Part shown: one piece after another, positions 1 to 64,000 of the stretch
Layout of the letters: each line of letters opens with the position of its first letter
Position numbering within the stretch: the first letter of the stretch is position 1
From: Oxalicibacterium solurbis
GTDB taxonomy: Bacteria > Pseudomonadota > Gammaproteobacteria > Burkholderiales > Burkholderiaceae_D
Length of the DNA stretch: 64,000 bases
Direction: 5' to 3'
Assembly: GCF_014635845.1 (NCBI RefSeq)
Contig: NZ_BMDP01000002.1
Coordinates: 1 to 64,000, forward strand
The notes under the pieces: generated by a model
Told to the model about the DNA's origin: nothing
The model's database searches: none
The model's input: only the letters and a program-made list of their open reading frames with translations
Program-made: the position numbers and the translations under genes

Positions 1-24
1 TGCCCGTAAGGCTTGTCCCTATAA
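1..24 (+). rRNA. rrl: 23S rRNA, 3' end (partial)
   Basis: The first two dozen bases resemble the conserved 3' terminus of 23S rRNA in betaproteobacteria: a CCCGTAAGGCTTG block followed by bases that would pair with the 23S 5' end. It lies upstream of the 5S gene in the normal rRNA operon order. The exact 3' boundary is an estimate. Confidence 0.65.
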
Positions 25-151
25 CATTGACAGTTATAGTTCAGAGTAGTGTTCGCCAGTGCGACACAATCAAGACCAAAAAATACTTCTTCCAGATTGG
101 GTTGTTTGCGCAAGACAGCATTAACGTCTTCGCAGGCAGCTTTACAAGTTA

Positions 152-266
152 TGCCTGATGACCATAGCGAGTTGGTACCACCCCTTCCCATCCCGAACAG
201 GACCGTGAAACGACTTTGCGCCGATGATAGTGCTGCAACCAGTGTGAAAGTAGGTCATCGTCAGGC
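152..266 (+). rRNA. rrf: 5S ribosomal RNA
   Basis: The segment opens with TGCCTGATGACCATAGCGAG and ends with the complementary GTCATCGTCAGGC, so the 5' and 3' ends form the 5S terminal helix. The internal CCACCCCTTCCCATCCCGAAC block is the conserved 5S loop A/B region. Length is about 115 nt, as expected. It follows the 23S tail after a spacer of about 127 nt and is followed at once by a terminator, so this is the distal end of an rrn operon. Either boundary could shift by one or two bases. Confidence 0.95.
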
Positions 267-276
267 TTTTATTCTT

Positions 277-310
277 AAAACCCCCTCGCTCGTGTGAGCC
301 TGGGGGTTTT
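277..310 (+). terminator. Intrinsic terminator of the rRNA operon
   Basis: AAAACCCCC at 277-285 pairs with GGGGGTTTT at 302-310. Between them, GCTC (288-291) and GAGC (296-299) form an inner stem around a GTGT loop. The T-run follows the hairpin. It lies ten bases after 5S. Confidence 0.9.
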
Positions 311-634
311 ATTCTTTGTGCGACAGGAAATGATCAGACCCGCGCACTCTTCACATACTCCTCCCGCAATGCTGTCCAGCCCACAGCCTCCGCTGACGGA
401 TTGCCTCGCCACCTTGCTGTGTCGATGCGAGAGCATTACCGGTGAAATGCCCGGATAAGTGCCGGTCAATACGTTCGGTTGCAGCAACGCATGAATTAAT
501 ATCTGCCCCCCTTAAGCAAAAGCCGCCTTCGTCGCAAGGTAAGACTCAAACACAGTTGTTTCCGATAGTTGATAACATGCGAAACCGCCTATCAAGCGGT
601 GCCAAATAAAACACCAACCGGATCGGGAGCATGA
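311..634. other. Intergenic region between rRNA operon and thiolase
   Basis: No convincing gene is seen in these 324 bases. Short open frames here have no recognisable protein character. The promoter of the thiolase gene should lie here, but no confident -35/-10 pair was found. Confidence 0.5.
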
Positions 635-1801
635 ATGAACGAAGTTGTCATCGTTGCCGCGGGGCGGACTGCGGTCGGAAAACTCGGGGGTACATTATCG
701 AAGATACCTGCTGCGGAATTGGGAGCGCATGTCATCCGGCATCTACTGGCACAAATAGGTCTCGATAGCGGAACCGTCGATGAAGTGATCATGGGACAGG
801 TGCTGGCTGCCGGTTGCGGACAAAATCCTGCGCGCCAGGCATCGATTCGATCTGGCTTGCCGAACACCGTACCTGCATTCACCATCAACAAGGTATGCGG
901 CAGCGGACTGAAAGCCGTACACCTGGCTGCTCAGGCGATACGATGTGGCGATGCGCAGATTGTCATTGCCGGTGGACAGGAGAACATGAGTCTGGCACCA
1001 CAGGTATTGCACCGTTCTCATACAGATATGAATTCTGGCGACACCAAACCAGTCGATACGATGCTCGTCGATGGTTTGCAGAATGCTTATGATCATTGCC
1101 ACATGGGCATGACGGCCGAAAATATTGCGCGAAAATTCGGAATTACTCGCGCAGAGCAAGATACCTTTGCGCTGGCTTCACAACAAAAGGCGGACATGGC
1201 ACAACAGGCAGGTCGTTTTCAGAGCGAGATCATTCCGCTGGAAACGATACCCAATACAGTTGTCGCGGTTGATGAGCATCCGCGTCATGGCATGACACAG
1301 GCATTGCTGGAATCACTACGTCCAGCGTTTGTCGAGGGTGGTACTGTGACCGCCGGCAATGCATCAGGCATCAACGACGGCGCAGCGGCTGTAATGCTGA
1401 TGTCAGCAGATAAGGCGCGAGAGCTTGGTATTGAACCACTGGTGCGCATCAAGGCAACGGCATCGGCAGGCGTGGAGCCGTCCATCATGGGAATGGGGCC
1501 CGTACCTGCCTCACGGCAGTGCCTGAAGAAGGCCAGCTGGACGCATCAGGATCTGGATCTGATGGAAATCAACGAAGCGTTTGCTGCGCAGGCGATCGCC
1601 GTCAATCGTGAAATGGGATGGGATATCGATCGGATCAACGTGAATGGCGGTGCAATTGCACTGGGCCATCCTATCGGTGCTTCCGGTTGCCGCATTCTGG
1701 TGACATTGATTCATGAAATGATGCGTCGTGATGCGCACCGCGGATTGGCTAGCCTGTGCATAGGCGGAGGCATGGGTATCGCGATGGCGATTGAGCGGTG
1801 A
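635..1801 (+). CDS. phaA: Acetyl-CoA C-acetyltransferase (thiolase)
   Basis: This is a 388-residue thiolase of the usual family length. The nucleophilic cysteine is C88 in the NKVCGSG motif, the catalytic histidine is H345 in GHPIGASG, and the second cysteine is C375 in CIGGGMG near the C-terminus; NEAFAAQA is also present. These enzymes condense two acetyl-CoA to acetoacetyl-CoA, or run the reverse reaction, in polyhydroxybutyrate or short-chain acyl-CoA metabolism in the cytoplasm. The next gene is an SDR-like protein where phaB (acetoacetyl-CoA reductase) usually sits, which favours a PHB-type role. The symbol is tentative, because atoB-type thiolases look the same at this level. Confidence 0.9.
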
Positions 1802-1805
1802 GCGA

Positions 1806-2486
1806 ATGATTGATATGTCGATTCAGTCAAAATTGCCTTGCATGATGCTGTTGTGCGATGGCGATGTTGATATAGGCAAGGTGATTTGCAGCAAATTTCT
1901 GACCTTGCGTTATCGCGTCATTCTGGCCGGAGCGCAAATCGGAAACGCAAGCTGGATATCCGGCATTCTGGAAGAGGGGGGCGATGTACAGATACTGCAA
2001 TCATGCGGCAAGGCTGAAGATGTGGCCGGACATATGGACGGTATTGCAGAAGAGCTGTTCGTCAACGTGCTAGTTCACATCGTTGGCGCCGGCGATGACT
2101 CTGAAATTAGCGAAGCCTTGATGAAGACGATTACACACAGCATGGTGACGCGTGGTTTCGGGCGCGTCATCTACATTGCGGCTGGTAGAAAGGGACTTGC
2201 CAATTCTTCCGGAAAGTCATTTGAAAGTGAGGCACGTACTCTTCTTGGGGCAATGACCGAAGAAATAAGACAGAGCCCGGTGACGGTCAACACGATCACC
2301 CTTGGATGCACTGACAATGCAATCACATCACAGCAAATACATACGATCGACAGTCGAAAAGTTTGTCGCGCCGATATTGTAAAACTGGAAGAAATCGCGG
2401 GATTGACTGCTTACCTGGCTTCCGACGAGGCTACCGGTATTGACGGTGCGGTTATCGCCATCAATATGGGACGCTATCTGTCCTGA
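1806..2486 (+). CDS. Degenerate SDR-family protein (PhaB-like, probably non-catalytic)
   Basis: A protein of about 226 residues with the overall pattern of a short-chain dehydrogenase. The N-terminal glycine motif appears as GDVDIG (residues 19-24) instead of GxxxGIG. The C-terminal part (LTAYLASDEATGIDGAVIAINMG) is typical of the acetoacetyl-CoA/3-oxoacyl-ACP reductase branch. The YxxxK active site is missing: the expected position reads NSSGKS (133-138). The ATG at 1806 was chosen because the longer reading needs a TTG inside the thiolase gene. It starts five bases after the thiolase stop, so the two are co-transcribed. It could be a regulatory or structural SDR paralogue, or a decaying reductase; function is unknown. 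Confidence 0.75.
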   Translation: MIDMSIQSKLPCMMLLCDGDVDIGKVICSKFLTLRYRVILAGAQIGNASWISGILEEGGDVQILQSCGKAEDVAGHMDGIAEELFVNVLVHIVGAGDDSEISEALMKTITHSMVTRGFGRVIYIAAGRKGLANSSGKSFESEARTLLGAMTEEIRQSPVTVNTITLGCTDNAITSQQIHTIDSRKVCRADIVKLEEIAGLTAYLASDEATGIDGAVIAINMGRYLS

Positions 2487-2509
2487 CGACCAGTGTCGAT
2501 CGTCCACCG

Positions 2510-3148
2510 TCATGCAGCTTGATCGACGATGGATTGCAAGCGTTCCACTAGCGTTTCCGTCCGGACGAAGCCGGATGTGATCAGATGCAATCCGCCAGCA
2601 TGTTCCAATACCAGTGTCGGAAAGCCGTGGATGCCCCAGCGCTGAGTCTGGGCGAAATCGGCTTGCGTGGCGGTTTTGGATTCTTCCGAATCCCAGGTCG
2701 TCAAAAAGAGATTCTCGTCGCATGCGATACCGCTTTCGGTCAGCACCTGTACGGCAATCTCGGCAAGCACCTTAGCCTGTGTGACATCGCGCCCTTCCAC
2801 GTAAAAGCCGTGCTGGATAGCGTGAAAAACATCGAATGCGAGTTGCGGGGCCAGCAGGCCAGTGGCGACGATAGCCCTGCATGCGGGTTCGGTGTCGTAA
2901 ATGAACCCGGGGCGAGACAAGGCGCGATCGGAGAAGGGCAGGCCACTGGTTTCTTCCACTTTTTTCCAGTGCGACAGCAGTGTCGTTTTCAGTTGTTCGT
3001 CCATCACCTCGGTGTTATAGGCGCGCAAGCCGCCGACGATCAGTTCGAGCTCCATATCTGGCAATCCGGCCAGCAGCGTATTCAATTCCGGGCCAAAGCC
3101 GTAGCACCAGGAACACATGGGGTCGGCGATATAGATCAATCTGGACAT
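2510..3148 (-). CDS. DsbA-family (FrnE-like) oxidoreductase
   Basis: This 212-residue protein has a thioredoxin-fold start (LIYIADPMCSWCYGFGPE) with a CxxC pair at C12-C15, a long helical insertion, and a cis-proline loop (GFPTL) near the C-terminus. That is the architecture of DsbA-like DSBA oxidoreductases of the FrnE/2-hydroxychromene isomerase group. No signal peptide is seen, so it should be cytoplasmic, unlike classical periplasmic DsbA. FrnE-type proteins act on disulfides under oxidative stress or in polyketide synthesis; the substrate here is unknown. Its start overlaps the end of the upstream exonuclease gene by 13 nt, so the two form an operon. Confidence 0.85.
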   Translation of the reverse strand: MSRLIYIADPMCSWCYGFGPELNTLLAGLPDMELELIVGGLRAYNTEVMDEQLKTTLLSHWKKVEETSGLPFSDRALSRPGFIYDTEPACRAIVATGLLAPQLAFDVFHAIQHGFYVEGRDVTQAKVLAEIAVQVLTESGIACDENLFLTTWDSEESKTATQADFAQTQRWGIHGFPTLVLEHAGGLHLITSGFVRTETLVERLQSIVDQAA

Positions 3149-3807
3149 GGAAAATCCTCTGTCGTGGAAATCAATGCAGCGAGCATACGCGTATTTTGCG
3201 TGCCGGCAAACCGGGGTGCTTTGGAATGTTCATTTGCCGTAACTTCGGCTGGCGACGACTGGCGCAGCTTGCGCACGGCTTGCGTGAAAACATCGTCGGC
3301 AAAGCCGGTTTTCAGCTTGCCCCACAACTGATACAGCAAATCGGCATCGGCTAGCGCGCGGTGGCGTGCTTGCGGAACGAGTGCGTGGCGCTCGATCAGC
3401 GTATCGAGATTGTGCTTTTTCTCCTGCGGGAACAGCAGACGCGACAGGCGAACCGTGCACAGAATATCGGGGTGGAATTGATAGCCGGTGCGCGCAAATG
3501 CATGTCGCAAAAAGCCGTAATCGAAACGCGCATTGTGCGCGATGAACAAGCCGCCTTCCAGACGTGGCTGTAATTCCGGCATCAATGCCTCGAATGATGG
3601 CGCGTCGGCTACCATCCAGTCATGAATCCCGGTCAATTGCTGGATGAAGGCAGGAATAGGCATGCCCGGATTGACGAAACTGGACCATCGTTCGATACGG
3701 CCATCGCTTTCGACGGAAATGATGCCGATTTCAGTGATGCGATCTTCCTCCTGGCGCGCGCCTGTCGTTTCCAGATCGACGAACAGTAATTTGTCCGTGG
3801 TTATCAT
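3136..3807 (-). CDS. DnaQ-like 3'-5' exonuclease (DEDDh)
   Basis: A 223-residue exonuclease of the DNA polymerase III epsilon/DnaQ superfamily. ExoI is visible as FVDLETTG with D11 and E13, ExoII as IAHNARFDYGFL, and ExoIII as HRALADADLLYQLW with the catalytic histidine and aspartate. It should remove nucleotides from 3' ends of single-stranded DNA. In many Burkholderiales a similar domain is fused to a GIY-YIG (Cho-like) nuclease; here the protein ends after the exonuclease domain and a short tail of about 45 residues. The replicative epsilon subunit itself is normally longer and sits elsewhere, so a repair role is more likely. Confidence 0.88.
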   Translation of the reverse strand: MITTDKLLFVDLETTGARQEEDRITEIGIISVESDGRIERWSSFVNPGMPIPAFIQQLTGIHDWMVADAPSFEALMPELQPRLEGGLFIAHNARFDYGFLRHAFARTGYQFHPDILCTVRLSRLLFPQEKKHNLDTLIERHALVPQARHRALADADLLYQLWGKLKTGFADDVFTQAVRKLRQSSPAEVTANEHSKAPRFAGTQNTRMLAALISTTEDFPCPD

Positions 3808-3898
3808 ACCGTGACTTTTTCCAATGCTGGCGAATTACCGTTTTCCGGTTCGCCAACGACAAGCGAGGGAGAGTATTTACTGCAACGGAGCTGCATGA

Positions 3899-4117
3899 TC
3901 ACCCATGGCCGACGGCGATGCGTACGTCGCCCAGTGTGACGACCTGACCGGCGCGGATCTTGCAGGTTTTGCGCAATTCCGTCTTGCCGTCGACCTTTAT
4001 GCCGCCGGCAGCGACGATCATTTTTCCCGCGCCGCCGCTGTCACATAATCCAGCCAGTTTCAGCAGCTGGTTCAGTTCGACGTATTCGTCATTCAATTCA
4101 AAATCGATGTGTTGCAT
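3899..4117 (-). CDS. ybcJ: Small S4-domain RNA-binding protein (YbcJ-like)
   Basis: This 72-residue protein is almost wholly one S4 RNA-binding domain: YVELNQLLKLAGLCDSGGAGK, then the IKVDGKTELRKTCKIRAGQVV strand pattern typical of YbcJ/YaaA proteins. These bind structured RNA and have been linked to ribosome or RNA metabolism, but their exact target is poorly defined. Length matches E. coli YbcJ (about 70 residues). It sits between two minus-strand genes with short gaps. Confidence 0.88.
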   Translation of the reverse strand: MQHIDFELNDEYVELNQLLKLAGLCDSGGAGKMIVAAGGIKVDGKTELRKTCKIRAGQVVTLGDVRIAVGHG

Positions 4118-4131
4118 CGCATATCCCGTTA

Positions 4132-4410
4132 TCAGGTTTCGGCCAGCGCCTGTTCGGCCGTATCCAGCCAGATGTCCAGCGTGGCCAGCAGATCGATCTG
4201 ACTGAACGAGCAGCTTTCCTCACTGAACAGGCTGCCGGCTTCGAGCCGGCCCAGCAGATCTTCCATGACGATGGAAAAGCGCTCAGGCAGCGCCGATAGC
4301 AGCACAGTCTGTGCGCGCCAAGTCTGGCAGAAATCAGCGACGGATATCTTGCCTTGCCGAATGGCGTGCTGTGCATCGCGCAGTTGCCGTAATGTAGATT
4401 CGTGTTGCAT
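4132..4410 (-). CDS. Conserved hypothetical protein
   Basis: A 92-residue, acidic, probably helical protein without signal peptide or membrane segment. No domain is recognised. It is placed 14 nt upstream of the S4-domain gene in the same direction and its codon use matches its neighbours, which supports it as real. It is rich in Leu, Ala, Glu and Gln (for example FSIVMEDLLGRLEAGSLF). The cytoplasmic role is unknown. Confidence 0.6.
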   Translation of the reverse strand: MQHESTLRQLRDAQHAIRQGKISVADFCQTWRAQTVLLSALPERFSIVMEDLLGRLEAGSLFSEESCSFSQIDLLATLDIWLDTAEQALAET

Positions 4411-4466
4411 CGATGACTCAAGTGATAAGTTGAAAAGGGATCTTGCATACGTTCAGGTATGCAGGC

Positions 4467-5897
4467 TCAGGCGCGTGTCGGTGCGATCGATTCTGCGTAA
4501 TCGTACAACGCGCCGAGAATTTCTTCGCCGCGTTCGTCGACCGTTTCCGATAATTGGTCGATCTGCTCGAACAGCATGTCCACCGTACGTGCGTCTCCAA
4601 TGCCGTCGAACAATTTTATCGTCCGATGATTTTCCCATTGCTGCATCTCTTCCGGCGACAGCGTTTGCGGAAAGTTGCGCGCACGGTAGCGCCACAGCAA
4701 TTCTTCCAGGCGCGCATCGGAAAAAGAAGGATTGGCTTGTGCCAACGCATCGGGCGAGAGTCCGCGTACATCCTGCAGCAGCCGGCGATCGCCGTTGCCG
4801 ACGAAACCGCCGTACAGGTCTTCGTCGACGTCGGGCGTGACTTCCTGCGGGCGGCTGAATACCTGTTTCCAGATTGCGCCCATGTCCGGCACGGCGGCGG
4901 CAATGTCGGCATGCCGCAGCACCGCATCCATGTCGATGCCCCAGCGTGCGCACATTTCTGTCGACAGCGTTTTCAGGTTGCTGATGATGACAGGCGAACG
5001 GTTCAGATGGATGGTCTTGATCGGCAGGCGTTCCATGTCTTCCGGCAGCGCTTCGGCCTTGCTGAACATGCGCAGGCGGATGGCTTCTGCATCCAGCGAT
5101 GCCAATGCCGACGGATCGGAGGCCAGATCCCAGACGATGACTTCGTTACGGTTGGTCGGATGTTCGGCCAGCGGCCAGACAATGCCGATGCAGCCACGCT
5201 CGGCAGGATACATGCCGGTCACGTGCAGCAGCGGACGGCGCAGCGGCAGGCCGATTTCGGTTGCCACGCGATCCTTCCGGTGCAGGCCGAGGCAGAAATC
5301 GAACAATTTTGGCTGGCGGTCGCGGATCAGCCGTGCCAATGCGATCGTCGCACGTACGTCGGACAGCGCATCGTGCGCCGCTTCGTGGCCGATGCCGTTG
5401 GCGGCCGTCAGATCTTCGAGGCGAAAGCTCGGTTTTCCATCCGGATGCTTGGGCCATTCGATGCCGTCCGGGCGCAATGCATAAGCGGTGCGTACGACGT
5501 CAAGTATGTCCCAGCGGCCGCAGCCGTTCTGCCATTCGCGCGCATAGGGATCGATCAGGTTGCGCCAGAACAGGAAGCGCGTGACTTCGTCGTCGAAGCG
5601 GATCGTGTTGTAGCCGACGCCGATGGTGCCGGGTTCGGCCAGCAGGCGTTCGATTTCTGCGGCGAATTGATATTCGGGAATGCCACGTTCCAGGCAGACC
5701 TGCGGCGTGATGCCGGTGATCAGGCAGGATTGCGGATCGGGCAGGTAGTCGTTGGCTGGACGGCAGTACAGCATCACCGGTTCGCCGATCTCGTTCAGGT
5801 TTTCGTCGGTACGGATTGCGGCGAACTGTGCCGGGCGATCGCGCCGCGGTTGTACGCCGAAAGTTTCGTAGTCGTGCCAGAGAAAGGTATGCGCCAT
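4467..5897 (-). CDS. sbcB: Exodeoxyribonuclease I
   Basis: This 476-residue protein matches E. coli ExoI (475) in length. The N-terminus FLWHDYETFG carries the DEDDh exoI motif (D and E of DYETFG), IGVGYNTIRFDDEVTRFLFWRNL is the second motif, and EAAHDALSDVRATIALARLI is the third with its catalytic His and Asp. The SH3-like and C-terminal domains follow. It degrades single-stranded DNA 3' to 5' in recombination and mismatch repair. The ATG at 5897 was chosen because the family begins close to this point and longer versions run into the upstream GGDEF gene. It starts 28 nt after that gene, so the two may be co-transcribed. Confidence 0.95.
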   Translation of the reverse strand: MAHTFLWHDYETFGVQPRRDRPAQFAAIRTDENLNEIGEPVMLYCRPANDYLPDPQSCLITGITPQVCLERGIPEYQFAAEIERLLAEPGTIGVGYNTIRFDDEVTRFLFWRNLIDPYAREWQNGCGRWDILDVVRTAYALRPDGIEWPKHPDGKPSFRLEDLTAANGIGHEAAHDALSDVRATIALARLIRDRQPKLFDFCLGLHRKDRVATEIGLPLRRPLLHVTGMYPAERGCIGIVWPLAEHPTNRNEVIVWDLASDPSALASLDAEAIRLRMFSKAEALPEDMERLPIKTIHLNRSPVIISNLKTLSTEMCARWGIDMDAVLRHADIAAAVPDMGAIWKQVFSRPQEVTPDVDEDLYGGFVGNGDRRLLQDVRGLSPDALAQANPSFSDARLEELLWRYRARNFPQTLSPEEMQQWENHRTIKLFDGIGDARTVDMLFEQIDQLSETVDERGEEILGALYDYAESIAPTRA

Positions 5898-5925
5898 TGC
5901 TTGAGATTGAATGGAAATGATGGAT

Positions 5926-6891
5926 TCAGCAGGCGATCCGGTTGCGGCCTGCCTGCTTTGCACGATACAGCGCGGTATCTGCCGCGGCGATCAGCATGTC
6001 GGCATCCTGGTGCGGTGCCAGTGTGGCGACACCGAATGAAGCTGTCACATGCGGCAGCGGGCTGCGCATGTCGTCGAAAACGACCGCTTCACGCAGGCGT
6101 TCGCACAGACGTTGCGCCACCATGCAGGCGCCGGTTTCGTTGCTGCCGGGCAGAATTACGCTCAATTCCTCGCCGCCGTAGCGTACCGCAAAATCGCTGG
6201 GACGCAAGGCATGCAGCAGTACGCCGGCAGCGACGCGCAATGCCTGATCGCCAGCCTGGTGACCGTGCTCGTCGTTGAGACGCTTGAAATGATCGAGGTC
6301 GATCATGAGCAGCGACAACGGCTGTTGTGCCGCATGCGCTTCGCCGATCAGCGCGGGTAGTCGGGCATTGAACCAGGCACGATTGTGTAGCCCTGTCAGG
6401 CCGTCCGCCATCGACAGCCGGCGATAGAACTCGCCGACTTTCTCGCGGCGGCGCAGCTGCACATTCGCGGCACGCAGGCGGAAAGACAACTGGCGCAGCA
6501 GGTTGCGCGCCACCCCGTCAGTCTCGTCGACCAGCCGCCATAGCGTAGGTGAGTCGATGACGAGCAGCGCGGTTTCCTCCAGTGCGGTCAGGATAGGTGC
6601 GCGTGCGGTATCGTCGAGCACTGAAAGTTCACCGGTGCTTTCGCCACGCAGGATTTTCTCGGTGCGCGGCGGTTGCAGGCGATCCGTCGCCTCGATCAGC
6701 ATGCCGAGCGTGCCACGCAGCACGACATGCATGCAGGCTTCGCCGCTGGATATCGGCACTGTCTGTCCGGCATGCAGATGCAGCACCGTGCAGGAGGCAA
6801 GCAGGGCGGGCACGGCGGGATCGGTAACGTTCTCGAACAGGTGCAGACCGGCGAGATCGTAGCCGGATGCGGCGAAGGTGGTCGGTTCCAA
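5926..6891 (-). CDS. Cyclic-nucleotide-binding-like domain + GGDEF diguanylate cyclase
   Basis: A 321-residue soluble protein. Residues about 15-140 resemble a cNMP-binding/Crp-type beta-barrel sensor (LHLFENVTDPAVPALLASC, then the GELSVLDD segment). A helical linker leads to a GGDEF domain from about residue 160. The active-site signature is GGEEL (239-243), preceded by MIDLDHFK and by an RxxD I-site (R230-D233) five residues before it, so product inhibition by c-di-GMP is expected. It should make c-di-GMP from two GTP. It lies 11 nt after the HDOD gene and 28 nt before sbcB, suggesting one transcript. Confidence 0.92.
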   Translation of the reverse strand: MEPTTFAASGYDLAGLHLFENVTDPAVPALLASCTVLHLHAGQTVPISSGEACMHVVLRGTLGMLIEATDRLQPPRTEKILRGESTGELSVLDDTARAPILTALEETALLVIDSPTLWRLVDETDGVARNLLRQLSFRLRAANVQLRRREKVGEFYRRLSMADGLTGLHNRAWFNARLPALIGEAHAAQQPLSLLMIDLDHFKRLNDEHGHQAGDQALRVAAGVLLHALRPSDFAVRYGGEELSVILPGSNETGACMVAQRLCERLREAVVFDDMRSPLPHVTASFGVATLAPHQDADMLIAAADTALYRAKQAGRNRIAC

Positions 6892-6902
6892 GAAAGGCTC
6901 TT

Positions 6903-7778
6903 CTAATCGTTCGCCAGCAGGACGCGGTTGACTTCCTCGAACATCAACTCGGTTTCATGGAAGACCTGCTGATAGACGTCTTCGCTCAATCCCAGATCGT
7001 CCCACGCTGTCTGCGAGACGGGCGGCACCATGTCGTCTTCGAGGCCGGACAGGTCCAGCGCATGCACGATGGCATTGGCAACGTGCACGATGGATGCGAG
7101 CGAATGCACTTTCTGGTTTTCCGGCTGGTGATGGCCCGCGATTGCATTGCGGATCGAATCTGAGAATTTCCAGTGTTCGGCCAGCATTTCGCCGGCGATC
7201 GCATGATCGATGCCGATCACTGCGCGCTCCGCATCCAGCCACTGGCAATCGTGAGCCTGGCGGTAGGCGACCACCGCTTCGTATTCCTGGCGGAAGTGGG
7301 TGGCCAGCATCAGCCGGCCGATATCGTGCAGCAGCCCAGCGGTGAAGGCGTAATCCTGATTCACATGCAGATGCCACGCAAGAGCGCGTGCGCAGACGGC
7401 CGCCGCGATCGCGTGGCGCCACAGTGCGACGAAATCGACGCCGGCGCATTCGCCTGGCGGAAAATGATTTTTCAGCGAGGAAGCCAGCGCGACCTGGCGC
7501 ACCGAATCGACGCCGATCATCGTGATCGCCTGCTGGATCGTCGTGACGCGCGCCTGCAGTCCGTACAGCGGCGAGTTGGCGAAGCGCAGCGTCTTGGCCG
7601 ACAGTGCCTGATCGAGCGAAACCTTGCGTGCCACGACGTTGATATCGGCTTCGTCCGATTTCACGTTCTTCAGCAGATCGTGGACGATCGCCGGCAACGC
7701 CGGCAGATCGCCGACCTGGCGCGTCAGCTGTTCGAGCTGGATGCGATGCGGCTCGTTCGGATCGACGGGCGTGTTCAT
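6903..7778 (-). CDS. HDOD-domain signal transduction protein
   Basis: A 291-residue protein with an HDOD domain from about residue 15 to 215: LPALPAIVHDLLKNV, the SPLYGLQARVTTIQQAITMIG segment, then AGLLHDIGRLMLA and HAIAGEMLAEHWKFSDSIRNAI. HDOD proteins are usually non-catalytic relatives of HD phosphohydrolases and often act in two-component or c-di-GMP networks. Both neighbours support this: the downstream gene encodes a GGDEF enzyme and the upstream gene overlaps it by 4 nt (ATGA). Its partner molecule is not evident from sequence. Confidence 0.9.
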   Translation of the reverse strand: MNTPVDPNEPHRIQLEQLTRQVGDLPALPAIVHDLLKNVKSDEADINVVARKVSLDQALSAKTLRFANSPLYGLQARVTTIQQAITMIGVDSVRQVALASSLKNHFPPGECAGVDFVALWRHAIAAAVCARALAWHLHVNQDYAFTAGLLHDIGRLMLATHFRQEYEAVVAYRQAHDCQWLDAERAVIGIDHAIAGEMLAEHWKFSDSIRNAIAGHHQPENQKVHSLASIVHVANAIVHALDLSGLEDDMVPPVSQTAWDDLGLSEDVYQQVFHETELMFEEVNRVLLAND

Positions 7779-8092
7779 GACCTGCTCAATCGGTAGGTGC
7801 TGATATAGCGGCGCAGTGCGGTGTTGGCCGGCGTATCGTCGAGATTGCGGAACAGCCGTTCGATGCGCATGCGGAAATGGGCGTGACGTTCGGCTTCCTG
7901 TTCCGGCGTCAGTTCGCCGGCGACCACACGCAGCGATGCGATGCCGTGCCGCTTCAGCGAAGTGAGCATTTGCTCGGTCAGGATGCTGCCCTGCGGCAGC
8001 AGTACATGGCCTTGTCCGTCCAGAAGGTCGTCGGACAGCATCATGCCCGCTTCCGCGTCTGCCAGTGCCAGTTGCCTGTGAATGATGCTCAC
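7775..8092 (-). CDS. Conserved hypothetical, HDOD partner
   Basis: A 105-residue soluble protein. Its start (LALADAEAGMMLSDDLLDGQGHVLLPQG, then ILTEQMLTSLKRHGIASLRVV) resembles the short N-terminal segment that often precedes HD-GYP or HDOD signalling domains, here encoded as a separate gene. The 4-nt ATGA overlap with the HDOD gene points to translational coupling and a physical or functional partnership. No catalytic motif is seen. It may be the first gene of the operon that runs toward sbcB. Confidence 0.75.
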   Translation of the reverse strand: MSIIHRQLALADAEAGMMLSDDLLDGQGHVLLPQGSILTEQMLTSLKRHGIASLRVVAGELTPEQEAERHAHFRMRIERLFRNLDDTPANTALRRYISTYRLSRS

Positions 8093-8195
8093 GTCTGCCT
8101 CGTCGAGATGATTTTCCGGCTAGCTTACCATCGGAATCTGTCGAAACCTGCCATTTTCCCCGATAGCGTACGGGAATGGGGCAGACCGATGAATT

Positions 8196-9338
8196 TCACG
8201 CGCAGTAGCGATTTCGCCCCTGCCTTTTCGCTTCATACAACATGGCGTCGGCGCGCGCCAGCAATTGCGGCCATGACGAGATGTCCGCTGCCAGGGTAGC
8301 CAGCCCGGTACTGATCGTCACCGGATGGCGGCCGCGGTAGCGATAATCGCGCACGGTTTCGACCAGCCGTCGGCCGATATCGATCGCATCGCCGGCATCG
8401 GCACCCGGCAGCACGATCAGAAATTCCTCGCCGCCGTAGCGCCCCACCAGATCGATGGTGCGGCAGGTGCGCTGCAGAATGGCGGAAACCTCGGCGATCA
8501 CCGCATCGCCTGCAGCATGCCCGAATTCGTCGTTGAAATGCTTGAACAGATCGATATCGATGAAGGCGATCGAAAGCGGACGATGCAGACGCTGCGCCAG
8601 CTCCAGTTCGCGTTCGCCGGCGGCACAGATTGCACGACGATTCAGCAGCTTGCTCAATTCGTCGTGCGTGGCCAGGTGGCGATTGGTCTCGACCAGCCGC
8701 TCGAAGTACAGCAGCGGCAGGCCGATCGAAAACAGCACGGTGCCGACGATCGGCATCAGATAAGCGGCAGTGATGTCCAGCGGCGTACGTTGCGCCGGTA
8801 CGGCATCATGAAACTGCATGATGGCGATTGCCAGTTTCAGCAGATGGCTGGACAGCAGCAGTACGATCGCGGCCGGCACCAGTACCTGCACGAAGGTGCG
8901 CGGCATGCCCTGTCCCTGCCATATCGCCTGCAGCGAGAGGGCGAGCAGCAGGATGAGCGTGCCGGAGAAAAGCAGCGTGCGTTGCCGTGCCGGCAGCTCC
9001 AGCAACAGCATTGCCGCCAGCAGCGCAGTAAACAGCAGGCAGATGATCCAGCCGGCCTGGCGCGGTGGACGTCCGTAAAAGGCAAGAATGCCCTGCCACT
9101 GGTATGCCATGCCGACCATGATGACGCAGCCGCCGGCAAGCAGAAGAAAAGGATGGGAGGTGCGATGACTGACGATGGCGGCAAATACGCCGAGTGCGAT
9201 GCAACTGGCGGAAAGCGCCCAGTCCCGCGTGCATTTTTCATCCGGCGCGGCAAAGTGAAAGCCGATCATGACCAATGCGACGCAGCATTGCACGAGAATC
9301 AGCGCGGTACCGGCGGTAAGAGAATCCATGCTATCCAT
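8196..9338 (-). CDS. Membrane-anchored GGDEF diguanylate cyclase
   Basis: About 380 residues. The N-terminal half has several hydrophobic segments (for example AGTALILVQCCVALVMIGF and TLLFSGTLILLLALSLQAI), roughly six helices, forming an integral-membrane sensor. The C-terminal half is a GGDEF domain: AFIDIDLFKHFND, an RxxD I-site (RTID), then GGEEF, followed by VTISTGLATLA. It should synthesise c-di-GMP at the inner membrane in response to an unknown cue. The longest reading begins with TTG at 9356; ATG codons at 9338 and 9329 are more likely starts. It is in the same direction as the HDOD operon but separated from it by about 100 nt. Confidence 0.92.
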   Translation of the reverse strand: MDSMDSLTAGTALILVQCCVALVMIGFHFAAPDEKCTRDWALSASCIALGVFAAIVSHRTSHPFLLLAGGCVIMVGMAYQWQGILAFYGRPPRQAGWIICLLFTALLAAMLLLELPARQRTLLFSGTLILLLALSLQAIWQGQGMPRTFVQVLVPAAIVLLLSSHLLKLAIAIMQFHDAVPAQRTPLDITAAYLMPIVGTVLFSIGLPLLYFERLVETNRHLATHDELSKLLNRRAICAAGERELELAQRLHRPLSIAFIDIDLFKHFNDEFGHAAGDAVIAEVSAILQRTCRTIDLVGRYGGEEFLIVLPGADAGDAIDIGRRLVETVRDYRYRGRHPVTISTGLATLAADISSWPQLLARADAMLYEAKRQGRNRYCA

Positions 9339-9530
9339 CCGCAGAGAAGACAGCAATGCAACACATGCTGTTGCAGCAAATCCTGTATTTCATTCTAGTC
9401 TCAAATGGTTGATTGATTGCAACTAAATGACGCAGAAAATACCTGCTGTTGTATGTGCGGTCTCCGATTGTCGTCGCGGAATTCCGGCGTTAGCATGCGG
9501 CCATTACCATTCTTGCAAGAGAGGATCGCC

Positions 9531-10055
9531 ATGAGAAAGCTTGCTGTGTTCACCTGTGCGCTGGCACTGGCATTGCCGGCGTTTGCGGCCGGCAACATGC
9601 GACCGGGTTTGTGGGAGGTCACCTCACAGTCGCCTCTGACGAAGAGCCTGCCGAAGATTTCCCCTGAACAGATCGAACAGTTGAAGCAAATGGGGCTAGA
9701 CGTTTCGCAATTGCAGAATGGCGCGGTGGTCAGTCGTGTCTGCATCACAAAGGAAATGGCCGAGCAAGAAGAGCTGCCGCCTTTCAACGAGAAGGAAGCC
9801 GGCTGCAAGATCACCAAGCAATCGCACCACGACGCGACCTATCTGGTGGATATGCAGTGTGACAATGCGCAGATGCAGGGCAAGGGAAGATCGAAAACGG
9901 TATTCGCCAACAGCGAAAGTTTCAGTTCGACTGCCGACTTCAGTGGCACCGTGCAGGGCATTCCCGTCAATGATCGCGTCGACACCAGCGGCAAATGGGT
10001 GGCCGACGATTGCGGCGGCATCAAACCGTTCGAAGGAAAGATGCCCGGCAAGTGA
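9531..10055 (+). CDS. DUF3617 family periplasmic protein
   Basis: A 174-residue protein beginning with a clear signal peptide (MRKLAVFTCALALALPAFA), cut before AGNMRPGLWEVTS. The mature part has the DUF3617 pattern: RPGLWEV start, conserved cysteines in RVCIT and AGCKI, and a C-terminal DDCGGIKPF. The function of this family is unknown. The ATG at 9531 has a GAGAGGA ribosome site nine bases upstream, which decides the start over longer readings. The next gene, also exported, starts 23 nt later. Confidence 0.88.
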   Translation: MRKLAVFTCALALALPAFAAGNMRPGLWEVTSQSPLTKSLPKISPEQIEQLKQMGLDVSQLQNGAVVSRVCITKEMAEQEELPPFNEKEAGCKITKQSHHDATYLVDMQCDNAQMQGKGRSKTVFANSESFSSTADFSGTVQGIPVNDRVDTSGKWVADDCGGIKPFEGKMPGK

Positions 10056-10078
10056 GCACCTTTGTGAAAGGAACAGGC

Positions 10079-10495
10079 ATGCGGTTCGGAAAAACGGGAA
10101 GACGCATCATGCAGCTATTGTGCGGCGCGGTCATGCTGGCCGGCGGTTGGCAGGCGGCACATGCGCAGGTTGCGAGCTTCGATTGCGCGAGGGCGGCGAC
10201 GCCGACCGAAAAGACTGTCTGCGCAACGCCATCGCTGGGTGCGAAGGATGTACGCGTGGCCAGTTATTACGAGGTGCTGCAGGATATTCCACCTGCCGTC
10301 AGCGGCATGGTCTTCCGGGAGTTCCGCGGTTATCAGCGCCGGCAACAGGCAGTCTGGCTGAAGACGGTGCGCGATGCCTGCGGCGATCGCATCGATTGCC
10401 TGGAACGCGCATATGACGATCGCCTGCTGGCACTGAAGGATGTGATGGCGAAGAACCTGGGGCTGACCTACGGCCGCATGTGCGACGGCGATTGA
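10079..10495 (+). CDS. LprI-like (DUF1311-type) exported protein
   Basis: A 138-residue exported protein. The N-terminus (MRFGKTGRRIMQLLCGAVMLAGG) is a signal peptide ending near AHA. The mature part, FDCARAATPTEKTVCATPSLGAKD, carries the two-cysteine motif of the LprI/DUF1311 family, and two further cysteine pairs follow (RDACGDRIDC). Mycobacterial LprI inhibits lysozyme, but most family members are uncharacterised. The start at 10079 is preceded by GTGAAAGGAAC. It is probably co-transcribed with the DUF3617 gene and converges on the next gene with a 22-nt gap. Confidence 0.82.
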   Translation: MRFGKTGRRIMQLLCGAVMLAGGWQAAHAQVASFDCARAATPTEKTVCATPSLGAKDVRVASYYEVLQDIPPAVSGMVFREFRGYQRRQQAVWLKTVRDACGDRIDCLERAYDDRLLALKDVMAKNLGLTYGRMCDGD

Positions 10496-10517
10496 GTGCG
10501 TACTTTGCCGTCGGGCT

Positions 10518-10922
10518 TTATTCTTCCGGCCGCACATACGCATACTTGCGCAGCTCTTCCAGCGGCACGACATCCAGCATTTTCTGGTTCGTGCTTTCCA
10601 GCACGACGGCCGGCGCCACACCGGCGCGCCAGGCTTCGATCCAGCGGCTGGCGCACAGGCACCATTGATCGCCCGGCTGCAGTCCGGGAAAACCCCATTC
10701 GAGACGTGGCGTCGACAGGTCATTGCCGCATGAAATACTGAAGGCGAGAAAGGTCGCCGTCATCACGACACAGACTGTATGTTCGCCCTTGTCTTCATCG
10801 CAGGTACGGCAGCAGCCATCGCGGAAGAAGCCGGTCATCGGCTCGAACGAGCACGGCACCAGCGGTTCGCCGAAAACATTTCTTGCGGCGGGTAAATGTT
10901 GCATCGGTTGCGTCATCTTCAT
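10518..10922 (-). CDS. DUF2237 family protein
   Basis: About 134 residues. The pattern NVFGEPLVPCSFEPMTGFFR, DGCCRTCDEDKGEHTVC, then GNDLSTPRLEWGFPGLQPGD and WCLCASRWIEAWRAGVAP is diagnostic of the DUF2237 family of small cytoplasmic proteins. It has several conserved cysteines, but its biochemical role is unknown. The ATG at 10922 is preferred; the longer frame needs a TTG. Codon use is like that of its neighbours. Confidence 0.88.
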   Translation of the reverse strand: MKMTQPMQHLPAARNVFGEPLVPCSFEPMTGFFRDGCCRTCDEDKGEHTVCVVMTATFLAFSISCGNDLSTPRLEWGFPGLQPGDQWCLCASRWIEAWRAGVAPAVVLESTNQKMLDVVPLEELRKYAYVRPEE

Positions 10923-11092
10923 CAATTGATTGCATTTCTCGAACCGGCGACTTTATCACGCGACGTTCCGTATCGTTGCCTCAGGCCGGGCGCATGTCTT
11001 CCGGTTCGATCCCGATCATTCTGGTGGCGGTGACATTTCGTACAACGCGGCTGGCAGCGTGATGGCCGTGGAAATCAGGTCAGGAGAACGTG

Positions 11093-11254
11093 ATGAAGAA
11101 TGCTTATTCAGCGATGGCGATCGGCATGGCAATCGGTACTGGAGTCGGCTCAGTCATCGGCGCTGCATTGGATAACGCGCCATTCGGTATCAGTGTCGGT
11201 ATTGCCGTCGGTGTAGTGGCCGGCTATGTCTATGCTGTTCGCAAGGACAAGTGA
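11093..11254 (+). CDS. Small glycine-rich membrane protein (53 aa)
   Basis: A 53-residue frame starting with ATG at 11093, eight bases after a CAGGAGAA ribosome site. The sequence runs MKNAYSAMAIGMAIGTGVGS, then VIGAALDNAPFG, then ISVGIAVGVVAGYVYAVRK. It has two hydrophobic segments full of small residues spaced like glycine zippers, linked by a short polar turn, and a basic tail (RKDK). It resembles small two-helix membrane proteins found in many bacteria, but no named family can be assigned. It stands alone between two minus-strand genes. Confidence 0.65.
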   Translation: MKNAYSAMAIGMAIGTGVGSVIGAALDNAPFGISVGIAVGVVAGYVYAVRKDK

Positions 11255-11312
11255 AATCGCCTTGTCGATTGCCTTAGCTTATACCGGCTAGCCGTTCGTA
11301 CTCATGTGACTG

Positions 11313-12071
11313 TCACCAGAAGTTCGCCAGCGGCATGACGATGCCGGTGAAGACGCTCCAGTCCTGCGACGCGTTGTTCAATCCTTTCGCCACGCCGAAA
11401 TCGATCGCCAGGCGCGGCGTCGGGCTGTAGGTCAGTGCGGCCAGCGCCAGCGCGGTGTTGCGCGTGCCGCTCTGGTGCGTGCCGGATACTTCGCCGGTCG
11501 CTGTCCATTTTTCCGCGAACTGTGTGGAGAACGACGATGCCCAGCCCCATTCGGTGCGGCCGGTCCCCGGATCGATCGCGCCCAGCCGTGTCGTGTTCAG
11601 GTTCAGGTCCATGTGCAGTGCGCCGAGATCCTTGCTGTAGATGCCGTTGAGTGTCCAGTCCGATTTGCCGCTGCCGACCGTGTCTTTCGCCGTCGGTGCC
11701 TTGGCCGTCAGTTCGACGCCGTAACCGGTCGTGTCGTCGACCAGGAAGGCGCGCTTCAGCGTTATCGTCGTATCGCCGAAACCGTCGTGCCGGCCGCTAT
11801 CGTCATGCGCGGAGACATAGGCATCGCCGCCCAGCAGCACGCCCCATTCGTTCGAGAAGGCCAGCTTGAACAGATAAGGCAGGCTGCCACGGCGATCGCC
11901 ATCGTCCTTTTCCGACAGGCCGCCGATTTCGAATTCGAGTTGTCCGGGTGCCGGCAATTGCGCCGGCGATGCGACCGACGGCCGGTAAGGCGTGACGGGA
12001 GGAAGATCGTCGGCCCATGCGGGTAGCGTGCAGGAAAGGGCGGCAGCGAATGTCAGGCGGGCAGTGAGCAT
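11313..12071 (-). CDS. Outer-membrane beta-barrel / transporter-like protein
   Basis: About 252 residues with a signal peptide (MLTARLTFAAALSCTLPAWA). The mature part has alternating amphipathic strands (QLEFEIGGL, WGVLLGGDAYVS, TTITLKRAFLV, YGVELTAKAPT, SDWTLNGIYS) and ends in VMPLANFW with a terminal aromatic residue, as beta-barrel outer-membrane proteins do. It resembles the MetA-pathway/transporter group of small barrels annotated as hypothetical transporters. Substrate unknown. The ATG at 12071 was chosen because it begins the signal peptide. Confidence 0.75.
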   Translation of the reverse strand: MLTARLTFAAALSCTLPAWADDLPPVTPYRPSVASPAQLPAPGQLEFEIGGLSEKDDGDRRGSLPYLFKLAFSNEWGVLLGGDAYVSAHDDSGRHDGFGDTTITLKRAFLVDDTTGYGVELTAKAPTAKDTVGSGKSDWTLNGIYSKDLGALHMDLNLNTTRLGAIDPGTGRTEWGWASSFSTQFAEKWTATGEVSGTHQSGTRNTALALAALTYSPTPRLAIDFGVAKGLNNASQDWSVFTGIVMPLANFW

Positions 12072-12152
12072 GCGATGGCAATCTGCGGAGGAGAATGCAT
12101 CGAGTGTAGCGGCGCATGGCAGGACGGGCAACATCCGGCCATGCGCGACCTG

Positions 12153-14537
12153 TCAGGCGCCGTTTTCGGGTGCGCTACGCAACGGGAAGGCAGGCAGCGT
12201 ATCGTTGTCGTCGCCGAAGCGCAGCACCGTGTGCGGATACGGCAGTGCGATGCCGGCCGCGTCGAAGTGTTTCTTGACGAGACGGTTGAACGCGCGCTGC
12301 ACCGGCCATTGCATGCCGGGCAGCGTCTTGATCAGCACGCGGATGTTGTAGCCGCGTTCGTGCAGCGAAGTCACGCCGGGGATCTCGATGTCGGCCATCA
12401 CGGCTTTCTCCATCTCGGCATCCTGCATCAGTTCGGCAAAGGCATTGCGCAGCTGCGTCATCGCTTCGTCCACGTTCTCGCGATACGGTACTGCATATTC
12501 GCCGTAGTGGTAGGAGAAGTCGCGCGTATGGTTGGATACCTTGTCCACCGACGAGAACGGGATCATGTGGAAACCGCCGTCCAGCGTGCGGATGCCGACC
12601 GAGCGGATCGTGATCTTCTCGACCGTGCCGAAGATGCCGGCGACTTCGACCACGTCGTTCTGGTTCATGCCGTTTTCCAGCTGGATGAAGACGCCGGTGA
12701 TGACGTCCTGCACCAGCTTCTGTGCACCGAAACCGATCGCCAGACCCGCCACGCCGGCACCGGCGATCAGCGGCGCAATATCGATGCCGATCTGCGACAG
12801 CACCACCAGGATCGTCAGCGTGACGATGGCAATCAGCGCCGCGTTGCGGAACAACGCCAGCAATGTCTTTTCCCGCTCGCTGGGCTGGCCCTGGCCGGGC
12901 GTCGGGCTGAGGCGATGTTCGATGATGCTGGCCACCGTGGTCCATACCACGGTGGCGATCAGCAGGATGATGGCGACATGGACGACCGCCAGGATCACGG
13001 AACGGCCGTTGTCCGAAGCGATCCAGTTCGCCAGGTTGAATGCATGCCAGGCATCGAGCACGACCAGTGCCACGACCAGCATCGTCAGCACATGGAAACC
13101 TTTGAGTGCGGGCGGCACATAGGCATTGATGCGAGGCTCCAGCAGCGGCAGCCGTTCGCGCAAATGATGCGACAGCACGATGCGGCGCGACAGTGCGGCT
13201 GTAACGATGGCCGAAGCCAGCAGGCCGATGCCGATGGCCGCCAGCGTCTGCAGCGTCGCTTCTGCCATGAACGGCAGCGCATCGTTCGGTGCGATCTGGC
13301 TGACCACCAGCAGCGCCGTGAAATAGGCGATGGCGGGTATGTGCCAGATGCGCGCCAGCATGCGCGTCAGCGTCGAGAAAAAGGCGGCGGACAGGCCATC
13401 GGCGTAGCGTTCCATCCGCTCGCGCACCGCATGGCGGTTGTGCCAGATCACGCGCACGGCATACAGATAGACGCCGAGGATGATCAGCACGCCCAGTATG
13501 TGGCCGATGGTCGGCGACAGCACTGACTTTGCCAGCGGTACGCCGACCAGGATGCCGTAGCCGGTCAGACCGACCAGCCGTTCCAGCCAGTGTCCCCAGA
13601 AGACGGCGACGTCGTCGTCCATTTCGAACAGGCGCAACCGTTTGTAGCGCGGTGCGAATACGCCGCGCACGAGGGCTTTGGCGATCTCGACGGCGACGAA
13701 CGTGTTGATGAACAGCGAGGCCAGCGTATCGATGTGCTCCTTGTTGCCGACGGCGAACAATGCCGTTGCATAACCGGCCGCACCTGCCAGCAGGATTGCA
13801 CCGGCATCCGCCACCATCGCAGCAACGATGGCGATCGTCTTGCGGTACAGCCCGGATTGCGCAAGCCTGCCTGTTCCCGGTTTGCTGTCCGATTCGTTGC
13901 CTGTCGCGGTGATCCAGTCGTTGCTGCGTGCAAAGAAGCGGCCGGCAAGTCGCCGGAATACAAAGAAGGCGATCATCGTCGCGATGACCACGATGGCGAA
14001 ATTCAGCAACGCATCGCGCCATTTGCTGCGGTTCAGCACAGCCGTATCGTCATCCTCGCCGAGCGAGCGGAAGACGGTCGCTGCTTCCGACAGATCGGCA
14101 CCGAGGCCGGTGATGAAGTGTTCGATGCCGTTGGCAATGCCGCGCGAGAACAGGAAAGGTTCTTCCTCTATCGAGGATTCCGTTGGCTTCGGTGCGGGTT
14201 TGACGTCGGCGGTCGCCTGCTGCGTTTTCGCCGGCTCGGCCAGCGTGCGCAATTCGTCGATCAGCCGTTTGCGGGTCGTTTCGTTTTCCAGCAGGTCTGC
14301 CAGCGCTGCGTAGGAAGCGGCCGAATCCTTATCGGTGGCGGGAGGTGCAGTTTGTGCCGGTGCGGCAAAGGCGCCGTGGGCAAGCGCCAGCAGCAGGAAC
14401 AAGGTGGCGAAGCGAAGTAGGAAATACGGAGAAAGCAGTCGGTTGATGCAGGACCTGAGCAGGGCGGGTGCCGCGAAGGCGAGACGATTCGTGGCCGGGA
14501 TGGGCGTGGCAGGGCGTGCAAGGTCGACTATTGGCAT
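12153..14537 (-). CDS. MscS-family mechanosensitive channel (YbiO-like)
   Basis: A 794-residue protein, close to E. coli YbiO (741). An N-terminal hydrophobic stretch around residues 38-58 (LLRFATLFLLLALAHGAFA) looks like a signal peptide or anchor. It is followed by a periplasmic region, many transmembrane helices, and the conserved MscS core: IAPLIAGAGVAGLAIGFGAQ, LVQDVITGVFIQLENGM, then GTVEKITIRSVGIRTLDG and IPFSSVDKVSN. The pore-lining helix is rich in Gly and Ala. It should open under membrane tension and release solutes during osmotic downshock. The ATG at 14537 has an ACGGAG ribosome site. Its neighbour is a ClC channel in the same direction. Confidence 0.92.
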   Translation of the reverse strand: MPIVDLARPATPIPATNRLAFAAPALLRSCINRLLSPYFLLRFATLFLLLALAHGAFAAPAQTAPPATDKDSAASYAALADLLENETTRKRLIDELRTLAEPAKTQQATADVKPAPKPTESSIEEEPFLFSRGIANGIEHFITGLGADLSEAATVFRSLGEDDDTAVLNRSKWRDALLNFAIVVIATMIAFFVFRRLAGRFFARSNDWITATGNESDSKPGTGRLAQSGLYRKTIAIVAAMVADAGAILLAGAAGYATALFAVGNKEHIDTLASLFINTFVAVEIAKALVRGVFAPRYKRLRLFEMDDDVAVFWGHWLERLVGLTGYGILVGVPLAKSVLSPTIGHILGVLIILGVYLYAVRVIWHNRHAVRERMERYADGLSAAFFSTLTRMLARIWHIPAIAYFTALLVVSQIAPNDALPFMAEATLQTLAAIGIGLLASAIVTAALSRRIVLSHHLRERLPLLEPRINAYVPPALKGFHVLTMLVVALVVLDAWHAFNLANWIASDNGRSVILAVVHVAIILLIATVVWTTVASIIEHRLSPTPGQGQPSEREKTLLALFRNAALIAIVTLTILVVLSQIGIDIAPLIAGAGVAGLAIGFGAQKLVQDVITGVFIQLENGMNQNDVVEVAGIFGTVEKITIRSVGIRTLDGGFHMIPFSSVDKVSNHTRDFSYHYGEYAVPYRENVDEAMTQLRNAFAELMQDAEMEKAVMADIEIPGVTSLHERGYNIRVLIKTLPGMQWPVQRAFNRLVKKHFDAAGIALPYPHTVLRFGDDNDTLPAFPLRSAPENGA

Positions 14538-14733
14538 CGATAAAACTCCGTAATTTCTGCATTAAATGCTGACTTAAAGACGTGATTTTACGGCATCGTC
14601 TTTTAATTAGGAATTTCGGCCATCCGCCTGAGCTGCACGGGCGGTGCCGGCAAAGGATAAAAAAGGACGGCAACAGGCTTCCGGACAGATCCCAAACAGC
14701 TGGGAAACGACCGCCGGGCGCGGATCGCCTGCT

Positions 14734-16458
14734 TCAGCTTAGCCGATAGTAAGCGTCCAGCAATGAGGTTTTGTAGATCGCGCCCAGCAGTACGGGATCG
14801 GTGCTGCTTTGCACGATCGGCAAGCGTTCACCCTGGTGCGTCAGGAAGCGCTGCAAGGCTTCGCTCAGCGACATTTCCGGCGTGATGACAGGCAGGAAGT
14901 CGCGGCGCAGGTAGTCGGCGGCCGTCTTCTTCTGTTCGGACGGATCGCCGGTCAGCACCGACGTCAGATCCTGCAGCGCGACCTGGCCTTGCAGGCGGTG
15001 GTGTTCGTCGACGATATAAACGTATTTGACCGAATGCCTGATGAAGGTCTGCGTCAGTTCTTCCAGTGTTGCGGTCAACGGCAGCACCGTTTCCGCCGGG
15101 CGGATCAGTTCGCGCATCTGCGTGCGGCGCAGGCGCAGTCGTTCCTGTTCCTCGCGATTGCGGCGGATCGTGATCTCGTACATCGAAGAGCCGTCGAAAC
15201 TGCGCGAGATGAAGTAAGCCATCACGCAGGACAGCATCAGCGGCAGCATCACCTGATAGCTGAGCGTCATCTCGAAGATCATCAGGATCGCCATCAGCGG
15301 CGCGCCAGTGGCACCGGCGAGAAAAGCGCCCATGCCGACGATCGCGTAGGTGAACGGCGCCGATACCGCTTCCGGCCACAGCGCCTGCATCGCCTGGCCG
15401 AACAGCAGGCCGAGTGCCGCGCCCATGAACAGCGTCGGCGTGAAAACGCCGCCGACCGCGCCGGAACCGGTCGTCACCGCAGTTGCCACCAGCTTGAAAA
15501 CCAGCACCGTCAGCACGGCGGTCCACAGCCACTGGTCGTGCAGCAGCGAGTTGACGACGCTGTAGCCGTTGCCCCAGACCTGCGGCACCCAGACCGACAG
15601 GATGCCGACCAGCAGGCCGCCGACGCCGAGGCGTACCGGCAGCGGCAGGCGGCTTTTCCGGAACAGCGTCTTGGTCGCGTCGAGAACGCGCAGGAATTGC
15701 GGCGCGGCGATGCCGGCCACCAGTCCCAGTCCGATGAACAGCAGCACTTCGACGCCGGCGATGTCGTGGAAGGCCGGCATCTGGTAGGCCGGCTGGTAGC
15801 CGGGGAATTCGCGCATCGTGATGTTCGCCACCACGGCAGCCACCAGTACCGGGCCGAAGCTGGACATGGCGATCGAGCCGAGCACGATTTCCGTCACGAA
15901 GAAGGCACCGGCGATCGGCGCGTTGTAGGCGGAAGCCAGGCCGGCCGCGGCACCGCAAGCCACCAGCAGGCGCAACCGCGATTGTTCGAAGCGCACGCCG
16001 CGCCCGACTACCGACGCACACATCGCCGCCAGCTGCACCATCGCGCCCTCACGGCCGATCGAGCCGCCGGTGACGATGGAGGAAAACGAAGACAGGCTGC
16101 GCAGCAGCGTCTGCCGTACCGAGACGTGGCCATCGCCGACGGCCACCGCTTCCATGTAATCGGATTTGAGTCCTGCCGTGTAGCGGTTTGCCAGCACGAG
16201 GAAAGTGCCGGCGATCACGCCGCCGGCGGTCGGTAGCAGCACGCGGAATTCCCACGGTAGCGTGCGCGCCATTTCGACAAAGGAGCCGCTGCGGCCGACC
16301 AGCAGATGCTGCACGATTGCCAGTCCGTCGCGAAACGCGATCGTCGACAAGGCGCCCAGCACGCCGACGATCACGGCGTACACCAGCATCAGGTGCACCT
16401 CGGAAAAACGGAACAGGCGTTGCAGGTAACGGGCGGCAGTCAGCAGGAAGCTCGGCAT
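14734..16458 (-). CDS. ClC-family chloride channel/antiporter with CBS domains
   Basis: A 574-residue integral-membrane protein with about ten hydrophobic helices. The ion-pathway motif GSIGREGAM lies at residues 132-140, with the gating glutamate at about 137, and the second motif GSGAVGGVFTPTLFMG is also present. The C-terminal 150 residues (KYVYIVDEHHRLQGQVALQD, then ERLPIVQSSTDPVLLGAIYK) form a pair of CBS domains, which E. coli ClcA lacks. It moves chloride across the inner membrane, with or without proton exchange. The first residue of the GREGP motif set is intact, but the P is replaced by A. Confidence 0.93.
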   Translation of the reverse strand: MPSFLLTAARYLQRLFRFSEVHLMLVYAVIVGVLGALSTIAFRDGLAIVQHLLVGRSGSFVEMARTLPWEFRVLLPTAGGVIAGTFLVLANRYTAGLKSDYMEAVAVGDGHVSVRQTLLRSLSSFSSIVTGGSIGREGAMVQLAAMCASVVGRGVRFEQSRLRLLVACGAAAGLASAYNAPIAGAFFVTEIVLGSIAMSSFGPVLVAAVVANITMREFPGYQPAYQMPAFHDIAGVEVLLFIGLGLVAGIAAPQFLRVLDATKTLFRKSRLPLPVRLGVGGLLVGILSVWVPQVWGNGYSVVNSLLHDQWLWTAVLTVLVFKLVATAVTTGSGAVGGVFTPTLFMGAALGLLFGQAMQALWPEAVSAPFTYAIVGMGAFLAGATGAPLMAILMIFEMTLSYQVMLPLMLSCVMAYFISRSFDGSSMYEITIRRNREEQERLRLRRTQMRELIRPAETVLPLTATLEELTQTFIRHSVKYVYIVDEHHRLQGQVALQDLTSVLTGDPSEQKKTAADYLRRDFLPVITPEMSLSEALQRFLTHQGERLPIVQSSTDPVLLGAIYKTSLLDAYYRLS

Positions 16459-16659
16459 GGATGCGATCAGGCTGCGAGGGCGGGAGTCATGGTGGCCGTT
16501 AGCTTACAGGATGTGCCGCAGCACAGGTCGTTTTTCGCCCCTCGGCCAGTAAAGATCGGGGTGTTCGGGGATTGCTCGCCAAGCCCATCCTGATTTACAA
16601 TGGCGTCCTTCCGCGATTGGCGGCGCTTCCCGGCGCAATGAAACGTCTGTCGCACCAGT

Positions 16660-16736
16660 CGGGGTGTAGCTTAGCCCGGTAGAGCGCTACGTTCGGGACG
16701 TAGAGGCCGGAGGTTCGAATCCTCTCACCCCGACCA
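16660..16736 (+). tRNA. tRNA-Pro (anticodon CGG)
   Basis: The 77 bases fold as a cloverleaf. Acceptor CGGGGTG pairs with CACCCCG and is followed by A and an encoded CCA. The anticodon stem CTACG/CGTAG encloses the loop TTCGGGA with anticodon CGG. The T-arm GGTTCGAATCC is standard. It stands alone, with no other tRNA nearby. The 275 bases downstream contain no recognisable integrase. Confidence 0.97.
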
Positions 16737-17011
16737 AATCTCCTCAAACCGCGACTTGCAAAATCCGTTCGCCTTCGAAAGGCGCTAAAGCGGGATCTGG
16801 TGGAAAGTCAGTGGGAATTTTCGAGAATTTCACCCGTTGTGTATAGGTTTCTACCTTATGCAGTGTTCCAACATCACGGAACGCTACATGGCATTCATAC
16901 GACTTCAGCCTTCAGTGCGACCGCCGAGCAGCGACGATAAGTGGCCTCAACAACAAGCATCAAGACGGTGAAGTACGGCGACTCGCGCGAACCGGAAGTA
17001 AAAAGCCCGGC

Positions 17012-17881
17012 TTAATGCGCCGCAACCGCGGAATTCGACAGCATCGTATCGGCGATATCCAGCATCGCTCGCAGACGATCCATATGCCGCAGATCATGGT
17101 GATAGCCCACCCAGATATCCCTGTCTGGAGGTTGATCCGGCGTCTCGATGCGCTGCAATCCGGAAACCGCATCGCCAAGCGGCCTTGGCAGTACTGCGAT
17201 GCCCATGCCGTGCAGGCACATCTGTGCTTGAACGGCGCGGCTCGTGCTTGTGAAGACCCGCCGCGACAGCGGGAACCTGTCGATCAGCCAGGCAACATCG
17301 GGGAAATGGGACTGTGCCGTATTCATGAGAATCAGCCCCACCGAATCCGGATCGTCTCGCATTGCGCGTGCGGTTTCGGATGAGCCATAGAGACCGTAGG
17401 GAATGCTCATCAGGCGGCGTTGCACGATGTCCGGTTCGCTGAAAGGAACGATGCGAAAGGCCACATCGGCTTCGCGACGCGAGAGATTGAGTAATCGGTA
17501 GCTGGCGATCACCTCCGGCACGACGGCCGGATGGCGGCGCGTCAATTCGGCCAGGACGGGAGCCAGAACATAGCCAGCAAACCACTCTGCGGAAGATATC
17601 CGCAGGATGCCTTCGAGGCGTTCATGGTTACCCGTCAGACGCCTTTCAATGGCCAGCGCGGAATTTTCCATGGATTCAGCCAGGGTCAACAGCGTATCCC
17701 CGGCGTCTGTCAGAACCAGGCCATCCTTGGTCCTGCGGAAGAGCGCCTGCCCGGCCTTATCTTCGAGCGTTTTTATGCGGCGACCTACCGTGGGATGGCT
17801 CACACCCAAAGTCCGGGCGGCCTCGCCGAAAGATCTGCTGCGCACCACCGCCAGAAATATCCGGACGTCGCTCCATTCCAT
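17012..17881 (-). CDS. LysR-family transcriptional regulator
   Basis: About 289 residues. The N-terminal winged helix (WSDVRIFLAVVRSRSFGEAA, then LGVSHPTVGRRIKTLEDKAG) is typical of the LysR family, followed by a periplasmic-binding-protein-like effector domain. The ATG at 17881 is the right start for the family; the longer frame adds residues encoded across the operator. It is divergent from the SDR gene at 18015, and a T-N11-A type operator lies between them, so it most likely controls that SDR and itself. The effector is unknown. Confidence 0.9.
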   Translation of the reverse strand: MEWSDVRIFLAVVRSRSFGEAARTLGVSHPTVGRRIKTLEDKAGQALFRRTKDGLVLTDAGDTLLTLAESMENSALAIERRLTGNHERLEGILRISSAEWFAGYVLAPVLAELTRRHPAVVPEVIASYRLLNLSRREADVAFRIVPFSEPDIVQRRLMSIPYGLYGSSETARAMRDDPDSVGLILMNTAQSHFPDVAWLIDRFPLSRRVFTSTSRAVQAQMCLHGMGIAVLPRPLGDAVSGLQRIETPDQPPDRDIWVGYHHDLRHMDRLRAMLDIADTMLSNSAVAAH

Positions 17882-17900
17882 GTTGTAAGTGCCGTTCAAA

Positions 17901-17921
17901 AATGTACATCGAATATACATT
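17901..17921. promoter_or_regulatory. LysR-type operator (AATGTA-N9-TACATT)
   Basis: Perfect 6-bp inverted arms AATGTA (17901-17906) and TACATT (17916-17921) separated by nine bases contain the T-N11-A core typical of LysR-type binding sites. It lies 20 bases upstream of the lysR start and 94 bases upstream of the divergent SDR start, the usual place for an activator/autorepressor site. Confidence 0.65.
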
Positions 17922-18014
17922 AATGGCAGTTCCCATACAACGGCGTACGGACCACCATTGCGCTTTTAACCGTGCTGGCGCGTTCCATGCCAGCCTCATC
18001 CGGGATATCAAGAC

Positions 18015-18761
18015 ATGAACAAGCTGAAAGACAAGGTTGCCATCGTGACGGGCGCCTCCAAAGGTATCGGTGCTGGCATTGCCCGCCGGCTCGCGGCCGA
18101 GGGCGCGAAGGTTGTCGTCAATTACGCCTCGAGCAAGAGTGGCGCGGACAAGGTGGTCGCCGACATTGAAGCTGCTGGCGGAAGTGCCGTGGCGGTGGGC
18201 GCGGATGTCACCAGAAAGGAAGAAGTCGAATCGCTGGTGAAAGTCGCCATCGACCACTTCGGGCACCTGGACATCGTGGTGAACAACTCCGGCATCTATC
18301 AGTTCGCCAGGATCGAAGAGACCACGGAAGCGCTCTATCGCAAGCAGTTCGATATCAACGTTCTTGGTCCGCTGCTGGTCGCAGGTGCCGCCGCGCCGCA
18401 TCTGGGAAAGGGGGCCAGCATCATCAACATCAGTTCCAACGTCACGCGCATTCATCCGGCCGAGAGTGCCATCTACACCGGCACCAAGGGCGCGATTGAC
18501 GCCATCACCGTCGTGCTCTCGCGCGAACTCGGCCCACGCGGCATCCGTGTCAATGCCGTGAACCCCGGCCTGATCGAAACCGAAGGCACCCACGCTGCCG
18601 GGGTAATGGGATCTGAGTTCCAGACATGGAACGAGGGCCAGACACCGCTCGGCCGAATCGGTCAGGTGCGCGATATTGCGCCGATCGTCTCCTATCTCGC
18701 ATCGGACGATGCCGGCTGGGTAACGGGAGAGATCATCCTCGGTTCAGGGGGCATGCGCTGA
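18015..18761 (+). CDS. SDR-family oxidoreductase (3-oxoacyl-reductase-like)
   Basis: A 248-residue classical SDR of family-typical length. TGASKGIG (residues 12-19) is the cofactor-binding glycine motif, NNSG (90-93) is the structural motif, S140/S141 and Y154-xxx-K158 form the active site, and NPGLIETEG follows. The basic residue pattern after the second strand (NYASSKSGA) suggests NADP(H). It resembles FabG-like and glucose-dehydrogenase-like reductases; the substrate cannot be told. It is divergent from a LysR regulator that probably controls it. The strand ends in a 265-base gap in which nothing was recognised. Confidence 0.9.
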   Translation: MNKLKDKVAIVTGASKGIGAGIARRLAAEGAKVVVNYASSKSGADKVVADIEAAGGSAVAVGADVTRKEEVESLVKVAIDHFGHLDIVVNNSGIYQFARIEETTEALYRKQFDINVLGPLLVAGAAAPHLGKGASIINISSNVTRIHPAESAIYTGTKGAIDAITVVLSRELGPRGIRVNAVNPGLIETEGTHAAGVMGSEFQTWNEGQTPLGRIGQVRDIAPIVSYLASDDAGWVTGEIILGSGGMR

Positions 18762-19026
18762 CAAATCGGCTTCTGGCGAGACGTGGTGCCAACCCGATCG
18801 AATGTGCCGCATGTGTTCAAGCACGGCGGCACGGTCTGCATCGGTGCCGTCTGACGCATCCGAATGCGCGATGGTCGGGCGATGCGCGTCTAGTTAAGTC
18901 AATTTGTCGGAATGACTTTTCCCACACCTGTGTTGTTGTGCGTTGTTGTGAATGGATCGGGTGCGGGAATTTCCAGTGAAGATATCCGGAAATAGTGAAA
19001 AGCCGTGTCAGTCTTTGGCTTTCTCG

Positions 19027-20622
19027 CTAGGCATGCGCCGATGCTGCATCGACGTTCCGGGCCCTGTCGTAGGTCTTGCCATGCAGATCTGCAGGATCGG
19101 CTTTCAGAAGTGTCTGGTCATGCACGTCAGACAGGGTTTGCTGCCAGCGATATTCATCCAGCGGCAGTCTTTCTCGCCGGTTTTCCAGAAACGGCTTGAG
19201 TATGGCCAGGATGTCCTGCGTCTGCGATGCCTCGTACGGTCTGGTGGTGTCTTCCGTCAGCTTGCCCAACTCGAACTTCTGCACATGCGTGGATTGGCTG
19301 GCCGACTGGCTCGACAAGGCCTTGGCGAGCCTTCCCTTCCTGTATTCGATCTCGGTCGTGCTGTCGGCCTTGTCGTCGATCTGCGTGTAGTAGTAATTCT
19401 GGGATTTGTTATCCGTGGTCAATTTCAGCGGAACGTCCGGGATCAGCGACGTGTGATAGCTGGAAGCCAAACTTGATTGCTGTTGTTGCGAAATGGTGCG
19501 ATCGAATCGACCTGAATCCGTGATGAGCGTGTTCTGGGACGCCTGATAGGAAAACGTGTCGAGTTCGTCCAGATGCTTCGGATTCGGCGTATCGACCGCT
19601 TGTGTGATCGAGGCATCGAAATCGGCCAGGCCGCTCAGCATGGCGTGATCGCTGTCGGTCAGGCCGATGATCTGTTGCTGCAATGCCGGCGCAGGGTAGT
19701 CGCTGTTCATCTGCGTGAAGGCGTCCTTGAACATGGTCATCAGCGCCTTGTCGCCATGGCCGCGCGAGACTGCCGAATCGAATTGCTGCAGATAGTTGGC
19801 CATGGAAGCGCTGCGCTGTTTTTCATTGCCCCAGATCGCCGAATTTCCCATGTCGACGTCGACGTTCAGCTTGCCGGACGGCCCATCCAGGCTAAAGGTG
19901 CGTTGCGTACCGTCGGCATGAAAATCCAGCACTTGCGGCGCTTTCTGGTCGAGCGTGATGTCGGCATGGAAATCCACCGAAGACAGCACCGTCGTGTCGA
20001 ATTGCGTCAATGCGCCAAGATCGATGCGCGGCGGAGCGGCGTTCAGGCCGTCGATGGCTTTCTGGAACGCATCCGACAAGTTGCCGAGCGCGATGCGTTC
20101 CGCTTCGCTGAGTTCGCCGCTGGTTTTGATGCTGACGGCGAGATTATCGCCTTGGTTTTTCAGCGAAATCCTTACTTCCACGCCGCTTTTTGTCCTGACT
20201 GTCAGCTGTTCGTCGGCCCATGGATACGAATTCGTCTGCGTATCGGTTACCGCGTTGACATCGGACGATTGCGTGATCGATTGCGAGAAATTGCCGATGC
20301 CATCTTTCACCATGTCCAGCAGGGTGCTGCCCAAGTCCTTGAATCGATTGGCAAGGGAATGGGACAGGAAATTACCTTTCATCAGTAACGATGCGGCATC
20401 GTTCGATTGCTTTTGCCAAATCGGCGATGAGGATTGCGGAGTGCGTGGCACGGAATACGTTTGCACCGGCACTTTTTCTGCCTGCAGCGAGACGATGGCG
20501 GATTGCGAGACTGCCGGCGAATTTTCCGTTGCCTGCACCGTCGCGGTCGAAGACGAGCCGGCCGCTTGTGGCAGCGTACCGATCGAACGTCCCGAGGTTC
20601 GCGATAACGGCAGGATGGACAT
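19027..20622 (-). CDS. Large hypothetical protein
   Basis: About 531 residues, mostly polar, with no signal peptide or membrane helix. The first 80 residues are low-complexity Ser/Thr/Gln/Pro. A middle segment (SGVEVRISLKNQGDNLAVSI, then GELSEAERIALGNLSDAFQK) looks like a folded beta-rich domain of a conserved but unnamed family, and the C-terminal half is Gln/Ser/Asp-rich. The ATG at 20622 is the likely start; an in-frame start at 20691 would add 23 residues without family support. It is flanked by intergenic gaps of about 265 nt on both sides, so it is monocistronic. I do not recognise it and infer no function. Confidence 0.6.
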   Translation of the reverse strand: MSILPLSRTSGRSIGTLPQAAGSSSTATVQATENSPAVSQSAIVSLQAEKVPVQTYSVPRTPQSSSPIWQKQSNDAASLLMKGNFLSHSLANRFKDLGSTLLDMVKDGIGNFSQSITQSSDVNAVTDTQTNSYPWADEQLTVRTKSGVEVRISLKNQGDNLAVSIKTSGELSEAERIALGNLSDAFQKAIDGLNAAPPRIDLGALTQFDTTVLSSVDFHADITLDQKAPQVLDFHADGTQRTFSLDGPSGKLNVDVDMGNSAIWGNEKQRSASMANYLQQFDSAVSRGHGDKALMTMFKDAFTQMNSDYPAPALQQQIIGLTDSDHAMLSGLADFDASITQAVDTPNPKHLDELDTFSYQASQNTLITDSGRFDRTISQQQQSSLASSYHTSLIPDVPLKLTTDNKSQNYYYTQIDDKADSTTEIEYRKGRLAKALSSQSASQSTHVQKFELGKLTEDTTRPYEASQTQDILAILKPFLENRRERLPLDEYRWQQTLSDVHDQTLLKADPADLHGKTYDRARNVDAASAHA

Positions 20623-20890
20623 GAGGCAGGAAGGGGGCGTCAGCAAGGAAATATCAGGGGGATATTTCCTATAACGCCCGAATCTGGACAAACTTGAATG
20701 GATTCAGTGTTCGTGTCCGCTTGTACACTTGCCCGGCAATGGCGTTGCACGCATCGCCGTTTTCATTTGCATAAAATTTATTCGCTCGTCGTACCGAGAT
20801 GACGAAGCCGCAGATTCGTGCAGGATGCGTGTGCGGCTTCGTTCAACGACGATTCGTGCGGACGGAGATCGGCTGCATTCTCAAGAACCG

Positions 20891-21532
20891 TCAACCTTTC
20901 CACGCCGAATTACGGATGATGCTGCAGAAGTTTCCGGCGTGGAAATGCGGCTCCTTGTCGGCGATGACGTCGGCCTTCACGTTGCCGAAAGTGGTGTCCG
21001 GCTTGTGCCTGATACCGTCGTAGAACGCCTGGATGATGTCCTCCTTGAAGTGCGGCGTGCGCGGATGCGCATGCACCACGGCTTCGCGGATCGCATCCGG
21101 ATACTGCGCATAGGTCAGCCCCAGCACATCCATTTCGACGCCGGCCGTCACCAGCGCGATTTCTGGTCGCATGTATTGCGGAATGCCGGGTGTCGTGTGC
21201 AGCGCGATCGCGGTCCAGACGGTTTCCACTTCATGTTCCGAAATGCCGCGCTGGCGCAGGAAGTCTGCTGCGGCATTCGCGCCGTCGACTTCGAAGCGGT
21301 CGTGATCGCTGCTGTGATCGTGCATCAGGCCCAGATCGTGGAACATCGCGCCCGCATACAGCAGTTCCGGATCGTATTTGAGGCCGCGCTGCTTGCCGGC
21401 CAGCGCGCCGAAATAGTAGACGCGGCTGGAGTGGTTGAACAGCAGCGGCGTTTCGGTATCGCGGACGAATTCGGTGATTTCGCGTGCGAGCTTGCTGTCG
21501 GGGATGACGATGCCGTCGATGGAAGTGCGCAT
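20891..21532 (-). CDS. HD-domain hydrolase (cyanamide hydratase-like)
   Basis: A 213-residue HD-superfamily protein. The metal ligands are visible as H35 (FNHSSRVYYFG), the HD pair in AGAMFHDLGLMHDH, and a later histidine in TAIALHTTPGIP. This pattern, with FEVDGANAAADFLRQRG between, is shared with cyanamide hydratase and its fungal Ddi2-like relatives. The true substrate is unknown, since many relatives act on other small molecules. The ATG at 21532 has an AGGAGA ribosome site; the longer frame runs through the terminator of the neighbouring gene and is rejected. Confidence 0.82.
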   Translation of the reverse strand: MRTSIDGIVIPDSKLAREITEFVRDTETPLLFNHSSRVYYFGALAGKQRGLKYDPELLYAGAMFHDLGLMHDHSSDHDRFEVDGANAAADFLRQRGISEHEVETVWTAIALHTTPGIPQYMRPEIALVTAGVEMDVLGLTYAQYPDAIREAVVHAHPRTPHFKEDIIQAFYDGIRHKPDTTFGNVKADVIADKEPHFHAGNFCSIIRNSAWKG

Positions 21533-21690
21533 GATTTTCTCCTGTCTGATGGGTGAATCCAGTGTAGGAGCCGGCTCTGCGCGGAACAACGGAAACGGAC
21601 CGGGGAATCCGGCCAAAATGGGCGGAGAAACGGACAAGCGCGGACAACGCGGGCAGTGCGGACCGTCCATGCAGCGCCAGCGAAGCGGGC

Positions 21691-21730
21691 AAAGAAAAAC
21701 GGCACCGCCGAGGCGATGCCGTTTCTTTTT
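21691..21730 (-). terminator. Intrinsic terminator downstream of ohr
   Basis: AAACGGCA pairs with TGCCGTTT, and inside it CGCC pairs with GGCG around a two-base loop. The flanks are A-rich on the left and T-rich on the right, so on the minus strand the hairpin is followed by a TTTTTCTTT run. It is placed about 60 bases after the ohr stop. Confidence 0.8.
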
Positions 21731-21788
21731 TGGGGCGCGCTTTTGCGGCACCGGCTTCCCTGCATCGCAGGAAAAGGCCGGCAGTCCG

Positions 21789-22202
21789 TCAGGCCAGCGT
21801 GATGGTCACGTCGATGTTGTTGCGCGTCATCTTCGAATACGGGCAGGTCTGGTGTGCGGTATCGACCAGGGTTTGCGCGACGTCGCGTGCCACACCCGGC
21901 AGGCTGACGTTCAGGCGTGCCTGCAGGAAGTAAGCGCCGTCGGCATTGCACAGATCGACTTCGGTGTCGACAGCCAGATCGACCGGCAGTGCGACCTTCA
22001 GCCTGGCGGCGGCCAGGCCCATCGCGCCGATGAAGCAGGCCGACCAGCCGGCGGCGAACAATTGTTCCGGATTGGTGCCGGCACCGGTGCTGCCGGGCGA
22101 TGACAGCTTGATGTCCAGCTTGCCGTCCGAACTGCGTGCGCTGCCGTCGCGGCCGCCGGTGGTGTGGGTTTTGCCGGTGTAGAGAACTTTTGCCTGGGTC
22201 AT
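21789..22202 (-). CDS. ohr: Organic hydroperoxide resistance protein (OsmC/Ohr family)
   Basis: A 137-residue Ohr-type peroxidase of typical length. The redox pair is C56 (SACFIGA) and C120 (HQTCPYSK). The N-terminal [15 protein letters not shown] and [15 protein letters not shown] are the classical Ohr blocks. It reduces organic and lipid hydroperoxides using lipoylated partners in the cytoplasm. No OhrR gene is adjacent. Instead the upstream region carries a promoter element that is repeated upstream of ccdA, which suggests control by the neighbouring two-component pair. Confidence 0.93.
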
Positions 22203-22287
22203 GATGTGCTCCTTGTGTGTGTAGAAAATGGGTGTTTCGGGTTTGTTTTCAGGGTTTGTTTTCGTTATCGCTGCGTCGATGTGTTCA

Positions 22288-22380
22288 TTAAACCGTCCGC
22301 ATGTATCGCCTTTGTGTCGCTGGAAGGCTGCGGGAGTAATCCTGTGTATCCATTACTCCCGCCGATACATTGAGAAACAA
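22288..22380 (-). promoter_or_regulatory. Shared promoter element, copy 1 (upstream of ohr)
   Basis: The block from GTCCGC (22295-22300) to CGATACATTG (22363-22372) has a near match at 23813-23889 with almost the same length (68 versus 67 bases between landmarks). Shared pieces are GTCCGC, GTATCG, TGTGTCG, TGTATC and CGATACATTG. In this copy GCGGGAGTAAT (22330-22340) and ATTACTCCCGC (22352-22362) form a perfect 11-bp inverted repeat. It lies about 90 bases before the ohr start. Confidence 0.6.
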
Positions 22381-22428
22381 AACGCTCTAATCGAAACGCT
22401 GTTCACTGGCGGACGGTTGTTGCACCGC

Positions 22429-23037
22429 TTATTTCGTCTGTGTTTTCAGCTGTGATTGCGGCTGTGATTTCGGTTGTGGTTTCAACTGTGATTCCGACGG
22501 TGATTCCGGCTGCGCCAGCAGCGAGCGAATCTTCGCTTCGGTTTCCGCGTAGTTGCCTTCGCCGAAATGCGTGTAGACGATGCGGCCCTGCTTGTCGACC
22601 AGATACATCGCCGGCCAGTAGCGGTTGTTGTAGGCATTCCATGTCGCGTAGTCGTTGTCCTGCGCAACCGGATAGCGGATGTCGAAGCGCTTCAGTGCAG
22701 TCGTCACCTTTTCCGTCGAGCGTTCGAACCGGTATTCCGGCGTATGCACGCCCACCACGACCAGACCCTGATCCTTGTACTTGTCGTACCAGTTCTTCAC
22801 GTACGGCAGCGTGCGCACGCAGTTGATGCAGGTATAGGTCCAGAAGTCGACGAGGACGACCTTGCCGCGCAACTTCTGCATCGACAGCGGTTCGCTGTTC
22901 AGCCATTTCTCGATGCCGGTGAATTCCGGTGCGACCTGCGGCGTGCTCGGCGCCGACAGGAACGAGAACGGTGAAGCCTGGGCGACGGCGGAAGACAGCA
23001 AGGCAGTGGCGAACATGGTTTTGATGAAGGTTTTCAT
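22429..23037 (-). CDS. TlpA-like periplasmic thioredoxin
   Basis: About 202 residues with a signal peptide (MKTFIKTMFATALLSSAVAQ). The thioredoxin core LRGKVVLVDFWTYTCINCVR carries the redox pair C70-C73 and is followed by LVVVGVHTPEYRFE and a cis-proline region (WPAMYLVD). It belongs to the TlpA/ResA/DipZ-C group. It should receive electrons from CcdA, encoded two bases upstream, and reduce periplasmic thiols or cofactors. The final 26 residues are a Ser/Pro/Gln/Lys-rich tail encoded by imperfect short repeats, unusual for this family. Confidence 0.9.
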   Translation of the reverse strand: MKTFIKTMFATALLSSAVAQASPFSFLSAPSTPQVAPEFTGIEKWLNSEPLSMQKLRGKVVLVDFWTYTCINCVRTLPYVKNWYDKYKDQGLVVVGVHTPEYRFERSTEKVTTALKRFDIRYPVAQDNDYATWNAYNNRYWPAMYLVDKQGRIVYTHFGEGNYAETEAKIRSLLAQPESPSESQLKPQPKSQPQSQLKTQTK

Positions 23038-23039
23038 GA

Positions 23040-23759
23040 TTACAGTCCTTTCAGGGTAGGGATGAAGTTGGAAATCCATGCGTAGAACAGCACGTCGTAC
23101 TGGAAGTAAATGGCGATGGCGGTTGCCACGATCAGTGCGCCGAATACCTGCTGCAGGCGGCGTGCATGGCGCGCCACGGCACGTACGCGTGAGGTGATGA
23201 AGCGGCCGCCGTAGGCGATGATCAGCATCGGGATGCCGGCACCGAGCGCATACAGCAACAGCAGCGAGGCGGACCAGCCGATGTCCTGCGCCTGGGCGAC
23301 CAGCACGAGGATGGAAGCCAGCACCGGGCCGGCGCACGGCGTCCACACCGCGCCCAGCGACATGCCGAGCACGAAGCCGCCGAGGTTGCCGGAACCGTTT
23401 CCGGTCGCCGCACCGATGCGGTCGAACGGGCCGCTCAGGCGCGCCATCAGCCATTCATACGGCGTGCGCCACAGCATCGTCAGGCCGGCCAGGCCCAATA
23501 CTGCGATGCCGACGTTGCGCAAGGTGTCGTGCGCAATCTCGACCGATTGCGAGAAGCCCGCCAGCAACATGCCGAAGGCGGCGAAGGTCAGCACGAAACC
23601 GCCGACGATGAACAGAGGACGCACGCGGCTGACGGCAGTGTCGTCGGACGCGTTCAGCGCGGTGCCCAGCACGATCGGCAGGATCGGCAGGACGCAGGGC
23701 GAGGCGATGGTGAGTACGCCGGCCAGCAGGGCCAGGGGCGCTTCGATCAGGTTATGCAT
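23040..23759 (-). CDS. ccdA: CcdA/DsbD-like transmembrane electron carrier
   Basis: A 239-residue integral membrane protein with six hydrophobic helices. The redox cysteines are C22 (TIASPCVLPILP) and C142 (VWTPCAGPVLAS), the conserved CP pair of CcdA and the DsbD beta domain. It carries reducing equivalents from cytoplasmic thioredoxin to a periplasmic partner, here the TlpA-like protein whose gene begins two bases later. The ATG at 23759 has an AAGGAG site. The region upstream holds the shared promoter element. Confidence 0.92.
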   Translation of the reverse strand: MHNLIEAPLALLAGVLTIASPCVLPILPIVLGTALNASDDTAVSRVRPLFIVGGFVLTFAAFGMLLAGFSQSVEIAHDTLRNVGIAVLGLAGLTMLWRTPYEWLMARLSGPFDRIGAATGNGSGNLGGFVLGMSLGAVWTPCAGPVLASILVLVAQAQDIGWSASLLLLYALGAGIPMLIIAYGGRFITSRVRAVARHARRLQQVFGALIVATAIAIYFQYDVLFYAWISNFIPTLKGL

Positions 23760-23804
23760 GGCAAGCTCCTTCGGGTTGAAAATTCGTGATTGACGATGAG
23801 GCGT

Positions 23805-23899
23805 ATTGAAACGTCCGCACGTATCGCGGATGTGTCGAAAAAGGCCTGCAGTGCAATGTTTTGTATCGTTTCGCGGGGGCGATACATTGCGATACAAAG
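23805..23899. promoter_or_regulatory. Shared promoter element, copy 2 (ccdA / GFA divergent region)
   Basis: The second copy of the element seen upstream of ohr runs from GTCCGC (23813-23818) to CGATACATTG (23880-23889). It lies 54 bases upstream of ccdA and about 55 bases upstream of the divergent GFA gene. At its right end CGATACATTG is followed directly by CGATACAAAG (23890-23899), giving exact CGATACA direct repeats with a 10-bp period, as in sites of OmpR-type regulators. Such a regulator is encoded in the adjacent operon. Confidence 0.65.
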
Positions 23900-23954
23900 C
23901 GGCGGAAAAAGGCGGCTATAAAGCGGACATCGACCAACACGAAAGGGGAAAAAC

Positions 23955-24326
23955 ATGGATGTCCGACTGCATACGGGTTCCTGCCACTGCGGCGCCGTCA
24001 AGTTCGAAGTACGTACCGCGCTGACGCCGGCCGTGCGCTGCAATTGCAGTCTGTGCAAGCGCCGCGGTGCGCTGATGTCGCCGGTATTCGATGCGGCCGA
24101 ATTGCGCATCGTCGAGGGAGAAAAGGAACTGGCGCTGTACCAGTTCAATACGCGTGCTGCACGCCACTTCTTCTGCAAGACCTGCGGCGTCTATCCGTTC
24201 CACCAGACGCGCAAGGATGCGAAGCTGTGGCGCGTCAATATCGGCTGCCTGGATGGTGTCGATCCGTATGCGCTGGAAGCGTCGGTCGCCGACGGCGTCA
24301 GCCTGTCCGCTGTGGAGGATGCATGA
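23955..24326 (+). CDS. GFA-family (glutathione-dependent formaldehyde-activating-like) protein
   Basis: A 123-residue zinc protein of the GFA/CENP-V fold. The cysteines C10, C12, C29, C31, C34, C74 and C77 follow the family pattern (SCHCGAVKFEV, RCNCSLCKRRG, FFCKTCGVYPF) and bind two zinc ions. The type member promotes S-hydroxymethylglutathione formation, but most paralogues have unknown electrophile or thiol substrates. It is the first gene of a plus-strand operon with the two-component pair and shares a promoter region with ccdA. Confidence 0.88.
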   Translation: MDVRLHTGSCHCGAVKFEVRTALTPAVRCNCSLCKRRGALMSPVFDAAELRIVEGEKELALYQFNTRAARHFFCKTCGVYPFHQTRKDAKLWRVNIGCLDGVDPYALEASVADGVSLSAVEDA

Positions 24327-24490
24327 TGGAACGTATGAAACGTTTTCTCGCGATATTTGCCTTCCTGGCCGGCGGTATCGGCACCGAGATCGTCAAGCCG
24401 CTGCAGTGCACGCTGATGATGCCGGTCAAGGTCCGTCTCAATTCCCGTTCAAAATTTCGTAAGGTAAGATGCGCCGATGGAAAACACTGA
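24323..24490 (+). CDS. Possible small membrane protein (55 aa)
   Basis: An ATG at 24323 overlaps the GFA stop (ATGA), and the frame reads 55 residues to a stop at 24490, overlapping the start of the response regulator by 14 nt. The N-terminal half (MKRFLAIFAFLAGGIGTEIV) is a single hydrophobic helix and the rest is basic. Translational coupling on both sides is plausible, but no family is recognised and the length is marginal. Confidence 0.35.
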   Translation: MMERMKRFLAIFAFLAGGIGTEIVKPLQCTLMMPVKVRLNSRSKFRKVRCADGKH

Positions 24491-25211
24491 CCACATCCTG
24501 ATCGTCGACGACGATCGCGAAATCCGCGAATTGCTCGCGACCTATCTCGTCAAGAACGGCCTGCGTGCATCGACTGCCGCCAACGGCCGCCAGATGCGCG
24601 CGTTGCTCGAAGAAGCGCCGGTCGATCTGATCGTGCTGGATCTGATGCTGCCCGGCGAAGACGGCCTGACGCTGTGCCGTGAACTGCGTGCCGGCAAATG
24701 GCGCAACATCCCGGTGCTGATGCTGACGGCGCGCAGCGAGGAAACAGATCGCATCATCGGCCTTGAAATGGGCGCCGACGATTACCTCGCCAAACCGTTT
24801 GCCGTGCGCGAACTGCTGGCGCGCATCCGTTCGGTGCTGCGCCGTGCACGCATGCTGCCGCCGAACCTGCAGGTGACCGAAGCGGCGCAGTTTCTGCATT
24901 TCGGCGACTGGCGGCTCGATACGACGGCACGCCATCTGCTCGACGAGCAAGGCACGATGGTGGCGCTGTCCGGCGCGGAATACCGTCTGCTGCGCGTGTT
25001 CCTCGATCATCCGCAGCGCGTGCTGAACCGCGACCAGCTACTGAACCTGACGCAAGGGCGCGATGCTGACCAGTTCGACCGCTCGATCGACCTGCTGGTC
25101 AGCCGCCTGCGCCAGCGCCTGCGCGACGATGCGCGCGAGCCGCGCTACATCAAGACGCTGCGCAGCGAAGGCTACGTGTTTTCGGCGGCAGTGGAATTGC
25201 GCGGAGAATGA
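24477..25211 (+). CDS. OmpR-family response regulator
   Basis: A 244-residue regulator. The receiver domain has the acidic cluster D11-D13, the phosphoacceptor D55 (LIVLDLMLPG), a conserved Thr/Ser (LMLTARSEE) and K in YLAKPF. The C-terminal winged helix (VALSGAEYRLLRVFLDHPQR, then REPRYIKTLRSEGYVF) is typical of OmpR/PhoB proteins. It overlaps nothing essential and ends two bases before the sensor-kinase start. By position it should bind the CGATACA direct repeats upstream of its own operon and ccdA. Confidence 0.95.
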   Translation: MENTDHILIVDDDREIRELLATYLVKNGLRASTAANGRQMRALLEEAPVDLIVLDLMLPGEDGLTLCRELRAGKWRNIPVLMLTARSEETDRIIGLEMGADDYLAKPFAVRELLARIRSVLRRARMLPPNLQVTEAAQFLHFGDWRLDTTARHLLDEQGTMVALSGAEYRLLRVFLDHPQRVLNRDQLLNLTQGRDADQFDRSIDLLVSRLRQRLRDDAREPRYIKTLRSEGYVFSAAVELRGE

Positions 25212-25212
25212 A

Positions 25213-26529
25213 ATGCGTACGCCGCAACTGAAGTGGTGGCCGCGCACGCTGTTCACGCGTGTCACGCTGATCTTCTTCGTCGGCCTGGCGCTGGCGCAGG
25301 GATTGACGTACTGGCTGATCATGCACGAGCGCACCGAAGCCACGACCAAGCTGATGCTCGGTTATCTGGAGCAGGACGTCGCCAGCTCGGTCGCCTTGCT
25401 CGACCGGCTGCCGGCCAATGAACGCGCTGCGTGGCTGCCGCGCCTGGAGCGTCGCACCTACAGCTTCATGCTGGAGCCGGGCCTGCAAGGCCGCAAGCCG
25501 GATACCAAGCTGTCGCGACGCATTGCCGATTCCTTCCTCGAAGCGATCGGCAGCCATTACGAGGTTCAAGCCTACGCGGTGCCCGGCGCGCGCGAGCGCG
25601 TGCAGGCGCAGTTGAAGCTGAGCGACGGCACGCCGCTGACGATCGACATGCGGCCCGCCGGCCTGCCGATTTCCAACTGGCTGCCGGTGGTGTTGCTGGT
25701 GCAATTGCTTCTGCTGGGCGTCTTTGCGTGGATAGGCGTGCGTCTGGCGACGCGGCCGCTGGCGCAACTGGCGCATGCCGCCGATACGCTCGGCCCCGAT
25801 CTGCGCGCCATGCAGTTGCCGGAAGATGGCCCGCAGGAAGTGGCGCGCGCCGCACGCGCTTTCAATGCGATGCAGCAGCGCATCGCCGGCTACATGACGG
25901 AGCGCATGCAGATCCTCGCCGCGATTTCGCACGATCTGCAGACGCCGATCACGCGCATGCGCATGCGCGCCGACATGATGGACGATTCGGAACAGCAGCG
26001 GAAACTGAATCAGGACCTGAAGGAAATGGAATCGCTGGTGCGCGAAGGTGTGACGTATGCGCGCACCCTGCACGGTGCGTCGGAAGATCCCTGCCGCATC
26101 GATCTCGATGCCTTGCTCGACAGTCTGGTCGGCGATTATCTGGATGCGGGCGACCGGCTCTACCTGAACGGCAGGATCGGCCGGCCGCTGGTCACGCGTC
26201 CGAATGCCTTGCGCCGCGTCCTGGTCAACCTGATCGACAACGGCTTCAAATACGGCGGCTCGGTCGAGCTGACCGCTTCGACCGATGCACAGGGCCGCGC
26301 CGTCATCCGCATTCTGGACAACGGTCCAGGCATTCCCGAGAGCGAACTGGAAGCGGTATTCCAGCCGTTCTATCGCCTCGAATCGTCGCGCAACCGCAGC
26401 ACCGGCGGCACCGGCCTCGGCCTGGCGATCGCACGCCAGCTGACGCAGGCAATGAACGGCACGCTGTCCTTGCGCAACCGGCCGGAAGGCGGACTGGAAG
26501 CGCAGCTTGTTCTGGAAAACGTCGCCTGA
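25213..26529 (+). CDS. Sensor histidine kinase (EnvZ-like)
   Basis: A 438-residue membrane kinase. TM1 is at about residues 14-36 and TM2 at about 155-175, bracketing a periplasmic sensor of about 115 residues. A HAMP domain follows (RPLAQLAHAADTLG), then the H-box LAAISHDLQTPITRMR with phosphorylated H240, and the N, G1 and G2 boxes (LVNLIDNGFKYG, RILDNGPGIPES, TGGTGLGLAIARQL). It should phosphorylate the response regulator encoded just upstream. The periplasmic cue may be oxidative or thiol stress, inferred from the neighbours only. A terminator follows the stop. Confidence 0.95.
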   Translation: MRTPQLKWWPRTLFTRVTLIFFVGLALAQGLTYWLIMHERTEATTKLMLGYLEQDVASSVALLDRLPANERAAWLPRLERRTYSFMLEPGLQGRKPDTKLSRRIADSFLEAIGSHYEVQAYAVPGARERVQAQLKLSDGTPLTIDMRPAGLPISNWLPVVLLVQLLLLGVFAWIGVRLATRPLAQLAHAADTLGPDLRAMQLPEDGPQEVARAARAFNAMQQRIAGYMTERMQILAAISHDLQTPITRMRMRADMMDDSEQQRKLNQDLKEMESLVREGVTYARTLHGASEDPCRIDLDALLDSLVGDYLDAGDRLYLNGRIGRPLVTRPNALRRVLVNLIDNGFKYGGSVELTASTDAQGRAVIRILDNGPGIPESELEAVFQPFYRLESSRNRSTGGTGLGLAIARQLTQAMNGTLSLRNRPEGGLEAQLVLENVA

Positions 26530-26540
26530 CGGAAAAGAAG

Positions 26541-26565
26541 AAAGCGGCCGCCATGGCCGCTTTTT
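26541..26565 (+). terminator. Intrinsic terminator after the sensor-kinase operon
   Basis: AAAGCGGCC (26541-26549) pairs with GGCCGCTTT (26555-26563) around a five-base loop and is followed by T-residues. It may also serve the convergent cupin gene on the minus strand, since the left side is A-rich. Confidence 0.88.
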
Positions 26566-26622
26566 AATGTGCGTCGACTGAAAAGCCGGTCGAAAATCTA
26601 CAGAAGAAAAATCGGTGAAAGA

Positions 26623-27012
26623 TCAGGCCACCGTCCTGACGAACAGCGTCGTCAGCGGCTCGTCGCCGACCACACGGCTGCAATGGCCGTGTACGTTCGC
26701 ATCGAAAGTGGCGCCTTCCGGCAATACATCGTTCGAGAAGAAATGTTCGCCGGCACGGAAGATGCGCGATGTGCCGTCGCGCAGGCCGATTTCCATCGCA
26801 CCGCTCAACACCACCAGCCATTGCGCCGTCGTCGTGCAATGGAAATCGCTGCTGACGCCGGGCGGGCTGTGGCGCACCTGGAGTCCGGCGGAAGGAATCA
26901 GTTCGGACAGCAGCGCCTTGGGCGTGCCGCCGGGCAGCGGAATGTCTTCCTCGCGGAAACGCGCGAAGCCGTCGGTGTCGGTAAAGAGAACGATGTTGCG
27001 GAATGTGGTCAT
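26623..27012 (-). CDS. Cupin-like protein
   Basis: A 129-residue protein with a single cupin barrel: GLQVRHSPPGVSSDFHCTTT, then QWLVVLSGAMEIGLRDG with the conserved G in VLSGAM, and FRAGEHFFSND. The metal-binding histidines of motif 1 are only partly recognisable, so activity is uncertain. It may bind a small molecule in the cytoplasm. It is monocistronic and convergent with the kinase operon. Confidence 0.75.
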   Translation of the reverse strand: MTTFRNIVLFTDTDGFARFREEDIPLPGGTPKALLSELIPSAGLQVRHSPPGVSSDFHCTTTAQWLVVLSGAMEIGLRDGTSRIFRAGEHFFSNDVLPEGATFDANVHGHCSRVVGDEPLTTLFVRTVA

Positions 27013-27181
27013 GGCGATCAGGGAAACGTTCGTTGAAACCGCCGGCCTGCAGACGCATGTCGCATGTGCAGGCCGGCGGTGGGCGACGGACTTTGCATCC
27101 GCCGCTATCCTAACGTATCGGTGACTTGTCTCGTAACGTGGCCTTGTAATTTATCCTGTGCTGCAGGGATGGCTGCTGTTC

Positions 27182-28468
27182 TTAGGCACGTACTTCTTGG
27201 TCACGCACTTTGCGCAAACGCACCGCCAATGCCGCCAGCGAAGAAGTCGTTGCCAGCGCCACCACGCCCGGCCAGCCCCAATGCGCCAGCACCATGCTGC
27301 CGAGCGCCGCACCGGATGCCATGCCGACGAACATGCCGGTGAACAGCAGCGCATTCAGGCGGCTGCGCGAACCCGGATCGATGCCGAACACGACAGTCTG
27401 GTGCGCCACCAGCGTGGCCTGCACGCCGAAGTCGAAACCGACGGTGGCAACGACGATCAGCATCAACTGCGCATGCGGCGACAGCAACGGTGCCAGCCAC
27501 ATCACTGCAAACGAGACTGCAGCCAGCGCACAGCCGATGCGGGTGACCAGTTCAGGGCCGCGACGATCGGAGATGCGGCCAGCCAGCGGCGCAGCCAGTG
27601 CACCGGCAGCACCGGCCAGGCCGAAGGAACCGGCGACTGCGCTGCCCAGATGAAATGGTTCGCCATGCAGCATGACGGCCAGTGTCGACCAGAATGCGCT
27701 GAAGCCGATCGCCAGTAATCCTTGCGCCAGCGCTGCCTGACGCAGCTTGCCGTGCGCACGCCACAGATCGACCATCGAACCCAGCAGCGCGCCGTAACCC
27801 AGTTGCGTCGTCGGATTGAAACGCGGCAGGCCGCGCCATATCGCCACTGCGATCAGTGCGACGCCGACGGCAGCCGCCACATAAACGGTGCGCCAGCCGA
27901 ACTGCGCCGCGCCGAAGCCGCTGATCACGCGCGACAGCAGGATGCCCAGCAGCACGCCCGTCATCACGGTGCCGACGGTCTTGCCGCGCTGCGCTTCCGG
28001 CGCCAGCGTCGCCGCTGCGGGAATGATGTCCTGCACCATCGTCGCGGTCAGGCCGATTGCGAGGCTGGCGGCGAGCAGGGTGCCTATGCCAGGCGCGAGG
28101 CCGCTGCCCAGCAGCGCCAGCGTCAGCAGCGCTGCTTTCGCCAGGATGATGGTGCGGCGGTCGTAGCGGTCGCCCAGCGGCGCCAGCAGCAGGATGCCGA
28201 GGGCGTAGCCGAGCTGTGTCAGCGTCGGCACCCAGCCGATCATGCTGTCGCTGGCATGCATGTCCGCACCCAGCAGGCCCAGCATCGGCTGGCTGTAGTA
28301 AAGCGATGCGACAGCGAGGCCGGCTCCCGTCGCCATCAGCAGGATGAGTGGCGCGGGAATGGCGTGGTGGGCGGCCGCGGAAGCGGAGGATAGGGTGGAT
28401 GAGAGGCAGCCGGAATCGGCAGGTTTTCCTGCCGTTTGGCATGCGGATGTTGATTGAGCGGTCAGCAT
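27182..28468 (-). CDS. Major facilitator superfamily exporter
   Basis: A 428-residue protein with about 12 hydrophobic helices. The A-like motif between TM2 and TM3 is LAPLGDRYDRRTIIL, with a second copy (APLAGRISDRRGPELV) in the C-terminal half. It belongs to the drug:H+ antiporter group of MFS proteins similar to YnfM/AraJ-like exporters. The N-terminal 38 residues form a polar extension. It is divergent from a LysR regulator that probably controls it. Substrate unknown. Confidence 0.9.
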   Translation of the reverse strand: MLTAQSTSACQTAGKPADSGCLSSTLSSASAAAHHAIPAPLILLMATGAGLAVASLYYSQPMLGLLGADMHASDSMIGWVPTLTQLGYALGILLLAPLGDRYDRRTIILAKAALLTLALLGSGLAPGIGTLLAASLAIGLTATMVQDIIPAAATLAPEAQRGKTVGTVMTGVLLGILLSRVISGFGAAQFGWRTVYVAAAVGVALIAVAIWRGLPRFNPTTQLGYGALLGSMVDLWRAHGKLRQAALAQGLLAIGFSAFWSTLAVMLHGEPFHLGSAVAGSFGLAGAAGALAAPLAGRISDRRGPELVTRIGCALAAVSFAVMWLAPLLSPHAQLMLIVVATVGFDFGVQATLVAHQTVVFGIDPGSRSRLNALLFTGMFVGMASGAALGSMVLAHWGWPGVVALATTSSLAALAVRLRKVRDQEVRA

Positions 28469-28536
28469 GTTTTTCCCTTGTTGGATGATGCTGTGTATTC
28501 TCCTTATGAATGAATAATCACGGTAGTAGCCTTAAA

Positions 28537-28553
28537 CGTACATTTGTTATACG
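28537..28553. promoter_or_regulatory. Candidate LysR-type operator (CGTA-N9-TACG)
   Basis: CGTA (28537-28540) and TACG (28550-28553) are inverted arms with a nine-base spacer, giving a LysR-like symmetric core. It lies nine bases before the lysR ATG and about 70 bases upstream of the divergent MFS gene. The arms are short, so this is tentative. Confidence 0.4.
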
Positions 28554-28561
28554 CTTTATGC

Positions 28562-29641
28562 ATGAAAGAAGCAGGCAATCCCGGCGTAGACCGCATTGAG
28601 CTGATGCAAACCTTTGTCCGCATCGTGGAGACGGGCAGCCTGTCGGCTGCCGCCGAGCAGTTGAAGACCAGCCAGCCCACCGTCAGCCGTCGCCTGCAGA
28701 CGCTGGAACGCTCGCTGGGCTTGCGCCTGCTGCAGCGCACGACGCATGTGATGAAGCTCACCGGAGATGGTGAGCGTTGCTACGCGCATGCGAAGGAATT
28801 GCTGGAGAACTGGAAGGCGATGGAAGCCGACCTGCGCGGCACGCAGGATGATCCCGAGGGCATGTTGCGCGTGCTGGTGCCGCATGCATTCGGCCAGGAT
28901 CAGCTGATCGATCTGCTGACCGATTATCTGGCGCGCTATCCGCGGGTTTCAGTCGACTGGCTGCTGCATGATCGCCGGCCGGATTTCATCGCCGAAGGTA
29001 TCGATTGCGCGATTCAGGTCGGCGACATCGATAATCCTTCGCTGGTGGCCTTGCGCCTGTTCGAAGTGCCGCGCATCGTCGTCGGTTCGCCCGATCTGCT
29101 GCAGGGCAAGCTGCCTGCGCAACCGCAAGAGTTGCATGCACTGCCGTGGCTGGCATTGCGCACTTACTATCGCGACGAGGTCGTGCTGATGCGCCAGCCG
29201 GAAGGCAGGCGCAGTGCGCGCGGAGGGCGAGGAGGGCGCGGCGCCAACGATGCCGGCAATGACAAGACCAATACGCATACACACCGCTTTGCGATACGGC
29301 CGCGCATGAGTACCGACAGCCTGTATGCGTTGCGCAATGCCGCGTTGAAAGGATTGGGGGTCGGCCTCGTCTCGGCCTGGCTGGTCGCCGACGATATCGC
29401 AGCGGGACGGCTGGTCCAGCTTGTCCCCGAATGGCGTGCTGCACCGTTGCCGGTTTCGCTGGTATATCCGTATGCGCGCTTCTATCCGGCGCGCACGCGG
29501 TTGTTCATCGAGGCCGTGCGCAGGATCGTGCTGGAGCTGGAAACGAAGACGGTTGCCGCGTTATCCGGCAAGCCGTCTGAAAAATCAGCCGGCAGATCAT
29601 CGGATAAATCGGCCGGCAAAAGAAAGCCAGCGCCGAAATAA
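28562..29641 (+). CDS. LysR-family transcriptional regulator with a Gly/Arg-rich insertion
   Basis: About 359 residues, longer than the usual 300. The helix-turn-helix (TFVRIVETGSLSAAAEQLKT, then SQPTVSRRLQTLERSLG) is clear, followed by the effector domain. Within the effector domain, residues about 212-243 form an insert rich in Arg, Gly, Asn and Thr (RRSARGGRGGRGAND) absent from normal family members. The last 30 residues are a Lys/Ser-rich tail with repeated SGKPSEKSAG-like units. The ATG at 28562 was chosen; a TTG six codons upstream is possible. It is divergent from the MFS gene, its probable target. Confidence 0.88.
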   Translation: MKEAGNPGVDRIELMQTFVRIVETGSLSAAAEQLKTSQPTVSRRLQTLERSLGLRLLQRTTHVMKLTGDGERCYAHAKELLENWKAMEADLRGTQDDPEGMLRVLVPHAFGQDQLIDLLTDYLARYPRVSVDWLLHDRRPDFIAEGIDCAIQVGDIDNPSLVALRLFEVPRIVVGSPDLLQGKLPAQPQELHALPWLALRTYYRDEVVLMRQPEGRRSARGGRGGRGANDAGNDKTNTHTHRFAIRPRMSTDSLYALRNAALKGLGVGLVSAWLVADDIAAGRLVQLVPEWRAAPLPVSLVYPYARFYPARTRLFIEAVRRIVLELETKTVAALSGKPSEKSAGRSSDKSAGKRKPAPK

Positions 29642-29658
29642 CGGACGCAAGGCGGAAA

Positions 29659-29910
29659 TCACTCTGCGGGCTTGTGTTCCGCGTGCGCCTTCAGCAGTGC
29701 TTCCGCCGCATGCAGCGCGCCGGCTTCCGCTTCTTCCTTGGTCATGAAGACTTCTTCCACGCACACATGCTGGCGTGGAAAAATGTTGTTGCGATGCATC
29801 GGGTTGGTCGACGGCCCGTAGATCGTCAGATAGGCAGCCCACTGTTCGGTGCCGCCGATCGGCTCCGCTTCGTATTCGATTTCATGATCGCCAATGGTTT
29901 CGTAAGGCAT
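29659..29910 (-). CDS. Conserved hypothetical protein (83 aa)
   Basis: An 83-residue acidic soluble protein (ETIGDHEIEYEAEPIGGTEQ, then VCVEEVFMTKEEAEAGALHA). It looks like a small cytoplasmic alpha/beta protein. No family or motif is recognised. Its start overlaps the end of the upstream VOC-family gene by 29 nt, so the two are translated from one message. Confidence 0.65.
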   Translation of the reverse strand: MPYETIGDHEIEYEAEPIGGTEQWAAYLTIYGPSTNPMHRNNIFPRQHVCVEEVFMTKEEAEAGALHAAEALLKAHAEHKPAE

Positions 29911-30310
29911 CGAGTATTCCTTTCGATGATGATGCGACGGTGGGTACTGCGACGAACTCGATCGTCACGCCCGGTATCGGCATCACGAACAATTGCAGTT
30001 CGCCGCTGGCAGGTACTTCTGTCGCACGGTAGACGACATTCTCTTCCTGCAGGCGTTCGATCAGCTTCGTCCACTCGGCGTTGTCTTCGATACGGAATGC
30101 GAAGTGATCGATGCGCGTGGAGGATTTGACGGGCGGCTGATCCATGTTGCCCTTGACCAGATGGATCACCGGCTTGTCCTTCTGGTACAGCCAGTAGCCC
30201 TCAAAAGAAAACGGCGGCCGCTCGCCTTCGACAAGGCCGACGACGGCGCAGAAGAAATGGCGCAGGGCTTCAAGCTGCGGCGCGACGATGGTGGCGTGAT
30301 CGAGTTTCAT
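29882..30310 (-). CDS. VOC-family (glyoxalase/dioxygenase-like) protein
   Basis: A 142-residue protein of the vicinal oxygen chelate fold: KLDHATIVAPQLEALRHFFC, then a beta-hairpin with PVIHLVKG, a second half beginning STRIDHFAFRIED, and a final GVTIEFVAV strand. The metal ligands would be H4, H52-region and the glutamate of the last strand. Members include glyoxalase I, dioxygenases and fosfomycin-resistance enzymes; the substrate here is unknown. The ATG at 30310 begins the conserved domain, ten codons inside the longer frame. Confidence 0.82.
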   Translation of the reverse strand: MKLDHATIVAPQLEALRHFFCAVVGLVEGERPPFSFEGYWLYQKDKPVIHLVKGNMDQPPVKSSTRIDHFAFRIEDNAEWTKLIERLQEENVVYRATEVPASGELQLFVMPIPGVTIEFVAVPTVASSSKGILDALRNHWRS

Positions 30311-30359
30311 GTCTACTATTGTAGGCCCATGGAATATCAATGCAACGAAGGCTCAAAGC

Positions 30360-31256
30360 CTAGGCCAGAAATTGAACGATGGTTCGCGTCGCATCGGCGA
30401 TCACATCGTCGCGCGGTTTCGCGGCCTGCTCATGCTGCGTGAAATACAGCACGACGACGATGGGGGCGCGGCCCGGCGGCCACAGTACGCCGATATCGTT
30501 GGTGGTGCCGTAGGAGCCGGTGCCGGTCTTGTCGGCCACGATCCAGTCCGTCGGCACGCCGGCGCGAATGCGCGCGTCGCCAGTGCGGTTCTTCTTCATC
30601 CAGAAGACCAGCTGTTCCCGCTGCAGCGATCCCAGTGCATTGCCCAGCATGAGTTTCTGCAGGGTTTGCACCATCGCGGCCGGCGTCGTCGTATCCTGCG
30701 GATCGCCGGGGATGGCGCTGTTCAGTGCCGGCTCCCAGCGGTCGAGGCGAAATGTCTCGTCGCCGATGGTGCGGGCAAAGGCGGTCACTGCCGCCGTGCC
30801 TCCCAGTTCCTTCATCAGCAGATTGACGGCGGCGTTATCGCTGTATTGCAGCGTGGCGGCACACAGTTCGGCAACCGTCATGCCCTTGCTGATCAGCTTC
30901 TCCGTGATCGGTGCATAGCCGGAGGCATCGGTATCCTGCTTCGTATAGCCGATGCGCTTGCCCAGCAGTTCGCGCTGTTCTTCGCTGTGTTTCAAGATGG
31001 CTGCTGCAGCGATGGTCTTGAAGGTGCTGCAGAACGGAAAGCGTTCGCCGGCACGATATTCCACCGCCTTGCCGTTGCCGGTATCGAAGGCGACGATGCC
31101 GAGGCGGCCATTGGCGGACTGTTCCAGCTTTTCCAGCGCATCCTGCGCCGCGGTCGATGCGGCAAATGCGTGACGGGGCATGCCGGCGAACGGGGTGGTC
31201 ATCGCAATCATCAGCAGGGTGCGGCGCCGTGAGGAAAATCGATCGTCATCCCGCAT
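30360..31256 (-). CDS. Class A beta-lactamase
   Basis: A 298-residue exported enzyme. The N-terminus has a twin-arginine-like [12 protein letters not shown] signal. All class A motifs are present: S77-T-F-K80 (Ambler S70-K73), S139-D-N141 (130-132), E175 in EPALN (166) and K243-T-G245 (234-236). C76 sits at Ambler 69, but position 238 is Gly, so the carbapenemase-type 69-238 disulfide is absent. By alignment R229-R231 places Arg at Ambler 220 with Thr at 244, as in several environmental enzymes. It hydrolyses beta-lactams in the periplasm; spectrum cannot be judged. No ampR-type regulator is adjacent. Confidence 0.95.
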
Positions 31257-31698
31257 AGCCGATTCCCTTCGCCATCATCGCCGCGCACAGCATCATCAAC
31301 AGCAGCAGCGTCAGCTCCACATGAATCAGGATACGCAGCCGGCGGCCTTGTGCATCGCCGAGTTCCGGCACAATACCCTGCTTCAACGGTTTGCCCCACT
31401 TCAGGAACGTGAGCGTCGGATAGATCGAAATCAGGCCGACCGCAATGAACAGCGCCATCTTCGCCATGAAAGGCGTGCTGTGCATGTAATACAGCGGGCC
31501 TTTCTCGAAATACATCACGCGCAATGCGCCGACGATGAGGACGGCACCGGCAAACGCGCCGTAGATCGCGTCGTAGCGCATGATCTTGCGCGCGGATGCC
31601 AGCGTCAGCGGCTGCTTCAGCAGTAGCATCTCGAACGACAGCAACAGCATGATGGCGACGAAGCAGAGGTGATGCAGAAAGGCGACGAAGGCGCTCAT
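31246..31698 (-). CDS. DUF2214 membrane protein
   Basis: A 150-residue protein with four hydrophobic helices ([76 protein letters not shown]) and the conserved [17 protein letters not shown] and [11 protein letters not shown] stretches of the DUF2214 family. Function is unknown. The ATG at 31698 has a GGGAGA ribosome site and starts the first helix. Its end overlaps the beta-lactamase start by 11 nt, so the two are probably co-expressed. Confidence 0.85.
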
Positions 31699-31839
31699 GA
31701 ACAGTCTCCCGGAATATTGCATCGATTATCGGCAATCGATGCCGATTGGACAAGTCGCCGGAATAAAGCTGCCCGCGATGTCGTTCAGCCGTTCATGCCG
31801 CAGCAAGGCACGGTTTCACGCAGAGGGAATCCGGCAACC

Positions 31840-32271
31840 TTATCGCGCCGGTTTTGCGATGCGGCATCCCTGCGCATCGACGATCGCTTCCCCGTCTTCC
31901 TTGGCGAACGCGCCGCGCTGCGGCCTGTCCAGGATATCGAGCACAAGTTCCGAAGGGCGGCATAAGCGCGTGCCCTTGTCGGCGACGACGAAGGGGCGGT
32001 TGATCAGGATCGGATGCGCGAGCATCGCATCGATCAGCGCATGGTCGTCGAGAGACGGATTGTCCAGGCCGAGCTCCGCGTAGGGCGTGCCATGCTGACG
32101 AATCGCTTCGCGCACCGTCAGGCCTGCATCGCGGATCAGTTTTGTCAGCGTTTCCCGCGACGGCGGCGTGTGCAGATATTCGATGATCTCCGGTTCTTCG
32201 CCGGTATTGCGAATCAGTGCCAGCGTATTGCGCGACGTGCCGCAGGCCGGGTTGTGATAAATGGTCGTCAT
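31840..32271 (-). CDS. arsC: Arsenate reductase (glutaredoxin type)
   Basis: A 143-residue enzyme of the E. coli R773 ArsC type (141 residues). The catalytic cysteine is C10 in HNPACGTSRN, and RPFVVADKGTRLCRP contains the conserved arginines around the active site. It reduces arsenate to arsenite using glutathione and glutaredoxin, producing the substrate of ArsB. It is the last gene of the arsR-arsB-arsC operon, 33 nt after arsB. Confidence 0.95.
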   Translation of the reverse strand: MTTIYHNPACGTSRNTLALIRNTGEEPEIIEYLHTPPSRETLTKLIRDAGLTVREAIRQHGTPYAELGLDNPSLDDHALIDAMLAHPILINRPFVVADKGTRLCRPSELVLDILDRPQRGAFAKEDGEAIVDAQGCRIAKPAR

Positions 32272-32304
32272 GGTCTTTCCTCGCGAATCCGTGCGGACGA
32301 AAAA

Positions 32305-33588
32305 TCAGAAATGCAGCCGGATCGCCAGTGCGGCAAGCGTGGCCAGCAGTACCGGCAGCGTCAGCAGCACGCCGACGCGGAAGTAATAACCCCACGAAAT
32401 GCGCACGCCCTTGCCGGCCAGCACATGCAGCCACAGCAGCGTCGCCAGGCTGCCGATCGGCGTGATCTTCGGGCCGAGATCGCAGCCGATCACGTTGGCG
32501 TACACCATCGCTTCATGCACGGCACCTTGCGCGGTCGTCGCATCGATGGACAAGGCGCCCACCAGCACGGTCGGCATGTTGTTCATGATCGAAGACAGGA
32601 AGGCCGTCGTCAGCCCGGTGCCGATGGCTGCCGGCCAGATGCCGCCGGCTGCGTATTCGTTCAAATGGGCGGTGAGGTACGCGGTCAGCCCGGCATTGCG
32701 CAAGCCGTAGACGACGAGATACATGCCCAGCGAAAAGAACACCACCTGCCACGGCGCATTGCGGATTACCTCGCGCGTGGCGATCACATGGCCCTTGGCG
32801 GCAATTGCCAGCAGCACGATCGCGCCGATGGCGGCGACGGCGCTGATCGGCACGCCCCGGCTTTCCAGCCAGAAGAATCCGATCAGCAGCAGGCCGAGCA
32901 CCCACCAGCCGGCGATGAAGGTGGCGCGGTCGCGGATCGCTTGCGTCGGCTGTTTCAGTTGCTGCATGTCGTAGCCGGCGGGAATGTCGTTCTTGAAGAA
33001 CCACAGCAGCATCAGCAGCGTCATGCCGACCGACACCAGATCGACCGGCACCATCACTGACGCATAGCGCGCAAAGCCGATATCGAAGAAATCCGCCGAG
33101 ACGATATTCACCAGGTTCGACACCACCAGCGGCAGGCTCGCCGTATCGGCGATGAAGCCGGCCGCCATCACGAAGGCCAGCGTCGCCTGCGGCGGGAAGC
33201 GCAACGCCGCCAGCATCGCGATGACGATCGGCGTCAGGATCAGCGCCGCGCCGTCGTTGGCGAACAGCGCCGATACCGCTGCGCCCAGCAGCACCAGCAG
33301 CACGAACAGCTTGCGTCCGTGGCCACCGCCCCAGCGCGCCACATGCAGCGCCGCCCATTCGAAGAAGCCGGCCTGATCCAGAATCAGGCTGATGACGATG
33401 ATCGCGATGAAGGTGCCGGTCGCGTTCCAGACGATATGCCACACGACCGGAATGTCGGACAGCTGGATCACGCCGGACAGCAGGACCAGCACTGCGCCGA
33501 AGCTGGCGCTCCAGCCGATGCCGAGGCCGCGCGGTTGCCAGATCACAAGGGTCAGCGTCAGCAGGAAAACAAGAAAAGCGGTCAGCAC
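32305..33588 (-). CDS. arsB: Arsenite efflux permease ArsB
   Basis: A 427-residue protein with about 12 hydrophobic helices, matching the length of E. coli ArsB (429). Conserved stretches are [51 protein letters not shown] and [20 protein letters not shown]. It extrudes arsenite (and antimonite) using the membrane potential. It is ArsB rather than ACR3. No arsA is present, so it works alone. It lies between arsR and arsC. Confidence 0.96.
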
Positions 33589-33629
33589 GATGGAAGTGGA
33601 GAGAAATCAAACGGAATGAAAAAAGCCGC

Positions 33630-33971
33630 TCAGGCCTTGGCTTTGGTCCTGGCGGCGGGACGGCACGGACGACTGGGCGTGCATACATTGCCGCCGCAGC
33701 AGTTCTCGGTGAGGAAGCCGACGAGCGCATTCATCGTATCGAAGCTGGCCGAATAGATCATGGAACGGCCGTCGCGCCTCACCGTAACGAGTTGCGCATG
33801 CGCCAGTTCCTTCAGATGGAAGGACATCGACGACGGCGCAATGCCCAGTTCATCGCCGATCCGCGTGGCCGCCATGCCTTCCGGGCCGGCCTGCACCAGC
33901 AGGCGGAAGATGGCGAGGCGCGATTCCTGCGCAAGCGCGGCCAGCGCGATGACGGTTTCTTGGTTGTTCAT
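33630..33971 (-). CDS. arsR: ArsR-family arsenic-responsive repressor
   Basis: A 113-residue winged-helix repressor (ALAQESRLAIFRLLVQAGPE, then GIAPSSMSFHLKELAHAQLV). The usual ELCVCDLC site in the DNA-binding helix is absent. Instead cysteines C91, C92 and C97 (ENCCGGNVC) lie near the C-terminus, like the three-cysteine arsenite site described for the Acidithiobacillus ferrooxidans ArsR. It should release DNA when arsenite binds. A promoter and perfect palindrome lie directly upstream. It is the first gene of the operon. Confidence 0.94.
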   Translation of the reverse strand: MNNQETVIALAALAQESRLAIFRLLVQAGPEGMAATRIGDELGIAPSSMSFHLKELAHAQLVTVRRDGRSMIYSASFDTMNALVGFLTENCCGGNVCTPSRPCRPAARTKAKA

Positions 33972-33990
33972 GGCAGTCGATGGAAATTCA

Positions 33991-34027
33991 ATATTTCAAT
34001 TATTATTGAAATATTTGATGCCTGCAA
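33991..34027 (-). promoter_or_regulatory. arsRBC promoter with ArsR operator
   Basis: On the minus strand, TTGCAG (34027-34022) and AATAAT (34004-33999) with a 17-base spacer form a sigma-70 promoter. A perfect palindrome, ATATTTCAAT (33991-34000) and ATTGAAATAT (34005-34014) around a four-base spacer, covers the -10 box and part of the spacer. ArsR bound there would block RNA polymerase. It ends 20 bases before the arsR ATG. Confidence 0.85.
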
Positions 34028-34107
34028 TACCGGCGATGAAATTCGTTGCCGGAGTTGCGGGTTTGCGGCGTTGTCGAGGTTGCAGGGATTGTCGTTTGCC
34101 GGAAGCG

Positions 34108-35685
34108 TCAGTCTTCCCAAAGCGCCGTGATCTTGTTCCACCACTGCTGTGCCGAATATTCGCTTTCCTTGCGCAGCAGATAGTAGAAGCCGATGTAGGC
34201 CACATCCTCGATCGCATCGCGGTCGTTGACCGCTGCCGATTCCAGATAATCGAGTCCGCGCCGGTTGTCTTCGTCGATCAGGATGCGCCCGTAGATGAAT
34301 GCCGGCCTCGGGAAGGGACCGCCATCCTTCTTCAGCAGATGTTCGAGGATGGGTTTGGCGGCCTGCGGCGAATCGAATTCCGCCGTCAGCAGTGCGTATT
34401 CCTGCAAATCCTGCAGCGGCACGTCGGTCAGCGGCTTTGCCGACAATTCCTTCAGCCGGGCGCGCGAACGCGTCGCGTACTTGCAGCGCGCTTCCCAATC
34501 CGTTTTTTCCGCCTTCCACCATTGCCGGTCGAAGCGTTCGGTCAGTTCTTTCACCAATGCCGGGCCGAGCAGGGCTTCGGCTGCCGTCATCGCAACCGGC
34601 GGCGGCAGCGTGGCGGATTCTCCGGTGGCTTCGACGCGATCGCGCAGCGCAGGGTGCGTATCCAGCAGGCCGGATTTTTCCATCCATGCCGCCTGCAGGT
34701 TTTCCTTGGTGGCCCATTGCTCATGGCTGGCCTTGAACGCGGTGCGCATCGCCTGATAGGGCAGGAACGCAGGGCGTGCCGCCATGTCGGCCTGTCGGTA
34801 CAGCCGCGGCCAGAATTCGTGATGTATCCAGCGGCCCAGCAATGTGCAGCGTACCAATCCATCTACCATCGCGCGGGCACCGACGAGCTGCGCAGCGGCA
34901 CGGTCAGCCTCGTATTCGTCCTGGCGCGACAGCACGAAGGTATAGGCGTAGTAGCGTGGCATGAAGTAACGCAAGGCCTTGTTGAACATCGAATCCAGCA
35001 GGCTGTCTTCCGACGCGTAGCGCACATGGTCGTCCAGCGCGCGGAAAATCAGGCGCTGCCGGTAGACCCATGAGCCGAATTTGCCGTGGTTGCCGCGCAG
35101 ATGCCCGTATTCATGCGCGATCGTCGCGACGAGTTCCTTTGGTGCGCCGCCCAGCAGAAAGGGAAATCCCAGGATCAGGTAATTGGTATGCCCGCCGAAC
35201 AGCCCGAAGCGCGGCACCTGCGAAATGGCCGCGTTGTACGTCTCGTCGATCAGCACATGATGGATGGGCGGCCCTTGCAGCTTCGCGCGTATCTTGTCCA
35301 GAACCTCGAACAGCTTGGGCGCATCCTTGCGCGTGACGGCTACGCCTTGCGGTGGCGTCAGTCGCAGGAAACATGCGCGCAGCGCGATGAAGAAGATCGG
35401 CAGCGCCGCCATTGCAAGGAAGACGATGCCGGCTATCCGCGACGGGCTGTGGCTGCGATGGCTTTGCACGAATCCGAAAGCGAAATACAGCAACAAGGCG
35501 ATGCAGAGCAGCGTACTGAACAGCGCGATGTAGGCGCTCACGCTGATCAGAAAAACCTTCGCCCGGAAGGAAGCGGGATTGATCGTCGATTCGACTTCCA
35601 GCCGGCGAACCAGATGCGTATAGGCGCGATCGTCCAACTTGCTTGCTCCCTGATATGGATGTTTTATCGAGGGAATATGGCACAT
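34108..35685 (-). CDS. M48-family membrane metalloprotease
   Basis: A 525-residue protein with two hydrophobic helices at about residues 44-72 and 83-105, then a zinc protease domain with HEYGH (191-195) and the downstream glutamate in DEYEADRAAAQLVGA. This is the arrangement of HtpX/Ste24-like (M48) proteases that degrade damaged membrane proteins. The C-terminal 200 residues (THPALRDRVEATGESATLPP onward) form a helical extension with tetratricopeptide-like character. Its substrate is unknown. It lies upstream of arsR on the same strand but behind that operon's own promoter. Confidence 0.88.
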   Translation of the reverse strand: MCHIPSIKHPYQGASKLDDRAYTHLVRRLEVESTINPASFRAKVFLISVSAYIALFSTLLCIALLLYFAFGFVQSHRSHSPSRIAGIVFLAMAALPIFFIALRACFLRLTPPQGVAVTRKDAPKLFEVLDKIRAKLQGPPIHHVLIDETYNAAISQVPRFGLFGGHTNYLILGFPFLLGGAPKELVATIAHEYGHLRGNHGKFGSWVYRQRLIFRALDDHVRYASEDSLLDSMFNKALRYFMPRYYAYTFVLSRQDEYEADRAAAQLVGARAMVDGLVRCTLLGRWIHHEFWPRLYRQADMAARPAFLPYQAMRTAFKASHEQWATKENLQAAWMEKSGLLDTHPALRDRVEATGESATLPPPVAMTAAEALLGPALVKELTERFDRQWWKAEKTDWEARCKYATRSRARLKELSAKPLTDVPLQDLQEYALLTAEFDSPQAAKPILEHLLKKDGGPFPRPAFIYGRILIDEDNRRGLDYLESAAVNDRDAIEDVAYIGFYYLLRKESEYSAQQWWNKITALWED

Positions 35686-35751
35686 AAATCCGGGCGGTGA
35701 TATCCCATGCCGGTGGTTTGTCGCAGTCCAGCTGCAGCTGGACTGCAGCTA

Positions 35752-36489
35752 TTACAGCGACGCGCCGCCGTCGATGGTGATGCTGGCACCGGTCATGTAT
35801 CCGGATTCGTCACCGGCCAGCCAGGCGGCCAGTGCAGCCACTTCGCGCGGCTGTCCGACGCGCTTGAGCGGAATGTGATCCTTGAGCTGATCGATCATGT
35901 CCGATGTCATGTCGGTCTCGATCGGGCCCGGCTGGATGTTGTTGATCGTGATGCCGCGCGGCGCGAGGTCCACGGCCAATCCGCGAACCATGACAGCTAC
36001 TGCGCCCTTGGTCATCGAATAGACGCTCGATCCCGGATAGTTGCTGCGCACAGCCGTATTGCTGCCGATCGTGATGATGCGGCTGCCAGTCTGCATGTGC
36101 GGCAACGCAGCCTGGATCGCGAGGAACACGCCGCGTACGTTGACATCGAGCATGCGGTCCAGCTGATCGATGCCGAAATGCGCGACGTCGGCGATATGCA
36201 GGACGCCTGCATTGACGACGACGATATCGATGCGGCCGAAGCGGGCAACGGTTTGCCGGACGGCTGCCTGGATATCCTCCGCATTGGCGCTGTCGGCCTG
36301 CAGCGTCAATGCGTCGACACCGTGCTGTTCGATGGCGGCGGCCACCTCGGCCGCTTTTGCAGCTGCCGATGCGTAGGTCAGTGCGACATGTGCGCCATCC
36401 TGCGCCAGGCGCAGCGCGATTGCGGCACCGATGCCGCGCGAACCGCCGAATACGAGCGCGGTTTTATGGGTTTGTCCGGAAGCAGTCAT
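35752..36489 (-). CDS. SDR-family oxidoreductase
   Basis: A 245-residue classical SDR: FGGSRGIGAAIA near residue 14 binds the cofactor, NAG replaces the NNAG motif, and YSMTK carries the catalytic Tyr and Lys, followed by NNIQPGPIETDM. It closely resembles FabG-like 3-oxoacyl reductases and BdcA-like proteins. The ATG at 36489 has a good AGGAG site six bases upstream and is the family start. It is divergent from the tetR gene with a 417-base gap and may be part of the TetR regulon. Confidence 0.9.
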   Translation of the reverse strand: MTASGQTHKTALVFGGSRGIGAAIALRLAQDGAHVALTYASAAAKAAEVAAAIEQHGVDALTLQADSANAEDIQAAVRQTVARFGRIDIVVVNAGVLHIADVAHFGIDQLDRMLDVNVRGVFLAIQAALPHMQTGSRIITIGSNTAVRSNYPGSSVYSMTKGAVAVMVRGLAVDLAPRGITINNIQPGPIETDMTSDMIDQLKDHIPLKRVGQPREVAALAAWLAGDESGYMTGASITIDGGASL

Positions 36490-36848
36490 GTGTTCTCCTG
36501 AAGGGTGTGTGCGTTCGATTCCACCGTCATCGCTCATGCGGTGGTACTCATGCGTTACGCCTCGTGTGGCGTTGCATGACGCTATTGGACGTGTGCAATG
36601 TATCCGGCGCGTGTCGGCATGCGCGACTTTTGCAATCCTGTGTATTGCGCCCCGGCCTGGATACGTGCAGATACAAAAAAGCCGGGCGCGTCCTGGATCG
36701 GAAGGGCAATCCGATGCTGACCAAACTGAAAGGCAAGGTCGAACCGTTTTACCGGTAACGCCCATTTCTCGCCTTTTCCACCTCTGAATACACATAGGCG
36801 GACGCATCCCCAGCATCCCGTCGGCATCGCCTATTGCAAAAAAGGCGA
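36490..36848. other. Intergenic region between SDR and tetR
   Basis: About 360 bases without a convincing gene. Short open frames show no protein character. The SDR promoter must lie in the left part, but no confident hexamers were found. The right end joins the tetR promoter. Confidence 0.4.
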
Positions 36849-36891
36849 TTGACAACGTCTGCTTGCACCAATAAAGTGAACATGTTCACTT
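36849..36891 (+). promoter_or_regulatory. tetR promoter with 18-bp palindromic operator
   Basis: TTGACA (36849-36854) and TAAAGT (36872-36877) with a 17-base spacer form a strong sigma-70 promoter. The perfect 18-bp palindrome AAGTGAACATGTTCACTT (36874-36891) overlaps the -10 box, and a partial repeat ATGTTCAT follows at 36899-36906. This fits autorepression by the TetR protein whose ATG is at 36907. Confidence 0.85.
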
Positions 36892-36906
36892 AGAAATCAT
36901 GTTCAT

Positions 36907-37551
36907 ATGTCTGCGATCAAGCCAGCAGAAGAGCAGGACGCACTCGGCGGTACTCATCGGGAACGACAAAAGGAGTCCACGCGCAAGCTGATCCTGGCGT
37001 CCGCCTACACACTGTTCCAGCAGAACGGCTACGACGGCACCACCATGCGGCAGCTTGCCGGCCATTGCGGTGTCGGGCTGGGGACCTTGTTCAAGCACTT
37101 CCCCGACAAGTCCGCGATTCTGGTGGCGACCTTCGAGCACGACATCGATGGCGTGATCCGTCACGCATTCCAGACCTTGCCGAAGAAAAAGCTGCATCTG
37201 CAGTTGCAGCACATCCTGATGTGCATCTACAGCTACTACGCCGGCAACCAGGCGTTCTCGCGCGTACTGGTAAAGGAATCGCTGTTCCTCGGCGGCCCGG
37301 CAGGTGACATCGTGCACGGCAAGACCATGGCGTTCCTGCAGCAGATTGCCGAACTGTTTGCCGCAGCGGCGCAACGCAAGGAAATCGCACCGGTCGGCGA
37401 TCCACTGCAGGCAACGCTGAGCTTCTGGTCCTTCTACCTGCTCGGGCTGATCGTCGGCTTGCGCGACGAGGCATTCGATGTCGATCGCACCGTCGCGCTC
37501 GTCATGTCGATGACGAACGAGCGCTTTCCACCGATAAGGAGCAGGCAATGA
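36907..37551 (+). CDS. TetR-family transcriptional repressor
   Basis: A 214-residue regulator with the TetR DNA-binding domain at residues 20-70 (RERQKESTRKLILASAYTLF, then TTMRQLAGHCGVGLGTLFKH). The C-terminal ligand domain is unlike any named member. It overlaps the glycosyltransferase gene by 4 nt (ATGA), so both come from one promoter under its own control. A glycosyltransferase partner suggests that the inducer is a small hydrophobic molecule that is then glycosylated, but this is inference. Confidence 0.92.
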   Translation: MSAIKPAEEQDALGGTHRERQKESTRKLILASAYTLFQQNGYDGTTMRQLAGHCGVGLGTLFKHFPDKSAILVATFEHDIDGVIRHAFQTLPKKKLHLQLQHILMCIYSYYAGNQAFSRVLVKESLFLGGPAGDIVHGKTMAFLQQIAELFAAAAQRKEIAPVGDPLQATLSFWSFYLLGLIVGLRDEAFDVDRTVALVMSMTNERFPPIRSRQ

Positions 37552-38813
37552 AAATCGGTATCCAGACATGGGGCAGCGATGGCGACATCCTGCCGTTCAT
37601 GGCGCTGGCGCATAGTTTGCAGCGTGCCGGCCATCGGGTAACCGTCGCGTACACCAGCGTCGACAATAAAGACTACGGCGAATATGCCGCAGCCGGCGGC
37701 TTTGCTGCCGTGCGCGCCTATGACGGATTCGAGGGCGGGCTCAATCCCGTGCTGGAAGAAATCGTCCACACCAACGATCCGATGAAGCAGTTCGTGCTGG
37801 TCATGCAGCAATACTTCGATCCGGCGCTGGAAGCGATGTATGCCGCATCGCAGGCACTGTGCGCCGACAACGATATCGTCATCGGCCACATGATCTGCCA
37901 CACGCTGCTGACCGCCGCAGAACTGAGCGGCAAGCCGCGCGTCTCCGTTGCGCTGGCGCCGCTGGCCGTGCGCACCAGCGAGATTCCGCTGTTCGGCCCC
38001 AATCTCGGCCGCTTCATCAATAGCCTGACGTGGAAGCTGGGCGATTACGTCGGCCGCAAAAAGATGTTCTTGCGCGCCGAAGCACTGCGCGAGCGGGAAG
38101 GTCTGTCGCCGTTGAAAAGCATGCAGGAACAGCTGTACGTCTCCAAAGACCTGACGCTGATCGCATCCAGCCCAACATTGAGCCAGCGGCGCAGCGACTG
38201 GGGCGATCACATTCAGATTTGCGGCGATCACATTCAGATTTGCGGCGATCTGCATTATCCGCAAGACGATCACCCGATTCCCTTGCCGCCGGGTTTGCAG
38301 GCGTTTCTGCAATCCGGCCCGCCGCCGGTCTACATGACCTTCGGCTCGCTGACGCAGTTTCAGGCAGAGCTGTTCGATACGTTGATGACGGAAGCCGCCG
38401 CGCTGGCCGGATGCCGGGCAATCATCCAGTCCGAATGGCCGGGCAAGGCTTCGCCAGACATCTTCCGCTGCAGCCGCGCGCCGCATGCGCAGGTATTCCC
38501 GCAATGTGCAGCCATCGTCCACCATGGCGGTGCCGGCACCTCGCATTCATCGGCGCGATCCGGCCGGCCTTCCATCGTGGTCGAGCATGCGTTCGATCAG
38601 CAATTCTGGGGCGACGAGCTGCGTCGTGCCGGTGTGGCAGGAACCGTCCTGCATCGCAATACCGTCACGCCGGAACGGCTGGCGCAGGCTATTCGTACAA
38701 CGCTGCAGTCACAGGCGATGCAGCGACGCGCGGCAGAAATCGGTCGCGAGATGCAGCAGGAAGACGGTGTGGCGCGCGCCATTCAGTTGATCGAACAGCG
38801 CTTTGGCCGTTAG
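37548..38813 (+). CDS. GT1-family (UGT-like) glycosyltransferase
   Basis: A 421-residue GT-B enzyme. The N-terminal acceptor domain begins IGIQTWGSDGDILPFMALAH, the pattern of sterol/macrolide/rhamnolipid glycosyltransferases. The C-terminal nucleotide-sugar domain has VYMTFGSL, VFPQCAAIVHHGGAGTSHSS and QQFWGDELRRAGV, the PSPG-like box. It transfers a sugar from a nucleotide donor to a lipophilic acceptor, possibly a toxin or lipid. Residues 219-232 are an exact duplicate of seven residues (GDHIQIC twice) between the two domains. It is co-transcribed with tetR. Confidence 0.92.
   Translation: MKIGIQTWGSDGDILPFMALAHSLQRAGHRVTVAYTSVDNKDYGEYAAAGGFAAVRAYDGFEGGLNPVLEEIVHTNDPMKQFVLVMQQYFDPALEAMYAASQALCADNDIVIGHMICHTLLTAAELSGKPRVSVALAPLAVRTSEIPLFGPNLGRFINSLTWKLGDYVGRKKMFLRAEALREREGLSPLKSMQEQLYVSKDLTLIASSPTLSQRRSDWGDHIQICGDHIQICGDLHYPQDDHPIPLPPGLQAFLQSGPPPVYMTFGSLTQFQAELFDTLMTEAAALAGCRAIIQSEWPGKASPDIFRCSRAPHAQVFPQCAAIVHHGGAGTSHSSARSGRPSIVVEHAFDQQFWGDELRRAGVAGTVLHRNTVTPERLAQAIRTTLQSQAMQRRAAEIGREMQQEDGVARAIQLIEQRFGR
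38202..38250 (+). repeat. Exact 21-bp tandem duplication inside the glycosyltransferase gene
   Basis: The 21-base unit at 38202-38222 is repeated exactly at 38223-38243, and a third partial copy (GGCGATC) follows to 38250. It is in frame and encodes GDHIQIC twice. Absence of any mismatch implies a recent slippage event. Confidence 0.95.
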
Positions 38814-38868
38814 TTTCCAGAGAGCCTTTCCAAAGCGGTAAGCCGACAGCCTCGGCAAAAGGTGAACC

Positions 38869-39486
38869 TTAGATCGGCATCGCCCGGATGAAATTCATGT
38901 AGTGGATGTGCGCAAACGCCTTGCACGATCGCAGATCGATGCGCGCGAACGGCCGTGGCGCTGATGTCGCAGCATTGCCAGACAGGGCGGCGGTGTACAG
39001 ATCGGCCAGGTATTGCGCATCGCGCAGATTCCGTTTCAATCCACTCAATGCAATGGCAGCCTCCACGCTGCCCAGTTCGTGTACCGGTATTTCCGCCAGC
39101 GTGCCGGCCAGCGCGGTAAAAGTATCCCGGTGATAGGCGATGCGGATGCGCATCCTGTCTTCCGGCGTATCCTCATATCGATCTGCCAGATCGGAAAGCG
39201 CCTTGTGTACCGCCTCCACGATCTGCCGCCATGAAGCCTGCCGGCGTTCCCGCTCCCGTTCTTCCCGCGCCGCCGCCTTGCGCCACAGCGCCGCCACCTG
39301 CCGCTGCCCGATGGTAAAGGCGACCACCATGGCCGCCAGAATCCCGCAGACAAACAGCCAGAGCAGTACGGAACTGTTGGTGTCCGACTGGGCATTGATC
39401 AGCCGGTTGGCGAAGTAGCTGGTGACGAAAGCCGCGAGTGCGGCGACGAGGATGGTGGGGAGGAGTTGCCAGATATTTGTTTTCAT
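38869..39486 (-). CDS. Hypothetical membrane protein
   Basis: A 205-residue protein with two N-terminal hydrophobic helices (WQLLPTILVAALAAFVTSYF and SVLLWLFVCGILAAMVVAFT), then a charged coiled-coil stretch (KAAAREERERERRQASWRQ) and a helical cytoplasmic domain. No family is recognised. It is convergent with the glycosyltransferase gene and divergent from the XRE gene. It marks the left border of the AT-rich island, since its own base composition is like that of the core genome. Confidence 0.65.
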   Translation of the reverse strand: MKTNIWQLLPTILVAALAAFVTSYFANRLINAQSDTNSSVLLWLFVCGILAAMVVAFTIGQRQVAALWRKAAAREERERERRQASWRQIVEAVHKALSDLADRYEDTPEDRMRIRIAYHRDTFTALAGTLAEIPVHELGSVEAAIALSGLKRNLRDAQYLADLYTAALSGNAATSAPRPFARIDLRSCKAFAHIHYMNFIRAMPI

Positions 39487-39542
39487 CTTGAACGGATACG
39501 GTTATAAGTTATGGGCCGTAAATGCCGTGGCTGTTAATGCAT

Positions 39543-39572
39543 TATAGCTCGACTATCTGCGCATGAGTCGAG
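39543..39572 (+). promoter_or_regulatory. Inverted repeat spanning the XRE start codon (putative autoregulatory operator)
   Basis: CTCGACT (39548-39554) and AGTCGAG (39566-39572) are perfect arms with an 11-base spacer, and the ATG of the XRE gene (39563) lies between them. GACT/AGTC cores are typical of boxes recognised by restriction-modification controller proteins. A TATAGC -10-like hexamer at 39543-39548 would start transcription about eight bases before the ATG. No ribosome site is seen, so translation may be leaderless. No clear -35 box. Confidence 0.55.
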
Positions 39573-39808
39573 TATCCGTAAAAGTAGATAAGAACAACGA
39601 TCTGACGAAGATCGGTGCTGCCATTCGCGCAAGGCGATTGGCTATGGAGATGTCACAAGAAGCTTTGGCAGATTACGCGGGAATTGATCGCAGCCATATG
39701 GGAAGAATTGAGAGAGGTGAACGTAATGTTTCTCTTTTAAATATTCTTCGAATTGCAAATGCAATGAATTGCAAAGCCTTAGATTTTTTCCTCGATGCCG
39801 ACATATAA
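39563..39808 (+). CDS. XRE-family regulator, controller-protein-like
   Basis: An 81-residue protein made of one helix-turn-helix: TKIGAAIRARRLAMEMSQEA, then YAGIDRSHMGRIERGERNVS and LLNILRIANAMNCK. This length and layout match the C (controller) proteins of type II restriction-modification systems and small phage repressors. The codon use and AT content differ from neighbours on the left. It converges on the AIPR gene across a long perfect terminator. No methyltransferase gene is nearby, so a classical R-M role is not supported; it may time expression of the facing two-gene unit. Confidence 0.85.
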   Translation: MSRVSVKVDKNNDLTKIGAAIRARRLAMEMSQEALADYAGIDRSHMGRIERGERNVSLLNILRIANAMNCKALDFFLDADI

Positions 39809-39821
39809 CCTAATTTTGATG

Positions 39822-39865
39822 GCGAAATAAAAAAGGGCACCTTTAGGTGCCCTTTTTTATTTCGC
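39822..39865. terminator. Bidirectional terminator with a 20-bp perfect stem
   Basis: Bases 39822-39841 pair perfectly with 39846-39865 around a TTTA loop. The GC core is GGGCACC/GGTGCCC flanked by A6/T6 tracts on both sides, so it works in both directions for the convergent XRE and AIPR genes. The right arm contains the last codons and the stop of the AIPR gene. Confidence 0.95.
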
Positions 39866-41551
39866 GACTTCTTCTCGCAGCTGATCTTTTAAAGCTGATG
39901 AAAATTGAATTCCTTTAGCTACTTTTTCATTTCCACCTAAGCGCTTATATAAGTCAAATACAGAAACGATCGAATGCTCGATTACTTCATCCAACAACAT
40001 ATCTTCCTTTAATTTTGCGATTGCCGCGTTTGATGGATAAACGTTTTGAGTAAGTCTTACCGCAACTGAGTAAAGTACATAAAATTTAATATCGTTTATC
40101 TCAGCAATCGAGTAATCACCATTTGATTTTAAAACTAGCTCGATACGCCGGCCTAAAGACGATACTAAGTAATAGGTAATTAAATCGTTATTTTTATGAA
40201 AAAGCTTTTCATATGAATCATCATCATCAAGCAATGTCGACGGTCGAGCCCGAGCATAATCGGGTTTTTGCATAAGAACTGAAATTAAACATTGCGACAT
40301 AAAAGGGACACTTATGATGTCTTTAGGTTTCTTTCCTTCATTCTTGTAAAAATTTTTTCTTCGATCATAAAAAAGATTTCTCGGTTTCATAAACTCTTCT
40401 ATCTGACGATGTACTTCATCGGTAGCTCGAAGAGATGCTTTAGGTATTGGTGTTTGGCTGTTAGTTGCTCTAATAATTCGATCTCTAGCTTCTTCACTTT
40501 CTGGAACAATGACTCTGACAAGTACATCACGCGTGTCTTTCTTCAGCATTTCAAAGTGAGTCGTAAAGTAACGATAAATCTCAGAAGAGGTTTGTAGGCC
40601 ATTTACTATCTCAGGGTCATGAATGACAAGTTCCTTCCCACCTGGTGCCGCTGCATATGACGCGAGAATCGTAACGCCATTGTTTAGCCACCAAAAATCT
40701 TCAGCATCAGGGTTTTCTAACGTAGATTGAATTTCACCATTAATTGTGGTTTTGCCTTGGTAATCTCGAACATTTGACTCAAATATATGTTTGATAAGCA
40801 TTCCATTTTCGTCAGTAATGAAATCGAAATAGTTCGAAAGACTTACTAAAGCAATGAATACTTGACCCGTTGTTGAGAGAGGATTCTCCGAAAGTTTTAA
40901 GCTAAAAACATCATTTGGTCGATGCTGAAACAGTTGTATCAAGGCTTCGGCGCCGATGAAATTAAAATTGACTTCAGCGACCGGAAGATTTTTTTGCACA
41001 TCCGAAATCAAATCATCTTTTTGTTTTATGACGTTAGGATGTATATCCACGCCTTTAGACGCGTAGGAAAAATTGATTTTTAGCTTTGGAGTTTTAGTTA
41101 TTAGAGCTAGATAGGTTTCTCGGAATAATTCGAAAGCAGAAATCACTTTCTCGTTATAGCGACCGTGATATTGATTAGGGTCAAAATCCAATACAAATAA
41201 ATTAGAACAAAGCCTAGCTAGCTTTAACAATGCGTCTTCGTTAAATGAATTTTCTAGTTTTGATTGAATAATAAAAAATTCTATTTCGGCATTTTTTTTG
41301 TATTTATCCTTTATATTTTCATCGCCTTTTATGAGATCGCCATTAACAAAAAGGTAGATCGCATCAGCTCCGCCATCGTGGCTTTCCCCGCTAATGCCGT
41401 CTTCAATTTCGTCGTAGCTTAACTCGGAAGATTTTAAAATTTGGCTGCACGCGAAGAATTCAAAAAAGCGATTTATAGTAACTTCTTGTGCAAAGTTTTC
41501 GTATTCTTGTTTTACGATTTCGTCGAGAAGAATTTGATTATTTTTTGACAC
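39857..41551 (-). CDS. AIPR-family protein (abortive-infection/phage-resistance-like)
   Basis: A 564-residue protein. The N-terminal 120 residues resemble a PD-(D/E)xK nuclease: D59-G-G-A-D63 followed by EIEFFIIQSK with Q96 and K98. The central part carries AIPR hallmarks: FWWLNNGVTILA (286-297), PEIVNGLQTSS (313-323), ATNSQTPIPK (362-371) and FYDRRKNFYKNEGK (394-407). AIPR proteins are named for their link to abortive infection and occur in defence islands; their biochemistry is poorly known. The GTG at 41551 has an AGGGAAG site, while the longest frame needs TTG at 41599. It overlaps the GIY-YIG gene by 14 nt. DNA is strikingly AT-rich, suggesting transfer. Confidence 0.85.
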   Translation of the reverse strand: MSKNNQILLDEIVKQEYENFAQEVTINRFFEFFACSQILKSSELSYDEIEDGISGESHDGGADAIYLFVNGDLIKGDENIKDKYKKNAEIEFFIIQSKLENSFNEDALLKLARLCSNLFVLDFDPNQYHGRYNEKVISAFELFRETYLALITKTPKLKINFSYASKGVDIHPNVIKQKDDLISDVQKNLPVAEVNFNFIGAEALIQLFQHRPNDVFSLKLSENPLSTTGQVFIALVSLSNYFDFITDENGMLIKHIFESNVRDYQGKTTINGEIQSTLENPDAEDFWWLNNGVTILASYAAAPGGKELVIHDPEIVNGLQTSSEIYRYFTTHFEMLKKDTRDVLVRVIVPESEEARDRIIRATNSQTPIPKASLRATDEVHRQIEEFMKPRNLFYDRRKNFYKNEGKKPKDIISVPFMSQCLISVLMQKPDYARARPSTLLDDDDSYEKLFHKNNDLITYYLVSSLGRRIELVLKSNGDYSIAEINDIKFYVLYSVAVRLTQNVYPSNAAIAKLKEDMLLDEVIEHSIVSVFDLYKRLGGNEKVAKGIQFSSALKDQLREEVAK

Positions 41552-41981
41552 GGTGCTTCCCTTTTTCTGGCGTTTGAGGTTTGCTATAAATCCAATCAAT
41601 CATATTTTTTCTTCTGATTTTCAATAGGGTCTTATGGCGCCTTTGAATATTTAATTTGTTTGCTTGGGTATCGAGGCGATATAAATGCCGGAACAATCCC
41701 TCTAATTCCTCTACCTGCTCTTTTGTAATATTGTCCCAGACTTCAAACACGGAAAAATGTGTCCATAGATTTGATTTCTTTTCTTTATGGCTTCGTAAGC
41801 GTCCTTTTGCACCCGAGTTTTCACCCCGAGCCATTCCTACATAAACTACGTCCATTCGCTTATTTTCTGCCTCCTTATAAAGCACATAAATGCCACGGAT
41901 ACGCGGTGGAATTTTTTCAACGTCGTCAATCGATAAAAATTCAACAGAATTTTTAAAAAGAAAACTGGCACTTTGTGGCAC
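41538..41981 (-). CDS. GIY-YIG nuclease-like protein
   Basis: A 147-residue protein. GIY (30-32) and VYVG (46-49) give the two strands of the GIY-YIG core, followed by GRLRSH (60-65) with the catalytic arginine region and VEELEGLFRHLYR with candidate metal-binding glutamate. A basic C-terminal tail (RRHKTLLKIRRK, KGKHRVKK) could bind DNA. The start is GTG at 41981, seven bases after a GAGG ribosome site. It precedes and overlaps the AIPR gene, so both are translated together. GIY-YIG domains occur in restriction enzymes, homing and repair nucleases; the target here is unknown. Confidence 0.82.
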   Translation of the reverse strand: MPQSASFLFKNSVEFLSIDDVEKIPPRIRGIYVLYKEAENKRMDVVYVGMARGENSGAKGRLRSHKEKKSNLWTHFSVFEVWDNITKEQVEELEGLFRHLYRLDTQANKLNIQRRHKTLLKIRRKNMIDWIYSKPQTPEKGKHRVKK

Positions 41982-42250
41982 TTACATCCCTCTTATTTTT
42001 AGAAAATTTTGGATTTTTCCTTAGTGGTCCTTTAACGTGATTTAGGTTAATAGTGCAGTTGTCTCCATAAAGTAGTTAGATACACATAGTGAAAATTAAA
42101 GCGGTGTGTGAGTTTCGCGAATTTGTATCGGTTTAACTGGTTGGCGTTACATCCTGCCTTTCTCTACTTAAAAGCTATATCCCATATTTGCGGTAGCTAT
42201 TGTTACTTGATGTGAATAAAAACTAGGAAATCTATCTAGCCTCAGAATGT
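41982..42250. other. AT-rich region upstream of the GIY-YIG/AIPR unit
   Basis: About 270 AT-rich bases without a recognisable gene. It must carry the promoter of the two-gene unit, but several A/T-rich hexamers compete and none was chosen. It ends at the glnS terminator, the right border of the island. Confidence 0.5.
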
Positions 42251-42280
42251 AAAAAAAGCCGCTGTCGAGCGGCTTTTTTA
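42251..42280 (-). terminator. Intrinsic terminator of glnS
   Basis: AGCCGCT pairs with AGCGGCT around a GTCG loop, flanked by A7 on the left and T6 on the right. It is 18 bases after the glnS stop on the minus strand and could work in either direction. Confidence 0.92.
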
Positions 42281-42297
42281 TGTAGTAAGGCGGCAAA

Positions 42298-44043
<1,746 letters not shown>

Positions 44044-44457
44044 TGGATGCTGTGTTGTTTTGTGCGTACGCGACGCAACATGGGACGACTTGGGAAGAGG
44101 GCATTTTACCGTAGCAGGTACGGTGATTGTGCGCTGGAATGGGCAGGGTTTCCGGGGATCGTCCCGTTTGCTCTTCAATATCGAGCCCCACCCTTGTTTC
44201 GCATGTCATGTGCGTGTCTTTTGTCGGCACGTAAACGGAGGTTCCGGGTTAAATTTCCCTACTCAGGTCGAAGGGAGTTCTGCAAGCCCGCATCAACGTG
44301 ACAATGCCGGGTTCAGGGTATTGGATATGGCCGTAGTTGAAGGCGGTGAACAATAGCCCGGTCAGTCGTGGTAGCGAACGTCTTTGCTTATCAAGTGTCT
44401 TTATGAAAGTACTTGCGGCTTGGTTCCGCTCGTTTCATAACAGTGGGTGCATGCTCA
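44044..44457. other. Intergenic region between glnS and the next gene
   Basis: About 410 bases with no convincing gene. A small inverted repeat ACCGTA (44108-44113)/TACGGT (44119-44124) lies upstream of glnS, next to a TAAAAT box on the minus strand that may be its -10. The rest shows nothing recognisable. Confidence 0.4.
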
Positions 44458-45060
44458 ATGATAAAAATCCTGACACTTCTTTTGCTGCTGGCGAGCGGGG
44501 TGGCGTCTGCAGGAGAAAACATCAAGGTTTGCTACAACTATGGCTGTAAACAGGAAGCCACAGTGCGGTTTTCGGATCGGCAATTGCGAACGCTTGCTAA
44601 AAGACTGCGATCGCTTCCTTCAGCCGCGGAAGAGCGCAAAGCCTTGGCGGATGTCGTCGGGCAGATGTATTACTGGGCCGGGCAGCAATCGCCCGTGTAC
44701 GCGGACAAGGGCGGCAATGCTTTTGATGACGAAGCGAACGGTGCAATGGATTGCATCGATCATTCCACGACGACCACGCGATTCCTCAAGATGCTGGAGC
44801 GCAGGGGATTGCTGAAGTATCACGTCGTCGCGGATATCGAGCGCCGCCGCCGGTTTTTCCTGTTCGATCATTTCTCTGCCGTCGTCCAGGAATTTCCTCG
44901 TCCCATTTCGGCATCCACGGTCGATGGCGACGCGGAAAAGGCAAAAACGCATCAATACGTGATCGATAGCTGGTTCGTGAATAACGGCGAGCCGGCGGTG
45001 GTTTTGCCATTGGAAGACTGGCTGAATGGCGCTGGACCCAGGATCGAGCCCAGCCATTGA
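44458..45060 (+). CDS. Hypothetical exported protein
   Basis: A 200-residue protein starting with a signal peptide (MIKILTLLLLLASGVASAGE). The mature part has two cysteines close together (KVCYNYGCKQ) and a third in ANGAMDCIDHSTTTTRFLKM, and looks like a small folded periplasmic domain. No family is named with confidence. The ATG at 44458 begins the signal peptide; the longer frame adds 15 residues. It is monocistronic and faces the DUF1275 gene. Confidence 0.7.
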   Translation: MIKILTLLLLLASGVASAGENIKVCYNYGCKQEATVRFSDRQLRTLAKRLRSLPSAAEERKALADVVGQMYYWAGQQSPVYADKGGNAFDDEANGAMDCIDHSTTTTRFLKMLERRGLLKYHVVADIERRRRFFLFDHFSAVVQEFPRPISASTVDGDAEKAKTHQYVIDSWFVNNGEPAVVLPLEDWLNGAGPRIEPSH

Positions 45061-45091
45061 TAGATATCGATGCGGATATCGGTGCGGGATA

Positions 45092-45823
45092 TCAGCGCGA
45101 CGAAGGATCAACGTGCGACTGCGGCGGATTTTTTTGCAGCTTCTTGATCGCGCCGCGCTCAAGGTAGCACAGGTAGAGCAGGATGCCGATCGGCACGATC
45201 AGCGCGTAGAAGTGGGCAAGCTGATAGGAAAACGCCGCCGCGACGGCACCGAAGCCGAAGGCGACCACCGGCCACAGGATCTTGATGCAGCGTTCCTTGA
45301 TGCGTTCGTCGGCGGCGCCGCGCAGCCAGTCGGTGGCGTCGATGACGAGCTGGGTGACGTTGCCCGTCATCATCGCGGTGGGAGCCTGGTGCGACAGCAG
45401 CAGACGGCTGCAGGCGCTGTGCGTGCCCATCGCCAGTGCGCCGGCCATGCCGGCCAGTTCGGAATGCAGCGTGGGCACGGGGCCGATGGGCAGGGCCATG
45501 GTGCCGAGGATCATGAACAGGCACAGCAGCAGGATCTGCAGCACGTAGGCGGAAACCAGCGCATGGTGGCCGTGCTTGATGAGCGAGGCGATCTGCAGCC
45601 GGGCAACGGCCACGCCCAGAATGTAGGCAGGGAAGGCGAGGAATTTCATCAGCAGCGGGCCGCCCTGCGGTTGGGCCATTTCCGCGCCGATCAGCACGAA
45701 GTTGCCGGTGATGTGGCCGACGAACAGCCCGAACAGTGCAACGAAACCCAGCGTATCGACATAACCCGCGAGAAAACCCAGGCTGATGTTCTGGACCTTG
45801 TGACGTACTTCGCTGCGCTTCAT
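45092..45823 (-). CDS. DUF1275 (YoaK-like) membrane protein
   Basis: A 243-residue protein with about six hydrophobic helices. The family blocks are ISLGFLAGYVDTLGFVALFG, HITGNFVLIGAEMA, THSACSRLL and MMTGNVTQLVIDATDWL, in the order usual for DUF1275. It is an inner-membrane protein of unknown function, sometimes suggested to be a transporter. Upstream (45824-45996) nothing else is seen. Confidence 0.9.
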   Translation of the reverse strand: MKRSEVRHKVQNISLGFLAGYVDTLGFVALFGLFVGHITGNFVLIGAEMAQPQGGPLLMKFLAFPAYILGVAVARLQIASLIKHGHHALVSAYVLQILLLCLFMILGTMALPIGPVPTLHSELAGMAGALAMGTHSACSRLLLSHQAPTAMMTGNVTQLVIDATDWLRGAADERIKERCIKILWPVVAFGFGAVAAAFSYQLAHFYALIVPIGILLYLCYLERGAIKKLQKNPPQSHVDPSSR

Positions 45824-45996
45824 TCATTCTCCAAATTGTTGCCGATGCCTGCATGCTACGACACGAAAGTTACGGCTGTACGAAAAAACTGCCGATCTGT
45901 TCGATACAAGATGCGTGCCGTTTTCGGAGGCTATCGCGAGTCGGTCCCTTTATTAATGTCAGCAAGTGACTTCAATAAGCAACGTTGCAAGCAACT

Positions 45997-47595
45997 TCAG
46001 TAACCGACAGCCTGTCCGTCGCGGCGCGGATCGCTGGCGGCGATGTAGCCGTTTTCCGTCTTCCAGATGAACTGGCCGGAGCCGAAATCCATGAAGTAGC
46101 TGTCGGCGATGTTCTCGATCTTGTGGCCGCGTGCGACCAGCGCTGCGGTCACATCCTGCGGGAACGTATCCTCAACGTCGACCGACATGCCGGCGTTGAC
46201 CTTCCAGCGCGGCGCGTCGCAGGCGGCTTGCGGCTGCTGGTTGTAGGCCAGCATGCGCACCAGCGCCTGTACGTGGCCTTGCGGCTGCATGTTGCCGCCC
46301 ATGACGCCGAAGCTCATCTGCGGCTGGCCGTCCTTGGTGAGGAAGCCGGGGATGATGGTGTGGAAGGGGCGCTTGCCGGGTGCGACGCAGTTCGGATGCG
46401 TGGGGCTGGTGTTGAAGCCGTGGCCGCGGTTCTGCAGGCTGATGCCGGTGCCGGGCACGACGACGCCGGAGCCGAAGCCCATGTAGTTGGACTGGATGAA
46501 GCTGACCATCATGCCGGATTCGTCGGCGGCGGTCAGGTAGATGGTGCCGCCCTTGGGCGCGCCGTACATGAAGCGCGTGGCTTTTTGCAGATCGATGAGC
46601 TTGGCGCGTTCGGCCAGGTAGCCGTCGTCCAGCAGGTCGGCGGCGGTGACCTTGGTCATGTGGCGTTCGTCAGCGACATATTTATAGACGTCGGCGAAGG
46701 CGAGCTTCATCGCTTCGATCTGCAGGTGGCGGCTTTCGACCGAATCGGCGGGGAAACGCGTGATGTCGAGCTTGTCGATGATGCCGAGCGCCATCAGCGC
46801 GGCGATGCCCTGGCCATTCGGCGGGATCTCGTGAACGGTGTGGCCGGCGTAATCCTTGCTGATCGGTTTGACCCATTCGGGCGCGAAGGCGGCAAGATCG
46901 GCTTCGGTCATTGCACCGCCGTTTTCTTTTGCATGCGCGGCCAGTGCAGCCGCCAGTTCGCCGCGGTAGAAAGCCTCGCCCTTGGTTTCGGCGATCTTCT
47001 TCAGCGATTTGGCGGCGTCGGCGAAGACGAAGTTCTCGCCGATCTGCGGCGCGCGGCCGTGCGGCATGAAGGTTTGCGCGAAGCCGGGCTGGTTTTGCAG
47101 GATGGGAATGGCGTTGGTCCATTTCTTCTGCACCACTGGCGAGACCATGTAACCGCGCGCGGCGAGGTCGATGGCCGGTTCCAGCAGATCGGCGAAGGGC
47201 AGCTTGCCGAACTTGTCGGACAGCGCGGCCCAGGCGGCGATCGCGCCCGGCACGGTGACGGCATCCCAGCCGCGTTCGGGGATCAGGTTGTTGTGCTTCT
47301 GCTTGAAGTAGTCCGGTGTCCATGCGGCCGGCGCGGTACCGGAACTGTTCAGCCCGTGCAGGCCCTTGCCGTCCCACACCAGCGCGAAGGCATCGCTGCC
47401 GAGCCCGCACGAGACCGGTTCGACCACCACCAGCGCGGCGGCGGCAGCGATCGCGGCATCGACGGCGTTGCCGCCTTTAAGCAGCATGCGCAGGCCGGCT
47501 TGCGCAGCCAGCGGCTGCGAGGTGGCGACGGTGTTGCGAGCGAACAGCGGCTGGCGGATGGACGGGTAGGGATTGCTCCAGTCGAATGCGTGCAT
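45997..47595 (-). CDS. ggt: Gamma-glutamyltransferase
   Basis: A 532-residue Ntn-hydrolase-type enzyme. The catalytic threonine that becomes the N-terminus of the small subunit is the T in GGTIYLTAADESGMM, and the downstream NYMGFGSGVVVPGTG, RPFHTIIPGF and FGVMGGNMQPQGHVQ are family blocks. It should cut itself there into two subunits and then hydrolyse or transfer gamma-glutamyl groups from glutathione-like compounds. No signal peptide is visible, unlike E. coli Ggt, so it may be cytoplasmic. The acyl-enzyme substrate could also be a cephalosporin-type amide in related enzymes. Confidence 0.93.
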   Translation of the reverse strand: MHAFDWSNPYPSIRQPLFARNTVATSQPLAAQAGLRMLLKGGNAVDAAIAAAAALVVVEPVSCGLGSDAFALVWDGKGLHGLNSSGTAPAAWTPDYFKQKHNNLIPERGWDAVTVPGAIAAWAALSDKFGKLPFADLLEPAIDLAARGYMVSPVVQKKWTNAIPILQNQPGFAQTFMPHGRAPQIGENFVFADAAKSLKKIAETKGEAFYRGELAAALAAHAKENGGAMTEADLAAFAPEWVKPISKDYAGHTVHEIPPNGQGIAALMALGIIDKLDITRFPADSVESRHLQIEAMKLAFADVYKYVADERHMTKVTAADLLDDGYLAERAKLIDLQKATRFMYGAPKGGTIYLTAADESGMMVSFIQSNYMGFGSGVVVPGTGISLQNRGHGFNTSPTHPNCVAPGKRPFHTIIPGFLTKDGQPQMSFGVMGGNMQPQGHVQALVRMLAYNQQPQAACDAPRWKVNAGMSVDVEDTFPQDVTAALVARGHKIENIADSYFMDFGSGQFIWKTENGYIAASDPRRDGQAVGY

Positions 47596-47864
47596 GGGCT
47601 TTCTCGGCAGATGTTTTCGTTGAGGGACATTCTAGCGTCCCGTTGCCGCTTGTCGAGGCGTGGTCGATGCATGCGATTCATGGCCGATCCGTATTGCAAC
47701 GGCGTGCGCGTCGGCTACACTGCCCGATGACATTGCGGATGTCGCTGTTGACGGCTGCCGGTGGAAAGGTAGGAGGCGGCGCAAGAGGCAATGCAAGCGA
47801 CGCAAAGGCGGAACGAGGGCAGAACAAGAGTTGAACGATAGCTGAACGAAAACAGGAACCCATC

Positions 47865-48635
47865 ATGTGGCCTTATCCGAAAATCGTCGCGCATCGCGGC
47901 GGCGGCACGCTGGCGCCGGAGAACACCATCGCGGCGATGCGTTGCGGGCTGAACCACGGTTTCCGCGCGGTGGAGTTCGACGTGATGCTGGCGAAGGATG
48001 GCGTGCCGGTCGTGATGCACGATCCGGAGTTTGGCCGCACGGTGGCGGGTGAAGGCAGCATCGCCGACTTCACCGCGCGCGAACTGGCGGCGCGCGATGC
48101 GGGCGCGTGGTTTGGCGAAGCGTTCGAAGGCGAGCCGGTGCCGACTTTCGAGCAGGTTGCCACCTTTTGCATGGGCAACGGTATCTGGATGAACATCGAG
48201 ATCAAGCCGGTGCCGGGTTTCGAGGATCGCACCGGGCTGGTGGTGGCGCAAACCACACGCCGGCTGTTCGCGCACATGCTGGATCATTCGCCTGCGGCGC
48301 TGCCGCTGCTGTCGTCGTTTTCCTTCGATGCGTTGCAGGCGGCGAAGCTGGCTGCACCGGAAATTCCGCGCGGCTTTCTGGTCGACACGATCCCGGTAGA
48401 CTGGCACGAACGCCTGCTGGCCCTGGGCGCGATTGCACTGCACACGAATCACAAGAACCTGACGCCGCCGCTGGCGCGTGCCGTCAAGGAAGCCGGTTTC
48501 GGCCTGTTCTGCTACACGGTCAACGATCCGGTGCGGGCGACGGAAATCCTGGCCTGGGGCGTGGACGGTTTCTGCACCGATCGCATCGACCTGATCGGGC
48601 CGCAGTTCGCCGGCGTGGCGGCGACCGTCAAATAA
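47865..48635 (+). CDS. ugpQ: Glycerophosphodiester phosphodiesterase (cytoplasmic)
   Basis: A 256-residue GDPD of the UgpQ type (E. coli 247). The HRGG of IVAHRGGGTLAPENT, the EFDVMLAKDG metal ligands and H of VVMHDPEFGRT are the conserved active-site set, followed by IWMNIEIKPVPG. There is no signal peptide. It cleaves glycerophosphodiesters from phospholipid turnover to glycerol-3-phosphate and an alcohol. The ATG at 47865 has an ACAGGA ribosome site. It precedes alaS but behind a separate promoter. Confidence 0.93.
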   Translation: MWPYPKIVAHRGGGTLAPENTIAAMRCGLNHGFRAVEFDVMLAKDGVPVVMHDPEFGRTVAGEGSIADFTARELAARDAGAWFGEAFEGEPVPTFEQVATFCMGNGIWMNIEIKPVPGFEDRTGLVVAQTTRRLFAHMLDHSPAALPLLSSFSFDALQAAKLAAPEIPRGFLVDTIPVDWHERLLALGAIALHTNHKNLTPPLARAVKEAGFGLFCYTVNDPVRATEILAWGVDGFCTDRIDLIGPQFAGVAATVK

Positions 48636-48799
48636 GCAAGGCGGAACAAGCGGAACGCAAGCGAAGCCCGATTGCCGGAAATGTGCCGGTTTTCGTGGTT
48701 TTTTCCGCATTTCCGACCCTGCCGGGTGCAGGGGCTTTGCGCGCTTATCACGTATAATTTACGGTTTCCCAGCCAACCGGCCTATCCATTTTCACGCAC

Positions 48800-51409
48800 A
48801 TGAAATCGTCCGAAATCCGCGAAAAATTCCTGAAGTTCTACGAGTCGAAAGGCCACACGGTCGTCGCCTCCAGCCCATTGGTGCCGGGCAACGATCCGAC
48901 GCTGATGTTCACCAACTCGGGGATGGTGCAGTTCAAGGACGTCTTCCTCGGCACGGACAAGCGCCCCTACGTGCGCGCGACGTCGGTGCAGGCCTGCCTG
49001 CGTGCCGGCGGCAAGCACAACGATCTGGAAAACGTCGGCTACACGGCGCGCCACCATACGTTCTTCGAGATGCTGGGCAACTGGTCCTTTGGCGACTACT
49101 TCAAGCAGGAGTCGATTCAATGGGGCTGGGAGTTGCTGACGAAAGTCTACGGCCTGCCGCCGGAAAAGCTGCTGGCGACCGTCTATCACGAGGATGACGA
49201 AGCCTTCGACATCTGGACCAAGGTGATCGGCATGCCGCCGGAGCGTGTAATTCGCATCGGCGACAACAAGGGCGGCAAGTACAAGAGCGACAACTTCTGG
49301 ATGATGGCCGATACGGGCCCGTGCGGCCCATGCTCGGAAATCTTCTACGACCACGGCCCGCACATCGCCGGCGGTCCTCCGGGCAGCCCGGACGAAGACG
49401 GCGACCGCTTCATCGAAATCTGGAACCACGTCTTCATGCAGTTCGACATGGCCGAGGACGGCTCGGTCAAGCCGCTGCCGGCTCCGTGCGTCGACACCGG
49501 CATGGGCCTGGAGCGTCTGGCCGCGATCCTGCAGGGCGTGCACAGCAACTACGAAATCGATACCTTCCAGGCGCTGATCAAGGCGGCTGCGCGTGAAACC
49601 AACACGACCGACCTCGACAACAATTCGCTGAAGGTCATCGCCGATCACATCCGCGCGACGGCTTTCCTGATCGCCGACGGCGTGATCCCGTCCAACGAAG
49701 GCCGCGGCTACGTGCAGCGCCGCATCGTGCGTCGCGCGATCCGTCACGGCTACAAGCTGGGCCAGAAGAAACCGTTCTTCCACAAGCTGGTGAAAGATCT
49801 GGTCGAACAGATGGGCGATGCCTATCCGAAGATCAAGGCCGATGCGGACCGCATCACCGAAGTGCTGAAGGCGGAGGAAGAACGCTTCTTCGAGACGCTG
49901 GCCAACGGCATGGAAATCCTGGATACGGCATTGGCGAACGGCGCGAAAGTGCTGCCGGGCGACGTGGCATTCAAGCTGCACGATACCTTCGGCTTCCCGC
50001 TGGACCTGTCGGCCGACATCTGCCGCGAGCGCGGTGTGACTGTCGATGAAGCCGGCTTCAGTGCGGCGATGGAAAAGCAGAAAGCCGCGGGCCGCGCCGC
50101 CGGCAAGTTCAAGATGGAGCGCGCTGTCGAATACTCGGGCGCGGGCAACGTTTTCACCGGCTACGAACATCTGGAAGAGCAGGCCACCGTGGTCGGCCTG
50201 TACTTCGAAGGTACGGCTGTCGACGAACTGAAGGAAGGCCAGAGCGGCATCGTCGTGCTGGACACGACGCCGTTCTACGCGGAAAGCGGCGGCCAGGTCG
50301 GCGACCAGGGCGTGATCGCGGCGGAAGGCGTGCAGTTCGGCGTCGAGGATACGCAGAAGATCAAGTCGGACGTCTACGGCCATCACGGCGTGCAGTCGCA
50401 GGGTACGCTGAAGGTGGGCGACAAGGTCAAGGCGGCAGTCGACGGCGCGCGCCGCGCGGCGACGATGCGCAACCACTCGGTCACGCACATCATGCACAAG
50501 GCGTTGCGCGAAGTGTTGGGCGGCCATGTGCAGCAGAAGGGTTCGCTGGTCGATGCCGACAAGACGCGCTTCGACTTCGCGCACAACGCGCCGGTCACGC
50601 ATGAGCAGATTCTGGAAATCGAGAAGCGCGTCAATGCCGAGATTCTGGCGAACACCGACACGCAAGCGCGCGTGATGGATATCGAATCGGCGCAACAGAC
50701 CGGCGCGGTGATGCTGTTCGGCGAGAAATACGGCGAGACCGTGCGCGTGCTGGACATCGGCACCAGCCGCGAACTGTGCGGCGGCACACACGTGTCGCGT
50801 ACCGGCGATATCGGCCTGTTCAAGGTCGTCGGCGAAAGCGGTGTTGCCGCTGGCGTGCGCCGTATCGAAGCGATCACCGGCGCCAATGCGCTGGGCTATT
50901 TGCAGGATCTGGAATCGACGGTGCATAGCGCTGCAGCAACGCTGAAGTCGCCTGCGACGGAACTGCAGGCGCGTCTGGCGCAGGTGCTGGATCAGATGAA
51001 GGCGCTGGAACGCGAAGTCGGTACGCTGAAGGGCAAGCTGGCTTCGTCGCAGGGCGATGAGCTGGCGACGCAGGCAATCGACGTCAAAGGCTTGAAGGTG
51101 CTGGCCGCCAAGCTGGACGGCGCCGATGCGAAAACCTTGCGCGACACGATGGACAAGCTGAAAGACAAGTTGAAGAGCGCGGCGATCGTGCTGGCGGCAG
51201 TCGACGGCGCCAAGGTGCAGATCGCGGCCGGCGTGACGGCCGATGCAATGGGCAAGGTCAAGGCCGGTGATCTCGTCAACTTCGTCGCGCAGCAGGTCGG
51301 TGGCAAGGGCGGCGGCAAGCCGGACATGGCGATGGCGGGCGGCACCGACGCGGCCGCATTGCCGGCGGCGCTGGCTTCGGTGCAGGGCTGGGTGGCCGAA
51401 CGCGTTTGA
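48800..51409 (+). CDS. alaS: Alanyl-tRNA synthetase
   Basis: An 869-residue class II synthetase (E. coli 876). The core begins with [20 protein letters not shown] and contains [11 protein letters not shown] and the motif 2 and 3 regions ([29 protein letters not shown]). The editing domain has the zinc ligands in [12 protein letters not shown] and [16 protein letters not shown], and the C-terminal DHHA1-type region follows. It charges tRNA-Ala and clears Ser- and Gly-tRNA-Ala. A TATAAT -10 box lies at 48753-48758, about 40 bases upstream, without a good -35. A terminator follows. Confidence 0.98.
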
Positions 51410-51446
51410 GTTGCGTTGCGCTTGTTTGTACTTCTTCGTACTCCTG

Positions 51447-51476
51447 AAAACGGCGGGCCGGGTGCCTGCCGTTTTT
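51447..51476 (+). terminator. Intrinsic terminator of alaS
   Basis: AAAACGGCGGGC pairs with GCCTGCCGTTTT (one G-T wobble) around a CGGGT loop, followed by more T residues. It lies 38 bases after the alaS stop. Confidence 0.85.
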
Positions 51477-51616
51477 ATTAATGCCGACCCGATGCGATAT
51501 TGTCGCGACTGCAAGTAATTGTTAAATCGGGGACAACACGCCGGCGCAATACCGGTATCGCGTAACGATTGGGGGTAGAATCGCCCCTTTGATAGTACTG
51601 AGGTGGATGCACAACC

Positions 51617-51844
51617 ATGGAATTCATCAAGGACCTCGATGCACGGGGTTTGAACTGTCCGCTGCCGATTCTGAAGACGAAGAAGGCGCTGGCGGAAATG
51701 GCAAGTGGGGAAGTGCTGCGCGTGCAGGCAACCGACCCCGGTTCGGTGCGCGATTTCCAGGCCTTCGCCAAACAGACCGGCAACGAGCTGGTGCAACAGG
51801 ATAGAGAAGGCGACGTCTTCGTTTTCTTCATGAAGCGCAAGTAA
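51617..51844 (+). CDS. tusA: TusA/SirA-like sulfurtransferase
   Basis: A 75-residue protein of the TusA family. The catalytic cysteine is C14 in GLNCPLPILKTKKAL, within the required CPxP motif, and the rest has the two-helix/four-strand pattern (EVLRVQATDPGSVRDFQAFA). TusA proteins pass sulfur for tRNA thiolation or molybdenum-cofactor synthesis. A TAGAAT -10-like box at 51574 may start it. It precedes etfB, but a 203-base gap separates them. Confidence 0.92.
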   Translation: MEFIKDLDARGLNCPLPILKTKKALAEMASGEVLRVQATDPGSVRDFQAFAKQTGNELVQQDREGDVFVFFMKRK

Positions 51845-52047
51845 TAATCCATCGGTCATCGGTCGTTCATCGCAATACCGTGCCTGGCGTTCGCCGGCGC
51901 TTCCTCCCGCGCAGTGCGCGTTCGTTTCCTGTATTCCGTCTGCGATGTTCGCAAGGCCTGCCGTGGAGCGTGGCCGGCGAAAAGTGCGCTTCCGCTATAA
52001 TCCTGCGTTGATTTTTGCAATTTGGTGACTTTTTCAAGGGAAAAGTG

Positions 52048-52797
52048 ATGAAAGTATTGGTGCCAGTCAAACGCGTCGTCGATTACAACGTCAAGGTACG
52101 CGTCAAATCGGACCAGTCCGGCGTGGATATCGCCAACGTGAAGATGTCGATGAACCCGTTCGACGAGATCGCCGTGGAAGAGGCGGTGCGTCTGAAGGAA
52201 GCCGGCAAGGCAACGGAAATCATCGCCGTCTCGTGCGGCGTGCTGCAATCGCAGGAAACGCTGCGTACCGCGATGGCGATCGGCGCCGACCGTGCCGTCC
52301 TCGTCGAGACCGACGTCGAATTGCAGCCGCTGGCCGTGGCCAAGCTGCTGAAGGCCGTTGCCGACAAGGAACAGCCGCAGTTGATCATCCTCGGCAAGCA
52401 GGCGATCGACGACGACGCCAACCAGACCGGCCAGATGCTGGCTGCGTTGCTGGACTGGCCGCAGGCGACCTATGCGTCGAAAGTGGAAGTCGACGGCGAC
52501 AAGGTGAAGGTCACGCGCGAAGTCGACGGCGGCCTGGAAACCGTGCAACTGTCGCTGCCGGCCATCGTCACCACCGATCTGCGCCTGAACGAGCCGCGCT
52601 ACGTGACGCTGCCGAACATCATGAAGGCGAAGAAGAAGCAGCTGGACAATTTCAAGCCGGCCGATCTGGGTGTCGACGTGACGCCGCGCCTGAAGACGCT
52701 GAAGGTCAGCGAACCGCCGAAACGTTCGGCCGGCATCATCGTGCCGGATGTCGCCACGCTGGTCGACAAGCTGAAGAACGAAGCCAAAGTCATCTAA
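52048..52797 (+). CDS. etfB: Electron transfer flavoprotein, beta subunit
   Basis: A 249-residue ETF beta chain. The start [20 protein letters not shown] and the [20 protein letters not shown] stretch (AMP/FAD-binding) are typical, and the C-terminal APKRSAG-like region with [13 protein letters not shown] follows. The ATG at 52048 is the family start; an in-frame codon 33 bases upstream adds nothing conserved. With EtfA it accepts electrons from acyl-CoA dehydrogenases and passes them to ETF:ubiquinone oxidoreductase. A TATAAT -10 box lies at 51998-52003. It is followed by etfA after 10 nt. Confidence 0.97.
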
Positions 52798-52807
52798 GGA
52801 TCACATC

Positions 52808-53737
52808 ATGACCGCACTCGTCATTGCAGAACACGACAACGCTTCCCTGAAGGGCAGCACGTTGCACACGATCACCGCAGCCGCACAATGCGGCGGTGAC
52901 GTCCACGTCCTCGTCGCCGGCAACAATGCCGGTGCCGCTGCGCAAGCCGCTGCGAAAATCGCTGGCGTTGCCAAGGTCCTCATCGCAGAAGGCCCGCAGT
53001 TTGCCGACGGCCTGGCCGAGAACGTCGCTGCGCAAGCGCTGGCGCTCGCATCTAACTATTCTCATATCCTTGCGCCGGCTACCGCTTACGGCAAGAACAT
53101 CCTGCCGCGCGTGGCTGCGAAGCTGGACGTCGCGCAGGTTTCCGAAATCACCAAGGTCGTCTTGCCCGATACCTTCGAGCGTCCGTTCTACGCCGGCAAC
53201 GCGATTGCGACCGTGCAGTCGTCGGATGCGGTGAAAGTCATTACCGTACGGGCGACGGCATTTGACGCTGCTGCTGAAGGCGGCTCGGCGACGGTGGAGA
53301 ACGTGGCGGCGGTGGCTGATTCCGGCAAATCGTCGTTCGTTTCGCGCGAGATCGCGACGTCGGCGCGTCCTGAACTGACGGCGGCCAAGGTTGTCGTCTC
53401 CGGCGGCCGCGGCCTCGGCTCGGAAGAAAACTTCAAGATCCTCGAACCGCTGGCCGACAAGCTTGGCGCGGCCATGGGTGCTTCGCGCGCGGCCGTCGAT
53501 GCCGGTTTCGTGCCGAACGACTGGCAGGTCGGTCAGACCGGCAAGATCGTCGCGCCCGATCTGTATATCGCGGTCGGCATCTCCGGCGCGATCCAGCATC
53601 TGGCCGGCATGAAGGATTCGAAGACCATCGTTGCGATCAACAAGGATGCGGAAGCGCCGATCTTCTCGGTGGCCGATTACGGCATCGTCGGCGATCTGTT
53701 CGAAGTCGTGCCTGCGCTGGTGAAGGAACTGGGCTGA
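52808..53737 (+). CDS. etfA: Electron transfer flavoprotein, alpha subunit
   Basis: A 309-residue ETF alpha chain. The N-terminal domain carries the [20 protein letters not shown] start, and the C-terminal FAD domain has [40 protein letters not shown] and [20 protein letters not shown] with the [11 protein letters not shown] end. It binds FAD and forms the heterodimer with EtfB encoded directly upstream. Its partner acyl-CoA dehydrogenase follows downstream, which makes this a fatty-acid oxidation block. Confidence 0.97.
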
Positions 53738-53769
53738 CGTTTTAATTTGCGTTCCGTCTGGTTCGATCG

Positions 53770-53843
53770 AACGGGCGGGACGGCGGCGGTTGTAGTGGCT
53801 GGAGTCTTTCTGGCACACTGCAATCGTCACCGTCCCGCCCGTT
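53770..53843 (+). promoter_or_regulatory. Long inverted repeat between etfA and the acyl-CoA dehydrogenase gene
   Basis: AACGGGCGGGACGG (53770-53783) and CCGTCCCGCCCGTT (53830-53843) form a perfect 14-bp stem with a 46-base loop, followed by two more T residues. It could attenuate or protect the transcript between etfBA and the dehydrogenase gene, which starts 20 bases later. Confidence 0.7.
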
Positions 53844-53862
53844 TTCCATTTCAGGAGTCTGC

Positions 53863-55665
53863 ATGAGTTATGCCGCACCGTTGAAGGACATGCTGTTCGT
53901 ATTGAACGAACTGGCCGATCTGCCTGCCGTCAATGCCTTGCCCGGCTGCGAGGATGCGACGCCGGAGACGGTGGAAGCGGTGCTGGAGGAAAACGCGCGC
54001 TTCTGCGAGGAAGTCGTCGCGCCGCTGAACCGCATCGGCGACGAAAAGCCGAGCACGTGGAAAGAAGGCGAAGTGAAGACGACGCCGGGTTTCGCCGAGG
54101 CCTTCCATGCGTTTGCACAGGCAGGATGGCAGGGCGTACAGCATCCGGCTGAATTCGGTGGACAGGGTTTGCCGAAACTGGTGGCGACGCCGTGCATGGA
54201 AATGCTGAATGCGGCGAACCTGTCGTTTGCCTTGTGCCCGCTGCTGACCGATGGCGCGATCGAAGCGCTGATGACGGCGGGCTCCGAAGAGCAGAAGCAG
54301 CGCTTCCTGCCGAACTTCGTTGCCGGAAAATGGACTGGCACGATGAACCTGACCGAACCGCAGGCCGGCTCCGATCTGGCGATGGTGCGTTCGCGCGCGG
54401 AGCCGCAGGGCGACGGTACCTATCGCATTTTCGGCACGAAGATCTTCATCACCTACGGCGAGCACGACATGGCCGAGAACATCGTGCATCTGGTGCTGGC
54501 GCGATTGCCGGATGCACCAGAGGGTGTGAAGGGCATCTCGTTGTTCCTCGTGCCGAAATACCTGGTGAATGCCGACGGTTCGCTCGGCGCACGCAACGAC
54601 GTGCAATGCATCTCGATCGAGCACAAGCTCGGTATCAAGGCCAGCCCGACGGCAATGCTGCAGTTCGGCGATCGCGGCGGCGCGATCGGCACGCTGGTCG
54701 GGCAGGAAAATCGCGGACTGGAAACGATGTTCGTGATGATGAACGCGGCGCGCTTCGCGGTGGGCGTGCAGGGCATCGGCGTGGCCGAGCGTGCGTATCA
54801 GAAGGCGGTGCAGTACGCGAAGGAGCGCGTGCAGTCGAAGGACCTCGAAGGTTCGGCGACGGCGGTGTCGATTATCCATCAGCCGGATGTGCGGCGCATG
54901 CTGATGTCGATGAAGGCGCAGATCGAGGCGGCACGCGCGCTGGCTTACGTGGCGGCGGCGAAAGTCGATGTCGCGCATCATCATCCGGATGCGGATGTTC
55001 GCGCAGCGAACGAAGCGGTCTACGAATACATGGTGCCGATCATCAAGGGCTGGTCCACCGAGATGGCAATCGACGTTGCCTCGACCGGCGTGCAGATCCA
55101 TGGTGGCATGGGCTTCATCGAGGAAACCGGCGCCGCCCAGTTCTATCGCGATGCGCGCATTCTGACGATCTACGAAGGCACGACGGCGATCCAGGCCAAC
55201 GATCTGGTCGGCCGCAAGACGGTGCGCGACGGTGGCGCGGTGGCGAAGGAAATCGTTGCCGATGTGATGCGCACGGCGAATGAATTGCTGGAAGCATCGT
55301 CGCAGGAAGGTGCAGCGGATTTCGCGGCGATTCATGCGCAGTTGACCGAAGCGGCGCAGGCATTGTCGGACGTGGCGGATTACGTCGTCGCCAACGTGCA
55401 GTCCGATATCAAGGGCGTGTTCGCCGGTAGCGTGCCGTACCTGAAGCTGGCTGGCATTGTGCTCGGTGGCTGGCAGATGGCGCGTGCGGCGTTGGCGGCG
55501 CATCGCAAGCTCGTCAGCGGCGATGGTGATGCGGCCTTTTATCGCACCAAACTGACGACGGCGCGTTTCTTCGCCGACCATTTCCTGTCACAGGCCGATG
55601 GCTATCGCAGCGCCATCGTCGGTGGCAACGCGGGCATGCTGGCGCTGGAAGAAGACCAGTTCTGA
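53863..55665 (+). CDS. Acyl-CoA dehydrogenase
   Basis: A 600-residue acyl-CoA dehydrogenase of the long form, with the C-terminal extension seen in FadE-like bacterial enzymes. FAD-binding blocks are WTGTMNLTEPQAGSDLAMV, TKIFITYGEHDMAEN and IHGGMGFIEETGAAQFYRDA, and the catalytic glutamate would be in ILTIYEGTTAIQANDLVGRK. It oxidises acyl-CoA to 2-enoyl-CoA and passes electrons to the ETF encoded upstream. The chain-length preference cannot be judged. It is separated from etfA by a long inverted repeat. Confidence 0.95.
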   Translation: MSYAAPLKDMLFVLNELADLPAVNALPGCEDATPETVEAVLEENARFCEEVVAPLNRIGDEKPSTWKEGEVKTTPGFAEAFHAFAQAGWQGVQHPAEFGGQGLPKLVATPCMEMLNAANLSFALCPLLTDGAIEALMTAGSEEQKQRFLPNFVAGKWTGTMNLTEPQAGSDLAMVRSRAEPQGDGTYRIFGTKIFITYGEHDMAENIVHLVLARLPDAPEGVKGISLFLVPKYLVNADGSLGARNDVQCISIEHKLGIKASPTAMLQFGDRGGAIGTLVGQENRGLETMFVMMNAARFAVGVQGIGVAERAYQKAVQYAKERVQSKDLEGSATAVSIIHQPDVRRMLMSMKAQIEAARALAYVAAAKVDVAHHHPDADVRAANEAVYEYMVPIIKGWSTEMAIDVASTGVQIHGGMGFIEETGAAQFYRDARILTIYEGTTAIQANDLVGRKTVRDGGAVAKEIVADVMRTANELLEASSQEGAADFAAIHAQLTEAAQALSDVADYVVANVQSDIKGVFAGSVPYLKLAGIVLGGWQMARAALAAHRKLVSGDGDAAFYRTKLTTARFFADHFLSQADGYRSAIVGGNAGMLALEEDQF

Positions 55666-55680
55666 CGGTTCCGGTAATGG

Positions 55681-56052
55681 TCAGCGCAGCCGGCCGATAT
55701 AACCGCGATCGACCTCGTCGTCGGTGCCGGGCGTGGCAGCCGGTGATTGCGGCGCAGGTGCTGGCGGTGTTTCCGCCAGTCGCGACAGCAACGGCTGGCG
55801 CGGCGCCAGCACGGTGAACAGGCCGTCATCGCCAAAGAAGATCTCCTGCAGCTTTGTGCTCAGTTCGTGCAGGTCCGCATTGTCCGAACCTGCGGTCATT
55901 TCCAGCACGTAGCGGCAATAGCCAGGATCGATGCGCATGTATTCGATATCCGTCACGCGGCCGCTGTGGCGGCGCAGCGTGACGTGCAGCCGCCCCATCA
56001 GCGCGAAGGCGTGGTTTTCCTGTTCGGCGCGTGTGTGGTGTGCGTCGCTCAT
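55681..56052 (-). CDS. Hypothetical protein coupled to amtB
   Basis: A 123-residue soluble protein: an N-terminal domain of about 80 residues (LHVTLRRHSGRVTDIEYMRI, then LHELSTKLQEIFFGDDGLFT) and a Pro/Ala-rich tail. No family is recognised. Its start overlaps the end of the ammonium-transporter gene by 4 nt, so it is made with it. This is where a GlnK-type PII protein would be expected, but it lacks PII motifs. Confidence 0.65.
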   Translation of the reverse strand: MSDAHHTRAEQENHAFALMGRLHVTLRRHSGRVTDIEYMRIDPGYCRYVLEMTAGSDNADLHELSTKLQEIFFGDDGLFTVLAPRQPLLSRLAETPPAPAPQSPAATPGTDDEVDRGYIGRLR

Positions 56053-57497
56053 AGTACGTGCTCACCATGCTGTTCCAGATCGAGGCCGTCGCGCTCGGCT
56101 TCTTCCGTCACGCGCAGGCCGACCAGCGCCTTGACGATGCCGAGGATGATGGCGGTCATCACGGCGGAGAAGGCGATCGTCACGATGACGCCGAATGCCT
56201 GGTTGCCAAACGAACTTTCGGCACCGCCGATTTCCTTGACTGCAAAGACGCCGGTCAGCAACGCGCCGACGATGCCGCCGATCGCATGTACGCCGAACAC
56301 GTCCAGCGAATCGTCGTAGCCGAACATGGATTTCAGCGACGTTGCGCCCCAATAACAGGCGACGCCGGCCGCCGCGCCGATCGCCAGCGCGCCGCTGATG
56401 CCGACGAAGCCGGATGCCGGCGTGATCGCGACCAGGCCCGATACTGCGCCCGACACCATGCCGAGTACCGACGGTTTGCCGCGCCGCAGCCATTCGGCGA
56501 ACATCCACGCCAGCGCAGCGACCGCGGTGGCTAGTTGCGTGACCAGCATCGCCATGCCGGCGCGGCCGTCGGCGGCGACGGCGGAGCCGGCGTTGAAACC
56601 GAACCAGCCGACCCACAGCAGGCAGGCGCCGATCACGGTCAGCACCAGGTTGTGCGGCGGCATCGGTTCGCGGCCGAAGCCGGTGCGCGGGCCGATGATG
56701 ACGGCGGCGATCAGGCCGGAGATGCCGGCATTGATGTGCACCACGGTGCCGCCAGCGAAATCGAGCACGCCGCGTCCGGCCAGCCAGCCGCCCGGCTCCC
56801 ACACCCAGTGCGCCACCGGCGCATAGACGAATACCGACCACAGCGCCATGAAGATCAGCAGCGCCGAGAATTTCATCCGTTCCGCGAATGCGCCGGTGAT
56901 CAGCGCCGGCGTGATGATGGCGAAAGTCATCTGGAACATGACGAATACGCTTTCGGGAATCGTCGGCGCAATCTCGCTGACGGTGACCTTGCCGGCTTCC
57001 TTCATGAAGGCCATGCCGTCCAGCAGCACGCGGTCCAGCCCGCCGATGTAGGGCGAGCCGGGCGTGAAGGCGAGGCTGTAGCCGATCACGACCCACAGCA
57101 CGGTGACCAGGCAGGTGACGGCAAAGCTCTGTGCCATCGTTGCCAGCACGTTCTTCTTGCGCACCATGCCAGCGTAGAACAGCGCCAAGCCGGGAATCGT
57201 CATCAGCAGCACCAGCGCGGTCGAGGTCAGCATCCAGGCGGTATCGCCGGGATTGAGCTTGGCGGCATCGACCAGCGTTGGCCGGGTCAGCGGTTTCTCC
57301 TGCTGTGCAATTGGTTCGGCGACGGCCGGCGTTTCTTCGGAATCGTCGATCAGCGGCGTCGCTATGAGGGGCGGGACAGGAGTAATTGGCGTTTCCGCGA
57401 CGGGCGGTGTGTCCGGCACATTCTGCGCCGATGCGATGGGGGAGAGGCTGGCGGCCAGAACGACCATTGTCAGCAATGCAACGAAACGTGTGCGCAT
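56049..57497 (-). CDS. amtB: Ammonium transporter AmtB
   Basis: A 482-residue transporter. The N-terminus MRTRFVALLTMVVLAASLSP is a signal peptide, followed by an acidic/Pro-rich linker of about 60 residues and eleven hydrophobic helices. Family blocks are LFYAGMVRKKNVLATMAQSF, AVGFxG-like stretches, DFAGGTVVHINAGISGLIAA and DDSLDVFGVHAIGGIVGAL with the pore histidines. It passes ammonium or ammonia into the cell when nitrogen is scarce. The exported linker is longer than in E. coli AmtB. No glnK is adjacent; a small unknown protein is coupled instead. Confidence 0.95.
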   Translation of the reverse strand: MRTRFVALLTMVVLAASLSPIASAQNVPDTPPVAETPITPVPPLIATPLIDDSEETPAVAEPIAQQEKPLTRPTLVDAAKLNPGDTAWMLTSTALVLLMTIPGLALFYAGMVRKKNVLATMAQSFAVTCLVTVLWVVIGYSLAFTPGSPYIGGLDRVLLDGMAFMKEAGKVTVSEIAPTIPESVFVMFQMTFAIITPALITGAFAERMKFSALLIFMALWSVFVYAPVAHWVWEPGGWLAGRGVLDFAGGTVVHINAGISGLIAAVIIGPRTGFGREPMPPHNLVLTVIGACLLWVGWFGFNAGSAVAADGRAGMAMLVTQLATAVAALAWMFAEWLRRGKPSVLGMVSGAVSGLVAITPASGFVGISGALAIGAAAGVACYWGATSLKSMFGYDDSLDVFGVHAIGGIVGALLTGVFAVKEIGGAESSFGNQAFGVIVTIAFSAVMTAIILGIVKALVGLRVTEEAERDGLDLEQHGEHVL

Positions 57498-57932
57498 GAA
57501 GGCTTCCTTGTTGCGATATGTTGTGTTTCATAAAAGCACTATGTGTGCCATGAAAAAAACAGAAAAACGGCGGTGAGCGGCATGCAGATATGGCGCCGGT
57601 TGCACTCCGCTTGCGCATGCGCGGTGCGGCTGCGCAACGGTGGGGCAGGAAAGTGCGAGTGCCGGGAGGCGGTGCTGGCGGCGGATTGTTGCTATTTGCT
57701 TAATGACGCGGATGGCCGGTTTGTCGGGAACAACAACACTAGTTGCCGTGCCATGCTGCTCGAAGTTGCAGTAGGGGGGGTGTACAGGCTATAATTTGCG
57801 GCTTTTCCCACGTTTCGACGGTTGGCCGATGTTTTGTCGGTTGATTGTTCAATTCGATGGGCGTCGTCGAACCCTGTGGTTATCCGAGGATTCGGCGGTT
57901 TATTGATTAAAAATCCCGATATCGGAAAAATT
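57498..57932. other. Intergenic region between amtB and rpsP
   Basis: About 435 bases with no convincing gene. The left part should hold the amtB promoter, but no sigma-54 (GG-N10-GC) or sigma-70 box could be assigned with confidence. The right part holds the rpsP promoter and a leader of about 135 bases. Confidence 0.4.
57767..57795 (+). promoter_or_regulatory. Sigma-70 promoter of the rpsP-rplS operon
   Basis: TTGCAG (57767-57772) and TATAAT (57790-57795) with a 17-base spacer form a near-consensus promoter, the best in the window. Transcription would start about 130 bases before rpsP, leaving a leader that could carry ribosomal control. Confidence 0.85.
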
Positions 57933-58181
57933 ATGGTCGTTATTCGTTTAGCTCGTGGCGGCGCCAAAAAGCGCCCGTTCTACAACATCGTTGCAACCGA
58001 TTCGCGCAACCGTCGCGATGGTCGTTTCATCGAGCGCATCGGCTTCTACAACCCGGTTGCATCGGGCAAGGAAGAAACCGTTCGCATCGCTCAAGATCGT
58101 CTGTCGTACTGGCAAGGCGTTGGCGCACAACTGTCGCCGACCGTTGCTCGCCTGGTCGAAACCGGTAAAGTCGCTGCTTGA
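57933..58181 (+). CDS. rpsP: Ribosomal protein bS16
   Basis: An 82-residue small-subunit protein: [20 protein letters not shown], then [16 protein letters not shown] and [12 protein letters not shown]. It is a core bS16 protein. It is the first gene of the rpsP-rimM-trmD-rplS operon, preceded by a good promoter. The ATG at 57933 is the family start; longer frames are rejected. Confidence 0.98.
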
Positions 58182-58240
58182 TTCAAGCAGTCGAACACAG
58201 TTAATAGCTGTTCAGGTTTGTCTGATCGGAGCCGCTCGGG

Positions 58241-58765
58241 ATGAAAATTCCTGAAGATCTGGTGCTGGTCGGGCACATTACCGGTGCGTACGGGCTGCAA
58301 GGCTGGGTGCGCATCAGGCCGTATTCGGACGATGCCGACGCGCTGCTGAACGCACGCACGTGGTGGCTGGACAAACCGGCCATGCTGGATGTGGAAGTCA
58401 TGCAGTCCCGCATGCATACCGCCGATGTGGTGGCCAAGCTGATGGGCGTGGCGGATCGCGATGCTGCCGAAGCGCTGAAAGGCGCGACAGTGCAGGTCGC
58501 ACGCAGCCACTTCCCGGCATTGTCGGACAACGAATTCTATTGGATCGATCTGATCGGCCTGGAAGTCGAGAATCTGCAAGGCCAGCATCTGGGTTCCGTG
58601 CGTGATCTGATGGACAACGGTGCGCATCCGATTCTGCGTGTGACACCGACAGTCGCAACGGAAGACAAGCCGCAGGAAATGCTGATTCCCTTCGTCGAAC
58701 AGTTTGTCATCACGGTCGACAAGGCTGCAAAGAAGATTACGGTGGACTGGGGATTCGATTACTGA
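58241..58765 (+). CDS. rimM: 16S rRNA processing protein RimM
   Basis: A 174-residue protein (E. coli 182). The N-terminal barrel begins [20 protein letters not shown], and the PRC-like C-terminal barrel follows ([13 protein letters not shown], then ILRVTPTV and [11 protein letters not shown]). It helps assemble the 30S subunit head with S19. It lies 59 nt after rpsP and 37 nt before trmD. Confidence 0.97.
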
Positions 58766-58802
58766 GTCCCATGACTGGATTCCGGAGCGAGGAGTAGGCG
58801 GG

Positions 58803-59555
58803 ATGCAATTCGATGTCGTCACGCTGTTCCCGGAAATGTTCACGGCGATCACGCAGTCGGGCATCACGCGACGCGCGTTCGAGCAAAAGAGTTGTAACTT
58901 GTCGCTGTGGAATCCGCGCGATTTCACGACCGACAAGCATCGCACCGTCGATGACCGGCCCTATGGCGGCGGTCCCGGCATGGTGATGATGGTCAAACCG
59001 CTGGAAGCAGCGGTAAAGGCAGCCAAGGCAAGACAGATTGGCGCGGAGCTGCCGGTACCGAAGGTGATTTATCTGTCGCCGCAAGGCAAGCCGCTGACAC
59101 ATGAACGCGTGATGCAGCTGGCAGTAGAACCCGGCCTGATATTGCTGTGCGGTCGCTACGAAGCGGTCGATCAGCGTTTTCTGGATCGTTGCGTGGACGA
59201 GGAAGTCAGCCTTGGCGATTTCGTTCTTTCCGGCGGCGAACTGCCGGCGATGGCGCTGATGGATGCGGTGATCCGCCAGCTGCCCGGTGTACTGAACGAC
59301 GATGCTTCGGCAGTGGAAGACAGTTTCGTCAACGGTTTGCTGGATTGCCCGCATTACACGCGGCCTGAAGTGCATGAAGATGAAGCGGTGCCGTCGGTTC
59401 TGATGGGCGGCAACCACGCCGAGATCGAAAAGTGGCGACGCGAGCGAGCGCTGGAAGCGACCGCAAGGAAACGTCCCGACCTGATCGGCAAGGCACGCGA
59501 GGCAGGATTGCTGACGCGGGCCGACGAAAAGTTTTTGAGCAGTCTGAAGTCGTAG
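58803..59555 (+). CDS. trmD: tRNA (guanine-N1-)-methyltransferase TrmD
   Basis: A 250-residue SPOUT methyltransferase. [20 protein letters not shown], the [18 protein letters not shown] block, the deep-trefoil-knot SAM site [13 protein letters not shown] and [20 protein letters not shown] identify it. It methylates G37 of several tRNAs to keep the reading frame. The ATG at 58803 is the family start. Confidence 0.98.
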
Positions 59556-59690
59556 TAAAAAATTCGCCGTTGCGGTAATCCGTTGCGGCAATCGTGCAGG
59601 GAATCAGTCGATCCCTGCAATTTGCAAACCCCATCCTCTACCGGGCATCAGCAGCAAGCAGCGCCGGCATGATGGTTACAGGAGTAGAAA

Positions 59691-60077
59691 ATGGATCTGA
59701 TCCAGCAACTCGAGCAGGAAGAAATCGCCCGTCTCGGCAAGAACATCCCCGACTTCGCGCCGGGTGATACGGTCATCGTCAGCGTCAACGTGGTCGAAGG
59801 CACCCGCAAGCGTGCACAGGCATACGAAGGCGTCGTGATCTCGCGTCGCAACCGTGGTTTGAACTCGAACTTCATCGTTCGCAAGATCTCGTCGGGTGAA
59901 GGCGTGGAACGTACGTTCCAGCTGTACTCGCCGCTGATCGCGTCGATCGAAGTCAAGCGTCGCGGTGACGTACGTCGTGCGAAGCTGTACTACCTGCGCG
60001 ACCGTTCGGGCAAATCGGCACGTATCAAGGAAAAACTGCCGAACCGCCGCAACGCTGCTGCAAAAAGCGCAGAATAA
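59691..60077 (+). CDS. rplS: Ribosomal protein bL19
   Basis: A 128-residue large-subunit protein, slightly longer than the E. coli protein (115). It starts [20 protein letters not shown] and contains [36 protein letters not shown] and [20 protein letters not shown]. It sits at the 30S-50S interface. It ends the operon and is followed by a strong terminator 64 bases later. Confidence 0.98.
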
Positions 60078-60141
60078 TTGCTTCGGCCGGAATTGCCGGC
60101 CGAAGCAATGCCATGCGTCGGAAGCTTTCGGGCTTCCATTG

Positions 60142-60167
60142 AAAAACCCCGCTTCGGCGGGGTTTTT
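60142..60167 (+). terminator. Intrinsic terminator of the rpsP-rplS operon
   Basis: AAAAACCCCGC (60142-60152) pairs with GCGGGGTTTTT (60157-60167) around a TTCG tetraloop, followed by more pyrimidines. Both arms are perfect. Confidence 0.95.
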
Positions 60168-60308
60168 CTTTTGCGCGCGGTAACGCTCGGCATGCTGTTC
60201 TCGGATGCATTGTGCGGCCGGGAAGTGCGCAATGCATCGACGGCGAATCGGATGGATAGCGTTGTGCGTTTTCCTTCGTTTCTTCTTTTCTGCCGCCCGC
60301 AGTACGCA

Positions 60309-61721
60309 TCACGGATCGATATCGCCTTTTGCCGCAGTCTCGCCATCGATGATCTGGAACTTGCGCATCTTTTCCCACAACACCTTGCGGCTCATCTTCA
60401 GGTGGTTGGCTGTGTCCTGCCGCCGCCAGTTGTGCGCATCGAGTGCTTCGATGATGCGCTGGCGATCGGCCATGTCCCATTTGCGACGCGTGCCGTCGTT
60501 CTCGATTTCCTGCAGTTCATCGCGAAATTCGCGCAATGCGACGAACACGCGATCAATTGCATCGCGGTCCCAGTCGCCGAACTGGCGATGGATGATCGTA
60601 ATGCGTTCGGCGATGTTGCGCAGTTCGCGCACGTTGCCGACGAAGCGCGTGTTCGCAACCATGCGAATCAGCCAGTCCGGGATGGTGATCGGTGATGCCT
60701 CACCGTTCTTGTCGTTATCGGGCTGATGGCTCAGCATGCGCTGCACGATGTGCGAGAAGATAGCGATCTTGTCGGTCTCACCGCGCTCCTGCAGGCTCGG
60801 TACGCGCAGTTCGATGACTGCCATCCGGTAGTAGAGATCGGAGCGGAACATTTCCTGCCGCACCAGTTCGCGCAGATTACGATTGGTGGCGGCGACCAGA
60901 CGGAAATCGACGCTGATCTCGGTAGCCGATCCCAAGCGCGTGACCTTGCTCTGTTCCAGCACGCGCAACAGTTTCACCTGCTGGTACAGCGGTAGATCTC
61001 CGATCTCGTCGAGGAACAGCGTGCCGCCGTCGGCCTGCTCGAAATAGCCCTTGTGCGCCAGCATCGCGCCGGTGAACGCACCTTTTGCATGGCCGAAGAA
61101 ATGCGATTCGAACAGGCCGTCCGGAATCGCGCCGCAGTTGACGGCGACGAACGGGCCTTTGCCGTAATGACTATGTTGATCGTGCAGCAGCCGTGCGATG
61201 CGTTCCTTGCCGACGCCGGTTTCGCCGGAGATCAGCACGTTGGAATCGCAGTCGGCAAATGTTTCCGCTTCTTTCAGCAAGGCCTTCATCACGTCGGATT
61301 CGGCGATCAGCGGATCGTGTTCCTGTGCCGACTTGCCGTGAAGATGCAATTCTCCCGCCAGCGCGAAGACCTGGCGCCGCAGTTCCGCGCAGGTGAAATC
61401 CAGCATCAGAATGTGTGAATATTCGGGCGGGTAGACGCGCGAATCGTAGGCGCGCGGCGCTTCGGCGACCCAGATGACCGGCATGCCGTGCGTGCGCTGC
61501 CAATCCTGTGCATCGAAACCGGAGCTGTCGATGACGGTAACCGAGATGATGGCAATCGCCGTCGATTGCGCCACCTGTTCCGGCAGCGGCTCCATGCCGT
61601 CGGCGCGTATGACATCGACATCTGCGCTGACCAGACAGCGCGCGATGCGATCGAAAATATCGGACTTGCCTTCCCAGACGTAGATGTCGATATTTTCCTG
61701 TGGAGGCTTGTTCTTGATCAT
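60309..61721 (-). CDS. Sigma-54-dependent transcriptional activator with degenerate receiver domain
   Basis: A 470-residue NtrC-like protein. Residues about 10-120 look like a receiver fold, but the conserved Asp/Lys set is missing ([19 protein letters not shown] region). The AAA+ domain is intact: Walker A GETGVGKE (166-173), the sigma-54-contact GAFTGA (214-219), Walker [13 protein letters not shown] (232-243) and the arginine finger region. A C-terminal helix-turn-helix ([20 protein letters not shown], then [14 protein letters not shown]) follows. It should activate a -24/-12 promoter without classical phosphorylation. It overlaps the DUF4282 gene by 4 nt and is close to a TadG gene, so pilus control is inferred. 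Confidence 0.93.
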
Positions 61722-62107
61722 GCCGTTCCTCGATCGTCAAAAGGAGGTGCCGGCTTTTTCAGCAGAAACAATGGTGGCGGCACAGACTGTTCCTCCTCCG
61801 TCGCATCCTGCCGATGCGACAGCAGGTCGCGAATCTCGATCAGCCGCGCATGGAGGTTGAAGGCGAGTACCAGTATTTCGCTGAGCAGGCGCCACAGAAG
61901 CAGGGAAAGCAGAGTGGCACCTATCGTCAATGATATTCGTGCGTTTCCCGGTACGGAGGCATCGAGCGCATTGAACAGGATGCCGCACCCGGCGCCGATG
62001 ATGGCGATGAAGCCGACCCAGTAGATCAGCCTGATCAGAAAAGGGGCGATCAGGTAGTCCATGTTGAGATAGCGGAAAAATCTGGCTGCAGAATCAGAGA
62101 ATTGCAT
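61718..62107 (-). CDS. DUF4282 membrane protein
   Basis: A 129-residue protein with two or three hydrophobic helices ([20 protein letters not shown] and [20 protein letters not shown]) followed by [20 protein letters not shown], the DUF4282 pattern. The function is unknown. The ATG at 62107 starts the conserved region. It is 29 nt after the TadG-like gene and overlaps the sigma-54 regulator by 4 nt, so the three may share a transcript. Confidence 0.85.
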
Positions 62108-62136
62108 GGTCGATGCTCCGTTCACATGAAGAATGT

Positions 62137-64000
62137 CTAATAAACCAGTTTGACGTTTTCGCCACCGCCGCAATTCAGGTCGATCAATGTGACATCGACC
62201 TGGCCGAGCTGTGTACCGAGCAGGGTTTGCAACTGGTTGGAGAGGGCGCTGCCCAAACCATCGAGAATAGGTTGCAGCAAGTCGGTTGCCAGGCCCAAGG
62301 CGGTCAGTACGGCCTTGCTGATGGAACCCTGATTGCCCGAAAGTTGGCCGGAAAGGATGCACTGCGCATTTCCTAGACACAGAATCGGATTAAGAATATT
62401 GCCGACGACATTGAGCAGGCCATTCGCCAGATTGCTGACGGTATTCAGCAAACCAGTTAATACACTCCCCAGAGTTGCCAGCAGGCTGCTGTTTGTGTTG
62501 ATGCCAGTAACGAAACTTTTAAGATCGTTGAGTGCGCCTTGTACTGTGGAGAGTGCGGTATCTAGCGTATTGCCTGTGGCGTTCAGCAGGCCGGCGGCAA
62601 GTGTGTTGTTGTTGACGCCGCCAGAGCCTTGCATCTGTACCTGTATCAAGGTCGCTCCCAGCAGCTTGGCGAGCAAGCCATCCATCAGGTTCAACAAGGT
62701 CGTACCCAGTTGCAGATCGTTTTTTCCTATCGTGAACGTTTCGCCTTTCACGAAATCATGCATATCGGTATTCGGCAGGGCATCGATGAAAAAGCTGGTG
62801 CTAATGTTTAATCCATCGTTGGCTGGTGATGGTTTTGGCAAAATCCTGAGGATGCTTTGGTTCTGCAGATTGTCGCTACAGGTCGATGTTGTCGAGAACG
62901 CGCTGCTCGCATCGAAATTGCCGACACACAATTTGAGGATGGGAGCGTCGATTGCGATGGTCGCAACGTCTTTCCCGTCTTTCTTTTTCGTGCACATGTC
63001 CACGATCGTTCCGGTTCCGTTGACGACGTCGATCGCCATCGGAATATCAGAGGAAACCAGGTTCGCATTCAGCAGATTGCTTTTGACGTGCGTGAACATT
63101 CTCACTTGGGAAGTGAACGCCTTGGTGCCGATGCCGCCGATTCCGATCGACGGTGGAGCGACGATGCCGATCTGGTTGTCGACTTCAAGCAGGCCCGGCG
63201 TGGAAAGATTCACATTGGCGGCAATGGCCGGATGCGTACTGCCGGCCAGGACAATCGCTGTCGAAAGCAGTTCCGCCGCCTTGACGTTTGCGTCCAGCGC
63301 TGCCTTGCCGTTGGCTGTGTCAATGAGGGTGAACAGGCCGCGTTCGCCTGCATCCGTCAGCAGTTTTACATTTCCGCTCTGAATGCCGAGGGCATTGATC
63401 AGGTCTTCTTGTCCACCGACGATGCTGATTGCACCTAGCAGGTCGTTCAACGGGCAAACACCGTTGCTGCATGTAGGTGAGCCCAGCGAAACGATATTCT
63501 TGATGGTGGCGACGTCGGCATTCAGCGGAATATTGAAGCCCAGGGCGGAAAGCAAGCCGCCGGTGGTGATGCGTGCATTTGCCAATCCGTCATATGATGC
63601 CAGCGTCGTGCCATTGATATCGACACCCAGCTGTGCCAGCAGCATCGGCACACTGCCATCCTTGATGCTGAGCAGCCGCGATTCGACGGAAAAAACGGCA
63701 ACTGGTGCCGATGCCGTTGCGATGGCCGTGGCATTTACCTGTTGGCCGGCCCACGCACCGAAGAAGCTGCCGAATGAACGGCTGATATCGACACGAACGG
63801 CAGTCGGTTTGGGTTGACCTACCGGCGTGACGCCGCCAGCGTAAACGGAGTAGTGCGGTGCCGCTGGCACTGAGGCGGGATCCCATTTTCCGCATGAGGT
63901 GTTGATTACACCGCTGAAGCCATGTGCGATCTGTGCATTATTTTCCGCTGCGTTGAAGGCGGAGGCGCATTGGTCATCCAGTTCGGACGAGCGTGCGACT
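62137..64000 (-). CDS. TadG-like pilus assembly protein (partial, continues beyond the window)
   Basis: The frame stays open to the right edge, so the start is missing; at least 621 residues are encoded. The segment SSELDDQCASAFNAAENNAQ near the visible N-terminal end and the many Val/Thr/Asn/Leu-rich repeats afterwards (for example LLNTVSNLANGLLNVVGNIL) resemble TadG, a pseudopilin-like protein of the tight-adherence pilus. It has several cysteines (SPTCSNGVCPL, DMCTKKKDG, CLGNAQCIL) that could form disulfides. It should be exported and anchored in the inner membrane. The GTG at 63870 is an internal codon, not the start. Tad genes probably continue outside the window. Confidence 0.8.
   Translation of the reverse strand, partial: VARSSELDDQCASAFNAAENNAQIAHGFSGVINTSCGKWDPASVPAAPHYSVYAGGVTPVGQPKPTAVRVDISRSFGSFFGAWAGQQVNATAIATASAPVAVFSVESRLLSIKDGSVPMLLAQLGVDINGTTLASYDGLANARITTGGLLSALGFNIPLNADVATIKNIVSLGSPTCSNGVCPLNDLLGAISIVGGQEDLINALGIQSGNVKLLTDAGERGLFTLIDTANGKAALDANVKAAELLSTAIVLAGSTHPAIAANVNLSTPGLLEVDNQIGIVAPPSIGIGGIGTKAFTSQVRMFTHVKSNLLNANLVSSDIPMAIDVVNGTGTIVDMCTKKKDGKDVATIAIDAPILKLCVGNFDASSAFSTTSTCSDNLQNQSILRILPKPSPANDGLNISTSFFIDALPNTDMHDFVKGETFTIGKNDLQLGTTLLNLMDGLLAKLLGATLIQVQMQGSGGVNNNTLAAGLLNATGNTLDTALSTVQGALNDLKSFVTGINTNSSLLATLGSVLTGLLNTVSNLANGLLNVVGNILNPILCLGNAQCILSGQLSGNQGSISKAVLTALGLATDLLQPILDGLGSALSNQLQTLLGTQLGQVDVTLIDLNCGGGENVKLVY

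Follow-up and report, generated by a model that had tools for sequence, protein, structure and literature searches.

A core-gene-flanked defence hotspot behind glnS, with an AbiU-type AIPR gene and a small GIY-YIG-type gene in Oxalicibacterium solurbis

The 3' end of glnS is a core-gene-flanked defence hotspot, as found in a species-level comparison with one genome per species. The AT-rich island at this position in Oxalicibacterium solurbis is, with reasonable probability, one allele of the hotspot, in which an AbiU nuclease effector is stacked with a small GIY-YIG nuclease. The window referred to below is the whole 64-kb stretch of DNA that was analysed.

Results

Layout and base composition of the cassette

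The G+C content of the window falls from about 0.60 to 0.35-0.43 at about 39.5-42.25 kb and goes back up at glnS. When the 64-kb window is cut into 500-bp bins without overlap, only six of these lie below 0.45, all of them in the cassette. The XRE, AIPR and GIY-YIG genes have G+C contents of 0.419, 0.360 and 0.383, compared with 0.61 for glnS and the gene of a 205-aa membrane protein. The cassette consists of three full-length open reading frames, XRE on the plus strand and AIPR and GIY-YIG on the minus strand. The features used in this work are:

31246..31698, minus strand: gene of a DUF2214 membrane protein, which bounds the hotspot on the side away from glnS
38869..39486, minus strand: gene of the non-core 205-aa membrane protein next to the cassette; congener G008 has a homologue in its glnS-DUF2214 interval
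39548..39572, no strand: palindrome CTCGACT-N11-AGTCGAG, spanning the XRE start codon
39563..39808, plus strand: XRE regulator, 81 aa (PADLOC Control_protein, Pfam HTH_3)
39822..39865, no strand: bidirectional terminator common to the convergent XRE and AIPR genes; perfect 21-bp inverted repeat (terminator scan)
39857..41551, minus strand: AbiU1-type AIPR protein, 564 aa (PADLOC AbiU, Pfam AIPR); GTG start behind GGGAAG
41538..41981, minus strand: GIY-YIG-type protein, 147 aa; GTG start behind AGAGGG
41982..42251, minus strand: leader from the glnS terminator to GIY-YIG; about 315 nt from the glnS stop to the GIY-YIG start
42252..42279, no strand: glnS terminator, right edge of the cassette (repeat listing and terminator scan)
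42298..44043, minus strand: glnS, the conserved gene that bounds the hotspot on the left; start placed at MSNDPKNG by eye

The AIPR start was chosen from an alignment of relatives together with the GGGAAG upstream of it. The AIPR start overlaps the GIY-YIG gene by 14 nt on the same strand, and a Shine-Dalgarno-like site precedes the start of each gene.

A first-pass annotation of this DNA had reported the drop at about 39.5 kb with recovery at glnS, as well as a compact unit of overlapping GIY-YIG and AIPR genes faced by a convergent controller-like XRE gene across a perfect bidirectional terminator; the measured base composition and all coordinates bear this out. It had also taken both flanks for ordinary core genes. 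This holds for glnS, which has a match in all 13 genus genomes (two of them with the gene in pieces), and fails for the 205-aa membrane protein, which has matches in three of the 13, one of them weak. No long repeat was found at the cassette ends among the 20 listed of 22 repeat families, and the window has no tRNA or tmRNA gene beside the cassette.

The site between glnS and DUF2214 in the genus

The congener sample consisted of 12 genomes, one per species, of which 11 were readable at the glnS 3' end; the glnS of G004 is fragmented and this genome was left out. The first kb after glnS is AT-rich in 10 of the 11 (0.36-0.42, vs 0.55-0.59 in the last kb of glnS), G008 being the one readable congener without such an insert. 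The cassettes of these ten congeners hold one or two genes each, no two have the same families, and none has AIPR:

L128: KwaA and KwaB (Kiwa)
L129: AriA/AriB-like (PARIS-like)
L130: D12 methyltransferase and DndB/DpdB-like
L131: Cap15
L132: HEPN and GmrSD_N/NsnA
L133: TIR-STAND
L126: SLFN_AlbA
L125: SIR2-like, below cut-off
L134: DUF6119
L127: TPR, below cut-off

The congener cassettes are bounded by the glnS stop and an intact DUF2214 gene, with one exception (a DUF2214 fragment). DUF2214 is present in 12 of the 13 genus genomes, and the copy in G009 is a fragment with a stop. From glnS to DUF2214 the distance is 10.6 kb in the window and 1.2-3.1 kb in the ten congeners. Eight congener regions of 19.9 kb contain 33 AT-rich 500-bp bins, of which 31 fall at least partly between glnS and DUF2214. 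Between-genome identity falls to chance at the glnS stop codon: mean pairwise identity over 12 genomes drops from 0.73 for the final 30 nt of glnS to 0.32 one bin further on and to 0.25 beyond it. It climbs again from 0.25 to 0.62 at the DUF2214 start (nine genomes); three of the anchors there are displaced by one codon, an error that can do no more than make the step look less sharp.

A simple scan found no terminator between glnS and the cassette in seven of the eight co-directional congener cassettes, so that read-through from glnS into the cassette is plausible in those congeners. The window differs from these seven in that a terminator is present, with a gap of about 315 nt behind glnS.

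Since other cassettes, many of them anti-phage, stand at glnS in relatives, the site looks like a plug-in slot. The defence context of the cassette comes from the congeners, in which this position is occupied by other defence families; together with the G+C contrast, these uphold the earlier description of a small, foreign-looking cassette with such a context. The site resembles cDHS1 and cDHS2 of Pseudomonas aeruginosa, for which the available text of PMC10250203 describes core flanks, diverse defence genes and no single mobilising element, and proposes flank-mediated exchange; conserved core flanks, diverse defence content and no single mobilising element are seen here too. It differs in size, as cDHS1 and cDHS2 have medians of 26 and 6 kb in the same text, whereas the glnS site holds one or two genes in 1.2-3.1 kb in the ten congeners. 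Further differences are its position at glnS and DUF2214, the lack of a tRNA or tmRNA gene next to it in the window, and the seven co-directional cassettes for which the scan gave no terminator behind glnS. A search of the available literature found no paper on glnS, or glutaminyl-tRNA synthetase, as a defence hotspot or genomic-island site.

The site in other genera

For other genera, the site was taken from 40 of 57 genomes, mostly the best glnS matches. The first kb after glnS is AT-rich in six of the 40, where glnS alone served as G+C reference for L162, the sequence of which stops 2.1 kb after glnS:

L162 and L190: GmrSD_N and HEPN at the glnS site
L166: RelA/SpoT-type protein matching PDC-S33
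L187: full PDC-S14 GIY-YIG protein, E 4.4e-119
L183 and L184: AT-rich inserts without a match

An ApeA gene lies at the site in L163, with no G+C contrast. By eye, the genes of L183 resemble exported lipoproteins, and they count against a site for defence only.

Identity and spread of the AIPR protein

By sequence, the AIPR protein is a full-length homologue of AbiU, a known family. It matches positions 1-536 of 537 of the PADLOC AbiU model (E 2.3e-197, 655 bits) and Pfam AIPR (PF10592; E 5.2e-39, 135.2 bits, cut-off 25). The first-pass annotation had considered the unit a system that it could not name; the full-length PADLOC match identifies the AIPR protein as AbiU.

The likeness to AbiU/AbiU1 is thus a full-length sequence match, with relatives on many plasmids: 117 plasmid records have an AIPR relative, of which 29 cover at least 80% of the protein, and those on lactococcal plasmids are 43% identical. 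According to the accessible part of PMC3985639, AbiU was described in the lactococcal genus (reference given there) and lactococcal AbiU consists of abiU1 and abiU2; the gene paired with AbiU1, AbiU2, is of HEPN type in the accessible parts of PMC3985639 and PMC3710099. The cassette differs from this pair in having no HEPN-type AbiU2 neighbour, with no HEPN match by Pfam among five proteins scanned; here GIY-YIG overlaps AIPR and XRE is the other neighbour. The AIPR core is also common to MzaE of the MZA system, and membership in MZA was rejected at 23.6 bits vs a cut-off of 1050.

A scan of a collection of 84,980 species gave 177 confirmed AIPR relatives, of which 80 were kept. In 96 of 97 loci the AIPR gene has a lower G+C content than its flanking DNA (median difference -0.113), so low G+C marks the family and not the glnS site alone.

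Predicted fold of the AIPR protein

Two parts of the AIPR protein were delimited on a structure model, the residue numbering of which begins one codon before the GTG:

40916..41551, minus strand: predicted N-terminal PD-(D/E)XK nuclease domain (structure model, residues 1-213)
40382..40873, minus strand: middle part (model residues 228-391) with an IVNGLQT motif, possibly a ParB/sulfiredoxin-like domain

In the model the N-terminus adopts a restriction-endonuclease fold, and its active-site residues include acidic ones and a lysine, as is required for a PD-(D/E)XK assignment. D60, D64, Q97 and K99 are invariant in 41 sequences, with the motif DGGxD...QxK. The N-terminus models as a FokI/MspJI-like PD-(D/E)XK nuclease, of which the activity is predicted.

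HEPN domains are all-helical. A HEPN N-terminus was rejected, the model being alpha/beta with strands at 65-70, 90-98, 157-165 and 194-200. For this branch, the model speaks against the N-terminal HEPN domain that the available text of PMC3506569 assigns to AIPR.

The ParB/Srx-like (DUF262/DndB) middle domain, of a type recognised by its fold and a DGQ-type motif, is only a lead taken from the model. Comparison of profiles gave no support for homology of the AIPR core to DUF262 or DndB, Foldseek on both models returned no match at E <= 0.001, and among solved structures there was no sequence match for the AIPR protein. GmrSD, BrxU and SspE, which have a DUF262-type domain plus a nuclease, possibly share the same layout, a ParB/Srx-like domain coupled to a nuclease. 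Their nuclease is a C-terminal HNH domain, whereas that of AIPR is N-terminal and PD-(D/E)XK-like, and no profile similarity was detected. The available parts of the literature gave no tested mechanism for AbiU/AIPR, a widespread abortive-infection family.

Another reading is that the island has no defence function and consists of neutral foreign DNA beside glnS, or of a mobile element in decay. Such an origin would suit the low G+C, the scan for sigma-70-like promoters (0 in 39400-42400 vs 8.4 +/- 3.1 in shuffles) and the sporadic occurrence of AIPR in the genus, which is found in three of 13 genomes with the other two copies at places other than glnS. We consider it very improbable, as the full-length reading frames keep family-invariant residues and recognisable defence families are found at the same site in most congeners.

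The small GIY-YIG-type protein

Members of the GIY-YIG superfamily carry a GIY and a YIG motif with a downstream Arg and Glu. The 147-aa protein has GIYVLY, VYVG, RLRSH and a downstream Glu, and Y32, Y47, R61, H65 and E94 are common to four of four aligned proteins, with a Pfam score below the cut-off (GIY_YIG_2; E 0.089, 13.2 bits, cut-off 22.4). The earlier assignment to GIY-YIG is weak by HMM, with the motifs present. PADLOC PDC-S14 is matched with E 1.6e-8 over part of the model only; in this candidate defence protein, composed of GIY-YIG and DUF4357, the GIY-YIG region can be aligned to the 147-aa protein, which is without the C-terminal DUF4357 part. Solved structures gave four weak unrelated matches.

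The protein was found in one of 398 genomes of the phylum, its own, and in two of 300 of the order, its own and one weak match. Relatives were found in no plasmid and no phage records, and none of 13 pattern matches in viral contigs was confirmed.

The XRE regulator

The XRE protein, which the first-pass annotation had described as a C-like regulator, is similar to the controller (C) proteins of restriction-modification systems, with matches to PADLOC Control_protein (E 2.4e-18) and Pfam HTH_3 (E 2.9e-13). The palindrome over its start codon, with one match in the window and none in 100 shuffles, is probably an autoregulatory operator, judging from its sequence and position. No second copy with up to three mismatches precedes GIY-YIG; single-mismatch half-sites occur once before GIY-YIG and once in the glnS terminator. 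Near other AIPR genes the XRE query gave generic helix-turn-helix matches only, the best being L105 (9.6e-8) and L097 (2.2e-5). Because G008 has a different-looking XRE gene at the same place and in the same orientation, adjoining the homologue of the 205-aa protein, the XRE gene of the window may be part of some other cargo of the site, separate from the AbiU unit.

Association of the two genes in other loci

A total of 106 loci were searched for the 147-aa protein, and AIPR was placed in 99 loci besides that of the window, which represent 96 distinct proteins. Besides the protein's own copy, which two of the loci contain, the search returned a weak match in L026, which is not an AIPR locus, and very weak ones in L089 and L104. 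The GIY-YIG gene of the cassette is absent from all 99 other AIPR loci, three of which have less than 500 bp of upstream DNA. In L089 a DUF4357-type GIY-YIG gene, differing from that of the cassette, follows AIPR in the same orientation after a gap of 83 nt and is located on the other side of AIPR; it is the only adjacent GIY-YIG gene found. An annotated GIY-YIG gene in L012 is about 3.6 kb from AIPR. The fixed GIY-YIG plus AIPR pair of the first-pass annotation thus did not hold up in these 99 loci, and the joint neighbourhood search that it had proposed found no recurrent co-occurrence of the two genes in the sample, which contradicts the proposal on its own terms. No paper joining AIPR with GIY-YIG was found in the available literature.

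We therefore think it unlikely that GIY-YIG and AIPR form an obligate two-nuclease system under the control of XRE, which would be a rare variant of AbiU restricted to this lineage. The 14-nt overlap on one strand with a Shine-Dalgarno-like site before each start, the likeness of XRE to C proteins together with the palindrome that spans its start, and the gene 83 nt behind AIPR in L089 would fit such a system, but the absence from 99 loci (three with short upstream DNA), the occurrence of the protein in hardly more than its own genome among those of the phylum and order, and the lack of a palindrome copy before GIY-YIG argue against it.

By an ORF heuristic, a close co-directional upstream gene of at least 100 aa is found in 13 of the 99 AIPR loci and absent in 86, so AIPR without one is common. 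Eight of the 13 were examined, and the upstream partners are HsdS (L057, L061, L064), DUF4928 (L045, L048), Vsr (L043), HNH (L072) and an AlwI-like protein (L069); L057 has HsdR behind AIPR in addition to HsdS upstream. Most AIPR genes stand by themselves, and some are found within restriction-modification operons. An association of AbiU1/AIPR with restriction-modification is given in the available parts of PMC3506569, PMC2292703 and PMC9523054.

These partners, the first two of those papers and the match of XRE to controller proteins would agree with a remnant of a restriction-modification system, in which a C-like controller and nuclease genes remain and the methyltransferase has been lost. 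No methyltransferase was identified in 39.5-42.3 kb by ORFs, Pfam or PADLOC, which led us to reject a restriction-modification system with a C protein, and the remnant is itself improbable: besides the missing methyltransferase, all three reading frames are full length and most AIPR loci have no close co-directional upstream gene by the ORF heuristic.

Discussion

In the reading that we prefer, one allele of a core-gene-flanked hotspot, the N-terminal FokI/MspJI-like domain of AbiU would cut nucleic acid. The AIPR core, possibly a ParB/sulfiredoxin-like domain that senses a ligand or nucleotide, would hold the nuclease in check, and the helical C-terminus may help to sense a phage-borne cue. 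GIY-YIG would be a second small nuclease made from the same transcript, for which an obligate partnership is less likely than a role as a stacked or accessory module. XRE would regulate itself by way of the palindrome that spans its start codon. Cassettes would be swapped by recombination in the glnS and DUF2214 flanks, with no integrase of their own. We infer that the cassette protects against phage.

Tentatively, and with less confidence, all of this may be combined into a recombinase-free immune replacement slot that runs from the glnS stop to the DUF2214 start, is fed by flank recombination and is expressed in most species by glnS read-through. Here it would hold AbiU, in which a ParB/Srx-like sensor would gate a FokI-like nuclease, and GIY-YIG as a second cutter.

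If the slot reading is true, the cassettes of L127 and L134 (DUF6119), and that of L184 from another genus, would be new defence candidates. As the cassette differs between nearly all species of the genus and often belongs to a defence family, the unmatched genes of the site can be treated as ranked anti-phage candidates. Site-guided discovery of anti-phage systems may thus work at a short gap behind the housekeeping gene glnS, and the N-terminal PD-(D/E)XK nuclease seen in the model would give a concrete mechanism proposal for AbiU/AIPR.

Gene neighbours of AIPR

Besides the window, AIPR was found adjacent to a GIY-YIG gene at one locus from another genome (L089, 5950-8654), where a gap of 83 nt separates AIPR from a GIY-YIG/DUF4357 gene that follows on the same strand. 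At another AIPR locus (L057, 4796-10832), the gene lies within a type I restriction-modification operon and is flanked by the HsdS and HsdR genes, overlapping one of them by 1 nt and standing 23 nt from the other. In the AT-rich island of the window (39400-42400), 0 sigma-70-like promoters were found, compared with 8.4 +/- 3.1 in shuffled sequences.

The glnS site

Listed here are an ORF beside the DUF2214 membrane protein gene, and two genes at this site, which extends from the glnS stop to DUF2214:

window 30360-31256, ORF adjoining DUF2214, resembling a class A beta-lactamase by eye
L134 3983-5536, gene of a DUF6119 protein, congener locus
L127 5558-6502, gene of a protein whose TPR match falls below the cut-off, congener locus

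The first carries STFK, SDN and KTG motifs, of the kind found in class A beta-lactamases. The start of a similar-looking ORF is seen downstream of glnS in a congener (G009, locus L126). What is left of DUF2214 at this locus is a fragment, with 34 matching residues and a stop, which lies behind an SLFN-AlbA cassette.

In another genus (L163, 3720-5531) glnS is followed by the defence gene ApeA, with a GC content that does not contrast with the host. One congener has a second glnS-like gene, 44% identical (G007:C33:510319-511785).

No PADLOC model matched the DUF6119 protein or the L127 protein, and we regard their genes as candidate new defence genes.
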